From an uncultured bacterium (GTDB lineage: Bacteria; Cyanobacteriota; Vampirovibrionia; Gastranaerophilales; Gastranaerophilaceae): a DNA stretch of 47,872 nucleotides. The stretch is from positions 1-47,872 of the forward strand of contig CASELF010000083.1 of NCBI GenBank assembly GCA_949288725.1, read 5' to 3'. Shown one piece after another: positions 1 to 47,872 of the stretch (within the stretch, counting starts at the first letter, position 1; every line of letters starts with the position of its first letter). The translations under genes and the position numbers were made by a program. The notes under the pieces are model-generated. The model worked only from the letters and a program-made list of their open reading frames with translations. It had not been told where the DNA came from and did not search any database.

Positions 1-61
1 TATCGTAGAATACTAATTTAATAGTAGTATATAGTAGACAGAAAAGAAGGAGATTAATCTC

Positions 62-1270
62 ATGGCACGTGAAAAGTATGAACGTACGAAACCGCACGTT
101 AACGTAGGTACAATTGGCCACGTTGACCACGGTAAAACTACATTAACAGCAGCTATTACCGGTACATTAGCAGCAGCTGGTAAAGCAGATGCTAAGAAAT
201 TCGATGAAATCGATGCTGCTCCAGAAGAAAAAGCAAGAGGTATAACCATCTCTACTGCTCACGTTGAATATGAAACAGACAAAAGACACTATGCACACGT
301 TGACTGCCCGGGCCACGCAGACTATGTTAAAAACATGATTACTGGTGCAGCACAAATGGATGGTGCAATTCTTGTAGTTGCAGCAACAGACGGTGCAATG
401 CCTCAAACTCGTGAACACATTTTGTTAGCACGTCAGGTTGGTGTTCCTAACCTAGTTGTATTCTTGAACAAATGTGATATGGTTGATGATCCTGAATTAT
501 TAGAATTAGTTGAAATGGAAGTTAGAGAATTACTTTCTTCTTATGACTTCGATGGTGACAACATTCCATTTATTCACGGTTCAGCATTAAAAGCATTAGA
601 AGCAGTTCAAGCTAATCCAAAAATCCAAAGAGGCGAAAATGAATGGACTGATAAAATTTGGGAATTAATGGATGCATTAGATACATACTTCCCAGATCCT
701 GTAAGAGATTTAGACAAGCCGTTCTTGATGCCAATTGAAGATATCTTCTCTATCACAGGTCGTGGTACTGTTGCTACAGGCCGTGTAGAACGTGGTATCG
801 TTAAAGTTGGTGATGAAGTTGAATTAGTTGGTATCAAACCTACTAAGAAAACAACTGTTACCGGTGTTGAAATGTTCAGAAAATCTCTTGATCAAGGTCA
901 AGCAGGTGATAACATTGGTGCATTACTTCGTGGTATTGATAAAACTGAAATTGAACGTGTTCAAGTTCTTGCTAAACCTGGTTCAATTCACCCACACACT
1001 AAATTCACAGCTAACGTTTACGTATTGACTAAAGAAGAAGGCGGACGTCACACTCCATTCTTCCCTGGTTACAGACCTCAGTTCTATATCAGAACTACTG
1101 ACGTAACTGGTTCTATCAAATTTGATGGTCAAATGGTAATGCCTGGTGATAACGTAGTTATGGAAGTTGAACTTATCGCTCCTGTAGCTATTGAACAAGG
1201 TATGAGATTCGCTATCCGTGAAGGTGGTAGAACAGTTGGTGCTGGTGTTGTTGACTCTATTATCGAATAA
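62..1270 (+). CDS. tuf: Elongation factor Tu
   Basis: GTPase that carries aminoacyl-tRNA to the ribosome A site in the cytoplasm. The 402-aa product has the usual length and every hallmark: G1 motif GHVDHGKT at residues 19-26, RGITI effector segment near 60, DCPGH near 81-85, NKCD near 136-139, SALKAL near 173, followed by the two beta-barrel domains. An AAGGAG ribosome-binding site lies 8-9 bases before the ATG. Only 61 bases lie upstream, so whether it follows fusA and rpsG/rpsL as in many bacteria cannot be seen. Codon choice is more constrained than in neighbours, as expected for a highly expressed gene. A terminator follows directly. Confidence 0.98.
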
Positions 1271-1292
1271 TTCAACAATATAAAAACCATTA

Positions 1293-1332
1293 AAAAAGGA
1301 CTTGATGCTATTTGTATCAAGTCTTTTTTTTT
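1293..1332 (+). terminator. Intrinsic terminator of tuf
   Basis: GACTTGAT and ATCAAGTC arms around a short loop, flanked by A and T tracts, end in a run of eight T. It begins about 20 bases after the tuf stop codon. Confidence 0.9.
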
Positions 1333-1386
1333 AATACCTTACTAAATCTTTTACCGCTTTATTTCCAAGAAAACTTTTCTATTACT

Positions 1387-1566
1387 TTATTCTTCCAATA
1401 AATTTTCTAAAATAGTAGCGTTTGTTTGAGCTTTGCGATTATGCATCATATATTTGTTGATACTGGATTTAATTGCGTCATATTGATTGTCGCTGAACGC
1501 TTCTTCTTTATCCAACAATTTCATATATTCATATACTGATGATGTTTGATAATTGCTGTTTGGCAT
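1387..1566 (-). CDS. Small protein (59 aa), partner of the upstream RHH protein
   Basis: A 59-codon reading frame starts MPNSNYQTSS and ends ILENLLEE. A GGAAGAAGGTGG ribosome-binding site precedes the ATG. It lies 48 bases downstream of the ribbon-helix-helix gene on the same strand, so the two are probably one transcript. The last ~17 residues match the tail of that protein in the pattern KAxTNAxILxxLL (9 of 13 positions identical), which supports it being a real gene related in function. The N-terminal 40 residues are charged and probably helical, with no DNA-binding motif I can name. I do not recognise the family. It could be a second antitoxin-like or accessory protein that binds the same partner. 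Confidence 0.7.
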   Translation of the reverse strand: MPNSNYQTSSVYEYMKLLDKEEAFSDNQYDAIKSSINKYMMHNRKAQTNATILENLLEE

Positions 1567-1614
1567 AGTCCACCTTCTTCCTTTTCTTTAATCTTTTCCC
1601 CAGAATAATATTCT

Positions 1615-1803
1615 TTACCCTAACAGTGTATCAAGAATTTCAGCATTTGTCACGGCTTTTTTACTATTTCTTAACTGATTTCTATACATATAGGTTCTTA
1701 ATGCTTCTCTAATAAGTTCAGATCTTGTTCTATTTTCTGAATTTGCAACTGTGTCAATTTCATCTAGAAATTTAGCAGGCATTGAAATAAGTACTCTAGC
1801 CAT
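1615..1803 (-). CDS. Ribbon-helix-helix (CopG/MetJ-type) DNA-binding protein
   Basis: A 62-aa protein with the classic RHH layout: a beta strand (MARVLISMPAKFLDEID), then two helices around the turn NRTRSELIREALRTYM, residues 5-42. RHH dimers bind DNA through the paired strands, and many are antitoxins or self-repressing regulators. The tail (residues 43-62) contains KAVTNAEILDTLL, nearly repeated in the next gene. A good ribosome-binding site (AAAGGAG) lies 6-7 bases before the ATG. No MazF-, ParE- or HicA-like toxin is present on either side, so antitoxin status is unproven. An orphan transcription regulator is equally possible. Confidence 0.85.
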   Translation of the reverse strand: MARVLISMPAKFLDEIDTVANSENRTRSELIREALRTYMYRNQLRNSKKAVTNAEILDTLLG

Positions 1804-2013
1804 TTTAACTCCTTTATTTTTTCCTTTGTAATCCCCTTACATTCATATAAAGTATTTTATAAAATAAAAATTGCTATTTTTATATTCATCTTGTATATAA
1901 TTGTAATATATCGTAATAATTAATAATACTTTACATTAAAATTTATAACTATATAAAGGAATTGGTTTGGGGTAGAATATAAGTATTGAGACAGATATGA
2001 GAAGGAAAGATAA

Positions 2014-3111
2014 ATGTTAAGAACAGGAATAGTAGGGCTTCCTAATGTAGGAAAATCGACTTTATTTAATGCATTAACAAATGCAAGGAATGCGCAGAGT
2101 GCAAATTATCCGTTTTGTACTATAGAACCAAATATTGGAGTAGTAGATGTTCCGGATGAAAGGTTACCGATACTTGCCAAGTTGTGTAAAACTGACGTTA
2201 TAATTCCTACGGCAATAGAATTTGTAGATATTGCAGGATTAGTAAAAGGGGCAAGTAAGGGAGAAGGTTTAGGAAACCAATTTTTGCAAAACATCAGAGA
2301 AGTTGATGCAATAATACAGGTTGTCAGATGTTTTGATGATGAAAATACAATTCACGTTGCAGGAAAAGTAGATCCTTTAAGTGACATTGAAACTATAAAT
2401 ACAGAATTGGCACTAGCAGATATGGCATCTGTTGAAAAACGTCAAGCAAGAATAGCAAAGGTTGTAAAATCCGGAGATAAAGACGCTGTTTTGGAAGACA
2501 GAGTGCTTAAAAAATTGATGGAATTGCTATCAGATTGTTCATTTATAGATATCAAGAAACACTTTGATGAAGATGAATTACCAGTGGTTAAAATGTTGAA
2601 TTTGTTATCAACAAAACCTGTAATATACTGTGCAAATGTTTCAGAGTTTGATTTGAAGGACGGAAATGATTATACTCGCAAAGTTGGCGAGTATGCAAAA
2701 GCACATGGTGCCGAAATGGTTGTAATAACTGCCAAAATTGAAGAAGAACTTGCTGATTTGGGTAAGGAAGAAGCTCAAGAATATTTGAAAGAGTTAGGAA
2801 TAGAAGATAGTGGTATAAACAGAATGATAAAATCAGTTTACCATCTTCTAAATTTAAGAACCTTTATAACTGCCGGAGAAAAAGAAGTTCGAGCTTGGAC
2901 AATTACTGCAGGTACAAAAGCCCCTCAAGCTGCTGGTGTAATTCACACAGATTTTGAGAAGGGTTTTATTCGAGCAGAAATTACTCCGTATAAGGATTTT
3001 GTTGAACTTGGTTCTTATGCTGCTTGCAAAGATAAAGGTGTAACTCGTCTTGAGGGTAAGGATTATGTTATTCAAGACGGGGATTTAGTTCATTTTAGAT
3101 TTGCGGTTTAA
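2014..3111 (+). CDS. ychF: Ribosome-associated ATPase YchF/OLA1
   Basis: Obg-family P-loop protein that, unlike its relatives, prefers ATP over GTP and binds ribosomes. The 365 aa match the family. Walker A GLPNVGKS sits at residues 8-15 and DIAGLVKGASKGEGLGN is the switch II segment. The base-specificity motif NVSE at 208-211 replaces the NKxD of GTPases, which is the known signature of the ATP-specific YchF/OLA1 group. A coiled-coil arm lies in the middle and a TGS domain at the C-terminus (from about 280). The start has a GAGAAGGAAAG ribosome-binding site. A TAGAAT -10-like box at 1973-1978 is the likely promoter, with no clear -35. Confidence 0.97.
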   Translation: MLRTGIVGLPNVGKSTLFNALTNARNAQSANYPFCTIEPNIGVVDVPDERLPILAKLCKTDVIIPTAIEFVDIAGLVKGASKGEGLGNQFLQNIREVDAIIQVVRCFDDENTIHVAGKVDPLSDIETINTELALADMASVEKRQARIAKVVKSGDKDAVLEDRVLKKLMELLSDCSFIDIKKHFDEDELPVVKMLNLLSTKPVIYCANVSEFDLKDGNDYTRKVGEYAKAHGAEMVVITAKIEEELADLGKEEAQEYLKELGIEDSGINRMIKSVYHLLNLRTFITAGEKEVRAWTITAGTKAPQAAGVIHTDFEKGFIRAEITPYKDFVELGSYAACKDKGVTRLEGKDYVIQDGDLVHFRFAV

Positions 3112-3131
3112 TGCTTGATTGAACAGTTTAT

Positions 3132-3175
3132 AAAAGCGAAAAACCTTCTGATTATTCAGAAGGTTTTTCGCTTTT
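3132..3175. terminator. Bidirectional terminator between ychF and the GH13 gene
   Basis: A perfect 20-bp stem with a 4-base loop (TTAT) lies between two convergent genes. T tracts on both strands let it stop transcription from either side. Confidence 0.93.
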
Positions 3176-3192
3176 TATTTATTGTTGTTTGT

Positions 3193-6100
3193 TTATTTAC
3201 TTAGAAGTGCTAATTTTTTACCATTTTCGCAGTTTGGTTGTTTGTAGGAATTAACAACAAAGTTGCTATTTGGAGTGACTTTACAACTTCCAGTAAATGT
3301 AAGCGGGATATTATTTTCCGGAACGTGGTATAAAATAAGTGTTGTATCATCTAGTTTTATCGGAACATCTCTTCCGTCATACAATCTGGTTAAATAATAC
3401 CCGTCTTTATCGTTAACTCTTGTATAATAAATATCTGAAGGATCTTTTGCATTAACGAACTTCAACCCTTGACGTAATCCTGGAACTCCTACTGAATCAC
3501 CTTGACTATTTAGGTATAACTTATCAATATAAGCATCTTGGACTTTATATTCTTGGAATTTATCACCTGTGATACCTTTAGGGTTAAAGATTGATATTGC
3601 CATACGACCATCAGTGCTTTGACGTAATATTGATGCAATTTCAATACCATCTTGCGTTTTATTTATTGGCATAGTATAAACTGCACCATTATTTAAAGCA
3701 TTGCATTCAGGTTTTTGTCGAACTGCCATTACTTTATCAAACTCATCTTTATAATCGCTTAGGAATTTTTTATATTTTGAAGTTCCTTTAGTTATCCATT
3801 CTTCATGAACTTTTTGTCTTCCGTCTAAGAACATGTTTTTAGTTTTTGTATCATAACCTGTAGCACCGGCATCATCTCCATCAAATAATGTTGGAATACC
3901 AGGTAGAGCAACTAAGTATTTCATCATTGCTAATACTTTTGATAATGCTGGTTTCATCACTGCTTCAAATACTTGATCTTCATATTCTTTATAATTAGGA
4001 AGTGTTAATCCGTATTTTTCTTTTGCTTGTTTTAAAACCATTGAAATCGCAACATCAATAGGTTTTGTACCGAAGGCTTCCGGATCAAATCTATGATTCA
4101 TGAATTTACCTCCGGCAAGGTCTGAAATGGATTTGCTTACTGCAATAAATGCTTTTTCAAAAGTTGCTTGATCTATTTGGTTAGCCGCTTTGTAAGCATT
4201 CAACTGATTAATGAAAGCAGGTCTTATTGCATCTGCCATTGCTATTGCTTTTGGTGAAACAGAAGAATAATCATATTGTTGAACTTCTGCATCTGTAACA
4301 TTTTCTAAAAATTTGTCATTCAAAATTCTATAAGCACTACGTCTGTTTTCAAGATTTCCCGGATTATCATAAGTTAAGTCACTATAAAATAGTTTCATAT
4401 CCAGTGCTGCACAGTGTAATGCTCTTGGCTTATCATGGTTTCCAATGAATGTATAAGCGTACATTATTGAATCAAGACCTCCGGAACGAATAATTCCGCC
4501 ATCGTTTTGCAACAAATTATCAAAGACCATTTTGCTGGCATAATTTTTATTTCCTAAAATAGAACCATCTTCAAAGTCAATAGCAAATGCTCTGGATATT
4601 GGTCTGAACCAAAAAGTATAGTCTGCTAATGCTGTCATATTCGTTTCTCTTAAAAATTTAGAAAGAATATCATGGCTTTTATCCGGGAATCTTGAATGTT
4701 GTCCAAATCCGTCGTCATATAAATCTGTGTGGTTTGTAATTTCAGCAACCAAATATGCATTAGGATTCTTTTCCAAGATTGCATTATTAAATTTCTTCCA
4801 GAAATTAATTACGGTATTCCAAAATACATTGAAACTTGTAATACAATTTCTAACTGATTCAGCATCTGCAATATCTTTTGTTGCGTCGATTCTCCAATCT
4901 AAACCTGATTGTGTTTTATCAATGATTAAATCTGCTAATTTGAATGATTCAACAGAGGTATCTTTCAATGTTTTTTCAATACTTTCTGCCAAAGCCCCAT
5001 CAATGCTTGCATCAAGATTTTTCAATCCTTTTTTCAAGTTGTCTAATACAATAAGTGCTTCATCTTCCGGTGATGCAATATTTGAAATCCCAAAGGATTC
5101 AATTGAAACTTCTTTTAATGCTTTATAATCGTATGATAATTCTCCGTTGTTTTTGTTAATCGCTACAGTAACGTTAGGAGCAAGTGCTTTAACTACTGCA
5201 TATTTTGTAATTTCAGGAAGTAGCAGAGGAAGTACATATTTACCATATTCAGTAACTTCATCTCCATCAAATAATTTGCTATTTTCAGGCAGTTGAGCAT
5301 CAATATTGTTCAATACTTTTTCTGCATAACCCGCAATATCTTTTGTTAAAATTTCTTCCATTTTGTTGTATGTGTTTGCGTATTCCAATGGAAGATTTTT
5401 GTTTCCGTTTTTGTATAATTCATATCTAGGAACACCAATTTCAGATTTGGTATTGGCTCTTTTAGCAAGTAGAGGTGATGCTAAAACTGCAGTAAGATTT
5501 TTACCAAATTCAATAGTATCAAGAGGAGTATTCATTACACCTTCAATGATTTGTTCCTTTTTGCTTCCTGTTGATAAGGTTCGTTTATTATTATATATAT
5601 TTCTCAAAACATTAGAAACTTCATCTTTAGTAACTTCCACTTTGGCCATTTTAGGGAAGACTTTGTTGTTAGACAACTGAGAAATAGTTTGATAAACTTG
5701 TGACGGATTTTGTTTATCTATGTTTTTCAAGTTTTGAGCAATATATAATCTTAAAATATCATCAGTTTTTTGTGTCCAATATTGTCCTGAAGTTATTGCG
5801 TAGTCTTGAACTTGATTATTACCTCGGATGATTTTCTTCATTTCTATAATTCTTTCATCGGCAGGTAAATTTTTCAAATATTTTGCATCTGTATTAGAAT
5901 ATACAAAATTAAGTTTAGCAATATCAACGTTAGCGTCCCAAGTGTCAAAACCACTTTCAAACTTTCCGTCAACAGCATAGAAATCAGATTTTGAAAGAAT
6001 TCTAGCCGCTAAAGGACTTGATAAATCAATAGTGTTTTCGCTATTGTGAGCGTTATATTCATTTAAAAGTTTAATATTTTTATTATAAACTTCTGGTCGA

Positions 6101-7290
6101 ATTTCAAAGTAATAAGGGAATACTGAATCATTATGAGTGTGTAAATCATATACGTTATCAGTACTCATTTTTGAATAAGTTTTGATTAGTGAAGTTGTGT
6201 CATTCTTTTCAGCCTCAGAAACTAATCTGGTATCAAAGAATTGTATATAAGTTGGTTTGTTTTTATCATAATTATGATTTTTGCTTATAGAAACTCTTCC
6301 ACCTTCTTTTTGAGTATATGTGTAAGGTGAATTTACTATCTTGTGAGATATAAAACGTTTATTCTTTACAAAAACTCCAGGGGATAGCGGACCATCTTTA
6401 AGTCCGTTTGCTCTAAACCAATGCAAATATGGAGAATCTTCACCCCATTTTAGCAGGTGACTAAAGTGAGTTCCCATTAAACCTTCATTAACAAAAGCCC
6501 CATCAGATACAAGGTTCAAACCGTGAGCAAACATTTTTCTTTGTAATGAAGCATAATTATTAATGTTTCCAAGAGATTGAGATATTTGCATACAGTTTTG
6601 ATTCCAATATCCGTGTGCGCTGAAATCATCATCCGTAAATAACGGTAATGAAATTATTCTTCCGTAACTGTCGTAATCGCCCTTATCTATGGCATGTTCT
6701 AAACCTGCAAGTGTTCCTCCGAATTTGTTAGTAAGAGATTTAATTCCTTTTTCTCCTCTTTTTGCAAGTTTTTCATCCTTTACGACCATATTTCTGTCGT
6801 TATATACATATCCGACATTTTGCGAATCAACGATAACAAGTTTCATAGAACCGCCACGTGAAACTCCGGATTTTGTGCTGGTTACAATGTTATATAGAGT
6901 TCCCCCTTCATTTATTGCATCTCCGGCATCAATTTTTGAAAAGCCTTGACCGCCGTCTTTTCTTTCAAAGTTATATTTATATGCAAACGGTTGGTTATCA
7001 GCTAATCCATAGGTCTTAGCCATATCAATTTTAGCAGAGCCATCATAAGGGATTGGAACTTTATCTTTCCCGTCAACAGTAAATGCTTTTCCTACTGTAT
7101 AGTAATTACCTTTTTTATCGGTTTCTACTTTATGAATTTCAACATATCCGTTGTAAACATCAGGATCATAAGGATATGAAAATTCAACCTCCCTAAAACC
7201 ATGTTTGTCTTTTGTAACCTTGTAACCTGTAAAAGCAACATTATTATCGCTTCTGGTTCTATCTTTCCTTAAATCAAAACTAACTTTCAC
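3193..7290 (-). CDS. Very large GH13 (alpha-amylase superfamily) glycoside hydrolase with an inserted domain
   Basis: A 1365-aa product, about twice the usual GH13 length. All catalytic signatures can be placed: region I HGLNLVSDGAF (Asp263), region II WRIDATKD (Arg800, presumed nucleophile Asp802), region III LVAEITNH (presumed acid/base Glu850), region IV FIGNHDKPR (Asp953), and GIPTLFDGDDAG near 1130-1141. It is therefore probably an active alpha-glucan hydrolase or transferase. Residues 1-150 look like a beta-sandwich N-domain. The end after about 1200 looks like the usual C-terminal beta domain. Between the substrate-site strand near 446-461 and region II there is an extra, mostly helical block, about residues 540-790. 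There is no signal peptide, so a cytoplasmic role, such as in storage glucan metabolism, is likely. The start codon is GTG, with AAGGAG six bases upstream. The exact subfamily and substrate are unknown. Confidence 0.88.
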   Translation of the reverse strand: MKVSFDLRKDRTRSDNNVAFTGYKVTKDKHGFREVEFSYPYDPDVYNGYVEIHKVETDKKGNYYTVGKAFTVDGKDKVPIPYDGSAKIDMAKTYGLADNQPFAYKYNFERKDGGQGFSKIDAGDAINEGGTLYNIVTSTKSGVSRGGSMKLVIVDSQNVGYVYNDRNMVVKDEKLAKRGEKGIKSLTNKFGGTLAGLEHAIDKGDYDSYGRIISLPLFTDDDFSAHGYWNQNCMQISQSLGNINNYASLQRKMFAHGLNLVSDGAFVNEGLMGTHFSHLLKWGEDSPYLHWFRANGLKDGPLSPGVFVKNKRFISHKIVNSPYTYTQKEGGRVSISKNHNYDKNKPTYIQFFDTRLVSEAEKNDTTSLIKTYSKMSTDNVYDLHTHNDSVFPYYFEIRPEVYNKNIKLLNEYNAHNSENTIDLSSPLAARILSKSDFYAVDGKFESGFDTWDANVDIAKLNFVYSNTDAKYLKNLPADERIIEMKKIIRGNNQVQDYAITSGQYWTQKTDDILRLYIAQNLKNIDKQNPSQVYQTISQLSNNKVFPKMAKVEVTKDEVSNVLRNIYNNKRTLSTGSKKEQIIEGVMNTPLDTIEFGKNLTAVLASPLLAKRANTKSEIGVPRYELYKNGNKNLPLEYANTYNKMEEILTKDIAGYAEKVLNNIDAQLPENSKLFDGDEVTEYGKYVLPLLLPEITKYAVVKALAPNVTVAINKNNGELSYDYKALKEVSIESFGISNIASPEDEALIVLDNLKKGLKNLDASIDGALAESIEKTLKDTSVESFKLADLIIDKTQSGLDWRIDATKDIADAESVRNCITSFNVFWNTVINFWKKFNNAILEKNPNAYLVAEITNHTDLYDDGFGQHSRFPDKSHDILSKFLRETNMTALADYTFWFRPISRAFAIDFEDGSILGNKNYASKMVFDNLLQNDGGIIRSGGLDSIMYAYTFIGNHDKPRALHCAALDMKLFYSDLTYDNPGNLENRRSAYRILNDKFLENVTDAEVQQYDYSSVSPKAIAMADAIRPAFINQLNAYKAANQIDQATFEKAFIAVSKSISDLAGGKFMNHRFDPEAFGTKPIDVAISMVLKQAKEKYGLTLPNYKEYEDQVFEAVMKPALSKVLAMMKYLVALPGIPTLFDGDDAGATGYDTKTKNMFLDGRQKVHEEWITKGTSKYKKFLSDYKDEFDKVMAVRQKPECNALNNGAVYTMPINKTQDGIEIASILRQSTDGRMAISIFNPKGITGDKFQEYKVQDAYIDKLYLNSQGDSVGVPGLRQGLKFVNAKDPSDIYYTRVNDKDGYYLTRLYDGRDVPIKLDDTTLILYHVPENNIPLTFTGSCKVTPNSNFVVNSYKQPNCENGKKLALLSK

Positions 7291-7292
7291 AC

Positions 7293-7308
7293 GACACTCC
7301 TTAGTGTC
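7293..7308 (-). promoter_or_regulatory. Hairpin holding the ribosome-binding site of the GH13 gene
   Basis: On the minus strand GACACT and AGTGTC form a perfect 6-bp stem around the loop AAGG. The AAGGAG ribosome-binding site is split between loop and stem, and the GTG start codon follows two bases after the hairpin. The pairing is seen directly. A role in limiting translation is inference. Confidence 0.55.
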
Positions 7309-7410
7309 AATTATAACAACTCTGAAAGTTTTTTTTTGTTATTAATATCGTTTTTATTAAGAAAATTTTACAAATATTTTTGATAAATAGTAATAAAAAC
7401 TTTTCTCCGC

Positions 7411-8720
<1,310 letters not shown>

Positions 8721-8745
8721 TTAAAAGTTTAGTTGATGAATAAAT

Positions 8746-8783
8746 AAAAAGGATAGATTAAAATTTTTAATCTGTCCTTTTTT
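8746..8783 (+). terminator. Intrinsic terminator of ahcY
   Basis: The arms AGGATAGATTAAA and TTTAATCTGTCCT pair with one G-U pair, followed by a T run. It begins about 25 bases after the stop codon. Confidence 0.88.
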
Positions 8784-8808
8784 ATGTGTTTAATTTATAT
8801 AAATCTTT

Positions 8809-9651
8809 TTAAAAATCAAATATAAGTTCTTCTGTAGAGTCTAGATAATTAGGTTGCTCGCCTTCTATTTGTTGTTTTTGTTCAGCGTTAATCAAATGAT
8901 CAAGAGCGTTAGGTTTAAATTGAGGCATTTCTGTAGGGTCAATTTGAGGAGTTCCTTTTACTGTGAAGGTTCTAACTTCTCTAGGGAAAAATCTCAAATT
9001 AACATTTTGACTAATACTTGGAGCCACAAAATTTCTAAAATATTGACGAATTTTTTCCAAATGAGAGGCAGCTTGAGCTTGGTTTAGCGCAAGGAAATAT
9101 CCGTTAGAATCAGAAACTGTTTTGCTGAATTTTCCGCTCCACATAACTGTTGAATTAACAGTATCAACAAGAACTGCTGTTGTTGTCAAACTGAACGGAT
9201 AAGTAATTTTGAACGCACTTGAAATTTCTAAAACCTCCCACAAATTACGTCGTATTTCTGCTCTATCAGTTATTGCATAACAAGAAATAATTATAACGGA
9301 TTTAACGTTAAATTCTGTTGATAATTTTTTTAATGTTTCGTAATTTATTTTTTCGGTTTGCTCAAATGTGCTGAGCATATTTTCAGTTTCATCTCTAAGA
9401 GTTTGGTTGTTGTCAAGTTTTGCTCTTACTTCAGAAAGTTTAACAACATTGATATTTTTTGTTTTGTTAAGTTGATCGATAACATAATTTGCTGCTATTT
9501 CGGAAGGTTCAGGAAAGCAAAAATAATTTTGACAAACTCCAAAAACTTCTGTTGGTAACACTAATACATCAAACTGTACAGCTTTAGCACTTGTTGTTGA
9601 AAATGCAAATACTGCAACTATTAAAAGAAATTTATAAAACATCTTTTTCAT
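8809..9651 (-). CDS. Secreted or periplasmic protein of unknown function
   Basis: 280 aa with a clear signal peptide (MKKMFYKFLLIVAVFAFSTTSAKA, cleavage near residue 24) and no lipobox cysteine. The mature part starts with VQFDVLVLPTEVFGV, then a helix (SEIAANYVIDQLNKTKNINVV) and a strand (VKSVIIISCYAI). This alpha/beta order recalls the CsgG/TolB-N type of periplasmic domain, but I am not certain of that match. The C-terminal 60 residues are Pro/Gln-rich and probably disordered. There is no ribosome-binding site: an extended -10 box (TGC-TATAAT) ends six bases before the ATG, so the mRNA probably starts at or beside the start codon. It shares a 46-base divergent promoter region with the glycosyltransferase at 9698. 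Confidence 0.75.
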   Translation of the reverse strand: MKKMFYKFLLIVAVFAFSTTSAKAVQFDVLVLPTEVFGVCQNYFCFPEPSEIAANYVIDQLNKTKNINVVKLSEVRAKLDNNQTLRDETENMLSTFEQTEKINYETLKKLSTEFNVKSVIIISCYAITDRAEIRRNLWEVLEISSAFKITYPFSLTTTAVLVDTVNSTVMWSGKFSKTVSDSNGYFLALNQAQAASHLEKIRQYFRNFVAPSISQNVNLRFFPREVRTFTVKGTPQIDPTEMPQFKPNALDHLINAEQKQQIEGEQPNYLDSTEELIFDF

Positions 9652-9657
9652 AAGTAA

Positions 9658-9666
9658 ATTATAGCA
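9658..9666 (-). promoter_or_regulatory. Extended -10 promoter of the secreted-protein gene
   Basis: TGC-TATAAT on the minus strand ends six bases before the ATG at 9651. No -35 match is seen at 17 bases. The predicted transcription start falls on the start codon. Confidence 0.6.
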
Positions 9667-9681
9667 TAATTTTTTACAATG

Positions 9682-9690
9682 TGGTATAAT
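9682..9690 (+). promoter_or_regulatory. Extended -10 promoter of the wecG-like gene
   Basis: TGG-TATAAT ends seven bases before the GTG at 9698. No -35 match is visible, and the expected -35 position overlaps the -10 box of the divergent gene. Confidence 0.6.
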
Positions 9691-9697
9691 CTTAACC

Positions 9698-10423
9698 GTG
9701 GATAGAAAGTTATTTAAAATATTAGGATTCGGGGTTGATTCTTTTAATAAAGATGAGGCTTTGGAATATATATTACAAAATCACGGTCAGGTTATTACAA
9801 TTAATCCTGAGATGCTTATGAATGCCGCAAAATCAAAAGATTTTGCAAATGTTATAAACAATGCTGACCTTGTTATTCCGGATAGTGTTGGAGTTGAGTT
9901 GGGATTAAAAATCTTAGGACATAGAGTTCCAAGAATTCCGGGGGTTGAGTTTGGGAAGGCATTGTTGAAGTGTTGTGCTGATTCAAATAAAACAGTTGCA
10001 CTTGTTGGTGCAAAACATGAAGTTGTTGAGTTGGCGGTCAAAACTTTGAAAAATGAATTACCTAATTTAAAAATAGTATACTGGCATGATGGATATTTTT
10101 CAGATGATTCAGTTATAAAATCACAGTTGGTAGAAGCAAAACCTGATTTAATTTTAGTTGCATTGGGTTCTCCAAAACAAGAGTTTTTCAGTTTTGACTT
10201 AAAAAAACAATTGCCTGATTCTGTTATGGTAGGTCTTGGTGGTAGTTTTGATGTTTGGGCAGGTGTTGTTGAGCGTGCTCCCGAGATTTATCAAAAATTA
10301 GGCTTAGAGTGGCTTTATCGTACGGTTAAGCAGCCTCAAAGGTTTAAGAGAATATTTCCGACTTTACCGTTGTTTGTTATGAACGTTTTTATAGAAAGGG
10401 TATTTGGTAATCATGCTAAATGA
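9698..10423 (+). CDS. WecG/TagA/CpsF-family glycosyltransferase
   Basis: 241 aa, full length for the family that transfers N-acetylmannosamine(uronic acid) or related sugars to a lipid-linked acceptor on the inner face of the membrane. Family landmarks are ILGFGVDSFNKDEAL at the N-terminus, NADLVIPDSVGVELG near 55-70 with the catalytic-site Asp of the PDG-type motif, VALGSPKQEFF, GLGGSFDVWAG and the C-terminal GLEWLYRTVKQPQRFKR membrane-contact segment. The acceptor and sugar are not known here. The start is GTG with no ribosome-binding site and a -10 box seven bases upstream, which suggests a leaderless transcript. Its 3' end overlaps the next gene by 11 bases, so the genes are translationally coupled. 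Confidence 0.93.
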   Translation: MDRKLFKILGFGVDSFNKDEALEYILQNHGQVITINPEMLMNAAKSKDFANVINNADLVIPDSVGVELGLKILGHRVPRIPGVEFGKALLKCCADSNKTVALVGAKHEVVELAVKTLKNELPNLKIVYWHDGYFSDDSVIKSQLVEAKPDLILVALGSPKQEFFSFDLKKQLPDSVMVGLGGSFDVWAGVVERAPEIYQKLGLEWLYRTVKQPQRFKRIFPTLPLFVMNVFIERVFGNHAK

Positions 10424-11240
10424 GAGTGAAATAAAAGAAATTGAGCAATTATGTTTGGAAAATAGAAAAAATATATTGACAATGGTTTATACAGCAAAAT
10501 CAGGACACATTGGCGGCTCTATGTCTTCTTGTGAATTGTTGACTGTATTATTTCACAAATGTATGAAAACTGTTGTAAAGGGTGCTCTTTCTGATGAATA
10601 TGATTCTAGAGACAGGTTTGTTTTATCAAAAGGACATGTTTCTCCGGTATATTATTCTGTTCTTGCTCAGTTAGGGTATTTCCCAAAAGAGGAATTACTA
10701 ACGTTCAGGCAATTAGGCACAAGATTACAGGGGCATCCTTCTTTGTGGTGTCCTGGAGTTGAAGTTGCAACAGGATCTTTAGGGCAGGGATTATCAATGG
10801 CTTGTGGTATTGCAATGTCTTTGAAACTTGATAAAAAACCTGCAAATGTTTTTGTTTTGTTAGGTGATGGTGAACTTCAAGAGGGTAATGTTTGGGAAGC
10901 CTTTATGCAGGCACCTCACAGAAATTTAGATAACCTTATTGCAATTATTGATAGAAACAGACTTCAAATAGACGGCTCTACTGAAGATATTATGCCGTTA
11001 GATAATTTGCCTGAAAAATTGGCAGCATTTAACTGGAAAGTTATTGAAATTGACGGTCATAATATATCTGAAATTTATGATGCAATTGAAAATGCAAAGC
11101 AAGCATCTTGCCCTGTTGCAATAGTTGCAAATACAATAAAGGGTAAGGGGGTAAGTTTTATGGAAAATAATGCAGGTTGGCATGGTAAAGCCCCTTCAAA
11201 AGAAGAATACGAAAAAGCGATGGCAGAACTAAACGGGTAA
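10413..11240 (+). CDS. Transketolase, N-terminal (thiamine diphosphate-binding) half
   Basis: 275 aa covering only the first domain of transketolase. Visible motifs are SGHIGGSMSSCELL, DRFVLSKGHVSPVYYS, GHPS...GSLGQGLSMA, and the thiamine-diphosphate/Mg site GDGELQEGNVWEA near 150-162. In split transketolases the C-terminal half follows immediately. Here the next gene is a YhcH/YjgK-family protein, so the partner must be elsewhere or absent. I chose the ATG at 10413 over an upstream TTG. It lies inside the previous gene (11-base overlap) and has AAAGGG 15-16 bases before it. Its neighbours suggest a role in making a sugar precursor, but that is inference. Confidence 0.9.
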   Translation: MLNESEIKEIEQLCLENRKNILTMVYTAKSGHIGGSMSSCELLTVLFHKCMKTVVKGALSDEYDSRDRFVLSKGHVSPVYYSVLAQLGYFPKEELLTFRQLGTRLQGHPSLWCPGVEVATGSLGQGLSMACGIAMSLKLDKKPANVFVLLGDGELQEGNVWEAFMQAPHRNLDNLIAIIDRNRLQIDGSTEDIMPLDNLPEKLAAFNWKVIEIDGHNISEIYDAIENAKQASCPVAIVANTIKGKGVSFMENNAGWHGKAPSKEEYEKAMAELNG

Positions 11241-11244
11241 TTTT

Positions 11245-11691
11245 ATGATTATTGACAAGATTGCTAATATTTCAATGTATAGAATAATTCCTGATCATGT
11301 GGTTGATTTTATTAAAAATTTGCCTAAGGATGTTTCTCTTGGCAGGCATGATATATTGGATAAAGACTATGCAAATGTAGAGGTGTATGAAACTAAAAAA
11401 ATTGCAGATGGTAAGTTTGAATCTCACAATAATTATATAGATATTCAAATTTTACTTGACGGTAGTGAAAAAATTTATTATACCTCAACTGCAAATGTAT
11501 CTGTTGATATTCCGTATGATGAAAAAAGAGATATAATGTTTTATTCGGATAAAATTGATGAATACGATAGTGTCACTTTGGATGGCACAAATTTTGCAAT
11601 GATATTTCCGCATGAAGCACATGCTCCTCAAATTGCAACTAAAGAAGGGGCTTCTGAGGTTAAAAAACTTGTAGTAAAGGTCAAGGTTTAG
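11245..11691 (+). CDS. YhcH/YjgK/YiaL (DUF386) family protein
   Basis: 148 aa, the full length of this cupin-like family (related to EbgC, linked to sialic-acid and other sugar catabolism, possibly as sugar mutarotases or isomerases). Conserved elements are GRHDI near the N-terminus, the ESHNNYIDIQILLDGSEKI strand pair near 60-78, and the C-terminal FPHEAHAPQIA, whose Glu and His residues are the expected metal ligands. It begins 4 bases after the transketolase-half gene, in the same operon as the wecG-like gene. It ends only 4 bases from the convergent miaA gene, with no terminator between them. Confidence 0.92.
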   Translation: MIIDKIANISMYRIIPDHVVDFIKNLPKDVSLGRHDILDKDYANVEVYETKKIADGKFESHNNYIDIQILLDGSEKIYYTSTANVSVDIPYDEKRDIMFYSDKIDEYDSVTLDGTNFAMIFPHEAHAPQIATKEGASEVKKLVVKVKV

Positions 11692-11695
11692 TATT

Positions 11696-12586
11696 TTATT
11701 TCTTTAGTTTTTCAGGATAAACGTCCCATTCAATTTCCGGGTTTCTTCTAAACCAGGTTAATTGTCTTTTGGCATAATTTCTTGTGTTCTTTTTAAGTAA
11801 CTCAAGACTTTCTTCAAGTGAATACTTATTATCCAAGTAACCTATAATTTCTCTATAACCGATTGTATTTACAAGGTTTGGAATTCTTCCATAATTCTTC
11901 AACAGGGATTTTGTTTCTTCAATGAGTCCCATTTCAACCATCAAATCTACTCTTTTATCAATTCTTTCGTAGAGGGTTTTTCTATCAAAATTTTTTCCAA
12001 TCCATTTTATATCGTATTCGCTTTGGTTTATTCCTCTGGAATCTTTTAGTGTTTTTTTTGTTGTTTTAATGATTTCTATGGCTCTAATGATTTTCTTCCC
12101 ATCGTTTTTATCTATTGTTTCTCCTGCCTCAGGATCAAGTTCAAGAAGTTTGTTATATAAATCTTCTTTCGTATAGGTTTTTAATTCTTCACGAAGTTCT
12201 TTGTTTGCTTCGATTTGCGGAAGGTCATAGTTTTTTAATAAAATATCTATATATAACCCTGTTCCTCCCACTATTATGGGTGTTTTACCTTTAGTTGTAA
12301 TTTTATCAATAACTTGTTTTGCTTGTTGTTTATAAAGTCCTGCAGAATAGTCAAAATCTGGTTCTACAATATCAATCATATAGTGTGGAATCCCTTGCAT
12401 TTCTTCTTTTGTCGGTTTTGCGGTACCTATATTAAATCCCTTATAAACAAGTCTTGAATCTGCAGAGATAATTTCTCCGTCAAGTTTTTTTGCCAGTTCG
12501 ATAGAATACGCAGTTTTCCCGCTGGCTGTAGCACCAACAATTGCGATTACATAAGGTTTATTCTTCGTTTGTGAAGTTTCTATCAT
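11696..12586 (-). CDS. miaA: tRNA dimethylallyltransferase
   Basis: Adds a dimethylallyl group to A37 of tRNAs that read UNN codons. The P-loop GATASGKT is at residues 18-25, ISADSRLVYKGFNIGTAKP follows (Leu replaces the usual Gln in DSRQVY), then VGGTGLYI near 95 and NTIGYREI and YAKRQLTWFRR near the end. All are standard MiaA motifs. I start it at the ATG at 12586 (296 aa), because the TTG upstream adds seven non-family residues. No ribosome-binding site is visible. The start lies 29 bases inside the upstream membrane-protein gene, so translation probably relies on coupling. Confidence 0.95.
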   Translation of the reverse strand: MIETSQTKNKPYVIAIVGATASGKTAYSIELAKKLDGEIISADSRLVYKGFNIGTAKPTKEEMQGIPHYMIDIVEPDFDYSAGLYKQQAKQVIDKITTKGKTPIIVGGTGLYIDILLKNYDLPQIEANKELREELKTYTKEDLYNKLLELDPEAGETIDKNDGKKIIRAIEIIKTTKKTLKDSRGINQSEYDIKWIGKNFDRKTLYERIDKRVDLMVEMGLIEETKSLLKNYGRIPNLVNTIGYREIIGYLDNKYSLEESLELLKKNTRNYAKRQLTWFRRNPEIEWDVYPEKLKK

Positions 12587-13388
12587 AATAAGTGAATAAT
12601 AACACAACTAAGTAAACAAGAAAATAGTAGGTTATTATAAGCACGAAGAAATACATTACGGGGATAAATAATAATAAGGTATTTATAATAGATAAAATTT
12701 TCAATACTATAAACATAAATATATATAATATCAAAATATTTTTGAAGTTTTTAAATACTTTTTTTACAGAAGAAAATAGTGCCTTGAAAGCGTTTTGGGT
12801 GTTATATACAATTTCTGGTATCCATAGAACAGTTAAGAAAGTAACCAAATTTACAATAATAGATGAAGCGAAGTACCAAATTGTAAAAACCTTCATATCT
12901 GAAATATCAAGATCATTAATAAAAGAAATAAGTTCTTTGCTGGAAAGAGCCAATGAATCAAAATCTATATTCGATAAATCAATGTATCCTACATACTTTG
13001 ATATAAAGTAATTTAGAACCCAATACAGTCCGCAATAAACAATAATATAAACTGCTACAACTCCAATTATAGGGATAAAAAGTTTTCCCAAACCTCTTGG
13101 CAGAGTAAGCAGTAATTTTAAAAAATCATTTGCCCTGTCTTTTTCAAAAATATAAACTTTTTTTGATAAGGCAATTGTTTTTTTTGCCATATAAAGCCAA
13201 GAAGCAAGGAAACCACAAAACATTATAAAAAGAGTAAAAACACCCAACAAAAGTTTTTTTACATCATCAATAGAATTGAACGCAAAATTAATATACCAAC
13301 TCAATATTGATAGAAAAATAATCAACGGCGTAACCAATATGATACAATCGTTAGTTATTTTAAAACTTTCTTTGAATAATTTTAGCAT
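12558..13388 (-). CDS. Multi-pass membrane protein of unknown function
   Basis: 276 aa with about six hydrophobic segments (near residues 16-36, 45-68, 105-130, 165-190, 205-230 and 235-265) separated by short basic loops such as KKVYIFEKDRAND. No catalytic motif is visible and I do not recognise the family. The Phe/Ile/Leu-rich character and the 'glycerophosphoryl-diester/DUF-type' six-helix pattern are seen in many poorly described bacterial membrane proteins. It lies 12 bases after the CoA-activase-related gene and overlaps miaA by 29 bases, so it is part of the minus-strand run 16623-11696. Confidence 0.75.
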   Translation of the reverse strand: MLKLFKESFKITNDCIILVTPLIIFLSILSWYINFAFNSIDDVKKLLLGVFTLFIMFCGFLASWLYMAKKTIALSKKVYIFEKDRANDFLKLLLTLPRGLGKLFIPIIGVVAVYIIVYCGLYWVLNYFISKYVGYIDLSNIDFDSLALSSKELISFINDLDISDMKVFTIWYFASSIIVNLVTFLTVLWIPEIVYNTQNAFKALFSSVKKVFKNFKNILILYIFMFIVLKILSIINTLLLFIPVMYFFVLIITYYFLVYLVVLLFTYYDRNFTNEE

Positions 13389-13400
13389 ATAACCTATAAC

Positions 13401-14564
13401 CTATTGTGTAGTATCTGCGGTTTCTTTTTTTGCTTCAGAATCTTGTTGAGCGATTTTTTGTTTTCTTTTTCTTCTTCTCATCAAATCAACAAATGCCTCA
13501 ATTCTTGTGATATATCCGGCTCTTCCGGTTTGTTCATCAAGAATTAAAGGTAAAATCGGAATTTCGCAATTTTCTCTCATTGCCGGGAAAATGTTTTGTG
13601 ACATAATTTCCGGCATGCAAGTGAACGGGCTTAAATGGATAATACCGTCAATACCTCTTTCATCCGCATAAGCAACGTCAGAAACGCATTCTAAAGCATC
13701 TCCGCCAATATCTCTCATCAAGTATGGCTTAGCCAATCTGTCCGCACGTTGTAGGTGTGTTTCTCCTTTTCTAAATGCTTTTGGTATAATTGCATCTTTT
13801 AAGAAACTGCTAACTGTCAAACTTCTTCTAACTTCAACACCCATTCTGCCAAGTTCTTTTTCAATGCCTTGGTTTGAAAATTCATCGTTAACAACGTAAA
13901 TTTCTCCTGTAATATCAACGTGCAGAACTTCTTTATTAGGATTTATTTCAACTTGTTTCATTTCCGCATCAACAAGTTTGCGTGATTTTTTTAGTCCCCA
14001 GATTGTGTCATTTTCATCAATAATTTTTAATGCTTTTTTATAATGTTTTTCAGCATCGCCATGTTTAATTTCTCTTGCTCTGTAGTAAGATAATAAACTT
14101 TCTAATCTGTCTAACTCAAAAACTTTTAAAATTGCAACAAGAATTGCTCTTGTAAACAATATAGGATTATTTTTCCCGCTTGCTGCTTTTAAAAAGTCAT
14201 ACAATCCTTTTATCCCGTCATAAAGTTGTAACTCAAGGTATTTTGTATGATATCCTAAGTCGTTAAGCGCATTTTCAATACATTTACCATATTCACCCAA
14301 TCTGCAACATCCCGGAGATGTAATCATCGCAACGTAATCTGCTCCACCTTCAATTGCTTCGATAAAGTTACCTAAAATCAATTTATAAGGTAAGCAAATT
14401 GCTTCAGGAGCATGTTTTGTACCTAAAGAAAGTGCTTTTTTGCTTGTATAAGGTTCTATATAAGGTTCACAACCTATAATTCTTAATGCTGCTGCCCAAG
14501 CGTAACTAATTGTTCCCATGTGAGGAAATGATATTTTTCTTTTAACTTTTTTATTTTTTGTCAT
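13401..14564 (-). CDS. Acyl-CoA dehydratase activase-related protein (DUF2229/HgdB-like)
   Basis: 387 aa. FPHMGTISYAWAAALRIIG near the start and the cysteine motif SPGCCRLGEYGKC near 83-95 are typical of proteins related to the activators and D-components of 2-hydroxyacyl-CoA dehydratases, which use iron-sulfur clusters for difficult electron transfers. A second region, HLSPFTCMPEIMSQN near 315, carries another conserved Cys. In many anaerobes this protein is found with the ASKHA-type activase and a second large subunit. Neither is present here. Its substrate is unknown. The C-terminal ~30 residues are highly charged (RRRKRKQK...) and unlike the core. It follows gcvPB by 10 bases. Confidence 0.85.
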   Translation of the reverse strand: MTKNKKVKRKISFPHMGTISYAWAAALRIIGCEPYIEPYTSKKALSLGTKHAPEAICLPYKLILGNFIEAIEGGADYVAMITSPGCCRLGEYGKCIENALNDLGYHTKYLELQLYDGIKGLYDFLKAASGKNNPILFTRAILVAILKVFELDRLESLLSYYRAREIKHGDAEKHYKKALKIIDENDTIWGLKKSRKLVDAEMKQVEINPNKEVLHVDITGEIYVVNDEFSNQGIEKELGRMGVEVRRSLTVSSFLKDAIIPKAFRKGETHLQRADRLAKPYLMRDIGGDALECVSDVAYADERGIDGIIHLSPFTCMPEIMSQNIFPAMRENCEIPILPLILDEQTGRAGYITRIEAFVDLMRRRKRKQKIAQQDSEAKKETADTTQ

Positions 14565-14574
14565 TTTTCCATTC

Positions 14575-15996
14575 CTAGTCTGTATATTTTAAATCCGGAT
14601 GTCTTGCCGCTGTAACTTCGTCAATTTTTTTGACAGGAGTAGTGTGCGGTGCAGTTAACATTTTTTCCGGTTCTGTTTTACATTCATTTGCTATTTTTAT
14701 CATAAGTTCTACAAACTCATCCAACACTTCTTTATTTTCAGATTCTGTCGGTTCAATCATCATTGCTTCATGCACAATCAATGGGAAATAAACCGTTGGT
14801 GGATGAGCATTTCCGTCCATCATTGCTTTTGCAATATTTAATGTAGAAACACCATTTTCATGTTTTTGCCTTTCCCCTGTAATTACAAATTCGTGCATAC
14901 AAGGTTCATCATAAGGTAAGTCATAGTATTTTTTCAGTTTTTCTTTTAAATAATTAGCATTTAATACTGCATTTTCAGATGCTTTTTTCAAATTTTTGCC
15001 CATCATAAGGATATAAGCATAGGCTTTTACTAAAACTGAAAAATTACCGCAAAAATCTTTAACACTGCCAATAGAGTGTTTCACATCGTAATTTCTATAA
15101 TATTTTTTACCATCAAACTCAATAACAGGAGTAGGAAGAAAATCTTTTAGTTTTTCAACGACTCCAACAGGACCTGCTCCCGGACCGCCACCGCCATGCG
15201 GGGTTGCAAAAGTTTTGTGAAGATTCAAATGCACAACATCAAATCCCATAAGTTTAGGATTTGTATAGCCCATAATTGCATTGAAATTAGCACCGTCATA
15301 GTACAATAATGATCCATTTTCGTGCATGATTTTGGAAATTTCTTCAACCTGTTCTTCAAAAATTCCAAGTGTATTAGGGTTTGTCATCATAATAGCTGCA
15401 ACATCAGGTCCTAAAACTGATTTTAATGCTTCTATATCAACTTGCCCTTTATCATTAGACTTAATTTCAACAATATCAAATCCGCTCATTTTAGCACTAG
15501 CAGGATTTGTACCATGTGCAGAATCAGGAATAATAACTTTTGTTCTTTTTTCTCCAATGGTATCAAAATATTTTTTGATAATCATCATTCCTGTCATTTC
15601 GCCATGTGCACCGGCTGAAGGTTGAAGTGTAATAGCATCCATCCCTGTAACCTCTAAAAGTGCTTGTTGAAGTTTGTACATAAGTTCAAGTGAACCTTGT
15701 GCCATATCATCATCAAAAGACGGATGAATATTAAACCCTTCAAGGGAAGCCAATAGTTCATTAACTTTTGGATTATATTTCATAGTACACGAACCCAAAG
15801 GGTAAAAACCTTTTTCTATACAAAAATTGCGATCAGACAATTCTTTGTAGTGACGCATAACATCCAACTCGCCCAATTGAGGAAGCCCAATTTCCCCATT
15901 GCGTACGAATTCGGACGGAAGGAAATCAAGATTAAGTTTTTTATCTGTTAAATTTATTCCGTCATTCCCGTTCGTTTTTTCAAATATTGTTTTCAT
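14575..15996 (-). CDS. gcvPB: Glycine dehydrogenase (decarboxylating) subunit 2
   Basis: Subunit 2 of the split P-protein of the glycine cleavage system. This pyridoxal-phosphate enzyme decarboxylates glycine and passes the aminomethyl group to H-protein. At 473 aa it has the expected length. GSCTMKYNPKVNE near 68-80, SAHGTNPASAKM, YYDGAN and HLNLHKTFATPHGGGGPGAGP (PLP lysine in HKT) are all present. Subunit 1 (gcvPA), gcvT and gcvH are not in the window. The gene starts 3 bases after the stop codon of the sigma-factor gene, an unusual pairing. AGGGGA lies about 14 bases before the ATG, an unusually long spacing. Confidence 0.96.
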   Translation of the reverse strand: MKTIFEKTNGNDGINLTDKKLNLDFLPSEFVRNGEIGLPQLGELDVMRHYKELSDRNFCIEKGFYPLGSCTMKYNPKVNELLASLEGFNIHPSFDDDMAQGSLELMYKLQQALLEVTGMDAITLQPSAGAHGEMTGMMIIKKYFDTIGEKRTKVIIPDSAHGTNPASAKMSGFDIVEIKSNDKGQVDIEALKSVLGPDVAAIMMTNPNTLGIFEEQVEEISKIMHENGSLLYYDGANFNAIMGYTNPKLMGFDVVHLNLHKTFATPHGGGGPGAGPVGVVEKLKDFLPTPVIEFDGKKYYRNYDVKHSIGSVKDFCGNFSVLVKAYAYILMMGKNLKKASENAVLNANYLKEKLKKYYDLPYDEPCMHEFVITGERQKHENGVSTLNIAKAMMDGNAHPPTVYFPLIVHEAMMIEPTESENKEVLDEFVELMIKIANECKTEPEKMLTAPHTTPVKKIDEVTAARHPDLKYTD

Positions 15997-15999
15997 TCT

Positions 16000-16623
16000 C
16001 TATATAATCCCCTGTTTTGCCAAGTCTTTTTTTATTCTATCCAACCCCGTTTGTATAATTCTCGAAATTCTCGATTGTGAAATATTAAACTCTGTTGCTA
16101 TTTCTCTCAACTTCTTATCTTGGAAAAATTTACATTCAATAAATTCTCTTTCTCTTGGTGGCAGTTTTTTTATCGCTTCAAGAATTTCTGCTCTAAGTTC
16201 TGAAAATTCAATATTTTCTTCAGGTGTTTTATCTTTTGACTTAATCTGAGTTGGAATTTCGGTATCTTGAAGTTCATCTATTGATAAGATATTTTTATAA
16301 ACTTCTGCCCTCATCTCAACTTCATTTGTCATTTCATCTTCTTCAGATTGAGAAACTCTGTTTTTAAATGTGTACCATTTGTATCTTCTTCTAACTTCGT
16401 TTCGGATTGCCCATTTTATGGCTGTTGTTAAATATGAATTATTAAAACTTTCAGGATTACTTGACTTAAACAAAATATACAATGCGTGAGTGCCTATGTT
16501 TATAAGTTCTTCAAGTTCAATCAAGTGAGAATTTGAAAACTTTTGATATTCCACTTTCGCAATTATTTCAATTAAATCTTTGTATTTTTTAAGTTTAATA
16601 CTATCTTCAACTGACATTACCAT
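16000..16623 (-). CDS. Sigma-70 family RNA polymerase sigma factor (FliA-like candidate)
   Basis: 207 aa with two DNA-reading parts. Region 2 (about 37-85: ELEELINIGTHALYILF...TTAIKWAIRNEVRRRYKW) binds core polymerase and the -10 box. Region 4 (about 150-200: KKLPPREREFIECKFFQDKKLREIATEFNISQSRISRIIQ) is the helix-turn-helix that reads -35. A short linker (SIDELQD...) stands where FliA proteins have region 3. The layout recalls FliA/SigD/SigF-type factors, though it is slightly short. The flagellar genes and the sigma-28-type promoter in this window make a flagellar role attractive but unproven. The start has TTAGGA ahead of ATG-GTA-ATG. gcvPB follows after 3 bases. Confidence 0.9.
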   Translation of the reverse strand: MVMSVEDSIKLKKYKDLIEIIAKVEYQKFSNSHLIELEELINIGTHALYILFKSSNPESFNNSYLTTAIKWAIRNEVRRRYKWYTFKNRVSQSEEDEMTNEVEMRAEVYKNILSIDELQDTEIPTQIKSKDKTPEENIEFSELRAEILEAIKKLPPREREFIECKFFQDKKLREIATEFNISQSRISRIIQTGLDRIKKDLAKQGII

Positions 16624-16741
16624 AACGAATCCTAAAGAAAGTCTGTTTATCTACAATATAATAATATCAGAAAAATGTATATATGACCAGATGATGTAAT
16701 TTTCCTTAACAAATTTTATATTTTATGAAAAGGAGAAATAT

Positions 16742-17605
16742 ATGAAAATTTTATTTTGTACAGACGGGTCAAATATTAGTTTTAACGCTATAAAAAATTT
16801 TGTATCTTGGTGTAAAAATCCTGAGGTGGATATTTTATGTGTTATTGATTGGAGTTTTTTGCCTGATACTGTTCCTGTTGAAAATAGTGATTTCGCGGCA
16901 AGATGTACAACTTCTGCTGATAATATATTAAAAGAGGTTGAATCAAAATTGTTAAATAACGGAATAAAAACAGGTGACAAATTAAAACTTTGCGGCGCTG
17001 TTGTTGATAGTATTTTAGATGTTTGTCAAAAATCTAAATATGATTTTATTGTATTGGGTTCGCATGGCAAAAAGGGGGTTCAAAAGTGGTTAGGTTCTGT
17101 TTCTCAAGAGGTTGCGGGCGCTGTTGATATTCCTGTTTACATTTCAAAGCAGTCCAATGAGCAGAAAAATATTTTATTCACCGTAGATTCATCAGAAATA
17201 AGTGATGCTGTTGTGGATAATGCAATTGCAGCATTCAACTTTGAAAACAAAAATATATATCTTTTGACCGTATATGAAACTCCTGATTTCCTTTTTTTAG
17301 AAGGAAATATTGATTCTGATTGGATGCTTGATATTCAAAAGAAGCAAGAAACTTCATCAAGGTTATTATTAAATCGATTTGAACGTATTTTTCAATCTTA
17401 TGGACTTAATATTTCAGAAAAAGTAGTATTACAAGGGGTTCCTGCCGCTGAAATTATAAAATATTCAAAACAAAAGAATATTGATTTGATTGTTTGCGGT
17501 AATAAAAATCACAAATATCTTTCCAGATTTTTGCTTGGGTCTGTAAGTTTGAGGGTATTAGAAAATTCTGAATCAGACGTTTTAATTTTCAAAAATGTAA
17601 TCTGA
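16742..17605 (+). CDS. Tandem universal stress protein (two UspA domains)
   Basis: 287 aa made of two UspA folds, residues 1-135 and 140-287. The first has the ATP-binding signature G-S-H-G-x9-G-S (GSHGKKGVQKWLGSVSQEV). In the second the same place reads GNKNHKYLSRFLLGSVSLRV: an Asn replaces the second glycine, so nucleotide binding there may be weakened. Such proteins respond to stress or starvation in the cytoplasm. AAAGGAG stands 7 bases before the ATG. The last 24 bases overlap the end of the convergent LD-carboxypeptidase gene. Confidence 0.92.
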   Translation: MKILFCTDGSNISFNAIKNFVSWCKNPEVDILCVIDWSFLPDTVPVENSDFAARCTTSADNILKEVESKLLNNGIKTGDKLKLCGAVVDSILDVCQKSKYDFIVLGSHGKKGVQKWLGSVSQEVAGAVDIPVYISKQSNEQKNILFTVDSSEISDAVVDNAIAAFNFENKNIYLLTVYETPDFLFLEGNIDSDWMLDIQKKQETSSRLLLNRFERIFQSYGLNISEKVVLQGVPAAEIIKYSKQKNIDLIVCGNKNHKYLSRFLLGSVSLRVLENSESDVLIFKNVI

Positions 17606-18484
17606 TATAACCAATTTATCTGAAAATAGTTTTGCAAATCCGCCTATAGGTATTGTTGCTTTGACTTGGGTATGGCTAATAGGATAATCTTTAACAATTG
17701 GAATATTTAATTCTTTTTTCAAGTCATTAAATATTTTTGGTAAATCACAAAGGTTATCACATCCCGTAAAATCTCCGCAAACTATGGCGTTTAAATTGTT
17801 TCTGAATTTTTCGATATTAAGTAATTGTGTAAAATACCTGTCAATTTTATATGTCGGTTCATTGATATCTTCTGTAAAGAATATGAATTTCTCATCAGGA
17901 ATAAAATCAATTCCACAAAGGCTTGATATAGTGGAGAGGTTTCCTCCAAATAGTATTCCTTCAACTGCGGAAAATGTTTCTTCATTCGGTTTTTTAGCAA
18001 GAAGTGTTACTGAATTATTTGTTAAAGTTTCAAAAAAACTTCTTTCAGTGTATGGATTTATGTTATTTGCAAAGTCACTTTGTGCCATTGGACCCGAAAA
18101 AGTTACAAGTCCGCAATTTTTATAAAACATACTGCTTAATATTGTAATATCTGAGTAACCGCAGAAAATTTTAGGATTACTTTTTATTATAGAATAATCT
18201 ATTTTATTAACCAATCTCAAAGCGCCATATCCGCCTCTGGCACAAATTATGGCATCAATATTTTTGTCAAGAAAAGCCTTGTGCAAATCTTCCAATCTTT
18301 CTGTGTCATCTCCTGCAAGCCCGTTATTTGATTTTGTTATGTTTGAACCTAGTACTATATTAAACCCTTTTTGCTCAAAATATTTTTTAGCATTAAGTAT
18401 TTTTTCAAAATCAACTTCTCCTGAAGTTGCAATGATACTTATGGTATCACCTTTAGTTAATTTTTTAGGTTTAATTAAGTTCAT
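17582..18484 (-). CDS. LD-carboxypeptidase (peptidase family S66)
   Basis: 300 aa, matching the family that removes the terminal D-Ala from murein tetrapeptides during cell-wall recycling (LdcA), or detoxifies microcin-type peptides (MccF). Seen: KGDTISIIATSG at the N-terminus, ARGGYGALR near 83-91, the nucleophile elbow GYSDIT near 113-118 (catalytic Ser), FTEDINEPTYKIDR (catalytic Glu) and ISHTQVKATIPIG (catalytic His). There is no signal peptide, so it acts in the cytoplasm. With murQ at 35549 it suggests active murein recycling. AAAGGA lies 6 bases before the ATG. Confidence 0.93.
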   Translation of the reverse strand: MNLIKPKKLTKGDTISIIATSGEVDFEKILNAKKYFEQKGFNIVLGSNITKSNNGLAGDDTERLEDLHKAFLDKNIDAIICARGGYGALRLVNKIDYSIIKSNPKIFCGYSDITILSSMFYKNCGLVTFSGPMAQSDFANNINPYTERSFFETLTNNSVTLLAKKPNEETFSAVEGILFGGNLSTISSLCGIDFIPDEKFIFFTEDINEPTYKIDRYFTQLLNIEKFRNNLNAIVCGDFTGCDNLCDLPKIFNDLKKELNIPIVKDYPISHTQVKATIPIGGFAKLFSDKLVISDYIFEN

Positions 18485-18509
18485 AAACGGTCCTTTTTAA
18501 GTTATTATC

Positions 18510-18518
18510 TGATATAAT
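18510..18518 (+). promoter_or_regulatory. Extended -10 promoter of dnaX
   Basis: TGA-TATAAT ends nine bases before the dnaX ATG, with no -35 match and no ribosome-binding site. The predicted leader is 2-3 bases. Confidence 0.6.
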
Positions 18519-18527
18519 CATTTTATC

Positions 18528-20480
18528 ATGGATAAGAATTACATACCTTTATATAGAAAATACAGACCACAGACAATAGATCAAATTGTGGGGCAGGAGC
18601 ATATTAAAAAAGCACTGACTAATGCAATCCAAATGGATAGAATATCTCATGCTTATTTGTTTACAGGGCCGAGAGGAACAGGAAAAACTTCTACTGCAAG
18701 AATTTTTGCAAAATCTCTTAACTGTGTAAATGGACCTACTATTACACCTTGTAATGAATGTGAAAATTGTAAGAATATTACAAACTCAATTCCTATTGAT
18801 GTAATAGAAATCGATGCTGCAAGCAATCGTTCTGTTAATGATGCTGATGAAATTATACAAAAAGTTGCGCTTCAGCCTGTTCAAAGTCGTTATAAAATCT
18901 ATATAATCGATGAAGTTCACATGCTGACAAATCAGGCATTTAATGCTCTTTTAAAAACACTTGAAGAACCGCCTAAAAATGTTATTTTTATTCTGGCTAC
19001 AACCGAAGTGCACAAAGTTCTTGATACTATAAAAAGCAGATGCCAAAGATTTGATTTTAAACGAATTACTACCGGTGATATCGTTAAGCATTTGAGATAT
19101 ATTGCTGATAATGAAAAAATTAATATAACTGACGATGCTCTTTTATATATTGCTCAAAATTCAGCAGGCGGAATGAGAGATAGTATTGCTCTTTTAGATC
19201 AGTTGAGTGTATTAAATTCTTCTGATCGTGCAATTTCTGTTGATGATATTAATAGTTTGTTGGGTAGATTATCTTTTGTTTCATTAACTTCATTATTTAG
19301 TGCTATTACTTCTTCCAATCAAAACGAGGCTCTTAAAATCTTGAATGATATTTATAACCAAGGAAATGAGCCATCTCAAATTTTATCAAACTTGTTAGAA
19401 TATTTTAGAAATGCTCTAATCTTAAAAACTGTCGGTGATAATGTAAGTAATATGGTTGTTCAGTTGAATGAAGAACAGATGAAACAGTTGTCTGAAATTT
19501 TACCTAAAATTGAAACACATCAACTTATTTCTTTGATAGATAAATGCGCAAATTATATAAAGGAATTGAAATTAACTGCAAATCCGAAATTATGGTTGGA
19601 TGTTGCTGTTTTAGATATGGCAAATTTAGTTGAAAATACTAAACTTGATGATTTGCAAAAGAGAATTTCTCAACTTGAATCAGGCGATGTTGTAAAAATG
19701 GTAAATACATCTCCATACAATACGCCACCATCACCTGTTAAAAAGCAAGATATTATGCAAGCCTCAAAACAGGAGGCTAAGCCAAAACAATCTCAAACAG
19801 TTTCTCAAAGTGTAAAACCTCAAAATAATAGCAAACAAACTTATTCAGCTGATGAGGTTTTGACAGATTCTGTTCCGATATCAAAGTCTGTATCAGCAGA
19901 TAATTTGAAGTTGTTGTGGGCAAAATTATTGGAAAATATTTCAAGTTTCCCGTCAAGAACAATTTTAAAGCAGCAGGCTATTCCTGTTAAAATTACTGAA
20001 GATGAAGTTATAATTTCAATTAAAAATCAAAGTTGGCTGAAACAATTTGGTCCGGAAGGAGCAAAGCATTCATTTATTGTTCAGGCTGCTGCCGCTGTTT
20101 TTGGTAAAAATGTTGAAAAAATTGTTGTTCGTATGCCAGAATCTGGTGATAATGAAATAAGAAAAGAACAAAGTTCTGCATCACCTTCTGTGACTGTTCA
20201 GGGACAATCGGATAATTCTCAAATTCAAAATAAGGAGCCTGCTGCGTCTGTTGAAACAGCAAAAGAAAAAGTTAAAGATTCTGCTAATATATCTGATATT
20301 GAGGCTTCTGAGCCTGAGGAAATTCAAAAAGCACCACTAAAGCCTGATAATAATGCTGATAATAAGATTGTAAAAGAAACAGTTCATAAAGTTAAAAACT
20401 TAAACAGTTCAGCAGATTCTTTTCATTCTGATGAAGTTAATATGGTTATGGATCTTTTTGACGGTAAAATTATTGAATAG
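18528..20480 (+). CDS. dnaX: DNA polymerase III subunit gamma/tau
   Basis: 650-aa clamp-loader ATPase that puts the sliding clamp on DNA and links replicase parts. Residues 1-240 hold the AAA+ core: YRKYRPQTIDQIVGQEH, Walker A GPRGTGKTS near 45-53, a four-Cys zinc site (CVNG...CNECENC), DEVHMLTNQAFNALLKTLEEPP, and the sensor region KSRCQRF. Domain III follows to about 365. The tail is Gln/Lys/Ser-rich and contains a compact domain (LWAKLLENI...VVRMPE, near 465-545), as in long tau forms. No convincing frameshift site for a short gamma form was found. The start codon lacks a ribosome-binding site and has a -10 box nine bases upstream. Confidence 0.96.
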   Translation: MDKNYIPLYRKYRPQTIDQIVGQEHIKKALTNAIQMDRISHAYLFTGPRGTGKTSTARIFAKSLNCVNGPTITPCNECENCKNITNSIPIDVIEIDAASNRSVNDADEIIQKVALQPVQSRYKIYIIDEVHMLTNQAFNALLKTLEEPPKNVIFILATTEVHKVLDTIKSRCQRFDFKRITTGDIVKHLRYIADNEKINITDDALLYIAQNSAGGMRDSIALLDQLSVLNSSDRAISVDDINSLLGRLSFVSLTSLFSAITSSNQNEALKILNDIYNQGNEPSQILSNLLEYFRNALILKTVGDNVSNMVVQLNEEQMKQLSEILPKIETHQLISLIDKCANYIKELKLTANPKLWLDVAVLDMANLVENTKLDDLQKRISQLESGDVVKMVNTSPYNTPPSPVKKQDIMQASKQEAKPKQSQTVSQSVKPQNNSKQTYSADEVLTDSVPISKSVSADNLKLLWAKLLENISSFPSRTILKQQAIPVKITEDEVIISIKNQSWLKQFGPEGAKHSFIVQAAAAVFGKNVEKIVVRMPESGDNEIRKEQSSASPSVTVQGQSDNSQIQNKEPAASVETAKEKVKDSANISDIEASEPEEIQKAPLKPDNNADNKIVKETVHKVKNLNSSADSFHSDEVNMVMDLFDGKIIE

Positions 20481-20512
20481 TGGTTGCTATATTATAATAT
20501 ATAAATGAATAT

Positions 20513-20908
20513 TTATTTTTTGTTGTATTCACTATATTCTTTTGCAACTTCGCGCCATTCATCTTCCAATACGCTATATGCGTGGCTCCAGAATTTTTCT
20601 ATTGCATATGTTTCACGTTCTTCTTTATGAAGGATATGAACAACTACATCACCGTAGTCAAGAAGGTTCCAACGATTTTTTGCATCATTTTCTTGTCTGT
20701 GCGGTAAGCGTGAAAACTCAGTTTTTACTTTATCTTTTACTGTTTCCATTAAGGCTTTTACTTGCGGGGTTGAATCGCCTGTTGCTATTACAAAGTAATC
20801 TGCCAGTGATGAGACATTGCTAATATTTAAAATAGTTATGTCTTTTGCTAATTTGTCATCTAAAAATTGCGCAATTACGCATGCTAACTTGTGTGAATCT
20901 ATTTCCAT
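20513..20908 (-). CDS. rsfS: Ribosomal silencing factor RsfS
   Basis: 131 aa. RsfS binds L14 on the 50S subunit and blocks subunit joining in stationary phase or starvation. Family features are KAKDITILNIS-type strand (here LAKDITILNISNVSSLADYFVIATG), STPQVKALMETV and the core WNLLDYGDVVVHILHKEERETYAIEKFW. The C-terminal EWREVAKEYSEYNKK is a common tail. It follows rpiB by 10 bases and has AAAGG five bases before the ATG. Its 3' end faces dnaX across a 32-base AT-rich gap. Confidence 0.95.
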   Translation of the reverse strand: MEIDSHKLACVIAQFLDDKLAKDITILNISNVSSLADYFVIATGDSTPQVKALMETVKDKVKTEFSRLPHRQENDAKNRWNLLDYGDVVVHILHKEERETYAIEKFWSHAYSVLEDEWREVAKEYSEYNKK

Positions 20909-20918
20909 AAAAACCTTT

Positions 20919-21353
20919 CTATTCTATTAAATCTATTCTGTGCTGGTGTCTGCCACCGCTAAATTCTGTATTAAGCCATGTTTCAACTATTTCAAGAGCC
21001 ATTGTCTCTCCAATAAGGCGTTCTCCCATACATAAGATGTTGGAATTGTTATGCTCTCTTGAAAGTCTTGCAGATGTCGTTTCAGAGCAGAGGGCTGCTC
21101 TAATTCCTTTGGTTTTGTTTGCAGCAATGGACATTCCTATTCCTGAGCCGCAAATTAGTATTCCTTTATCTGTTTCTTTATTTGCAACAAGTTTTGCAAC
21201 CTTATGGGCATACAGTGGATAATCACAAGATTCTTTGGTGTATGTACCAACATCTATTGTTTCATATCCCTTTTCTTGTAAGTATTTTATTATTGCATTT
21301 TTATATTCCAAACCTCCGTGGTCTGAGCCTATGGCTATTTTCTTTGCTTGCAT
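20919..21353 (-). CDS. rpiB: Ribose-5-phosphate isomerase B
   Basis: 144 aa. It interconverts ribose 5-phosphate and ribulose 5-phosphate in the pentose-phosphate pathway. Seen: GSDHGGLEYK near 8-17, DYPLYAHKVA, and CGSGIGMSIAANKTKGIRAALC near 69-90 with the catalytic Cys, then REHNNSNILCMGERLIG. AGAGGGA precedes the ATG. It leads a two-gene unit with rsfS. The promoter carries an inverted repeat over its -35 box. Confidence 0.96.
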   Translation of the reverse strand: MQAKKIAIGSDHGGLEYKNAIIKYLQEKGYETIDVGTYTKESCDYPLYAHKVAKLVANKETDKGILICGSGIGMSIAANKTKGIRAALCSETTSARLSREHNNSNILCMGERLIGETMALEIVETWLNTEFSGGRHQHRIDLIE

Positions 21354-21381
21354 AATATCCCTCTATTTATTTTCTATTATT

Positions 21382-21423
21382 ATGATACAATCTAAATTTG
21401 TAAATGTAAATTATTTTACATTT
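21382..21423 (-). promoter_or_regulatory. rpiB-rsfS promoter with inverted repeat over -35
   Basis: On the minus strand TTTACA (21410-21405), 17 bases, then TATCAT (21387-21382). The -35 lies inside the perfect inverted repeat AAATGTAAA-TTAT-TTTACATTT (21402-21423), a possible operator. Confidence 0.6.
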
Positions 21424-21440
21424 TGTTTTGTTGCATAAAT

Positions 21441-21463
21441 AAAAAGAGGCATTTTGCCTCTTT
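21441..21463 (-). terminator. Terminator of the flagellar operon
   Basis: AAAGAGGCA and TGCCTCTTT arms around a 3-base loop. On the minus strand a T-rich run follows. It lies about 40 bases beyond the stop of the hook/rod gene. Confidence 0.85.
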
Positions 21464-21501
21464 AGTAATGGAGTTTAACATTTTCACATACGTCTTAATT
21501 A

Positions 21502-22341
21502 TTAAGAACTGCTTACCATTTGCATTGCTTGTTGTAATAATTCTTTATTTGATGAAATCAATTTGTTTACAACTTCCATTTGCAATTTTGCCATTTTATA
21601 ATATGAAATGTTACCTTTAAAATCAGCATTTGAAAGTTCCAGTAATCCTGAACGGATTTCGCCGTTTCCTAAAACTGGTTTTCCTGATTCTTCGGTTTCT
21701 AAAAACCAACCGTCTTTATATTCATATAATCCTGCGGCATTGTGGAAGTTTCTTGTGGTAATTCTGTATAGTGGAACAACTTTTTTCCCGTTTTCTGCTT
21801 TACCAACAATAGTTCCATCATTTTTTATTTCGTATTCTTCGTATTTGCCCAGATATTTACCATTGTTAGGATCTATCCACATTTTTATATTTGTTGTTGG
21901 AATATCTAAAGCGCCGCCTTTTAGTGCTGTTTCTTGGTATAAATCAGAACTTATGGCTTTTGTGCCTTGCATAATTTCGCCTTTATCGTTCAGGATATAG
22001 CCTTGAACAGTATTACCGTTGCTTGCTCTATATACACCTTCTCCATCAAATGTAAATTCACCGAGCCTTGTGTAAACACTTTTTCCGTCAGGTGCCTTGG
22101 TTAAGAAAAATCCTTTTCCTTCTAAAAATACGTTATCCTCGGATGTACCGGGAGTTGATTTTCCTTGGCTCATCTTTTTGGCATAATCATCATTTATTGC
22201 TCCGCCGAGAAATGTCTTAAAACTAACTTGTTTTTCTTTAAATCCCGGGGTATAGACATTTGTCATGTTATCTGCTATTACATCCATCCAGTTTACGGTT
22301 GCATATTGCGTGTTAATAGCGGTTATAAAAGCATCATTCAT
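21502..22341 (-). CDS. Flagellar hook/basal-body rod protein (FlgE/FlgF/FlgG family)
   Basis: 279 aa. The N-terminus (AINTQYATVNWMDVIADNMTNVYTPGFKEK) is the conserved rod/hook helix and NxxTxGFK motif. The middle YTRLGEFTFDGEGVYRASNGNTVQGYI (about 90-117) is the shared FlgE/F/G beta element. The C-terminus (LLELSNADFKGNISYYKMAKLQMEVVNKLISS) is the terminal helix. These proteins polymerise outside the cell after export by the flagellar type III system. Its length is near FlgF/FlgG, but its place after fliK is where the hook gene flgE usually sits, so the exact member is uncertain. AGGAG stands 12 bases before the ATG. Confidence 0.88.
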   Translation of the reverse strand: MNDAFITAINTQYATVNWMDVIADNMTNVYTPGFKEKQVSFKTFLGGAINDDYAKKMSQGKSTPGTSEDNVFLEGKGFFLTKAPDGKSVYTRLGEFTFDGEGVYRASNGNTVQGYILNDKGEIMQGTKAISSDLYQETALKGGALDIPTTNIKMWIDPNNGKYLGKYEEYEIKNDGTIVGKAENGKKVVPLYRITTRNFHNAAGLYEYKDGWFLETEESGKPVLGNGEIRSGLLELSNADFKGNISYYKMAKLQMEVVNKLISSNKELLQQAMQMVSSS

Positions 22342-22362
22342 AAGTGTTTACATCTCCTCTTA

Positions 22363-23688
22363 TTATTGCTGCTGTTGTCTGCTTCTTTGTTGTTCTTTTT
22401 GTTGTCTGCTGCCTCTGTTTGAGTAACTCAAATCTGAATATGGCAAATCATTTTCATTGAAGGTATTTTTTAATGTTTCAATATTATTTCTTATATACTG
22501 TTCAACGGCTTTGTCGTGCGGAATAAAGTTTGCTGCAATTGTTCCTTCTTTGTTTACACGTAAAACAACTGATACATTTTGGTCAAAATCTATTCTTAGC
22601 GGTTTATTATTTTCTCTGGATTCTGTTAGTGCATCAAGTAGTGCTTGTGAAACTTTGACATTTTTTTCAACTTCTTTTACATCGGCGCCTTTTTGAGTCA
22701 TTTCTGTTGCTTGCGCTGTTATGTTTTGAACTGTTATATTATCATCTGCATTTTGTGTCAAATTAATAAAGAAATCTGCATCTGACTGTGTCATTGAGAT
22801 TTTGTTTGAAGAATTCAAACTCATTGTTCCTACACTTTGAGTTGCTGCAATTCCTGCTGCTGCACCTGTTTTTATTGCTGATGTATTTATCATTTGTTGA
22901 ATATCATTGGATAATTCTGTATTATTTACATCAAAATTTGACAATGTATTATTAAAAATTATGTTACCGCTCAGAAGTTCATTTTCTTCTGTTTTGTGCG
23001 GGTCAACGTTGTAATTGTTTTCAACAGGCACTTGTTGTTGTACCATTGCTAAATTTTGTAAATCTTCAAGTGTGTTGTCGCTGTCTTTGTCATCTTTTTT
23101 GTTAGGGTTTTTCACTTTTTGAGCAAAAATATCCTGAGTTTTGTTTTTATTTGCAATGTTTTGCAGGTTCAACTCTTGTTCTGCCAACATATTTTGTTGT
23201 TGTAAAAGTTGTTGGTTTTCCAATGTTTCTGTTTGTTGTTGTTTTTTGTCAAAGGCTAGGATGTTATTTCTGTCTAGAAGTTGCTGATTTTTTATCATTT
23301 CAAGATTTTTTAATTCAGCTTCTTTTGAAAGATTAACATTATCTTTTATATTAGTATTGTTATCAACTTGGTCTTTTTTGTCAGTTACAACTTTTTTATC
23401 TTCTGCAATTTCAGGTTTATTTTCGTTTTTATCAACTTTGTTTTCTGCTGTAGGTTCTTTTGTTTCTGTAACTTTTTCTTCTTTTACTTCAGTCTTTTCT
23501 GTTGTTTTTGTTTCTTTATTTGATACTTCTTCTTTTGCTGTATCTTTTTCAGGTTCTGTTACTTTTTGCATTTCATCTTTAAATGATGTTTCAGATGTTT
23601 TTTTAGAACTTTCTGAACTTGATGATTTAGAAACTTGTGATGTTGATGATGAACTGTTTACAGATGTTAATGTTGTATTTATACTCAT
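22363..23688 (-). CDS. fliK: Flagellar hook-length control protein FliK
   Basis: 441 aa. FliK is exported through the flagellar system, measures the hook and triggers the switch to late substrates. The N-terminal two thirds are low complexity, rich in Ser, Thr, Lys, Glu, Asn and Gln, as in all FliK proteins. The folded C-terminal domain is at about 345-420 (LRIDFDQNVSVVLRVNKEGTIAANFIPH...IRNNIETLKNTFNENDLPYSDLSY). The last 17 residues are mostly Arg and Gln, an unusual basic tail. It follows fliJ by 13 bases and precedes the hook/rod gene by 21. Confidence 0.85.
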   Translation of the reverse strand: MSINTTLTSVNSSSSTSQVSKSSSSESSKKTSETSFKDEMQKVTEPEKDTAKEEVSNKETKTTEKTEVKEEKVTETKEPTAENKVDKNENKPEIAEDKKVVTDKKDQVDNNTNIKDNVNLSKEAELKNLEMIKNQQLLDRNNILAFDKKQQQTETLENQQLLQQQNMLAEQELNLQNIANKNKTQDIFAQKVKNPNKKDDKDSDNTLEDLQNLAMVQQQVPVENNYNVDPHKTEENELLSGNIIFNNTLSNFDVNNTELSNDIQQMINTSAIKTGAAAGIAATQSVGTMSLNSSNKISMTQSDADFFINLTQNADDNITVQNITAQATEMTQKGADVKEVEKNVKVSQALLDALTESRENNKPLRIDFDQNVSVVLRVNKEGTIAANFIPHDKAVEQYIRNNIETLKNTFNENDLPYSDLSYSNRGSRQQKEQQRSRQQQQ

Positions 23689-23701
23689 TTTTATATACCT
23701 T

Positions 23702-24169
23702 CTACTTTTGATTGTCCTCTAACTCTTCTTCTATAGCCTTGTCTTGAGTTTTTTTAAAGAATCTTGTGACACCTAATTCTGAGAATTGTTTTAATTCTGC
23801 TGCTTTTTCTTCTGCCAAATAGATTTCTTTATTCTTTTCTTTGTGTTTTTCAAGAACCTTTACGGCTTGTTCACATTTTACGAGTTTTTGAACTTCCTCG
23901 TCGAGTTTTTTCTGTAACTCCTGTCTTTTTTGTTCCAGTTGTTCGGCTTTTTCCCACAGATGTTGTAAAAAATTGTCGTATGTTTCATACATCATAGGGT
24001 CTGCAGCCCGCATTCCTTGTTTTGTGTCCAGAATGTCTTGGTTATTTTTTTTGATTTCGTTTTCGGCTTGAGTTACTGCCTGTTGCGCTTTTTGAACTCT
24101 TGAACGTTGTTCTTCTCTTTGGTTTATTCTAAAGTCCAAAACTTTTTGTAATCTGTACCGAAATGGCAT
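23702..24169 (-). CDS. fliJ: Flagellar export chaperone FliJ
   Basis: 155 aa, almost wholly coiled coil. It starts with the family signature FRYRLQKVLDFRINQREEQ, followed by heptads of Gln, Glu and Lys to the end. FliJ links the FliI ATPase to the export gate FlhA, like the gamma subunit of ATP synthase. fliI is not upstream: the gene opens the operon fliJ-fliK-hook/rod and is separated from the S1 gene by a terminator. The ribosome-binding site (GAAAGAG) is weak. No clear sigma-28 promoter is visible upstream. Confidence 0.85.
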   Translation of the reverse strand: MPFRYRLQKVLDFRINQREEQRSRVQKAQQAVTQAENEIKKNNQDILDTKQGMRAADPMMYETYDNFLQHLWEKAEQLEQKRQELQKKLDEEVQKLVKCEQAVKVLEKHKEKNKEIYLAEEKAAELKQFSELGVTRFFKKTQDKAIEEELEDNQK

Positions 24170-24270
24170 GTTTATCTACTCTTTCTCTATTTTATTATGT
24201 GTTATTTCTCTCGAGTATTAAACATCTAAACGTATGATATTCTTATAATGATTATTTTTCATAAGTCAAC

Positions 24271-24302
24271 AAAAACGGGAATATTAATATCCCCGTTTTT
24301 TA
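24271..24302 (-). terminator. Terminator of the rpsA-like gene
   Basis: An AAAAACGGG / CCCGTTTTT stem with an AT-rich top and T-rich flanks on both strands, 25 bases beyond the stop codon. Confidence 0.8.
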
Positions 24303-24328
24303 AAATAAATAACTTTTTGTATAAATTA

Positions 24329-25405
24329 TTATTCTTGTTCGTTTTTCTCTGCGACTTCGTGTATTGATAATGAAATTCGTTTGTCTGCAGGGTTGAATTT
24401 GACAATGTATGTATCAATTGGATCTCCAACCTTAACGATAGAATCCGTTTCATTTTGGTAAGCAACAACTTCACTATGAGGAAGTAATGCTTCAACACCA
24501 GGAAATACCTCGATAAAAGCACCGAAATTTTTCAATCTGGTGATTGTTCCGCTAACTTTATCACCTTCTTTAATCTTTTCGGCAGCCTCAATCCAAGGGT
24601 CAGGCTCAAGATTTTTAAGACTTAAAGAAACTCTTTGTTTATCATAGTCTACCGCAATAACTTCAACATCAATAGTATCTCCAACGTGTAAAATATCTGT
24701 TGGGTGATCTATCCAACGCCAAGATAATTGTGACAACGGAAGAAGTCCATCAAGACCTCCGATATCAATAAAAGCACCAAAATCGGTAATTCTTACAACT
24801 TCACCTTTTACAACTTGTCCAGGTTCAATTTGAGAGAATATATTTTTTCTTGCTTCTTCTACTGTGTCTTCATAAACTTTTTTGTTTGATAATATAAAGT
24901 TATTTTGCTGAACATCAAGTGTTAGTATTTTTAATTCAAGTTTAGAACCAACTTCTAAATCAGATTCTTTAACTCTTAATTGAGATGTTGGAACAAACCC
25001 TCTAATACCTGAAACTTCAACAAGAACTCCGCCTTTTACGACATTTACTATTGTTCCTAAAATTGTTTCATCATTTGCTTTGATTTTTTCAAGTTCTTTC
25101 CAAGCATATGCAAAATCAACTTTCTTCTTAGATAACAAAAATTTGCCATCTTCATCTTCTTCTTTTATTATAAGAAATTCGCCTTCTTGTCCTTTTTTAA
25201 AGACATCTTCAACATTCTGTCCTTTATCAACCGCCTCATAAGTCGGAATGACAGCCATAGCTTTTGCACCGATATCAACAAGAACACCTTGTGCGTCAAA
25301 GCCGCATACGATGCCTTTTACAAGATCGCCTTTTTGAAATTTATAATCATATTTTTCTAGTAATGCTTCAAAATCTAATTCAGGCGCTTCCTTTTTTGTT
25401 ACCAT
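24329..25405 (-). CDS. rpsA: Ribosomal protein S1-type protein with four S1 domains
   Basis: 358 aa with four OB-fold S1 repeats, near residues 27-100, 112-180, 195-265 and 280-350; the third (VVKGEVVRITDFGAFIDIGGLDGLLPLSQLS) is the most typical. The N-terminal FEALLEKYDYKFQKGDLVKG...VDIGAKAMAVIP closely recalls cyanobacterial S1, which has three repeats. S1 proteins hold mRNA on the 30S subunit. I start at the ATG at 25405, which has GGAG six bases upstream. The ATG at 25438 lies about 8 bases after the expected transcription start and has no ribosome-binding site. S1-mediated loading may matter here, because several genes have no ribosome-binding site. Confidence 0.92.
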   Translation of the reverse strand: MVTKKEAPELDFEALLEKYDYKFQKGDLVKGIVCGFDAQGVLVDIGAKAMAVIPTYEAVDKGQNVEDVFKKGQEGEFLIIKEEDEDGKFLLSKKKVDFAYAWKELEKIKANDETILGTIVNVVKGGVLVEVSGIRGFVPTSQLRVKESDLEVGSKLELKILTLDVQQNNFILSNKKVYEDTVEEARKNIFSQIEPGQVVKGEVVRITDFGAFIDIGGLDGLLPLSQLSWRWIDHPTDILHVGDTIDVEVIAVDYDKQRVSLSLKNLEPDPWIEAAEKIKEGDKVSGTITRLKNFGAFIEVFPGVEALLPHSEVVAYQNETDSIVKVGDPIDTYIVKFNPADKRISLSIHEVAEKNEQE

Positions 25406-25452
25406 TTCTAACTCCATTGTCATAACAGACACTACCATATATTACGATATAT

Positions 25453-25481
25453 ATAGTAGCAAATATTTTGCAATATGTAAA
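25453..25481 (-). promoter_or_regulatory. Promoter of the rpsA-like gene
   Basis: On the minus strand TTTACA (25481-25476), 17 bases, TACTAT (25458-25453), with TG one base before the -10. Confidence 0.7.
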
Positions 25482-25515
25482 GGTTTGTAAAATTTCCTTA
25501 ATATTTTTTTTATAG

Positions 25516-25550
25516 AAAGGGCCGATATACCGAAGGTATATCGGCCCTTT
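25516..25550 (-). terminator. Strong hairpin after valS
   Basis: A perfect 16-bp stem (AAAGGGCCGATATACC and its complement) with a 3-base loop, 17 bases after the valS stop. The T tract on the minus strand is short, so it may be a partial terminator or an mRNA 3'-end stabiliser. Confidence 0.7.
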
Positions 25551-25566
25551 TCTCGTATATTTATTA

Positions 25567-28215
25567 TTATGATTTTAATGATGAAATCAAATCATTTATT
25601 GCTTTTTCTTGAACAAGAATTTCTTCTATTCTATCTTTTGTTTGAGTAATAATTTCAGGTTTTGCATTGGCTACAAATTTAGGGTTATTAACTCTTCCTT
25701 CAAGAGATTTTCTTTCTCCTTGTAGTTTACCCAATTTCTTTTCTTGTCTTGCTATTTCTTCATTGAAATCAATAAGATTTTCCAGCGGAATTACTATTTT
25801 TGATGCTGATACAACGGCTGATGCTGATTTCTTAGCAGTCGGATCTGTGACTTTTGCGTATGAAATTTCGTCAACTTTAGCCATTCTTTTTATATAACTT
25901 TCTATAGCCTCAAAAACAGGTTTTTCATCATCTGCTGCGTGGATAATAATATTGAAATTTAATCCCATTGGAATATTGAAACTTTGTCTTACGTTACGCA
26001 AAGATTTAATAGTTTCAAATACAAGTTCCATTTCTTTTGCTTCTTCAGGGAATGACAATTCTTCTTTGTAAACTGGATAATCAGCAACAATAATTGCTTT
26101 AAATTCTGATTTTTTAGGTATTAATTGCCATACTCTTTCTGTTATATGTGGCATTATAGGGTGAAGCAATCTTAATGACATATCAAGAACGTATCTCAAA
26201 ACTCTTTGAGTATTAAGTTTTTGATTTTTATCTTGTAGTTGAATTTTTGCAATTTCAACGTACCAATCACAATATGAATTCCAGAAGAAGTCATATAATA
26301 TATGTGCTGTTTCACCTATTCTGTAGTTTTCGATATTATTATTCACTTCTTTTGCTACATTATTCAATTTGTCTAAAATCCACTTATCAGCAATTGTAAG
26401 GTTATCAAAATCAATATCGTTATTATCAACTCCATCAAGGTTCATTAATACAAATCGAGAAGCGTTCCAAATTTTATTGGCGAAATTTCTTCCATATTCA
26501 AAACGCTCATCACTGATTTTAATATCCTGACCTCCATAAGTACATAGCGAAGTCAATGTAAATCTTAAAGCATCACATCCGTATTTATCAATAATAACAA
26601 CAGGGTCAATAGTATTACCTTTAGATTTTGACATTTTTTGTCCTTTTTCATCACGAATAAGTCCGTGAATATAAACGGTTGAAAATGGAGGTTTTCCTGT
26701 AAATTCAAGGCCCATAGTAATCATTCTAGCAACCCAGAAGAAGATAATATCAAAACCGGTTACAAGTGTTGTTGTAGGGTAGAATTTTTTGAAATCATCA
26801 GTTTCGGAATTTGGAAATCCCATTGTACTAAATGGCCACAAGCCTGAAGAAAACCAAGTATCAAGACAATCAGTTTCTTGTACGTAATTTTCAGGATCCG
26901 GATTTTCTTTAGCAACAACCATTTCTCCTGTAACTTTGTGATAATATGCTGGAATTTGGTGTCCCCACCAAATTTGACGAGAAATACACCAATCACGAAT
27001 ATTTTCCATCCAACCTAAATAATTCTTTTCCCAACGTTCAGGAATGAATTTTATTCTGCCGTCTTTTACTGCTGCAATTGCTTCTTTTGCAAGCGGTTCC
27101 ATTTTAACGAACCATTGTTCTGAAAGTAAAGGTTCGATTGTTGTATTACATCTTTGGCATTTCCCAACATTATGCTCGTGATCTCTTACTCTTAGTAAAG
27201 AGTGATTATCTTCAAGCATTTTAATAATTTGTTTACGAGCCTCATAACGATCAAGCCCGTGAAGATTAGATGGAACTTCGCCGCAGGCTTTCATTTTACC
27301 TGCTTCATCAATAACCCAAATAGGTTTAAAGTTATGGCGTTTGCCAACTTCAAAATCGTTAGGGTCGTGGGCAGGTGTAATTTTAACGGCTCCTGTTCCA
27401 AAGTTTTTATCTACATATTCATCCGCAATGATAGGAATTTCTCTTCCTGTTAGAGGAATAACAACAGTTTTCCCGATTAGTTCGGAATATTTATAGTCTG
27501 TCGGGTGAACTGCAATTGCGACATCTCCAAAGATTGTTTCCGGTCTTGTTGTTGCAACAATAATTGCTCCGGGTTCGCCTTTTAGAGGATAAGAAATTTC
27601 CCACAAATGACCTTGTTCTGTTTCGTATTCTGTTTCAACATCAGAAATTGCAGATTGACATCTAGGACACCAGTTAACAATATAGGCACCTTTATAAATC
27701 AGTCCTTTTTCATAAAGTTTTACAAAAACTTCTTTAACAGCATCAGAACAACCTTTATCGAAAGTAAATCTTTCTCTTGATCTGTCAAATGATGCACCTA
27801 AACGTTTCATTTGGTCAAGAATTGCGCCTTTATGTTCATTGGTCCACTGCCAAGTTCTTTCCAAAAATTTTTCTCTTCCAAGATCGTGGCGAGTAAGTCC
27901 TTCTTTGGCAAGTTGTCTTTCTACAACTGCTTGAGTAGCCAGTCCGGCATGGTCTGTTCCCGGAATCCAAAGAGTTTCGTATCCGCTCATACGGTGATAT
28001 CTGACCAAGATATCCTGCAATGTTTCATCCAGAGCATGGCCCATATGTAATACACCGGTTACATTTGGTGGTGGTATTACTATTGAAAACGGTTTTTTAG
28101 GACTTTTAGCGTCTGCTTTGAAAAATCCGTTATCTTCCCAAAATTTATATATACTTTCTTCTGTTTCGGCTGCATTATAAACTGTAGGTAAATCTTCTAG
28201 TTTCATTGTGGTCAT
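25567..28215 (-). CDS. valS: Valyl-tRNA synthetase
   Basis: 882-aa class I synthetase that charges tRNA-Val. PPPNVTGVLHMGHA (HIGH motif at 57-60) and GQKMSKSKGN (KMSKS near 527-531) flank the catalytic core. The editing domain (ATTRPETIFGDVAIAVHP) lies between, with zinc-type Cys pairs WCPRCQS and CQRCNT. The C-terminal ~65 residues form the tRNA-binding coiled coil typical of ValRS (EEIARQEKKLGKLQGERKSLEGR). AAGGGG stands 8 bases before the ATG. No T-box leader is present in the region upstream. Confidence 0.98.
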   Translation of the reverse strand: MTTMKLEDLPTVYNAAETEESIYKFWEDNGFFKADAKSPKKPFSIVIPPPNVTGVLHMGHALDETLQDILVRYHRMSGYETLWIPGTDHAGLATQAVVERQLAKEGLTRHDLGREKFLERTWQWTNEHKGAILDQMKRLGASFDRSRERFTFDKGCSDAVKEVFVKLYEKGLIYKGAYIVNWCPRCQSAISDVETEYETEQGHLWEISYPLKGEPGAIIVATTRPETIFGDVAIAVHPTDYKYSELIGKTVVIPLTGREIPIIADEYVDKNFGTGAVKITPAHDPNDFEVGKRHNFKPIWVIDEAGKMKACGEVPSNLHGLDRYEARKQIIKMLEDNHSLLRVRDHEHNVGKCQRCNTTIEPLLSEQWFVKMEPLAKEAIAAVKDGRIKFIPERWEKNYLGWMENIRDWCISRQIWWGHQIPAYYHKVTGEMVVAKENPDPENYVQETDCLDTWFSSGLWPFSTMGFPNSETDDFKKFYPTTTLVTGFDIIFFWVARMITMGLEFTGKPPFSTVYIHGLIRDEKGQKMSKSKGNTIDPVVIIDKYGCDALRFTLTSLCTYGGQDIKISDERFEYGRNFANKIWNASRFVLMNLDGVDNNDIDFDNLTIADKWILDKLNNVAKEVNNNIENYRIGETAHILYDFFWNSYCDWYVEIAKIQLQDKNQKLNTQRVLRYVLDMSLRLLHPIMPHITERVWQLIPKKSEFKAIIVADYPVYKEELSFPEEAKEMELVFETIKSLRNVRQSFNIPMGLNFNIIIHAADDEKPVFEAIESYIKRMAKVDEISYAKVTDPTAKKSASAVVSASKIVIPLENLIDFNEEIARQEKKLGKLQGERKSLEGRVNNPKFVANAKPEIITQTKDRIEEILVQEKAINDLISSLKS

Positions 28216-28325
28216 TCTGTTATCCCCTTCTTAATTTGCGTATAACACAAGAATAGCACAAAAATAAACAGAAAATAATTTTCTATTAATATATTAACTT
28301 TTGTTATAAAAAAACACTTAAAAAT

Positions 28326-28354
28326 TTGATTTAGAAAATGCTTTGCACTACACT
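28326..28354 (+). promoter_or_regulatory. metK promoter
   Basis: TTGATT (28326-28331), 17 bases, TACACT (28349-28354). Transcription should begin near 28361. Confidence 0.6.
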
Positions 28355-28360
28355 ATTGCA

Positions 28361-28425
28361 CAATGGAGTGCCGGGTTGGAATTAAAAAACTTACCGGCGT
28401 AGAAAATAAATTAAGGAGAAAAAGA
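28361..28425 (+). promoter_or_regulatory. Structured metK leader (candidate regulatory RNA)
   Basis: The predicted ~65-base leader contains a GC-rich stem (GTGCCGG with CCGGCGT, seven pairs including two G-U) in otherwise AT-rich DNA. The 19-base loop holds CTTA, which can pair with TAAG in the ribosome-binding site TTAAGGAG. That would give a small pseudoknot covering the site. It does not match the SAM-I consensus. Confidence 0.4.
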
Positions 28426-29697
28426 ATGACACCAAAGAAATTTTTATTTACTTCCGAATCAGTAACGGAAGGTCACCCCGACAAAGTTTGCGATCAGATA
28501 TCTGATGCAATTTTGGATGAATTTTTATCAAAAGATAAGCAATCAAGAGTTGCTGCAGAAACTACTGTTACAACAGGTATGGCTTTAGTTTGCGGCGAAA
28601 TTACTGCAGATTGCTATGTTGATATTCCACAAGTTGTAAGAAACACTATTAAAAATATTGGTTATGTAGGTTCAAATGCCGGCGGATTTGATGCTGATAC
28701 TTGTGCAGTTTTGACAAGTATTGATGAACAGTCTACAGATATTGGAAACGGTGTAAACAAGGCTCTTGAATCAAGAGAAAATAATACAGCAACTTCAACT
28801 ACAGAAACAGAAGAAATCGGTGCTGGCGATCAGGGCATTATGTTTGGTTATGCTTGTAACGAAACTCCTGAACTTATGCCGCTTCCTATAAGTTTAGCGC
28901 ACAAACTTTCTTATAGATTAGCACAAGTTAGAAAATTGGGTTTAGTTGATTACCTTCGTCCTGACGGTAAATCTCAAGTTACTGTTGAATATGTAGATGG
29001 TAAACCTTCAAGAATTCATACAGTTCTTATCTCAACTCAACACAATCCATCTATTAACGGTATTGAAGATAATCAAAAAGTTCAAGAGATTATCAAAAGA
29101 GATTTAAAAGAATTAGTTATTGATGAAGTTTTTGCTAATGAAGAAATTAAATTAGATGATGACACTATTATATTAATCAATCCTTCAGGAAGATTTGTAA
29201 TAGGTGGACCGCAAGGAGATTCCGGTTTAACAGGAAGAAAAATTATCGTTGATACATACGGTGGATACTCAAGACATGGCGGCGGAGCATTCTCTGGTAA
29301 AGATCCTACAAAAGTTGACAGATCTGCTGCTTATGCTGCAAGATATGTTGCAAAAAATATTGTTGCTGCAGGACTTGCTGAAAAATGTGAAATCGAATTA
29401 GCTTATGCAATTGGTGTAGCAGAACCTGTTTCAATTATGGTTGATACATTTGGTACAGGTAAGATTTCAGAAGATGAAATTACAAAACTTGTATATAAAA
29501 ACTTCGATTTAAGACCTGCTGCAATTATTAAGCAATTTGATTTAAGAAACTTGCCATCTAAAAATGGCGGTAAGTTCTATCAATTGTTAGCCGCATACGG
29601 ACATATGGGTCGTGTTGATATAGATGTACCTTGGGAACATACAGATAAGGCAAGTTTGTTAAAATCTCAAAGTTGCGCTTGTGGCTGTGGTTGCTAA
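28426..29697 (+). CDS. metK: S-adenosylmethionine synthetase
   Basis: 423 aa; makes S-adenosylmethionine from methionine and [26 protein letters not shown] near the start, [12 protein letters not shown] near 120, [21 protein letters not shown] and the P-loop-like [24 protein letters not shown] are all present. I use the ATG at 28426, which has AAGGAG 6-9 bases ahead; an ATG at 28363 would add 21 unrelated residues across the leader. The protein ends in SCACGCGC, four cysteines in seven residues. I know of no such tail in ordinary MetK proteins. Confidence 0.97.
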
Positions 29698-29713
29698 GTT
29701 TGTATTTATAAGT

Positions 29714-29744
29714 AAAAGGCACCTGCTATGCAGGTGCCTTTTTT
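29714..29744 (+). terminator. Intrinsic terminator of metK
   Basis: A 13-bp stem (AAAAGGCACCTGC with its complement), 3-base loop, T run. Confidence 0.93.
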
Positions 29745-29801
29745 CGTGATAAGATTAATCTTAAAAGTAGTGCGATATGTATTATATGGCGACATGGAAA
29801 T

Positions 29802-31211
29802 ATGAGTAAAAAGTCAATAACTTGGTTATTATGTACCCTGATTATTATCGGAAATTTTTTGGGAATGCTGGATTCCAGTACGGTTAATCTTGCTTTGTAT
29901 CCGATTTCTCAGGATTTAGGAATTCCTATTTCTGAAGTTCAGTGGGTTATTATTGCTTATATGCTTGTGTTAACTATTTTGTTGCCGTTTTTTGGAAAGT
30001 TGGGAGATATTTTCCCAAAAAACAAAATATATGCATCAGGTTTTTTAATTTTTGCATTAGGTGCATTTTTAAGTTTTACTGCCGGAAATATCTATACTTT
30101 AGTTGCTTTTCGTTGCGTAGAAGCAATAGGGGCATCAATTATGATTGCAAATGGTCCTGCTGCTATTGCAACTTTATTTAAGGGTGAAGATAGAGGAAAG
30201 GCTCTTGGAATTAATGCTTGTATTGTTGCTATTGGTGGAATGAGCGGTCCTGCTGTCGGTGGTTTTTTAATTCATTTGTTTGACTGGCATGCAATATTTC
30301 TTCCTTCAGTTCCGATTGGTTTAATTTGTGCATTTTTGTCGTATAAAATTTTGCCTTCTTATATAAGTAAAAAGGTTTTCAAGTTTGATTATAAGGGGTT
30401 TATTTATTTTACTATCGGTTTATTCGCACTTTTGCTTGCTATATCTGAAGGGCATGAATGGGGTTGGAAATCTTTAAAGATTATTATTTTAGGTGTTTTA
30501 ACCCTTATATTTGGCGGGTTATTTTATTTTAGAGATAAGAAAATTAATTATCCGCTTATTAATTTTAAAATGTTTAAAATTAAGACTTTCACTTTTGGAA
30601 ATATTGCTGTTATGACTTCTTATATGTGTATGTTCACAAATGGCGTTTTGCTTCCGTTTTTCTTACAAGAAATTGAACATTACAATGCGTTTATTGCAGG
30701 TTTATTAATTTTGCCTTATTCTATAGCTTCATCTGCTGTTGCTCCTTTTGCCGGTAGTTATGCTGGTAAAAATGGCAGTAGAACTTTAACTGTTATTGGC
30801 CCTTCCATTTATATCATTGCACTTATAATTTTTACTACATTTAATCCTAATACTCCTATGTTGGAAGTCGTTTTTGCTTCTGTTGTTATGGGTATTGGTA
30901 ATGGATGTTTTCAATCACCTTCAAACAATGCTATAATTACAAGTGTAAAAAAAGAAGAGTTAGGAATTGCGAGCGGTATTTTATCTTTATCACGTAATTT
31001 GGGTAATATATTAGGTGTTGCTATAACTATTACTTTGTTTGATAGTTTTCGAAATTCTCAGTTAACTGATGGTGTCGTTTATCAAAAAGCCTTTTTAAAT
31101 TCTTATCATTGGACAATGTGCTTTGGTATTGCATTCGGTATTATTTGTTTGTTGTGCTCTGCTATTGCTTATAGACCGGAATCTGCTTTATCTGAAAATA
31201 ATGATAATTAA
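29802..31211 (+). CDS. MFS transporter, DHA2 (EmrB/QacA) drug-efflux family
   Basis: 469 aa with about 14 membrane segments. Family motifs are LDSSTVNLALYPISQDLG (motif D1) in helix 1, GKLGDIFPKNKIY (motif A) after helix 2, and GGMSGPAVGGFL (motif C, antiporter) in helix 5. Such proteins export drugs or metabolites in exchange for protons. The substrate cannot be told from sequence. No adaptor (EmrA) or regulator gene is adjacent. The ribosome-binding site is poor (TGGAAAT). It lies alone between the metK terminator and the typA promoter. Confidence 0.92.
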   Translation: MSKKSITWLLCTLIIIGNFLGMLDSSTVNLALYPISQDLGIPISEVQWVIIAYMLVLTILLPFFGKLGDIFPKNKIYASGFLIFALGAFLSFTAGNIYTLVAFRCVEAIGASIMIANGPAAIATLFKGEDRGKALGINACIVAIGGMSGPAVGGFLIHLFDWHAIFLPSVPIGLICAFLSYKILPSYISKKVFKFDYKGFIYFTIGLFALLLAISEGHEWGWKSLKIIILGVLTLIFGGLFYFRDKKINYPLINFKMFKIKTFTFGNIAVMTSYMCMFTNGVLLPFFLQEIEHYNAFIAGLLILPYSIASSAVAPFAGSYAGKNGSRTLTVIGPSIYIIALIIFTTFNPNTPMLEVVFASVVMGIGNGCFQSPSNNAIITSVKKEELGIASGILSLSRNLGNILGVAITITLFDSFRNSQLTDGVVYQKAFLNSYHWTMCFGIAFGIICLLCSAIAYRPESALSENNDN

Positions 31212-31254
31212 TAACAAATTTTATTTTTACGGTTTTTATCTTTATATGATAGTA

Positions 31255-31283
31255 TTGAAAATAAAATGTGTCTGTTTTATTAT
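31255..31283 (+). promoter_or_regulatory. typA promoter
   Basis: TTGAAA (31255-31260), exactly 17 bases, TATTAT (31278-31283). Transcription should start near 31290. Confidence 0.75.
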
Positions 31284-31286
31284 ATA

Positions 31287-31303
31287 AGTGTAAAATTTAC
31301 ACT
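31287..31303. promoter_or_regulatory. 17-bp palindrome over the typA transcription start
   Basis: AGTGTAAA-A-TTTACACT, perfect 8-bp arms, begins four bases after the -10 box and covers the predicted +1. This is a typical repressor position. Which protein might bind is unknown. Confidence 0.55.
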
Positions 31304-31328
31304 AAACAAAATATGATTGGCGGTATGT

Positions 31329-33125
31329 ATGACAGCAAATGAAAATATTAGAAATATTGCGATAATAGCACACGTTGACCACGGTAAGACAACACTTGTT
31401 GATTGTTTGTTAAAGCAAGCGGGTGTATTTCGTGAAAATCAGCATGTAGAAGAACGTGTATTAGATAGTAATGATTTGGAAAGAGAACGTGGAATTACTA
31501 TTCTTGCAAAAAACATTTCAATAAATTACAAAGGTACAAAAATTAATGTAGTTGATACTCCGGGACACGCAGATTTCGGCGGAGAAGTTGAACGAGTTTT
31601 GGGTATGGTTGACGGTGCATTGCTTATTGTTGATGCGGCAGAAGGTCCTATGCCTCAAACAAGATTTGTACTTTCAAAAGCATTAGAATTAGGTTTAAAG
31701 ATTATTGTTGTAATAAATAAAATTGATAAACCTGCGGCAGAACCGTTAACTGCTTTAGATAAGGTTTTTGATTTGTTTACGGAATTGACAGATAGAGAAG
31801 ATTTGATAGATTTTCCGTTCATATTTGCAAGCAGTTTAAATGGTTTTGCTATAAAGAATTTGGAAGATGAAAGAAAGGATATGGTTCCTCTTCTTGATTG
31901 TATTATAGAAAATATTCAACCTCCTGAAGGTGATGAAAACGAACCTTTCCAATTCAGAGCAACAACTTTGGATTATAACGAATATGTAGGAAGAATCGTT
32001 GTCGGAAGGATTGCTCATGGTAAAGTTACATCCCAAGAGCAGGTTTGCGTTATCCATGCTGATGGCTCTCAAGAAAAGGGTAAGGTTGTAAAACTTTTCG
32101 GATTTAAAGATTTGGGAAGAGTTGAAATTGAACAAGCATCAGCAGGTGATATCGTTGGTATCGCCGGATTTTCTGATATACAAATAGGCGAAACTATTTG
32201 TGATGTTAATAATCCAAAGGCATTACCATTGATTAAAGTTGATGAACCTACATTGCAGATGAATTTTTCAGTAAATGACAGTCCTTTTGCAGGTCAGGAA
32301 GGTAAATATGTAACTTCAAGACAGTTAAGAAAACGTTTGTATGACGAACTTGAAAGGAATGTAAGTTTAAGAGTTGAAGATACAGAATCAACAGATAGAT
32401 TTAAAGTTTCAGGCAGAGGAGAACTTCATTTGAGTATTCTTATTGAAACAATGAGAAGGGAAGGTTATGAATTTGCTGTTTCAAAGCCTGAAGTTATTTA
32501 TAAGACAATAAATGGCGAACTTTGTGAACCTTATGAAAATCTTATTGTTGATGTGCCTGAAGAATATGCAGGAAGCGCAATAGAAAGACTTTCCGGAAGA
32601 AAAGCAGAAATGAAGGATATGCAAACTTCAAAAAATAGAACAACATTGACTTTCCATATTCCGGCAAGAGGTTTGATAGGTTTTAGAAGTGAATTCATAA
32701 GAATGACAAGAGGCGAAGGTATAATGTATCATACGTTCCTTCACTATAGACCTTATGCAGGAGACATTCCACGTCAAAGATGCGGTTCTATAATTGCCCA
32801 CGAGCAAGGTGAAGCTATTCCGTATGCACTTGCTCAATATGAAGATAGAGGAGTATTTTTCATAACTCCAAAAACTAAAGTTTATCGTGGAATGATTATA
32901 GGCGAATGTAATAGACCTCAAGATATTGTAGTAAATATCTGTAAGACTAAAAAATTAACCAATATGAGAAGTTCAACAGCAGATGTAATGGTAACATTGC
33001 AAGCACCGAAAATTCTATCCCTGGAGGAAGCTCTTGAATATATTGGTGATGAGGAATTAGTCGAAATTACACCTGAAAATATTCGTCTAAGAAAAGCAGA
33101 CCTAACAAGAAAAATTTATAACTAA
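31329..33125 (+). CDS. typA: GTPase TypA/BipA
   Basis: 598-aa translational GTPase that binds ribosomes and helps 50S assembly and stress or cold adaptation. [10 protein letters not shown] (G1), RERGITI (G2), DTPGHADF (G3), NKIDKP (G4) are followed by the EF-G-like domains and the BipA-specific C-terminal domain ([13 protein letters not shown]...GEGIMYHTF). I start at the ATG at 31329 ([21 protein letters not shown]). The upstream TTG adds four residues. No clear ribosome-binding site precedes either start. An out-of-frame nine-codon reading frame (ATG 31313 to TGA 31342) overlaps the start. Confidence 0.96.
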
Positions 33126-33191
33126 TTTCTGTTAATAATTTTAAGTTTGGTTTAGTTTTTTACTTGCAAAAAATATTTTTTTTAGTTTTAA

Positions 33192-33242
33192 TATAATTAC
33201 TCACATCCTCACGTAGAGTAGGTGCAAAGTCATTAATTGCAC
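33192..33242 (+). promoter_or_regulatory. rpsT -10 box and leader hairpin
   Basis: TATAAT at 33192-33197 is followed by a leader containing GTGCAA (33222-33227) and TTGCAC (33237-33242), a 6-bp hairpin upstream of the ribosome-binding site. S20 is known to repress its own synthesis in E. coli; that this hairpin does so here is inference. Confidence 0.45.
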
Positions 33243-33269
33243 AAAGTGAAATGAAAGGTAAATTCAATT

Positions 33270-33536
33270 ATGGCAAATATTAAATCTGCTAAAAAAAGAG
33301 TACTAATCGCTGAAGCAAACAGACAAAGAAATGTTGCTTTCAAATCTTCTATCAAAACTGCTGTTAAAAGAGCATTAGATTTAGCATCAGGTGAAGATAA
33401 AGAAGCATTGAATGCTGCAATTTCTAAAGTTTATCAACTTTGCGACAAAGCAGTTGTAAAAGGTATTTTACACAAAAACACTGCAGCAAGAAAAAAATCT
33501 AGATTAGTTCTTGCTATCAAAAAAATTAGTGCTTAA
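33270..33536 (+). CDS. rpsT: 30S ribosomal protein S20
   Basis: 88 aa, normal length. It starts MANIKSAKKRVLIAEANRQRN and ends in the Lys/Arg-rich helix KNTAARKKSRLVLAIKKISA, the standard S20 three-helix bundle that binds 16S rRNA. AAAGG lies 9-10 bases before the ATG. Confidence 0.97.
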   Translation: MANIKSAKKRVLIAEANRQRNVAFKSSIKTAVKRALDLASGEDKEALNAAISKVYQLCDKAVVKGILHKNTAARKKSRLVLAIKKISA

Positions 33537-33555
33537 TTGAAACACTTTAAAAGTA

Positions 33556-33592
33556 GAAGGGGCGGAAATTTTTTCAAAATTTCCGCCCCTTC
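33556..33592. terminator. Bidirectional terminator between rpsT and ricT
   Basis: A perfect 17-bp stem with GGGGCGG at its base and AAATTTT near the top, 3-base loop, between convergent genes. Confidence 0.88.
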
Positions 33593-33608
33593 ATTTATGA
33601 ACTTTTAT

Positions 33609-34535
33609 TTAAATATTTCCGGTAGAACTGTTTCTGTCATCTTCTAACTGTTTGATGTCGATATTTGAACCTTCTTCTTCTACATAGTTATTTAATACCG
33701 GAGTGTCAATTTCAACGTTAACATCTGCATCAACAATTTCAATATCAGATTTATCAAATTCTTTAGTTTTTCCATCTTCAAGTTTTACTGCAACTTTACC
33801 GCTTAGGAATTGCAAGTAGTAGACTTTTCCAAGGCCTTCTGTTGTCATTACAGAAGTTCCGATAGGCGGCATACCTTTTGCCGCATCAATATAGTTTGAG
33901 TATTCATAAGTAAGACAGCAAAGCAACCTTCCGCAAGTTCCTGATATTTTACCTGGAGCAATTGGCATTCCTTGATCTTTTGCCAGTTTTACGTTTATAG
34001 TTGCAAATTTTCTTAGAAAACTTGAGCAACAGAATGGTTGACCGCATATACCAACACCTTCAAGTATAGAAGTTTCATCTCTTACCCCGATATGTCTTAA
34101 ATCAATTCTTACACGAGTGAAAGTCTGTGTTAAGTCTTTTAATAATGCTCTAAAATCAACTCTTTCAGGTGCGGTGTAGTAAAAAGTTATTTTCCTTCTG
34201 TCAAAGGTTATTCTGCACTGTACAAGATTCATAACAAGTTTATGTTGCTTTACAAGTGCTTGGCATTTGAAGAAAGATTCAACTTCTTCCTTTTTTATTT
34301 CCTCAAGAGTTTGCAAGTCTTTTTGTGTCATCACCCTTATAAAAGGTAGCGGCTCAGGTTTATGTTTTGAAGTTTCCCATAATTTTTCAACTTCTGAATT
34401 TACAAGAAATGCTTTTAGTGCTTCTTCTCCTTTTTCTGTTCTAACAAGAACCATTTGCCCGCTTTCAAGATGTACGCCCTCTGGGAGGTTTATCGGATAA
34501 TATGTATTTTTTAGGTATCTTACTGCAAATTTCAT
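33609..34535 (-). CDS. ricT: PSP1-domain protein, RicT/YaaT type
   Basis: 308 aa. The core (about 100-230) carries the PSP1 C-terminal domain with two cysteine clusters, GICGQPFCCSS and GTCGRLLCC. In Bacillus the RicT homologue uses such cysteines for iron-sulfur clusters in the RicAFT complex, which steers mRNA processing by RNase Y. It begins at the stop codon of gpsA (TAATG overlap), so they are coupled. The last 40 residues are acidic and probably disordered. RicA and RicF partners are not visible in the window. Confidence 0.88.
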   Translation of the reverse strand: MKFAVRYLKNTYYPINLPEGVHLESGQMVLVRTEKGEEALKAFLVNSEVEKLWETSKHKPEPLPFIRVMTQKDLQTLEEIKKEEVESFFKCQALVKQHKLVMNLVQCRITFDRRKITFYYTAPERVDFRALLKDLTQTFTRVRIDLRHIGVRDETSILEGVGICGQPFCCSSFLRKFATINVKLAKDQGMPIAPGKISGTCGRLLCCLTYEYSNYIDAAKGMPPIGTSVMTTEGLGKVYYLQFLSGKVAVKLEDGKTKEFDKSDIEIVDADVNVEIDTPVLNNYVEEEGSNIDIKQLEDDRNSSTGNI

Positions 34536-35536
34536 TATACGTATCTTTCTTCTTCTTTCAACTTTCTGTTCATTAATTTTGCAAGCAATTCTTCCGGCGT
34601 AATATCTGTATATACGGCTTCATAAATTGCATTAGATACAGGTACTTCAATATCAAGTTTTTTTGCCAATTCGCAAATTGCTTTTGATGTTTTTACGCCT
34701 TCAGCAACAGAACCAAGTTCAGCCAAAATATCATTAATTTTTTTACCTTTTGCAAGCATAGATCCAACCGTATAATTTCTTGACATTGGAGAAGAACAAG
34801 TTGCAATTAAATCTCCCATTCCTGACAGACCATACAGGGTTGAAGGATTAGCGCCAAGTTGGATACTTACTCTGACAATTTCCGCCATTCCTCTTGTTAG
34901 TAAAGAGCCTGAACAATTATCGCCAAGTCCCATAGTGTGGGCAAATCCTGAAGCAATAGCAATTACGTTTTTCAAACTTCCGCCAAGTTCAACTCCAATT
35001 ACATCAGTGTTTGTGTAAAGTCTGAATTTACTAGGAACATTACAAGCGTGTTGAACAAATTGAGCAATTTCAATATCTTCGCAAGCAACGCAGGCTGCTG
35101 TCGGTTTTCCTTGCAAAACTTCTTTAGCAAGGGTTGGCCCTGATAAGATTGCCAGTTTTTGATTTGGCAATACATCTTTTATAACTTCTGACATTCTCAT
35201 CAAAGAAGGTAATTCAATCCCCTTTGAGGCATTGACCAAAATTTGTTCTGATTTAATTCCTGCTTGTTTTAATTTTTCGCATACATCACGAGTTCCTGAA
35301 GTTGCAATAACCGATAAGATTATATCCGCATCTTTTATTGCTTCTTTCATATCAGATGTAATTTGAACTTTTTTGTCTAATTGAACCTCAAGGGGTTTAG
35401 AACAATGCTTATTTTCAAGTAAGTCTTGTGACAAGTCTTGTTCTCTACCCCATACGGTTATATTTTCAAAATTATTAGTTAGTAACCACGCTAAAGTTAA
35501 TCCCCAGCATCCCGGACCAAGAACTGTTAATTTCAT
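34535..35536 (-). CDS. gpsA: Glycerol-3-phosphate dehydrogenase [NAD(P)+]
   Basis: 333 aa. Reduces dihydroxyacetone phosphate to sn-glycerol 3-phosphate for phospholipid synthesis. The dinucleotide loop is GPGCWG (usual GAGSWG) at residues 7-12. NASKGIE, LSGPTLAKEV and the catalytic-lysine segment VELGGSLKNVIAIASG are present, as are GLSGMGDLIATCSSPMSRN and EGVKT near the end. AGGAGG precedes the ATG. It is in an operon with murQ (12 bases) and ricT (1-base overlap). Confidence 0.97.
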   Translation of the reverse strand: MKLTVLGPGCWGLTLAWLLTNNFENITVWGREQDLSQDLLENKHCSKPLEVQLDKKVQITSDMKEAIKDADIILSVIATSGTRDVCEKLKQAGIKSEQILVNASKGIELPSLMRMSEVIKDVLPNQKLAILSGPTLAKEVLQGKPTAACVACEDIEIAQFVQHACNVPSKFRLYTNTDVIGVELGGSLKNVIAIASGFAHTMGLGDNCSGSLLTRGMAEIVRVSIQLGANPSTLYGLSGMGDLIATCSSPMSRNYTVGSMLAKGKKINDILAELGSVAEGVKTSKAICELAKKLDIEVPVSNAIYEAVYTDITPEELLAKLMNRKLKEEERYV

Positions 35537-35548
35537 TAATTCCTCCTG

Positions 35549-36445
35549 TTATACGACAGTCTCTTCGGCTTTTATTAACCTTCTTAAGACTCCTCCGTGT
35601 TTTCTTAATTCTAATCTTGCGCTATCTGTATCAAGTTTCATTTTAAGCATAATTATTGCAGTTTTGATTTCCCAGTTACATTTTAATAAACTTGCAAGTG
35701 CTTCGCTATGAGTAACTTCTGCAATTTGTGAAACTATTCTGATAGCTCTGTCTTTAAGTTTTTCGTTTACCGCTTTCAAATCAATCATAAAGTTTTCGTA
35801 AGTTTTGCCTATTTTAATCATTGAACCTGTAGAAAGCATATTTAAAATCATTTTTTGAGCAGTACCTGCTTTTAATCTGCTTGAGCCGGCGATAACTTCA
35901 GGACCTACTTCAGCACAAATAACATGTCCTGCTTCAGAAGCGATTGCACCTTGAGAATTACAAGTTACGGCAATAGTTGCGCAGCCTACTTCATCTGCTT
36001 TTGCAAGAACCCCAAGCAAATATTTAGGATTTCCGCTTGCGGAGATTACTACGCAAACGTCTTTTTCTGTTAATACTTCGGCATCTTTTCTGCCGCTTTC
36101 AAAGTTATCTTCTGCACCTTCAACCGCAGTAAGCATAGCCGCTTCACCGCCTGCAATAATCCCTTGCACCATGCTTTTATCTACACTGAATGTTGGTGGG
36201 CACTCGGAAGCATCAAGTATTCCAAGTCTTCCTGAAGTTCCTGCTCCAAAGTAAAATAATCTGCCACCTTTTAGAAATGCTTTTGCAATAATATCAATTG
36301 CTGCGGCAATATTTGGAGCCTCATCTCCGACAACTTTTGCAACAATTTGATCTTCTTCATTCATTTTTCTGACCATGTCAATGGTTGATAAAAGATCAAT
36401 ATCTTTTGTGTTCTCGTTCCTGTACTCGGTGATTGCTTCCGTCAT
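35549..36445 (-). CDS. murQ: N-acetylmuramic acid 6-phosphate etherase
   Basis: 298 aa. Cleaves the lactyl ether of MurNAc-6-phosphate, giving GlcNAc-6-phosphate, a step in murein recycling. SIS-fold motifs are GAGTSGRLGILDASECPPTF near 67-86 (catalytic Glu in ASECPPT), TAVEGAEDN near 106-114 (second catalytic Glu), SASGNPKYLLG, and ITPEVI-like EVGPEVIAGSSRLKAGTAQKMILNMLST. No MurP transporter or anhydro-MurNAc kinase is adjacent. AAAGGAG is the ribosome-binding site. Confidence 0.97.
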   Translation of the reverse strand: MTEAITEYRNENTKDIDLLSTIDMVRKMNEEDQIVAKVVGDEAPNIAAAIDIIAKAFLKGGRLFYFGAGTSGRLGILDASECPPTFSVDKSMVQGIIAGGEAAMLTAVEGAEDNFESGRKDAEVLTEKDVCVVISASGNPKYLLGVLAKADEVGCATIAVTCNSQGAIASEAGHVICAEVGPEVIAGSSRLKAGTAQKMILNMLSTGSMIKIGKTYENFMIDLKAVNEKLKDRAIRIVSQIAEVTHSEALASLLKCNWEIKTAIIMLKMKLDTDSARLELRKHGGVLRRLIKAEETVV

Positions 36446-36483
36446 AACTAACTCCTTTCCAAAACCTTTTTTCAGGTTTCGTA

Positions 36484-36948
36484 TTACACTAATTTAACCA
36501 AATTTGCCATTTCGATTGCAGTTTTTGCAGCATCTGCTCCTTTATTTCCAGCTTTTGTTCCTGCTCTTTCTATTGCTTGTTCGATGCTGTCTGTTGTTAA
36601 TACTCCAAATATAACAGGTACTTCTGTTTGTAAACTTACATTTGCAACACCTTTTGAAACTTCTGCACTAACATAGTCAAAGTGTGGTGTTGAACCTTTT
36701 ATTACTGCTCCGAGAGTTATAATTGCATCATATTTTTTTGTTTTTGCACATTTTAGTGCTATTACAGGAATTTCAAATGCTCCCGGAACTTTTACTATAT
36801 CAATATTATCCGGATTGACTCCGTGTCTTTTTAATTCGTCTATTGCTCCTGCAAGTAATTTGGAGCCTATAAAATCGTTAAATCTTGAAATTATTATACA
36901 AAATCTATCTTCGGCATTTGTTGTTAATTGACCTTCTATTGTTCTCAT
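36484..36948 (-). CDS. ribH: 6,7-dimethyl-8-ribityllumazine synthase
   Basis: 154 aa. Penultimate enzyme of riboflavin synthesis, forming icosahedral or pentameric shells. [15 protein letters not shown] near 21-35, VPGAFEIP near 54-61, [14 protein letters not shown] near 81-94 (catalytic His in TPHF) and the C-terminal GNKGADAA are standard. It is 7 kb from ribD and no FMN riboswitch lies upstream. AAGGAG is the ribosome-binding site. Confidence 0.97.
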
Positions 36949-37000
36949 AACCTTTTACTCCTTAACATATCCTATATGTCATATTTTACAATAGTTGCGG

Positions 37001-37699
37001 TTATTTTACAATAACACCGCCAAAAATCTTATAAAAAATATATAAAGCAACCAGAATTAGTAATGCTCCGCTAATTTTCATGATAATTTCAGAGATTTTA
37101 TAGAAGTTTTTTGAGGTTTTTAATTTAGAAGTAATAAATCCTGCAACAATAAAAATTAATCCTTGTCCTATAGAAAATAAGAACAACATTATTACTGCTT
37201 GGCTTACTTTTGCCGAAATAGACGCAAATCCCATTATCGCTGCCAATATTGGGGTAGAACAAGGTGTTCCTATTAGTGCAAAAATTATCCCGAGGATTAA
37301 AGGATATACATAACTGCTGTTAACTTTGTTTTGAGGCAGTTCTTTTATCATAACCGGAAGGTCAAAGTCAATTATGTCAAGAATTTTTAGCCCCATAATT
37401 AAAATTATTGATGCTACTAATAATGTAAAATAAGGGTTTCCTACAAATAATTTTCCTGTGAATGCACAAATTCCGACAATTATTGAAAATACCAAACCGC
37501 TTCCGATTACAAAAATAATCATTTGCAGTAATGTTTTTAGCGGTTTTTCGTTTGAATACCCCCCAATATATCCAATAATCAGAGGCAGCATAGATAATGA
37601 GCATGGTGAAATTGAAGATATTAGACCTCCTAAAAATGATGCTCCAAATAGTATGTATATGCTTGTCTGACTATTGAATAAATCTGTAATATTTTCCAT
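37001..37699 (-). CDS. ccdA: CcdA/DsbD-type membrane thiol-disulfide transporter
   Basis: 232 aa with six hydrophobic segments. The two conserved cysteines lie in SISPCSLSMLP (near 31-41) and GTPCSTPIL (near 148-156), the redox pair that passes electrons from cytoplasmic thioredoxin across the membrane. Its start overlaps the stop of the thioredoxin-like gene (TAATG), so the two form one reducing relay. The downstream targets (cytochrome c or other exported proteins) are not shown by the window. Confidence 0.92.
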   Translation of the reverse strand: MENITDLFNSQTSIYILFGASFLGGLISSISPCSLSMLPLIIGYIGGYSNEKPLKTLLQMIIFVIGSGLVFSIIVGICAFTGKLFVGNPYFTLLVASIILIMGLKILDIIDFDLPVMIKELPQNKVNSSYVYPLILGIIFALIGTPCSTPILAAIMGFASISAKVSQAVIMLFLFSIGQGLIFIVAGFITSKLKTSKNFYKISEIIMKISGALLILVALYIFYKIFGGVIVK

Positions 37700-38088
37700 T
37701 AGTGAAGGCCTCTAATATATTTGTCCATTTCTTCTGCTGGAATTGATGATTCTATTCTCGCAGATTGTGTTCCGTCTGAATTTAGTAAAATTAATGTAGG
37801 TACCATTTGTACGTTATATTTTTTTATAAGTTTATTCTTCATATCATTTCTGCTATCAACTATGATTTCTGTCATAGTGATTTTATCTTGATATTTAGGA
37901 AATATATCTTTTAAGGTTTTTTCAACTTCTTTACATTCAGCACACATTGTAGATGAGAATTTTATTATCTGAGGTTTTCCGCTTACTTCTGCAATTACGG
38001 AATTGTTTTGATTTTTCGTTATTCCAAAAAATGCTAATAGTGGTAGTATTATTATTGCCAAAATTGTAAAAAGTGTTTTTTTATTCAT
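37699..38088 (-). CDS. Membrane-anchored thioredoxin-like protein (CxxC = CAEC)
   Basis: 129 aa. An N-terminal anchor (TLFTILAIIILPLLAFFG) puts a thioredoxin fold outside the membrane. The active site is MCAEC near 54-58, followed by DSRNDMKNKLIKKYNVQMVPTLILLNSDG with the cis-Pro loop (VPT). It probably takes electrons from the CcdA protein encoded directly downstream. I start at the ATG at 38088, which has AAGGAG 7 bases ahead, rather than the TTG ten codons earlier. Confidence 0.9.
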   Translation of the reverse strand: MNKKTLFTILAIIILPLLAFFGITKNQNNSVIAEVSGKPQIIKFSSTMCAECKEVEKTLKDIFPKYQDKITMTEIIVDSRNDMKNKLIKKYNVQMVPTLILLNSDGTQSARIESSIPAEEMDKYIRGLH

Positions 38089-38183
38089 TAGCGTTCTCCT
38101 TATTATTCTCTCCTCCAATATTATTACAAATAAATTTAAGAGTTAACACTATTAACTAAGGCTAATTCTGCTGGATAAATCTT

Positions 38184-38717
38184 TTAACCTTTGATAACTC
38201 CCCATGCTTTTACGTCCCCTCGTTCGTATCTTATCAAGTAATATCCGCCTTTTTCGTCGTTTTTGTATTCCATTGTGGCTTCTTGGTAGATGTCTTTATC
38301 ATTATTTATTGGAGGTAAGCCTGTTTTGGCTCTTTTTTTATTGGTCTTTTCAATCTTCTTTTGCTCTTTTAATTGCTTTTTCAAAGCCTTGTCATCTCGA
38401 ACTTGTTTTTCTTTTGACATGTCAATATCAACTCTGATTACAGGAATAACCGCAATTGCCACTTTGGATTGTATTAATATTAAGTAAGTTTTATCATCTG
38501 TTAGGGCAAGTTCATAGTGTCCGGGCTCTATATAATTCCCGTTTCCATCGGTGATTTCATCAACAATTGATAAAGTCGGATATGTGGATTCTCTCAGTCC
38601 GTATTTGTATATGGCATCTGAACCTAGGACTAATCCCGAAGTTTCTTGCGGAAATTGCGGGTAAGGTCTTGTTTCAGAATGCATCATTACATTTTCAAAA
38701 AAAGCACCTTCCAGCAT
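38184..38717 (-). CDS. Protein of unknown function (177 aa)
   Basis: I do not recognise it. Residues 1-100 look like a beta-rich domain (IYKYGLRESTYPTLSIVDEI...GHYELALTDDKTYLILIQSKVAIAVIPVIRVD). Then comes a strongly basic, Lys-rich helix (about 100-130), and a short C-terminal strand region (GGYYLIRYERGDVKAWGVIKG). There is no signal peptide. It begins one base after the rnpA stop codon, in the place where yidD or yidC often lies. GAGAGG lies 9 bases before the ATG. Confidence 0.75.
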   Translation of the reverse strand: MLEGAFFENVMMHSETRPYPQFPQETSGLVLGSDAIYKYGLRESTYPTLSIVDEITDGNGNYIEPGHYELALTDDKTYLILIQSKVAIAVIPVIRVDIDMSKEKQVRDDKALKKQLKEQKKIEKTNKKRAKTGLPPINNDKDIYQEATMEYKNDEKGGYYLIRYERGDVKAWGVIKG

Positions 38718-38718
38718 A

Positions 38719-39072
38719 TTATATCCTCTCTAATAATTTTTGTATATTGGATTTTATGTATAAAAAGTCCTTGCCTAATGCTTTTTCTGCTCCAACAAAA
38801 ATTAATGAGATATATTTTTGTGAATTGCCTAAGTCGTTTTCTTTTAATAAAAGTCTATAACTTTCACGCATCAATCTCTTTAATCTGTTTCTCTTTACGG
38901 CTCTTTTATGTACCTTCTTGCTAACGACAAATCCAACTTTTGTTGGAAATTCTTTTTCTTTTTTCAATATCCCCGCAAACAAAGTTACTCCGCCCGAATG
39001 GGTGGAGTTTTTAACTTTATATGTAGCCTTGAAGGCTGATCTTTTTTTTAAACGATATTGCTTTGGTAACAT
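38719..39072 (-). CDS. rnpA: Ribonuclease P protein component
   Basis: 117 aa. Protein cofactor of the RNase P ribozyme, which matures tRNA 5' ends. YRLKKRSAFKATYK at the start, VGFVVSKKVHKRAVKRNRLKRLMRESYR near 46-72 with the RNR signature, and a basic overall charge are typical. It follows rpmH by 55 bases, the near-universal order. Confidence 0.96.
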   Translation of the reverse strand: MLPKQYRLKKRSAFKATYKVKNSTHSGGVTLFAGILKKEKEFPTKVGFVVSKKVHKRAVKRNRLKRLMRESYRLLLKENDLGNSQKYISLIFVGAEKALGKDFLYIKSNIQKLLERI

Positions 39073-39127
39073 TCAAACCTCGAATTTTGTTTATAACATT
39101 ATACGAGTAATTTGTTCGAATGTAAAA

Positions 39128-39280
39128 TTAAGCACGTTTTTTAGCAGTAATTGCAAGTTTGTGACGACCACGTGCTCTGCGTCTGTTTAATACTTCACGA
39201 CCGCCAGGGGTTGCCATTCTTGCTCTGAAACCGCTTACATTTTGTCTTTTTCTTTTTGTTCCTTCTAGTGTACGTCTCAT
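39128..39280 (-). CDS. rpmH: 50S ribosomal protein L34
   Basis: A 50-codon frame: [20 protein letters not shown] then [20 protein letters not shown] and [10 protein letters not shown]. The signature GTKRKRxxxSGFRxRM...GRxVLxxRRxRGRxxL is that of L34, and its style is close to cyanobacterial L34. AAAGGA precedes the ATG. It heads the rpmH-rnpA unit. dnaA and oriC are not visible nearby, and proC is divergent upstream. Confidence 0.95.
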
Positions 39281-39377
39281 TTTTTTATTTCCTTTTACTA
39301 TTTATTGTCGTATAATACAGATGTTATAGTAAAAATACAAATTAGTCAACAAATAAGAAAGGGAATGGTTAAATATT

Positions 39378-40187
39378 ATGAAGTTAAATATTGGTTTTAT
39401 TGGTTGTGGAAAGATGGCAAGTGCCATTATTAAAGGCGTTTTAGCCTCTGAAAATAAAGATTTATATAAAATTAGAGGGGCTGAAGTTAATGCTGAATTT
39501 GCTAAGCAAGCATCAGAAAGATTAGGTATTGAAGTTGTTTCTGACAGCAAGGCTTTAGTAAAAAATTCTGATGTGATTTTTATTGCAACAAAGCCTAATA
39601 ATGTAGTTGAAGTTTTGGAAAATATTAAAGATGAATTAACTGCAGATAAGTTATTAGTATCAATAGCCGCAGGAGTCAGCACTTCAAAGATTGAAAAATT
39701 TGTACCAAATACAAAAGTTGTAAGAATTATGCCAAATACTCCTGCTCTTGTTAATCTTGGAATGTTTGGAATTTGTGAAGGTTCAAAGGCTTCTGATAGT
39801 GATGTTGAACTTATTGAAAAAATCCTTTCATCTTTAGGCAGATGTATAAAAGTTGAAGAATCACAAATGGATATTGTTACGGCAATTTCAGGTTCAGGTC
39901 CTGCATTTTTCTATCAAGTTATTGAAGATATGGCAAGAGCAGGTGAAAAATTAGGGCTTGATTATGAAAAATCTTTGGTTTTGGCTGCACAAACCGCATT
40001 AGGATCTGCTCAAATGGTATTTAATAGAGGCGAAACTCCTGTTCAAACTCTTATTGATAATGTAGCAACAAAGGGTGGTTGTACTTATGTTGGTATTTGC
40101 GAAATGAAAGATAAAGATTCTACTAAAATGTTTTTTGATGTAATTGATAAAACTGCTCAAAAAGCAAATGCTCTTGGTAAAGATTAA
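39378..40187 (+). CDS. proC: Pyrroline-5-carboxylate reductase
   Basis: 269 aa. Last step of proline synthesis. The Rossmann loop IGFIGCGKMASAI is at residues 4-16. IFIATKPNN near 70, VSIAAGVSTSKIE, VVRIMPNTPALVNLG and the C-terminal SGSGPAFFYQ...QTALGSAQM are all present. AAAGGGA lies 15 bases before the ATG, a long spacing. An extended -10 box (TG-T-TATAGT, 39322-39330) is the likely promoter. Confidence 0.97.
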   Translation: MKLNIGFIGCGKMASAIIKGVLASENKDLYKIRGAEVNAEFAKQASERLGIEVVSDSKALVKNSDVIFIATKPNNVVEVLENIKDELTADKLLVSIAAGVSTSKIEKFVPNTKVVRIMPNTPALVNLGMFGICEGSKASDSDVELIEKILSSLGRCIKVEESQMDIVTAISGSGPAFFYQVIEDMARAGEKLGLDYEKSLVLAAQTALGSAQMVFNRGETPVQTLIDNVATKGGCTYVGICEMKDKDSTKMFFDVIDKTAQKANALGKD

Positions 40188-40214
40188 AGTTTTGTATTTA
40201 ACTTTCAAAGTGAT

Positions 40215-40243
40215 AAAAGCCCTGAATAACATTCAGGGCTTTT
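40215..40243. terminator. Terminator between proC and the convergent unknown gene
   Basis: AAAAGCCCTGAAT and its complement with a 3-base loop and T run; works in both directions. Confidence 0.88.
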
Positions 40244-40254
40244 GCGTTTTATAT

Positions 40255-40737
40255 TTACATAAATATGTTAGCGTAGAGTAATTTTAAAATATTGTCGCCA
40301 AAGTCTTTTATGTTGTCTACTGTGTGTTTGTACCCGTTTGTATGGGTAACGTACATTTTTTCTTCATCTCCTATAATTTTGTCAATAGAGTATCCGTCTT
40401 GGACTTTATAATCAGTTTTGGGGCTGTAAAATGTATGTTTCCCTTTCAGGGCATAAATACTATCTTCTGTTACTCCTTTTTGCCAAGGCTTTTTTAATAC
40501 GTATGTTGCATATTCATAATAACCGGAAGACTGTGATGGTGGTTGATTAAGCAAGTTTGTACTGTAGATGTTAACCCCGTTAGAATAAACTCTTTCTCCG
40601 GGTCTTGAACTTATTAATTTTGCATCTTGTGTATTTCCTGCCTTACAGACTATGCGTTTCAATCCTTCACCTAATGATTTTGGTTTTTGGTAGAACAGTT
40701 TTTCTATAGGTTTTTGTATTCCTTTGTAAATTGACAT
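40255..40737 (-). CDS. Protein of unknown function (160 aa)
   Basis: Not recognised. The protein is soluble, with one Cys and many Tyr, Lys and Ser residues. The middle (GYYEYATYVLKKPWQKGVTEDSIYALKGKHTFYSP) and end (MYVTHTNGYKHTVDNIKDF) look like beta strands with aromatic residues. There is no signal peptide or membrane segment. AGGAA precedes the ATG. It stands alone between proC and the HELGH protein. Confidence 0.7.
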   Translation of the reverse strand: MSIYKGIQKPIEKLFYQKPKSLGEGLKRIVCKAGNTQDAKLISSRPGERVYSNGVNIYSTNLLNQPPSQSSGYYEYATYVLKKPWQKGVTEDSIYALKGKHTFYSPKTDYKVQDGYSIDKIIGDEEKMYVTHTNGYKHTVDNIKDFGDNILKLLYANIFM

Positions 40738-40888
40738 AATAAATTCCTACCTTTTCTACTTTTCGAACTTCCCTTTATATAAAAAAACTTTCGGTGTTGG
40801 GTTATTGTCTTTTTTTTATATTCACGCTTCATAAAATTTTACATAATCTTGCTAGCAAATTAATGTTATATTGTGTTTTATTATAGGT

Positions 40889-41728
40889 ATGGTAAGTGTA
40901 ATTGATATAAATAATTATTCAAATTACAATCAAAGGACTCAAAATTATTGCAATCCATTGAGAGGGGTTGCTTCTTATTGCGATTATCAGGATATTGGAA
41001 ATCCATATTCTAAAAATAATAATGAAAATGTAAATAAAACAATTGCTGCAGCCGGAATATTGCAAGTTGTTTCTATTGCTTTACAGAAAGCCTCTAAATG
41101 GTGTGGAAATAAACTTATGAGAGGCAAGGAATTTACAACATTTGAAAATGTGCAAAAGGTTGCAAATTCAATGCTAAAAGATAACAAACTTAATATAGAT
41201 GTTCATTTCATCAATCCGAATAATATAAATAAATTTTCTAACTCATTAAGAAAATCCTTAATTCCTGTTGCCAGAGGAGAAAATGCATTTTATATGGATT
41301 CTTTGAAGTTAGCAGTTGCGCCGGAAAAGAAACCTTCTTTAATTTTGCACGAATTAGGTCATGCAATAAATGCTTCTAAGGGTAAGTTCTTAAGATTTAT
41401 GCAAAAATCCAGAGCCTATAGTGCTTATGTTCCTACTGCAATATTTATTGCAAACAATGCCTTCAAAAATAGTGGTGCTCATTCTGATTTTATAGAGAAA
41501 AATGCCGGTGTAATTGGATTTTTGTCTTTCTTGCCAACAATTATAGAAGAGGGATTGGCATCTTTAAGAGGAGTGAATGCGGCAAAGAAAGTTCTTGGTA
41601 AAACTGTTAGTTTGAAAGCCTTAAAACGCAATTATTTTACTGCTTGGTTAACTTATTTGATTGCCGGAGTTGGTATAGGAGTTGCATCCAAATTGACTGT
41701 GCTTGAAGGTAAAACTTCTAATAGATAA
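40889..41728 (+). CDS. Zincin-like protein with HELGH motif, unknown family
   Basis: 279 aa. The sequence LILHELGHAIN puts the zinc motif HExxH at residues 154-158. IIEEGLASLRG (Glu220/Glu221), 62 residues later, offers the third ligand, as in gluzincin-type metalloproteases. Two hydrophobic stretches, one near 195-215 and one at the C-terminus (about 245-268), suggest membrane contact. There is no signal peptide; the first 50 residues are Asn/Tyr-rich. I use the ATG at 40889 instead of the TTG six codons earlier. No proper ribosome-binding site is present, and a TTTACA-N17-TAATGT promoter (40838-40866) would give a leader of about 16 bases. The substrate is unknown. Confidence 0.75.
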   Translation: MVSVIDINNYSNYNQRTQNYCNPLRGVASYCDYQDIGNPYSKNNNENVNKTIAAAGILQVVSIALQKASKWCGNKLMRGKEFTTFENVQKVANSMLKDNKLNIDVHFINPNNINKFSNSLRKSLIPVARGENAFYMDSLKLAVAPEKKPSLILHELGHAINASKGKFLRFMQKSRAYSAYVPTAIFIANNAFKNSGAHSDFIEKNAGVIGFLSFLPTIIEEGLASLRGVNAAKKVLGKTVSLKALKRNYFTAWLTYLIAGVGIGVASKLTVLEGKTSNR

Positions 41729-41749
41729 TAAAAAAATAATGCCAATAAA

Positions 41750-41773
41750 AAAAGACCATTTTTCTGGTCTTTT
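41750..41773 (+). terminator. Terminator of the HELGH-protein gene
   Basis: AAAAGACCA and TGGTCTTTT with a 6-base loop, A- and T-rich flanks. Confidence 0.82.
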
Positions 41774-41850
41774 ATAAAAATCCTATATTCCTAATTCTTT
41801 AAAATTTTTCCTTTTAATTTCCTATATTCCAACGATTTATAATAAACTTA

Positions 41851-42027
41851 TTAAGCAATAAAGTTTGTACCAAAACGATTAGCCCCGTGGAAGAAAGATT
41901 GTTTCATCATTTGAGATAATGTCTTTTTAACAACTTTTTTATCGTTCAAATCAACTTCTTTAAGAGCTTTAGATGTATCTTTATATGCGCTTGTAACTGC
42001 ATCAGAAAATAATAGCATAGTAGCCAT
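41851..42027 (-). CDS. Small protein of unknown function (58 aa)
   Basis: A 58-codon frame: MATMLLFSDAVTSAYKDTSK at the start, a Lys-rich middle, and SQMMKQSFFHGANRFGTNFI near the end. A good GAGAGG ribosome-binding site stands 8-9 bases before the ATG, which supports it being translated. It is basic and probably helical (residues 10-45), with no membrane segment. It is divergent from the 466-aa gene with the sigma-28-type promoter, across 230 bases. A TTAACC / TATATA pair near 42105-42125 may be its promoter. The family is unknown. Confidence 0.65.
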   Translation of the reverse strand: MATMLLFSDAVTSAYKDTSKALKEVDLNDKKVVKKTLSQMMKQSFFHGANRFGTNFIA

Positions 42028-42173
42028 AGTTATATCCTCTCTTTAATCTTAAATCTTATCTAAACTTGTTTTAAAATTTTCTTTTTCTTTATTTATCTCT
42101 TACATATATATAAAAACTTTGGTTAAAAAAATATTGCTTTTTTATTTTCATTTTATATAACTTTTGTTACATA

Positions 42174-42195
42174 ACTTTACAAAACCCCGTAAAGT
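42174..42195. repeat. Inverted repeat next to the sigma-28-type promoter
   Basis: ACTTTAC, 8 bases, GTAAAGT: perfect 7-bp arms ending three bases before the -35 element at 42198. A possible regulator site in this divergent region. The rest of the 230-base gap is AT-rich with nothing else recognised. Confidence 0.4.
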
Positions 42196-42197
42196 AT

Positions 42198-42224
42198 TAA
42201 AGATTATGCCAACAATGCCGAATA
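42198..42224 (+). promoter_or_regulatory. Sigma-28 (FliA)-type promoter
   Basis: TAAAGATT (42198-42205), exactly 11 bases, GCCGAATA (42217-42224). The FliA consensus is TAAAGTTT-N11-GCCGATAA, so 7 of 8 and 6 of 8 positions match, with ideal spacing. Start of transcription would be near 42231, 27 bases before the ATG. Confidence 0.7.
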
Positions 42225-42257
42225 TTAAGATATACGATTGAAAGGATAATTGGGACG

Positions 42258-43658
42258 ATGGGACTTTCGGCATCACAAGCAAGATTATTATCAATTACTG
42301 CCAGACTTACTTCAAATGAGTATGAATCTCAGCAGATATCCAATGCAAAAATGAGATTAGCGACTCAATCAGAAGAAGCAAGTCAGGAGTATATTGCTGC
42401 ATTGAATTCTACTCAATTGCAGATGACTACTTATGATGCACAGGGTTCTGCGATTACGACACCTTTAACTGCTAATGCTTTATATCAATATTCAGATTTA
42501 AAGAATCAATATGCTTTAGTGAATACAAGCGGACAAATTTTGATAAGTAATTCAGATGCGGAAAACTTCAAAAATTCACAAACTCTTGATGAATTTTTGG
42601 AATGCTACGGAATTACAAAGGAATACAAATCTGCAGCATTGGAAGAAAATGCCTTAAAACTATCATCAAATTCTACAGATACATATCCTGATGGAACTTT
42701 AGTTGGTGGAGTTTACGATTATTATGAAGAATGGATAAATGCAATTAACGAATTAAAATCTACAGGCATGTATGAAAATGAAAACGGTGATGTTGTTACT
42801 GTTGATGAGGAAACATATCAAAATGAAAAGATTTCAGCATTTGCAGGATATAACAATGCCTTAGCAGCCTATGACGATATTTTAATTAAATATAATGCAA
42901 ACTTAGTTGATGATGGAGTAGTAACAACATATTTAGATAAATTATCAGAAGCAAAAGCATTATATTCAAATTACACAACTTATGACCAATGGGTAAAATC
43001 AAAATTAGCATACGTTGATACAACAGATGCAAATGGTAACAATGTAAAGACTTTTTCAGAATTATATAAAAATGCAGAAAAATATTATGAAGTATTAGCC
43101 GATTATAATGCAGAGGCAGAAAATTTAGGCTGTGAATCAATTGAAGATACATATACATATACAGATGATACAAAAGCACAATGGTACACAAATCTATGGT
43201 ACAGATTGAACGGTTCATCATCAGATAAATCAGCAATGGGTCAGTATGGAACGAATTATGCAATTTTAGACAACAAATTAGCATCAAGCGCAAAATGGAT
43301 ACAAGATGCATTAAAACAAGGCGCAATATCTTTAGAAAAAGCAGCATACGAACCATCAACAAATGAAATTAATGATTTAGATAATCCTTTAAGTGTAACT
43401 TTAAAAGGAATAAGTTGGACATCAACAATATATTCTTCATGTTCAGATTTTACAGAATTGGAAGATGAATCAGCAATAGCAAAAGCAGAGGCTGAATATA
43501 CAAGAAAGAATAACGAAATAGATGCCAAAGACACAAAATATGAAAATCAGATAAAAGCATTAGATACAGAGCACAATGCATTGCAAACGGAATATGAATC
43601 AGTTCAAACAGCATTGAGCAAAAACATAGACAGATCATTCAAGACTTTTAACGGATAA
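42258..43658 (+). CDS. Unknown 466-aa protein, candidate late flagellar or surface protein
   Basis: Not a family I can name. The first ~65 residues (MGLSASQARLLSITARLTSN...QISNAKMRLATQSEEASQEY) and the last ~70 (AIAKAEAEYTRKNNEIDAKD...IDRSFKTFNG) are heptad-like helices. The middle is acidic, Tyr/Asn/Thr-rich and probably variable. Helical ends around a variable middle is the plan of flagellins and hook-associated proteins, though typical flagellin motifs are missing. There is no signal peptide or membrane segment, as expected for substrates of the flagellar export system. A sigma-28-type promoter lies 34 bases upstream. Flagellar function is inference. Confidence 0.7.
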   Translation: MGLSASQARLLSITARLTSNEYESQQISNAKMRLATQSEEASQEYIAALNSTQLQMTTYDAQGSAITTPLTANALYQYSDLKNQYALVNTSGQILISNSDAENFKNSQTLDEFLECYGITKEYKSAALEENALKLSSNSTDTYPDGTLVGGVYDYYEEWINAINELKSTGMYENENGDVVTVDEETYQNEKISAFAGYNNALAAYDDILIKYNANLVDDGVVTTYLDKLSEAKALYSNYTTYDQWVKSKLAYVDTTDANGNNVKTFSELYKNAEKYYEVLADYNAEAENLGCESIEDTYTYTDDTKAQWYTNLWYRLNGSSSDKSAMGQYGTNYAILDNKLASSAKWIQDALKQGAISLEKAAYEPSTNEINDLDNPLSVTLKGISWTSTIYSSCSDFTELEDESAIAKAEAEYTRKNNEIDAKDTKYENQIKALDTEHNALQTEYESVQTALSKNIDRSFKTFNG

Positions 43659-43701
43659 AAATAAACAGATAAAGACTTATAAATATTTTCCCCTACAAAT
43701 T

Positions 43702-43730
43702 TTTACAACCCCTCCATTTTATAGTATATT
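43702..43730 (+). promoter_or_regulatory. Promoter of the isocitrate dehydrogenase gene
   Basis: TTTACA (43702-43707), 17 bases, TATATT (43725-43730), 25 bases before the ATG, with GGAGG between. Confidence 0.65.
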
Positions 43731-43754
43731 AATACTGAACTGGAGGTTTTTATT

Positions 43755-44747
43755 ATGCATACAATAACACTAATAAACGGAGACGGAATAGGCCCTGAGA
43801 TATCAGAAAGCGTTCAACGTATCATAAAAGCAAGCGGATTAGAAATCAATTGGGATCTTCAAACAGCAGGTTCTGATGTTATAGAAAAAGAGGGTGTTCC
43901 ATTACCGGAAAGAGTTATAGAATCAATCAAAAAAAACAAAGTTGCATTAAAAGCACCGGTTACAACTCCAATAGGAAAGGGTTTTCGATCAGTAAATGTT
44001 CAATTAAGAAAGACACTCGATTTGTATGCAAATTTACGACCATGCAAAAATCTTCCGGGAGTAGAAACAAGATTTAAAGATGTTGATATAGTCGTTGTAA
44101 GAGAAAACACAGAAGATTTATACGCAGGAGTCGAAGAAAAGATTGATGAAGATACAGCGCATAGTATCAAAATAATAACCAGAAAAGCCTCAGAGCGGAT
44201 ATGCAAATTTGCATTTGAATACGCTATAAAAAATAACAGACAAGAAGTTTGCGCTGTTTCAAAGGCAAATATTATGAAACTGTCAGACGGATTATTTTTG
44301 GAATGCTTCAGAAAGGTATCTGCTGAATATCCTCAAATAAAGTCAAGAGAAATTCTGGTAGACAATTTGTGTATGCAACTTGTTCAAGATCCTACAAGAT
44401 TTGATGTATTGGTATTGCCAAATTTATATGGCGATATCGTATCGGATTTAACAGCAGGTCTAATAGGAGGTCTTGGAGTTGCACAGGGTGCAAATATCGG
44501 ATTAGATTGTGCGGTTTTTGAACCTGTACATGGCTCAGCACCTGATATAAAAGGTCAAAACAAAGCAAATCCGACAGCATTGTTACTATCTGCAATAGAA
44601 ATGCTTAAATATATAAATGAATATTCTTATGCTGAAAAAATAGAAAAAGCCTTGTTTAAAACACTTTCACAAGGGTACAAGACGGCAGATATCGGTGGAA
44701 ATTTAACAACTACTGAATTTACAAACAAAATTATAGAAAATTTATAA
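43755..44747 (+). CDS. NAD-dependent isocitrate dehydrogenase
   Basis: 330 aa of the isocitrate/isopropylmalate dehydrogenase family. Converts isocitrate to 2-oxoglutarate with CO2 release. INGDGIGPEI near 7-16, GFRSVNVQLRKTLDLYANLRP near 76-96, VRENTEDLYAGVE near 114-126, LCMQLVQDP, LPNLYGDIVSDLTAGLIGGLG and EPVHGSAPDIKGQNKANP are visible. Ser and Asn before the LRK favour isocitrate over isopropylmalate, as in the short NAD-type enzymes related to mitochondrial IDH3. The 3' end overlaps convergent ribD by 6 bases, without a terminator. Confidence 0.92.
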   Translation: MHTITLINGDGIGPEISESVQRIIKASGLEINWDLQTAGSDVIEKEGVPLPERVIESIKKNKVALKAPVTTPIGKGFRSVNVQLRKTLDLYANLRPCKNLPGVETRFKDVDIVVVRENTEDLYAGVEEKIDEDTAHSIKIITRKASERICKFAFEYAIKNNRQEVCAVSKANIMKLSDGLFLECFRKVSAEYPQIKSREILVDNLCMQLVQDPTRFDVLVLPNLYGDIVSDLTAGLIGGLGVAQGANIGLDCAVFEPVHGSAPDIKGQNKANPTALLLSAIEMLKYINEYSYAEKIEKALFKTLSQGYKTADIGGNLTTTEFTNKIIENL

Positions 44748-45791
44748 ATCTTTTTTAGTATAAACAACCAACAAATCAGGCGAGAAAATTTTCACTTCTT
44801 CTATTTTAAAGTTTATTGTATCTGAAATTTTTTCGATTGATTTTCCGTCGAAAGCAGATTTTCCGGTATTGTCTGCAAGAATTTTCGGCGCTACAAAGTG
44901 ATAAATTTTGTCAGCGTAATCAACAAAACTTCCATTCAAATTTCCGCCGCTTTCAACTAAAACACTTCTGAACCCTAAATCATAGAGGGCTTGAAGAATA
45001 TATTTTACATCAAGTTTATTATTTTTAACCGGTGCTGGCATGTAGTGAATATTTTTAATATTTTGTGGTGATTTAATTTTTTCATCGTGGAATATATAAA
45101 TTTCACCTTGCTCAAAGATTTTAGCATTTGAATTTATTTTTAATTCTCTATCAAGAATAATTTTATTTTTATGAAGCATAGTAGGGTTATCAGCGATAAC
45201 GGTTGATGAAGATGTTAAAATTGCATCATAAATTTTTCTAATATTTTTAACTTCGTTTCTTGCTGCAGAAGACGTTATCCATTTTGAATCTCCATTATAA
45301 GTTGCGATTTTGCCATCAATAGTTGTGGCAGTTTTAATAGCGGTAAAAATTCTTTTTTCTGTGTGGTTTATGAAGAAAATCTCGTTAAGTTTTCTGCATT
45401 CTTTTTCCATAACGGGGCCAATAACTTCAATCCCTGCATCTGAAAGTTTTTTCAAACCTCTGCCTGCAACAATAGGGTTAGGGTCTTTCATTCCGTAAAC
45501 AACTCTTTTAACTCCTTTTTTAATTATTAAATCAGCGCAAGGTGGAGTTTTTCCATAATGAGAGCAAGGTTCAAGGTTAACTACCAAAGTGCAATTTTTT
45601 GCATTATCTAATTTTAGAAGGGCATCTCTTTCGGCATGGTTTTCTCCGCACTTTTTATGATATCCGGTAGAAATAATTTCGTTATCTTCATTCAGGATAA
45701 CACATCCCACCATTGGGTTAGGAGAAGTATCTCCTTGAGCGAGTTTAGCCAATTCCAAACACTTAGTCATGTATGTAATATATTGTTTCAT
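44742..45791 (-). CDS. ribD: Bifunctional riboflavin deaminase/reductase
   Basis: 349 aa. Domain 1 (to about 145) is a zinc deaminase: NPMVGCVI, HAERDAL near 52-58, and EPCSHYGKTPPCADLI near 73-88. Domain 2 (about 146-349) is the reductase: TAIKTATTIDGKIAT...SKWITS near 147-172 and VLVESGGNLNGSF near 286-298. It catalyses the second and third steps of riboflavin synthesis. It is a single gene with no FMN riboswitch. No ribosome-binding site is seen, and a TATAAA box lies 8 bases before the ATG, so the mRNA may be leaderless. Confidence 0.95.
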   Translation of the reverse strand: MKQYITYMTKCLELAKLAQGDTSPNPMVGCVILNEDNEIISTGYHKKCGENHAERDALLKLDNAKNCTLVVNLEPCSHYGKTPPCADLIIKKGVKRVVYGMKDPNPIVAGRGLKKLSDAGIEVIGPVMEKECRKLNEIFFINHTEKRIFTAIKTATTIDGKIATYNGDSKWITSSAARNEVKNIRKIYDAILTSSSTVIADNPTMLHKNKIILDRELKINSNAKIFEQGEIYIFHDEKIKSPQNIKNIHYMPAPVKNNKLDVKYILQALYDLGFRSVLVESGGNLNGSFVDYADKIYHFVAPKILADNTGKSAFDGKSIEKISDTINFKIEEVKIFSPDLLVVYTKKDL

Positions 45792-45860
45792 ATTTGTATT
45801 TTATATTAAAATGTGGTAAATTGATATAGTTAAGGGATATGTGAAAGAAGGAGAAATTAT

Positions 45861-46526
45861 ATGGTAGATTTAAAGTACATTGGTCATAGTGCGTTCGAAA
45901 TAAAGAACGGCGATAAGGCTGTGCTTATTGATCCGTTGGTATCGATTAATAATAAATTCAAATGGAAAAAAGAACCTATTACCGATATTTTATTAACACA
46001 CGCACATGGTGATCACTTAGGAGAAGCAATAAAAATTGCAAAAGAAAAAGATATCACGATTACAGCGGTTGTAGAACTTGCAACATATTGCCAGTCTGAG
46101 GGTGCAAAAACAAAATCAGTGGGCTTAGGTTCTTGGATTAATTTTTCTTGGGGAAGAGCAGTATTTTTACCGGCATTTCATTCAAGTTCTTTAATGGACG
46201 GAAGATATGGCGGTTGTGCCGCAAGTATTTTACTTGATGTAGACGGTGTAAGAATATATCACGCAGGTGACACATGCTTAACAGGCGAGATGAAAACAAT
46301 TAGAGAATTGTATGCTCCACAAATTGCATTGTTACCAATAGGCGGAACATATACAATGGATGTTGAGCATGCTGCAATGGCTGCAAAATGGCTTGGCGTA
46401 AGAACAGTTATTCCAATGCATTATGGAACATTCCCTGAAATTCAAGCGGATTTGGAAAAATTCAGAAATCTTATTGCGTATGGGAATACTGCATGTCAGA
46501 TATTAAATCCATCTGAAATTAAATAA
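45861..46526 (+). CDS. Metallo-beta-lactamase-fold hydrolase, UPF0173 family
   Basis: 221 aa. Metal-binding motifs are IGHSAFEI near 7-14, THAHGDHLGEA near 46-56, PAFHSSS, HAGDTCLTGEM and PMHYGTFPEI near 190-205. This is the standard order for the UPF0173 group, whose substrate is not established. AAGGAG stands 8 bases before the ATG. The glutathione-synthase-like gene follows after 13 bases. Confidence 0.93.
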   Translation: MVDLKYIGHSAFEIKNGDKAVLIDPLVSINNKFKWKKEPITDILLTHAHGDHLGEAIKIAKEKDITITAVVELATYCQSEGAKTKSVGLGSWINFSWGRAVFLPAFHSSSLMDGRYGGCAASILLDVDGVRIYHAGDTCLTGEMKTIRELYAPQIALLPIGGTYTMDVEHAAMAAKWLGVRTVIPMHYGTFPEIQADLEKFRNLIAYGNTACQILNPSEIK

Positions 46527-46539
46527 TAAAAGAGGTATC

Positions 46540-47520
46540 ATGAAGATATTATACGTTATTGATAGAATTGAGTTAAAGTATTTTGAGTTTAACGATTTAG
46601 TTACAAATTTTTGGTTAATAAAGAGTTTTTTGGAGCGAAATCAAGAAGTATATATAACAACGATAGACATGCTAAAACTCAAATCATCAATAGCGTATGT
46701 ATCTTGTTACCAATCCTATATAAAGAATGAGGATATCTTTTATGAAAAAGATAATCCGCAGTGTTATAAAATAGAAGATTTTCAACTTGTAATGTTTCGT
46801 CCTGATCCACCTGTTGACTTGGATTATATAAGTGCAACATATATATTTGATTTTGTAGACAGGAAAAAAACATTTATATTAAACGATACAACGGCGATAA
46901 GGAATTTTAACGAAAAAATGCATGCCGTATTATTCAATGATTTAATGCCCGAAAATATAGTTACCTCATCAAAATCAGATATAATATCCTTTTTAAATGA
47001 GCATGAAGAAATAATATTAAAACCATTAAATCAATGTTTTGGCTCAGGAGTCATGTATTTAAAGCGAGGCGACAAGAATACAGCCGTAATAATAAATTCT
47101 ATGACTAAAAACGGAACACAATTAATAATGGTTCAGCGGTACTTAAAATCAGCAGTAAATGGAGATAAACGAGTTTTAATATTAGGCGACAAAATACTTC
47201 CATACTCAGTTCAAAAATTACCAAGTAATGATGATTTTAAATTTTGCGAGCATAATGATTCCCAAGTTGTACGCGGAGTATTAACCGCAGAGGAAATCGA
47301 AAAATATAAGCCGGTGGCAAAGAAACTTAATGCACTAGGAATTTATACTGCAGGATTAGATGTTATAGAGGGAAAGATAATAGAAGTAAATGTAACAAGT
47401 CCATGTTATTTTATCCGAGAGATAAACAGGAATTTTGGAGTACACATTGAAAATGAAGTATCCGAATATATATTATCTATAGCAAAAGAGAAAACTCGAG
47501 AGCCTGTATTAAGTATATAA
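46540..47520 (+). CDS. gshB: Glutathione-synthase-like ATP-grasp protein
   Basis: 326 aa. FRPDPPVDLDYISATYIFDF near 87-106 and VTSPCYFIREINR near the end match GshB, which joins gamma-glutamylcysteine and glycine. EEIILKPLNQCFGSGVMYLKRG near 155-177 is the ATP-grasp loop, but it reads NQCFGSG where GshB usually has DGxGG, so specificity may differ. VQRYLKSAVNGDKRVLILGDK is a further ATP-grasp element. No gshA is in the window. AGAGG is the ribosome-binding site. No terminator follows before the rRNA-type promoters. Confidence 0.8.
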   Translation: MKILYVIDRIELKYFEFNDLVTNFWLIKSFLERNQEVYITTIDMLKLKSSIAYVSCYQSYIKNEDIFYEKDNPQCYKIEDFQLVMFRPDPPVDLDYISATYIFDFVDRKKTFILNDTTAIRNFNEKMHAVLFNDLMPENIVTSSKSDIISFLNEHEEIILKPLNQCFGSGVMYLKRGDKNTAVIINSMTKNGTQLIMVQRYLKSAVNGDKRVLILGDKILPYSVQKLPSNDDFKFCEHNDSQVVRGVLTAEEIEKYKPVAKKLNALGIYTAGLDVIEGKIIEVNVTSPCYFIREINRNFGVHIENEVSEYILSIAKEKTREPVLSI

Positions 47521-47594
47521 TTGGCTTTTGCAGCAGATAGAACCGAGGCAGACTTCAGATTGTAACGATTTATTAAGCAAATAAAATAAAACAC

Positions 47595-47623
47595 TTGAAA
47601 TCGAAATTTTTTCAGAGTAACAT
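47595..47623 (+). promoter_or_regulatory. Upstream promoter (P1) of the presumed rRNA operon
   Basis: TTGAAA (47595-47600), 17 bases, TAACAT (47618-47623). Confidence 0.45.
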
Positions 47624-47740
47624 CTTAAATGTGCTCAATGCACAGGACATAAAGATTTTAAAAACCAGATACTTAGAATTTATCTAACAAACGAAAGTTT
47701 TAGAAATTAAGATAATGTCTATAAAGGAATAAAAAATTAC

Positions 47741-47768
47741 TTGACAATGAGAATTGACGAAGTAAGAT
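47741..47768 (+). promoter_or_regulatory. Downstream promoter (P2) of the presumed rRNA operon
   Basis: Consensus TTGACA (47741-47746), 16 bases, TAAGAT (47763-47768), at a sharp change from AT-rich DNA to a GC-richer transcribed leader. Confidence 0.65.
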
Positions 47769-47872
47769 AAGGGAACCGGACGAGTGAGTCAGGTTACGAA
47801 TGCCCCGATAGCGAGAAGGAAGAAGCGTTGGCGGCAAGAAAAGAAGCCAGCACATTGAAAACAGAATAGCTG
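47769..47872 (+). ncRNA. Leader of a presumed 16S-23S-5S rRNA operon (cut by the window end)
   Basis: About half G+C in an otherwise AT-rich window, with no reading frame. AACC-GAC and GTC-GGTT (47774-47795) form a hairpin, and GTTGGC pairs with GCCAGC further on. The final CACATTGAAAACAGAATAG resembles the TTGAAAAC-type stretches found beside rRNA genes. The 16S gene itself is not in the window, so this is a prediction. Confidence 0.5.

What the first reader, a model, noticed from the sequence alone, without database searches (positions are those of the whole stretch)
42198..43658. Unknown 466-aa protein driven by a near-perfect sigma-28 promoter: a candidate new late flagellar or surface protein
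Seen: TAAAGATT-N11-GCCGAATA ends 33 bases before a gene of no known family. Helical ends flank an acidic, variable-looking middle, and there is no signal peptide. Known: sigma-28 (FliA/SigD) promoters control late flagellar genes, and axial proteins have conserved helical ends around a variable centre and are exported without signal peptides. Inference: this is a flagellin-like, hook-associated or other flagellum-exported protein particular to this lineage. It is the best candidate for an undescribed component in the window.
Basis: partly seen in the sequence, partly recalled or inferred. Interest (0 to 1): 0.75.

Follow-up and report, generated by a model that had tools for sequence, protein, structure and literature searches.

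The report
Sigma-28 family, motor-less flagellar secretion system
The gene belongs to an undescribed multi-copy protein family, built like the external parts of a flagellum and switched on by a flagellar-type promoter, in gut relatives of cyanobacteria that keep the flagellum's export machine but have lost its filament and motor, which suggests a repurposed secretion or surface-filament system.

Summary
TAAAGATT-N11-GCCGAATA ends exactly 33 bases before a 466-aa gene with no Pfam or NCBIfam family. Alone, the motif is not above chance in the window. Its conservation is what matters: the genome has at least 6 full-length paralogues with conserved N- and C-terminal helices and a variable middle. 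Across related loci the strict motif precedes 71 of 110 family genes, against 0.04 expected and 8 of 678 other ORFs; two of those eight are true flagellins. The host is a Gastranaerophilales MAG. The genome has FlhA, FliE/F/H/I/J/K and rod/hook genes, yet no flagellin, FliD, FliG motor domain or MotB. In 240 genomes of the class, all 162 with the family have an FlhA-family gene; 104 of them lack flagellin, FliG_C and MotB. The FlhA here is orthologous (80%) to a second, non-flagellar-type FlhA that a flagellated relative carries beside its true flagellar one (36%). A short paralogue's predicted fold retrieves mainly flagellar axial proteins from the PDB. Best reading: sigma-28-controlled, axial-type substrates of a rotor-less flagellar secretion apparatus, previously read as flagellar decay. 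Export and polymerisation are untested.

The parts
42197..42224 (+). FliA (sigma-28)-type promoter TTAAAGATT-N11-GCCGAATA
   Evidence: the same two boxes precede the paralogues and family genes in relatives
42240..42246 (+). likely ribosome-binding site GAAAGGA, 11 bases before the ATG
   Evidence: sequence; a GAAAGGA box recurs before most of the G000 paralogues
42258..43658 (+). 466-aa protein, member of the MGxxASQAR family
42261..42404 (+). conserved N-terminal helix (residues 2-49), MGLSASQARLLSITARL...
   Evidence: model pLDDT about 93; most conserved segment
42618..43157 (+). variable acidic middle (residues about 121-300)
   Evidence: low conservation, low model confidence
43467..43652 (+). 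conserved C-terminal helix (residues 404-465), ...LDTEHNALQTEYESV...NIDRSFKTF
   Evidence: the fold alignments pair it with the N-terminal helix
21502..22341 (-). flagellar hook/rod protein of the FlgE/F/G family (same genome's apparatus)
   Evidence: TIGR03506 120.6 bits over cut-off; PF22692
22363..23688 (-). FliK-like hook-length control protein (below the Pfam cut-off)
   Evidence: PF02120 E 9e-5, 22.6 bits against cut-off 29.8
23702..24169 (-). FliJ-like protein (below the Pfam cut-off)
   Evidence: PF02050 E 2e-5, 25.3 bits against cut-off 28.4
16000..16623 (-). sigma-70-family factor whose best specific subfamily is FliA/WhiG (below cut-off); one of two candidates for the cognate sigma
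   Evidence: TIGR02479 66.6 bits against cut-off 189.6

Best explanation
The 466-aa protein is one of 9 or more paralogous substrates of a second, rotor-less and flagellin-less flagellar-type type III secretion apparatus that is standard equipment of Gastranaerophilaceae. A FliA-type sigma factor transcribes the genes late, as it does flagellin elsewhere (promoter shown; sigma factor inferred). The protein, without a Sec signal, is exported through FlhA/FliI and the FlgB/C/F/G rod and hook (inferred). Its N- and C-terminal helices pair as in flagellar axial proteins to dock on the rod/hook or on each other, displaying the variable middle outside the cell as a filament, tip or released surface protein (inferred). 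Shown: promoter conservation, family architecture, co-occurrence with FlhA, absence of flagellin and motor, orthology of FlhA to the second system of a flagellated relative. Not shown: export, assembly, target.
For: Promoter: 6 of 13 genome sites precede six full-length family genes; 71/110 family upstreams strict, against 0.04 in shuffles and 4/581 other ORFs; non-redundant set 30/48, and of 8 strict hits before 678 other ORFs two are flagellins of relatives. Co-occurrence: family in 162/240 genomes, all with an FHIPEP (FlhA) match, none of 54 without; flagellin 67, FliG_C 66, MotB 66, the last two the same genomes, leaving 104 family-positive genomes without any of the three. Apparatus in this genome: FlhA, FliE, FliF, FliH, FliI, FliJ, FliK, FlgB, FlgC, FlgF, FlgG; no flagellin or FliD. 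FlhA 80% identical to the second FlhA of flagellated G174 and 36% to its flagellar one, only the latter passing the FlhA equivalog cut-off. Linkage: in L080 two family genes lie beside fliE-fliF. Fold: N- and C-terminal helices pair; for the 351-aa paralogue about 30 of 50 listed entries are flagellar axial proteins, best Z 9.1, and 10 of the first 10 Foldseek hits are flagellar.
Against: Fold matches are weak (Foldseek best E 0.08; Z about 9 can be a common arrangement for long helices), and the window protein's own model gives only generic coiled coils. No sequence similarity to flagellin by profile-profile comparison. Neither candidate sigma factor passes the FliA/WhiG cut-off. Most flagellin genes sampled in relatives do not show the motif close upstream. 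Co-occurrence is dominated by one family, so independent evolutionary events are few. One full-length subclass (L023, L080) has a sigma-70-like promoter instead. No proteomic or imaging data.
Confidence: 0.66

Rival explanations
1. Secreted effectors or adhesins, not structural: the conserved ends are only export and chaperone signals, and the variable middles act on host or neighbouring cells, as with Campylobacter proteins exported through the flagellum.
For: Many paralogues of 300-838 aa with unrelated middles; non-flagellar proteins exported by the flagellar system are known in Campylobacter (PMC5223770).
Against: The constant part is two long paired helices at both ends, the axial-protein plan, and effectors usually need only an N-terminal signal; the C-terminus is nearly as conserved as the N-terminus.
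Confidence: 0.22
2. Relic genes: flagellar remains in a decaying system, as assumed in the literature for Gastranaerophilales with incomplete flagellar sets.
For: Published reading of genomes lacking filament, cap, junction and rings (PMC3787301; PMC4040986).
Against: FlhA and FliI are each 80% identical between genera, and this system is present next to a complete flagellum in a relative; family genes were found in all 143 family-f1 genomes that were listed, commonly 7-15 copies; no stops inside the matches listed.
Confidence: 0.06
3. A cytoplasmic or envelope coiled-coil protein that merely belongs to a FliA-type (or SigF-like) stress regulon, unrelated to export.
For: An HD-domain regulator also carries the promoter; the nearest sigma family is ambiguous between SigBFG and FliA/WhiG.
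Against: Perfect nesting within FlhA-positive genomes, fliE-fliF linkage in L080, flagellar-axial fold matches.
Confidence: 0.06

Closest known systems
Flagellar axial proteins (flagellin FliC, FlgL/HAP3, FliD, FlgE/FlgG rod-hook)
   Same: No signal peptide, long N- and C-terminal helices that pair, variable centre, sigma-28 promoter; the 351-aa paralogue's model aligns best to these (Z up to 9.1).
   Different: No sequence-profile similarity; different N-terminal signature MGxxASQAR; found where flagellin and motor are absent.
Non-flagellar proteins exported by the Campylobacter flagellum (Cia, FspA, FlaC)
   Same: Export through a flagellar apparatus that needs a minimum structure including the hook (PMC5223770); sigma-28 control of such genes is from my own knowledge, not tested here.
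   Different: Campylobacter is motile with a full flagellum; its exported proteins are not one multi-copy family with conserved helical ends.
Non-flagellar T3SS (injectisome) evolved from the flagellum (PMC3459982)
   Same: Rotor-less use of a flagellar export apparatus.
   Different: The FlhA here scores higher as FlhA (695) than as SctV (585) and passes neither cut-off; flagellar rod genes FlgB/C/F/G are kept; secretin not tested.
Buchnera hook-basal bodies without filament (own knowledge)
   Same: Flagellin lost, basal body and export apparatus kept.
   Different: There regarded as an export remnant of an endosymbiont; here a separate, divergent system coexists with a true flagellum in relatives and has its own late gene family.

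Membership tests
Sigma-28 (FliA/SigD) regulon | -35 TAAAG / -10 GCCGATAA boxes at the right spacing | tested here: met
Sigma-28 (FliA/SigD) regulon | motif conserved upstream of orthologues and paralogues | tested here: met
   71/110 strict, 107/110 by matrix; 30/48 non-redundant
Sigma-28 (FliA/SigD) regulon | a cognate FliA sigma factor in the genome | tested here: inconclusive
   two candidates, both below the FliA/WhiG cut-off
Flagellin (PF00669) | flagellin N-terminal sequence profile | tested here: not met
   no Pfam flagellin hit in window protein, A3 or A4; hhalign to relatives' flagellins below 1% probability
Flagellar axial proteins in the broad sense | paired N- and C-terminal helices enclosing a central domain | tested here: met
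   models
Flagellar axial proteins in the broad sense | fold relationship to solved axial proteins | tested here: inconclusive
   351-aa paralogue: best Z 9.1, Foldseek E 0.08; window protein: generic coiled coils only
Flagellar axial proteins in the broad sense | export by the flagellar apparatus and assembly on the rod/hook | not testable with these tools
   needs secretion assay and imaging
Component of a motile flagellum | occurs with flagellin, FliG motor domain and MotB | tested here: not met
   104 of 162 family-positive genomes lack all three, including this one
Substrate of a flagellar-type T3SS | occurs only with the export gate protein FlhA | tested here: met
   162/162 positives have an FHIPEP match, 0/54 FlhA-less genomes have the family
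Injectisome (non-flagellar T3SS) | SctV-type export gate | tested here: not met
   585 bits against cut-off 692; FlhA model scores higher (695) but also below its cut-off 772
Injectisome (non-flagellar T3SS) | outer-membrane secretin | not tested
   no searches left

The most novel reading that the evidence does not exclude
Gastranaerophilaceae build a non-rotating appendage on a dedicated flagellar-type secretion apparatus, with a filament or tip made not of flagellin but of a diversified family whose constant helical ends assemble and whose variable middles are exchanged or diversified, giving a variable surface structure in gut bacteria.
Probability: 0.3. Interest if true: 0.88.

Novelty: new variant of a known kind. 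Interest (0 to 1): 0.72.

Why it matters
The incomplete flagellar gene sets of gut Gastranaerophilales have been read as ongoing genome reduction (PMC3787301, PMC4040986). The evidence here says they are a distinct, conserved system with its own late gene family, present even beside a complete flagellum. If so, an uncultured but widespread gut lineage related to cyanobacteria has an undescribed protein export machine or surface appendage, and an independent case of a flagellum turned into a non-motile device. It also gives a simple handle: any protein starting MGxxASQAR behind a TAAAG-N-GCCG promoter is a candidate exported component.

Tried and rejected
Single-site significance: rejected, the window count of the motif is at chance and the genome count is near its reversed control. 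Flagellin membership by sequence: rejected. PDB by sequence: nothing meaningful. A soluble FlhA C-domain paralogue as the dedicated partner of the family: considered, but it is present only in families f1/f2 while the family also occurs in f4, f9 and f10, so not a universal partner. In the fold searches no flagellin appears among the listed hits for the window protein's own model; that absence is not evidence against, since the middle is poorly predicted. Literature searches for a type III secretion system in Gastranaerophilales or Vampirovibrionia found no description in the held library.

Full report
1. The observation. The motif TAAAGATT-N11-GCCGAATA lies at 42198-42224 and ends 33 bases before the ATG at 42258 of a 466-aa ORF. 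The protein matches no Pfam or NCBIfam family above its cut-off. It has no signal-peptide-like stretch and is acidic. The single motif is not significant by itself: 2 window matches at up to 3 mismatches against 1.19 expected, and 13 genome sites for a stricter form against 11 for the reversed control.

2. It is a family. The window's genome (G000, a 2.2-Mb, 96% complete assembly) holds six other full-length paralogues, plus contig-edge fragments of more. All begin MG[LM][AS]ASQA[RK] and share a conserved N-terminal ~60-100 and C-terminal ~70 residues; the middle differs in length and sequence. Related loci from public genomes are titled mostly Candidatus Gastranaerophilales or Melainabacteria, which places the window in that group.

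3. The promoter is a property of the family. Six of the 13 genome sites sit just upstream of six full-length family genes, this one included. In 110 family upstream regions the strict regular expression TAAAG-N13-16-GCCG occurs in 71, all but one starting 48-84 bases before the start codon (one at 105), against 0.04 in shuffles and 4 of 581 other ORFs. A matrix trained on the same set finds it in 107 (trained and tested on the same sequences, so the regular expression is the independent figure). A non-redundant set gives 30 of 48 strict. The exceptions include a 351/352-aa subclass (L023, L080) with a sigma-70-like TTGACT...TATAAT region. Among 678 other ORFs only eight have the strict motif, and two of those are flagellin genes of relatives, which supports calling it the lineage's FliA-type promoter. 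Two genes for an HD-domain protein in different genera also carry it.

4. The apparatus. G000 has FlhA, FliE, FliF, FliH, FliI, FliJ, FliK and FlgB/C/F/G plus a FlgE/F/G-type protein in the window. It lacks flagellin and FliD. The gene at the fliG position between fliF and fliH (339 aa) has no FliG motor domain.

5. Distribution. In 240 genomes of the class the family is in 162; all 162 have an FHIPEP (FlhA-family) match and none of the 54 without does. In one positive genome (G197) that match is only the soluble FlhA-C-like protein, probably because the assembly is incomplete. Flagellin is in 67, FliG_C in 66 and MotB in 66, the last two in the same genomes. So 104 genomes have the family and the export gate but no filament, rotor or stator. 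Twenty-four genomes have FlhA without the family (groups f5, f6, f7). One GTDB-style family dominates, so these are not 162 independent events.

6. A second system, not decay. In flagellated relative G174 there are two FlhA proteins. The one in G000 is 80% identical to one of them and 36% to the other; FliI is likewise 80% identical, in a cluster fliF-339aa-fliH-flhA-fliI. The flagellar one passes the NCBIfam FlhA cut-off (847 against 772); the second type does not (695-699) and also misses the SctV cut-off. The literature read incomplete sets in this group as genome reduction.

7. Structure. AlphaFold models show N-terminal helix 2-49 and C-terminal helix 404-465 in the window protein (pLDDT about 92-95; middle weak), and helices 2-47 and 275-350 around a beta-rich middle in the 351-aa paralogue (pLDDT 84.5). 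Alignments show the two end helices pairing. The window model finds only generic coiled coils. The 351-aa model finds flagellar proteins at Foldseek ranks 1-10 (best E 0.08), and about 30 of 50 rows of the second aligner are flagellin, FliD, FlgL, FlgK, hook or rod (best Z 9.1). This is suggestive, not proof. Profile comparison with flagellins is negative.

8. Linkage and diversification. In L080 two family genes lie in one stretch with fliE and fliF. In G187 and G057 two family genes stand head to head with 97% and 90% identical 5' ends. In G187 the 3' ends are also 92% identical while the middles are largely unrelated, as expected from gene conversion of the ends or exchange of middles.

9. 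Mechanism and limits. Most likely the proteins are late, FliA-type-controlled substrates exported by this rotor-less apparatus, and either assemble on it through their paired end helices or are released. Export, polymerisation, the identity of the sigma factor and the target are inferred, not shown. Secretin, L/P rings, FlgK/FlgL and FlgM were not tested.

Noticed in passing
L044:7579-9063 (G000 contig C75): A soluble 494-aa protein that is an FlhA cytoplasmic domain without the membrane part, with a short extra N-terminal region; conserved in all but one of the 144 sampled genomes of families f1/f2. Its role is unknown.
   Followed up: partly
L043:16849-17868 (G000 contig C102): The gene at the fliG position (339 aa, between fliF and fliH) lacks a FliG motor domain; the only Pfam hint is MgtE_N at E 0.01. 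An orthologue sits at the same place in G174.
   Followed up: partly
L034:1562-2797 and L169:1858-3114: An HD-domain (HD-GYP-like) gene carries the same sigma-28-type promoter in two genera; in G174 it lies about 2 kb upstream of the second fliF-flhA-fliI cluster.
   Followed up: partly
L193:4174-8041 (G187) and L071 (G057): Divergent pairs of family genes with nearly identical 5' ends (97% and 90%); in L193 the 3' ends are also nearly identical while the middles are largely unrelated, possible gene conversion or cassette exchange.
   Followed up: partly
G000 contigs C59 and C60, first 229 bases: Two contigs begin with the same 229 bases (98.7% identical) encoding a family C-terminus, then diverge; contigs C28 and C49 end inside family N-termini. 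The assembly breaks at near-identical family copies.
   Followed up: partly
L023:7508-10260 and L080:2095-4844: Conserved run of a family gene (351/352 aa, sigma-70-like promoter) followed by genes for 270-273, 90-100 and 110 aa proteins of no known family; in L080 it lies next to fliE-fliF.
   Followed up: partly
class genomes of groups f6 and f7 (e.g. G006, G011, G012, G018): FlhA present but no flagellin, FliG_C, MotB or MGxxASQAR family: another rotor-less flagellar-type system with unknown substrates.
   Followed up: no
L191:2887-3423 (G000 C98) and L192:3075-4652 (G000 C27): Two further genes of no known family (178 and 525 aa) directly behind strict sigma-28-type promoters.
   Followed up: partly
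G169 (same family, genus g17): One residual flagellin gene but no FliG_C, MotB or flagellar-type FlhA: a genome that seems to have recently lost its flagellum while keeping the second system.
   Followed up: no
window 40871-41728: ORF with a HELGH motif typical of zinc metalloproteases but no Pfam match above cut-off.
   Followed up: no
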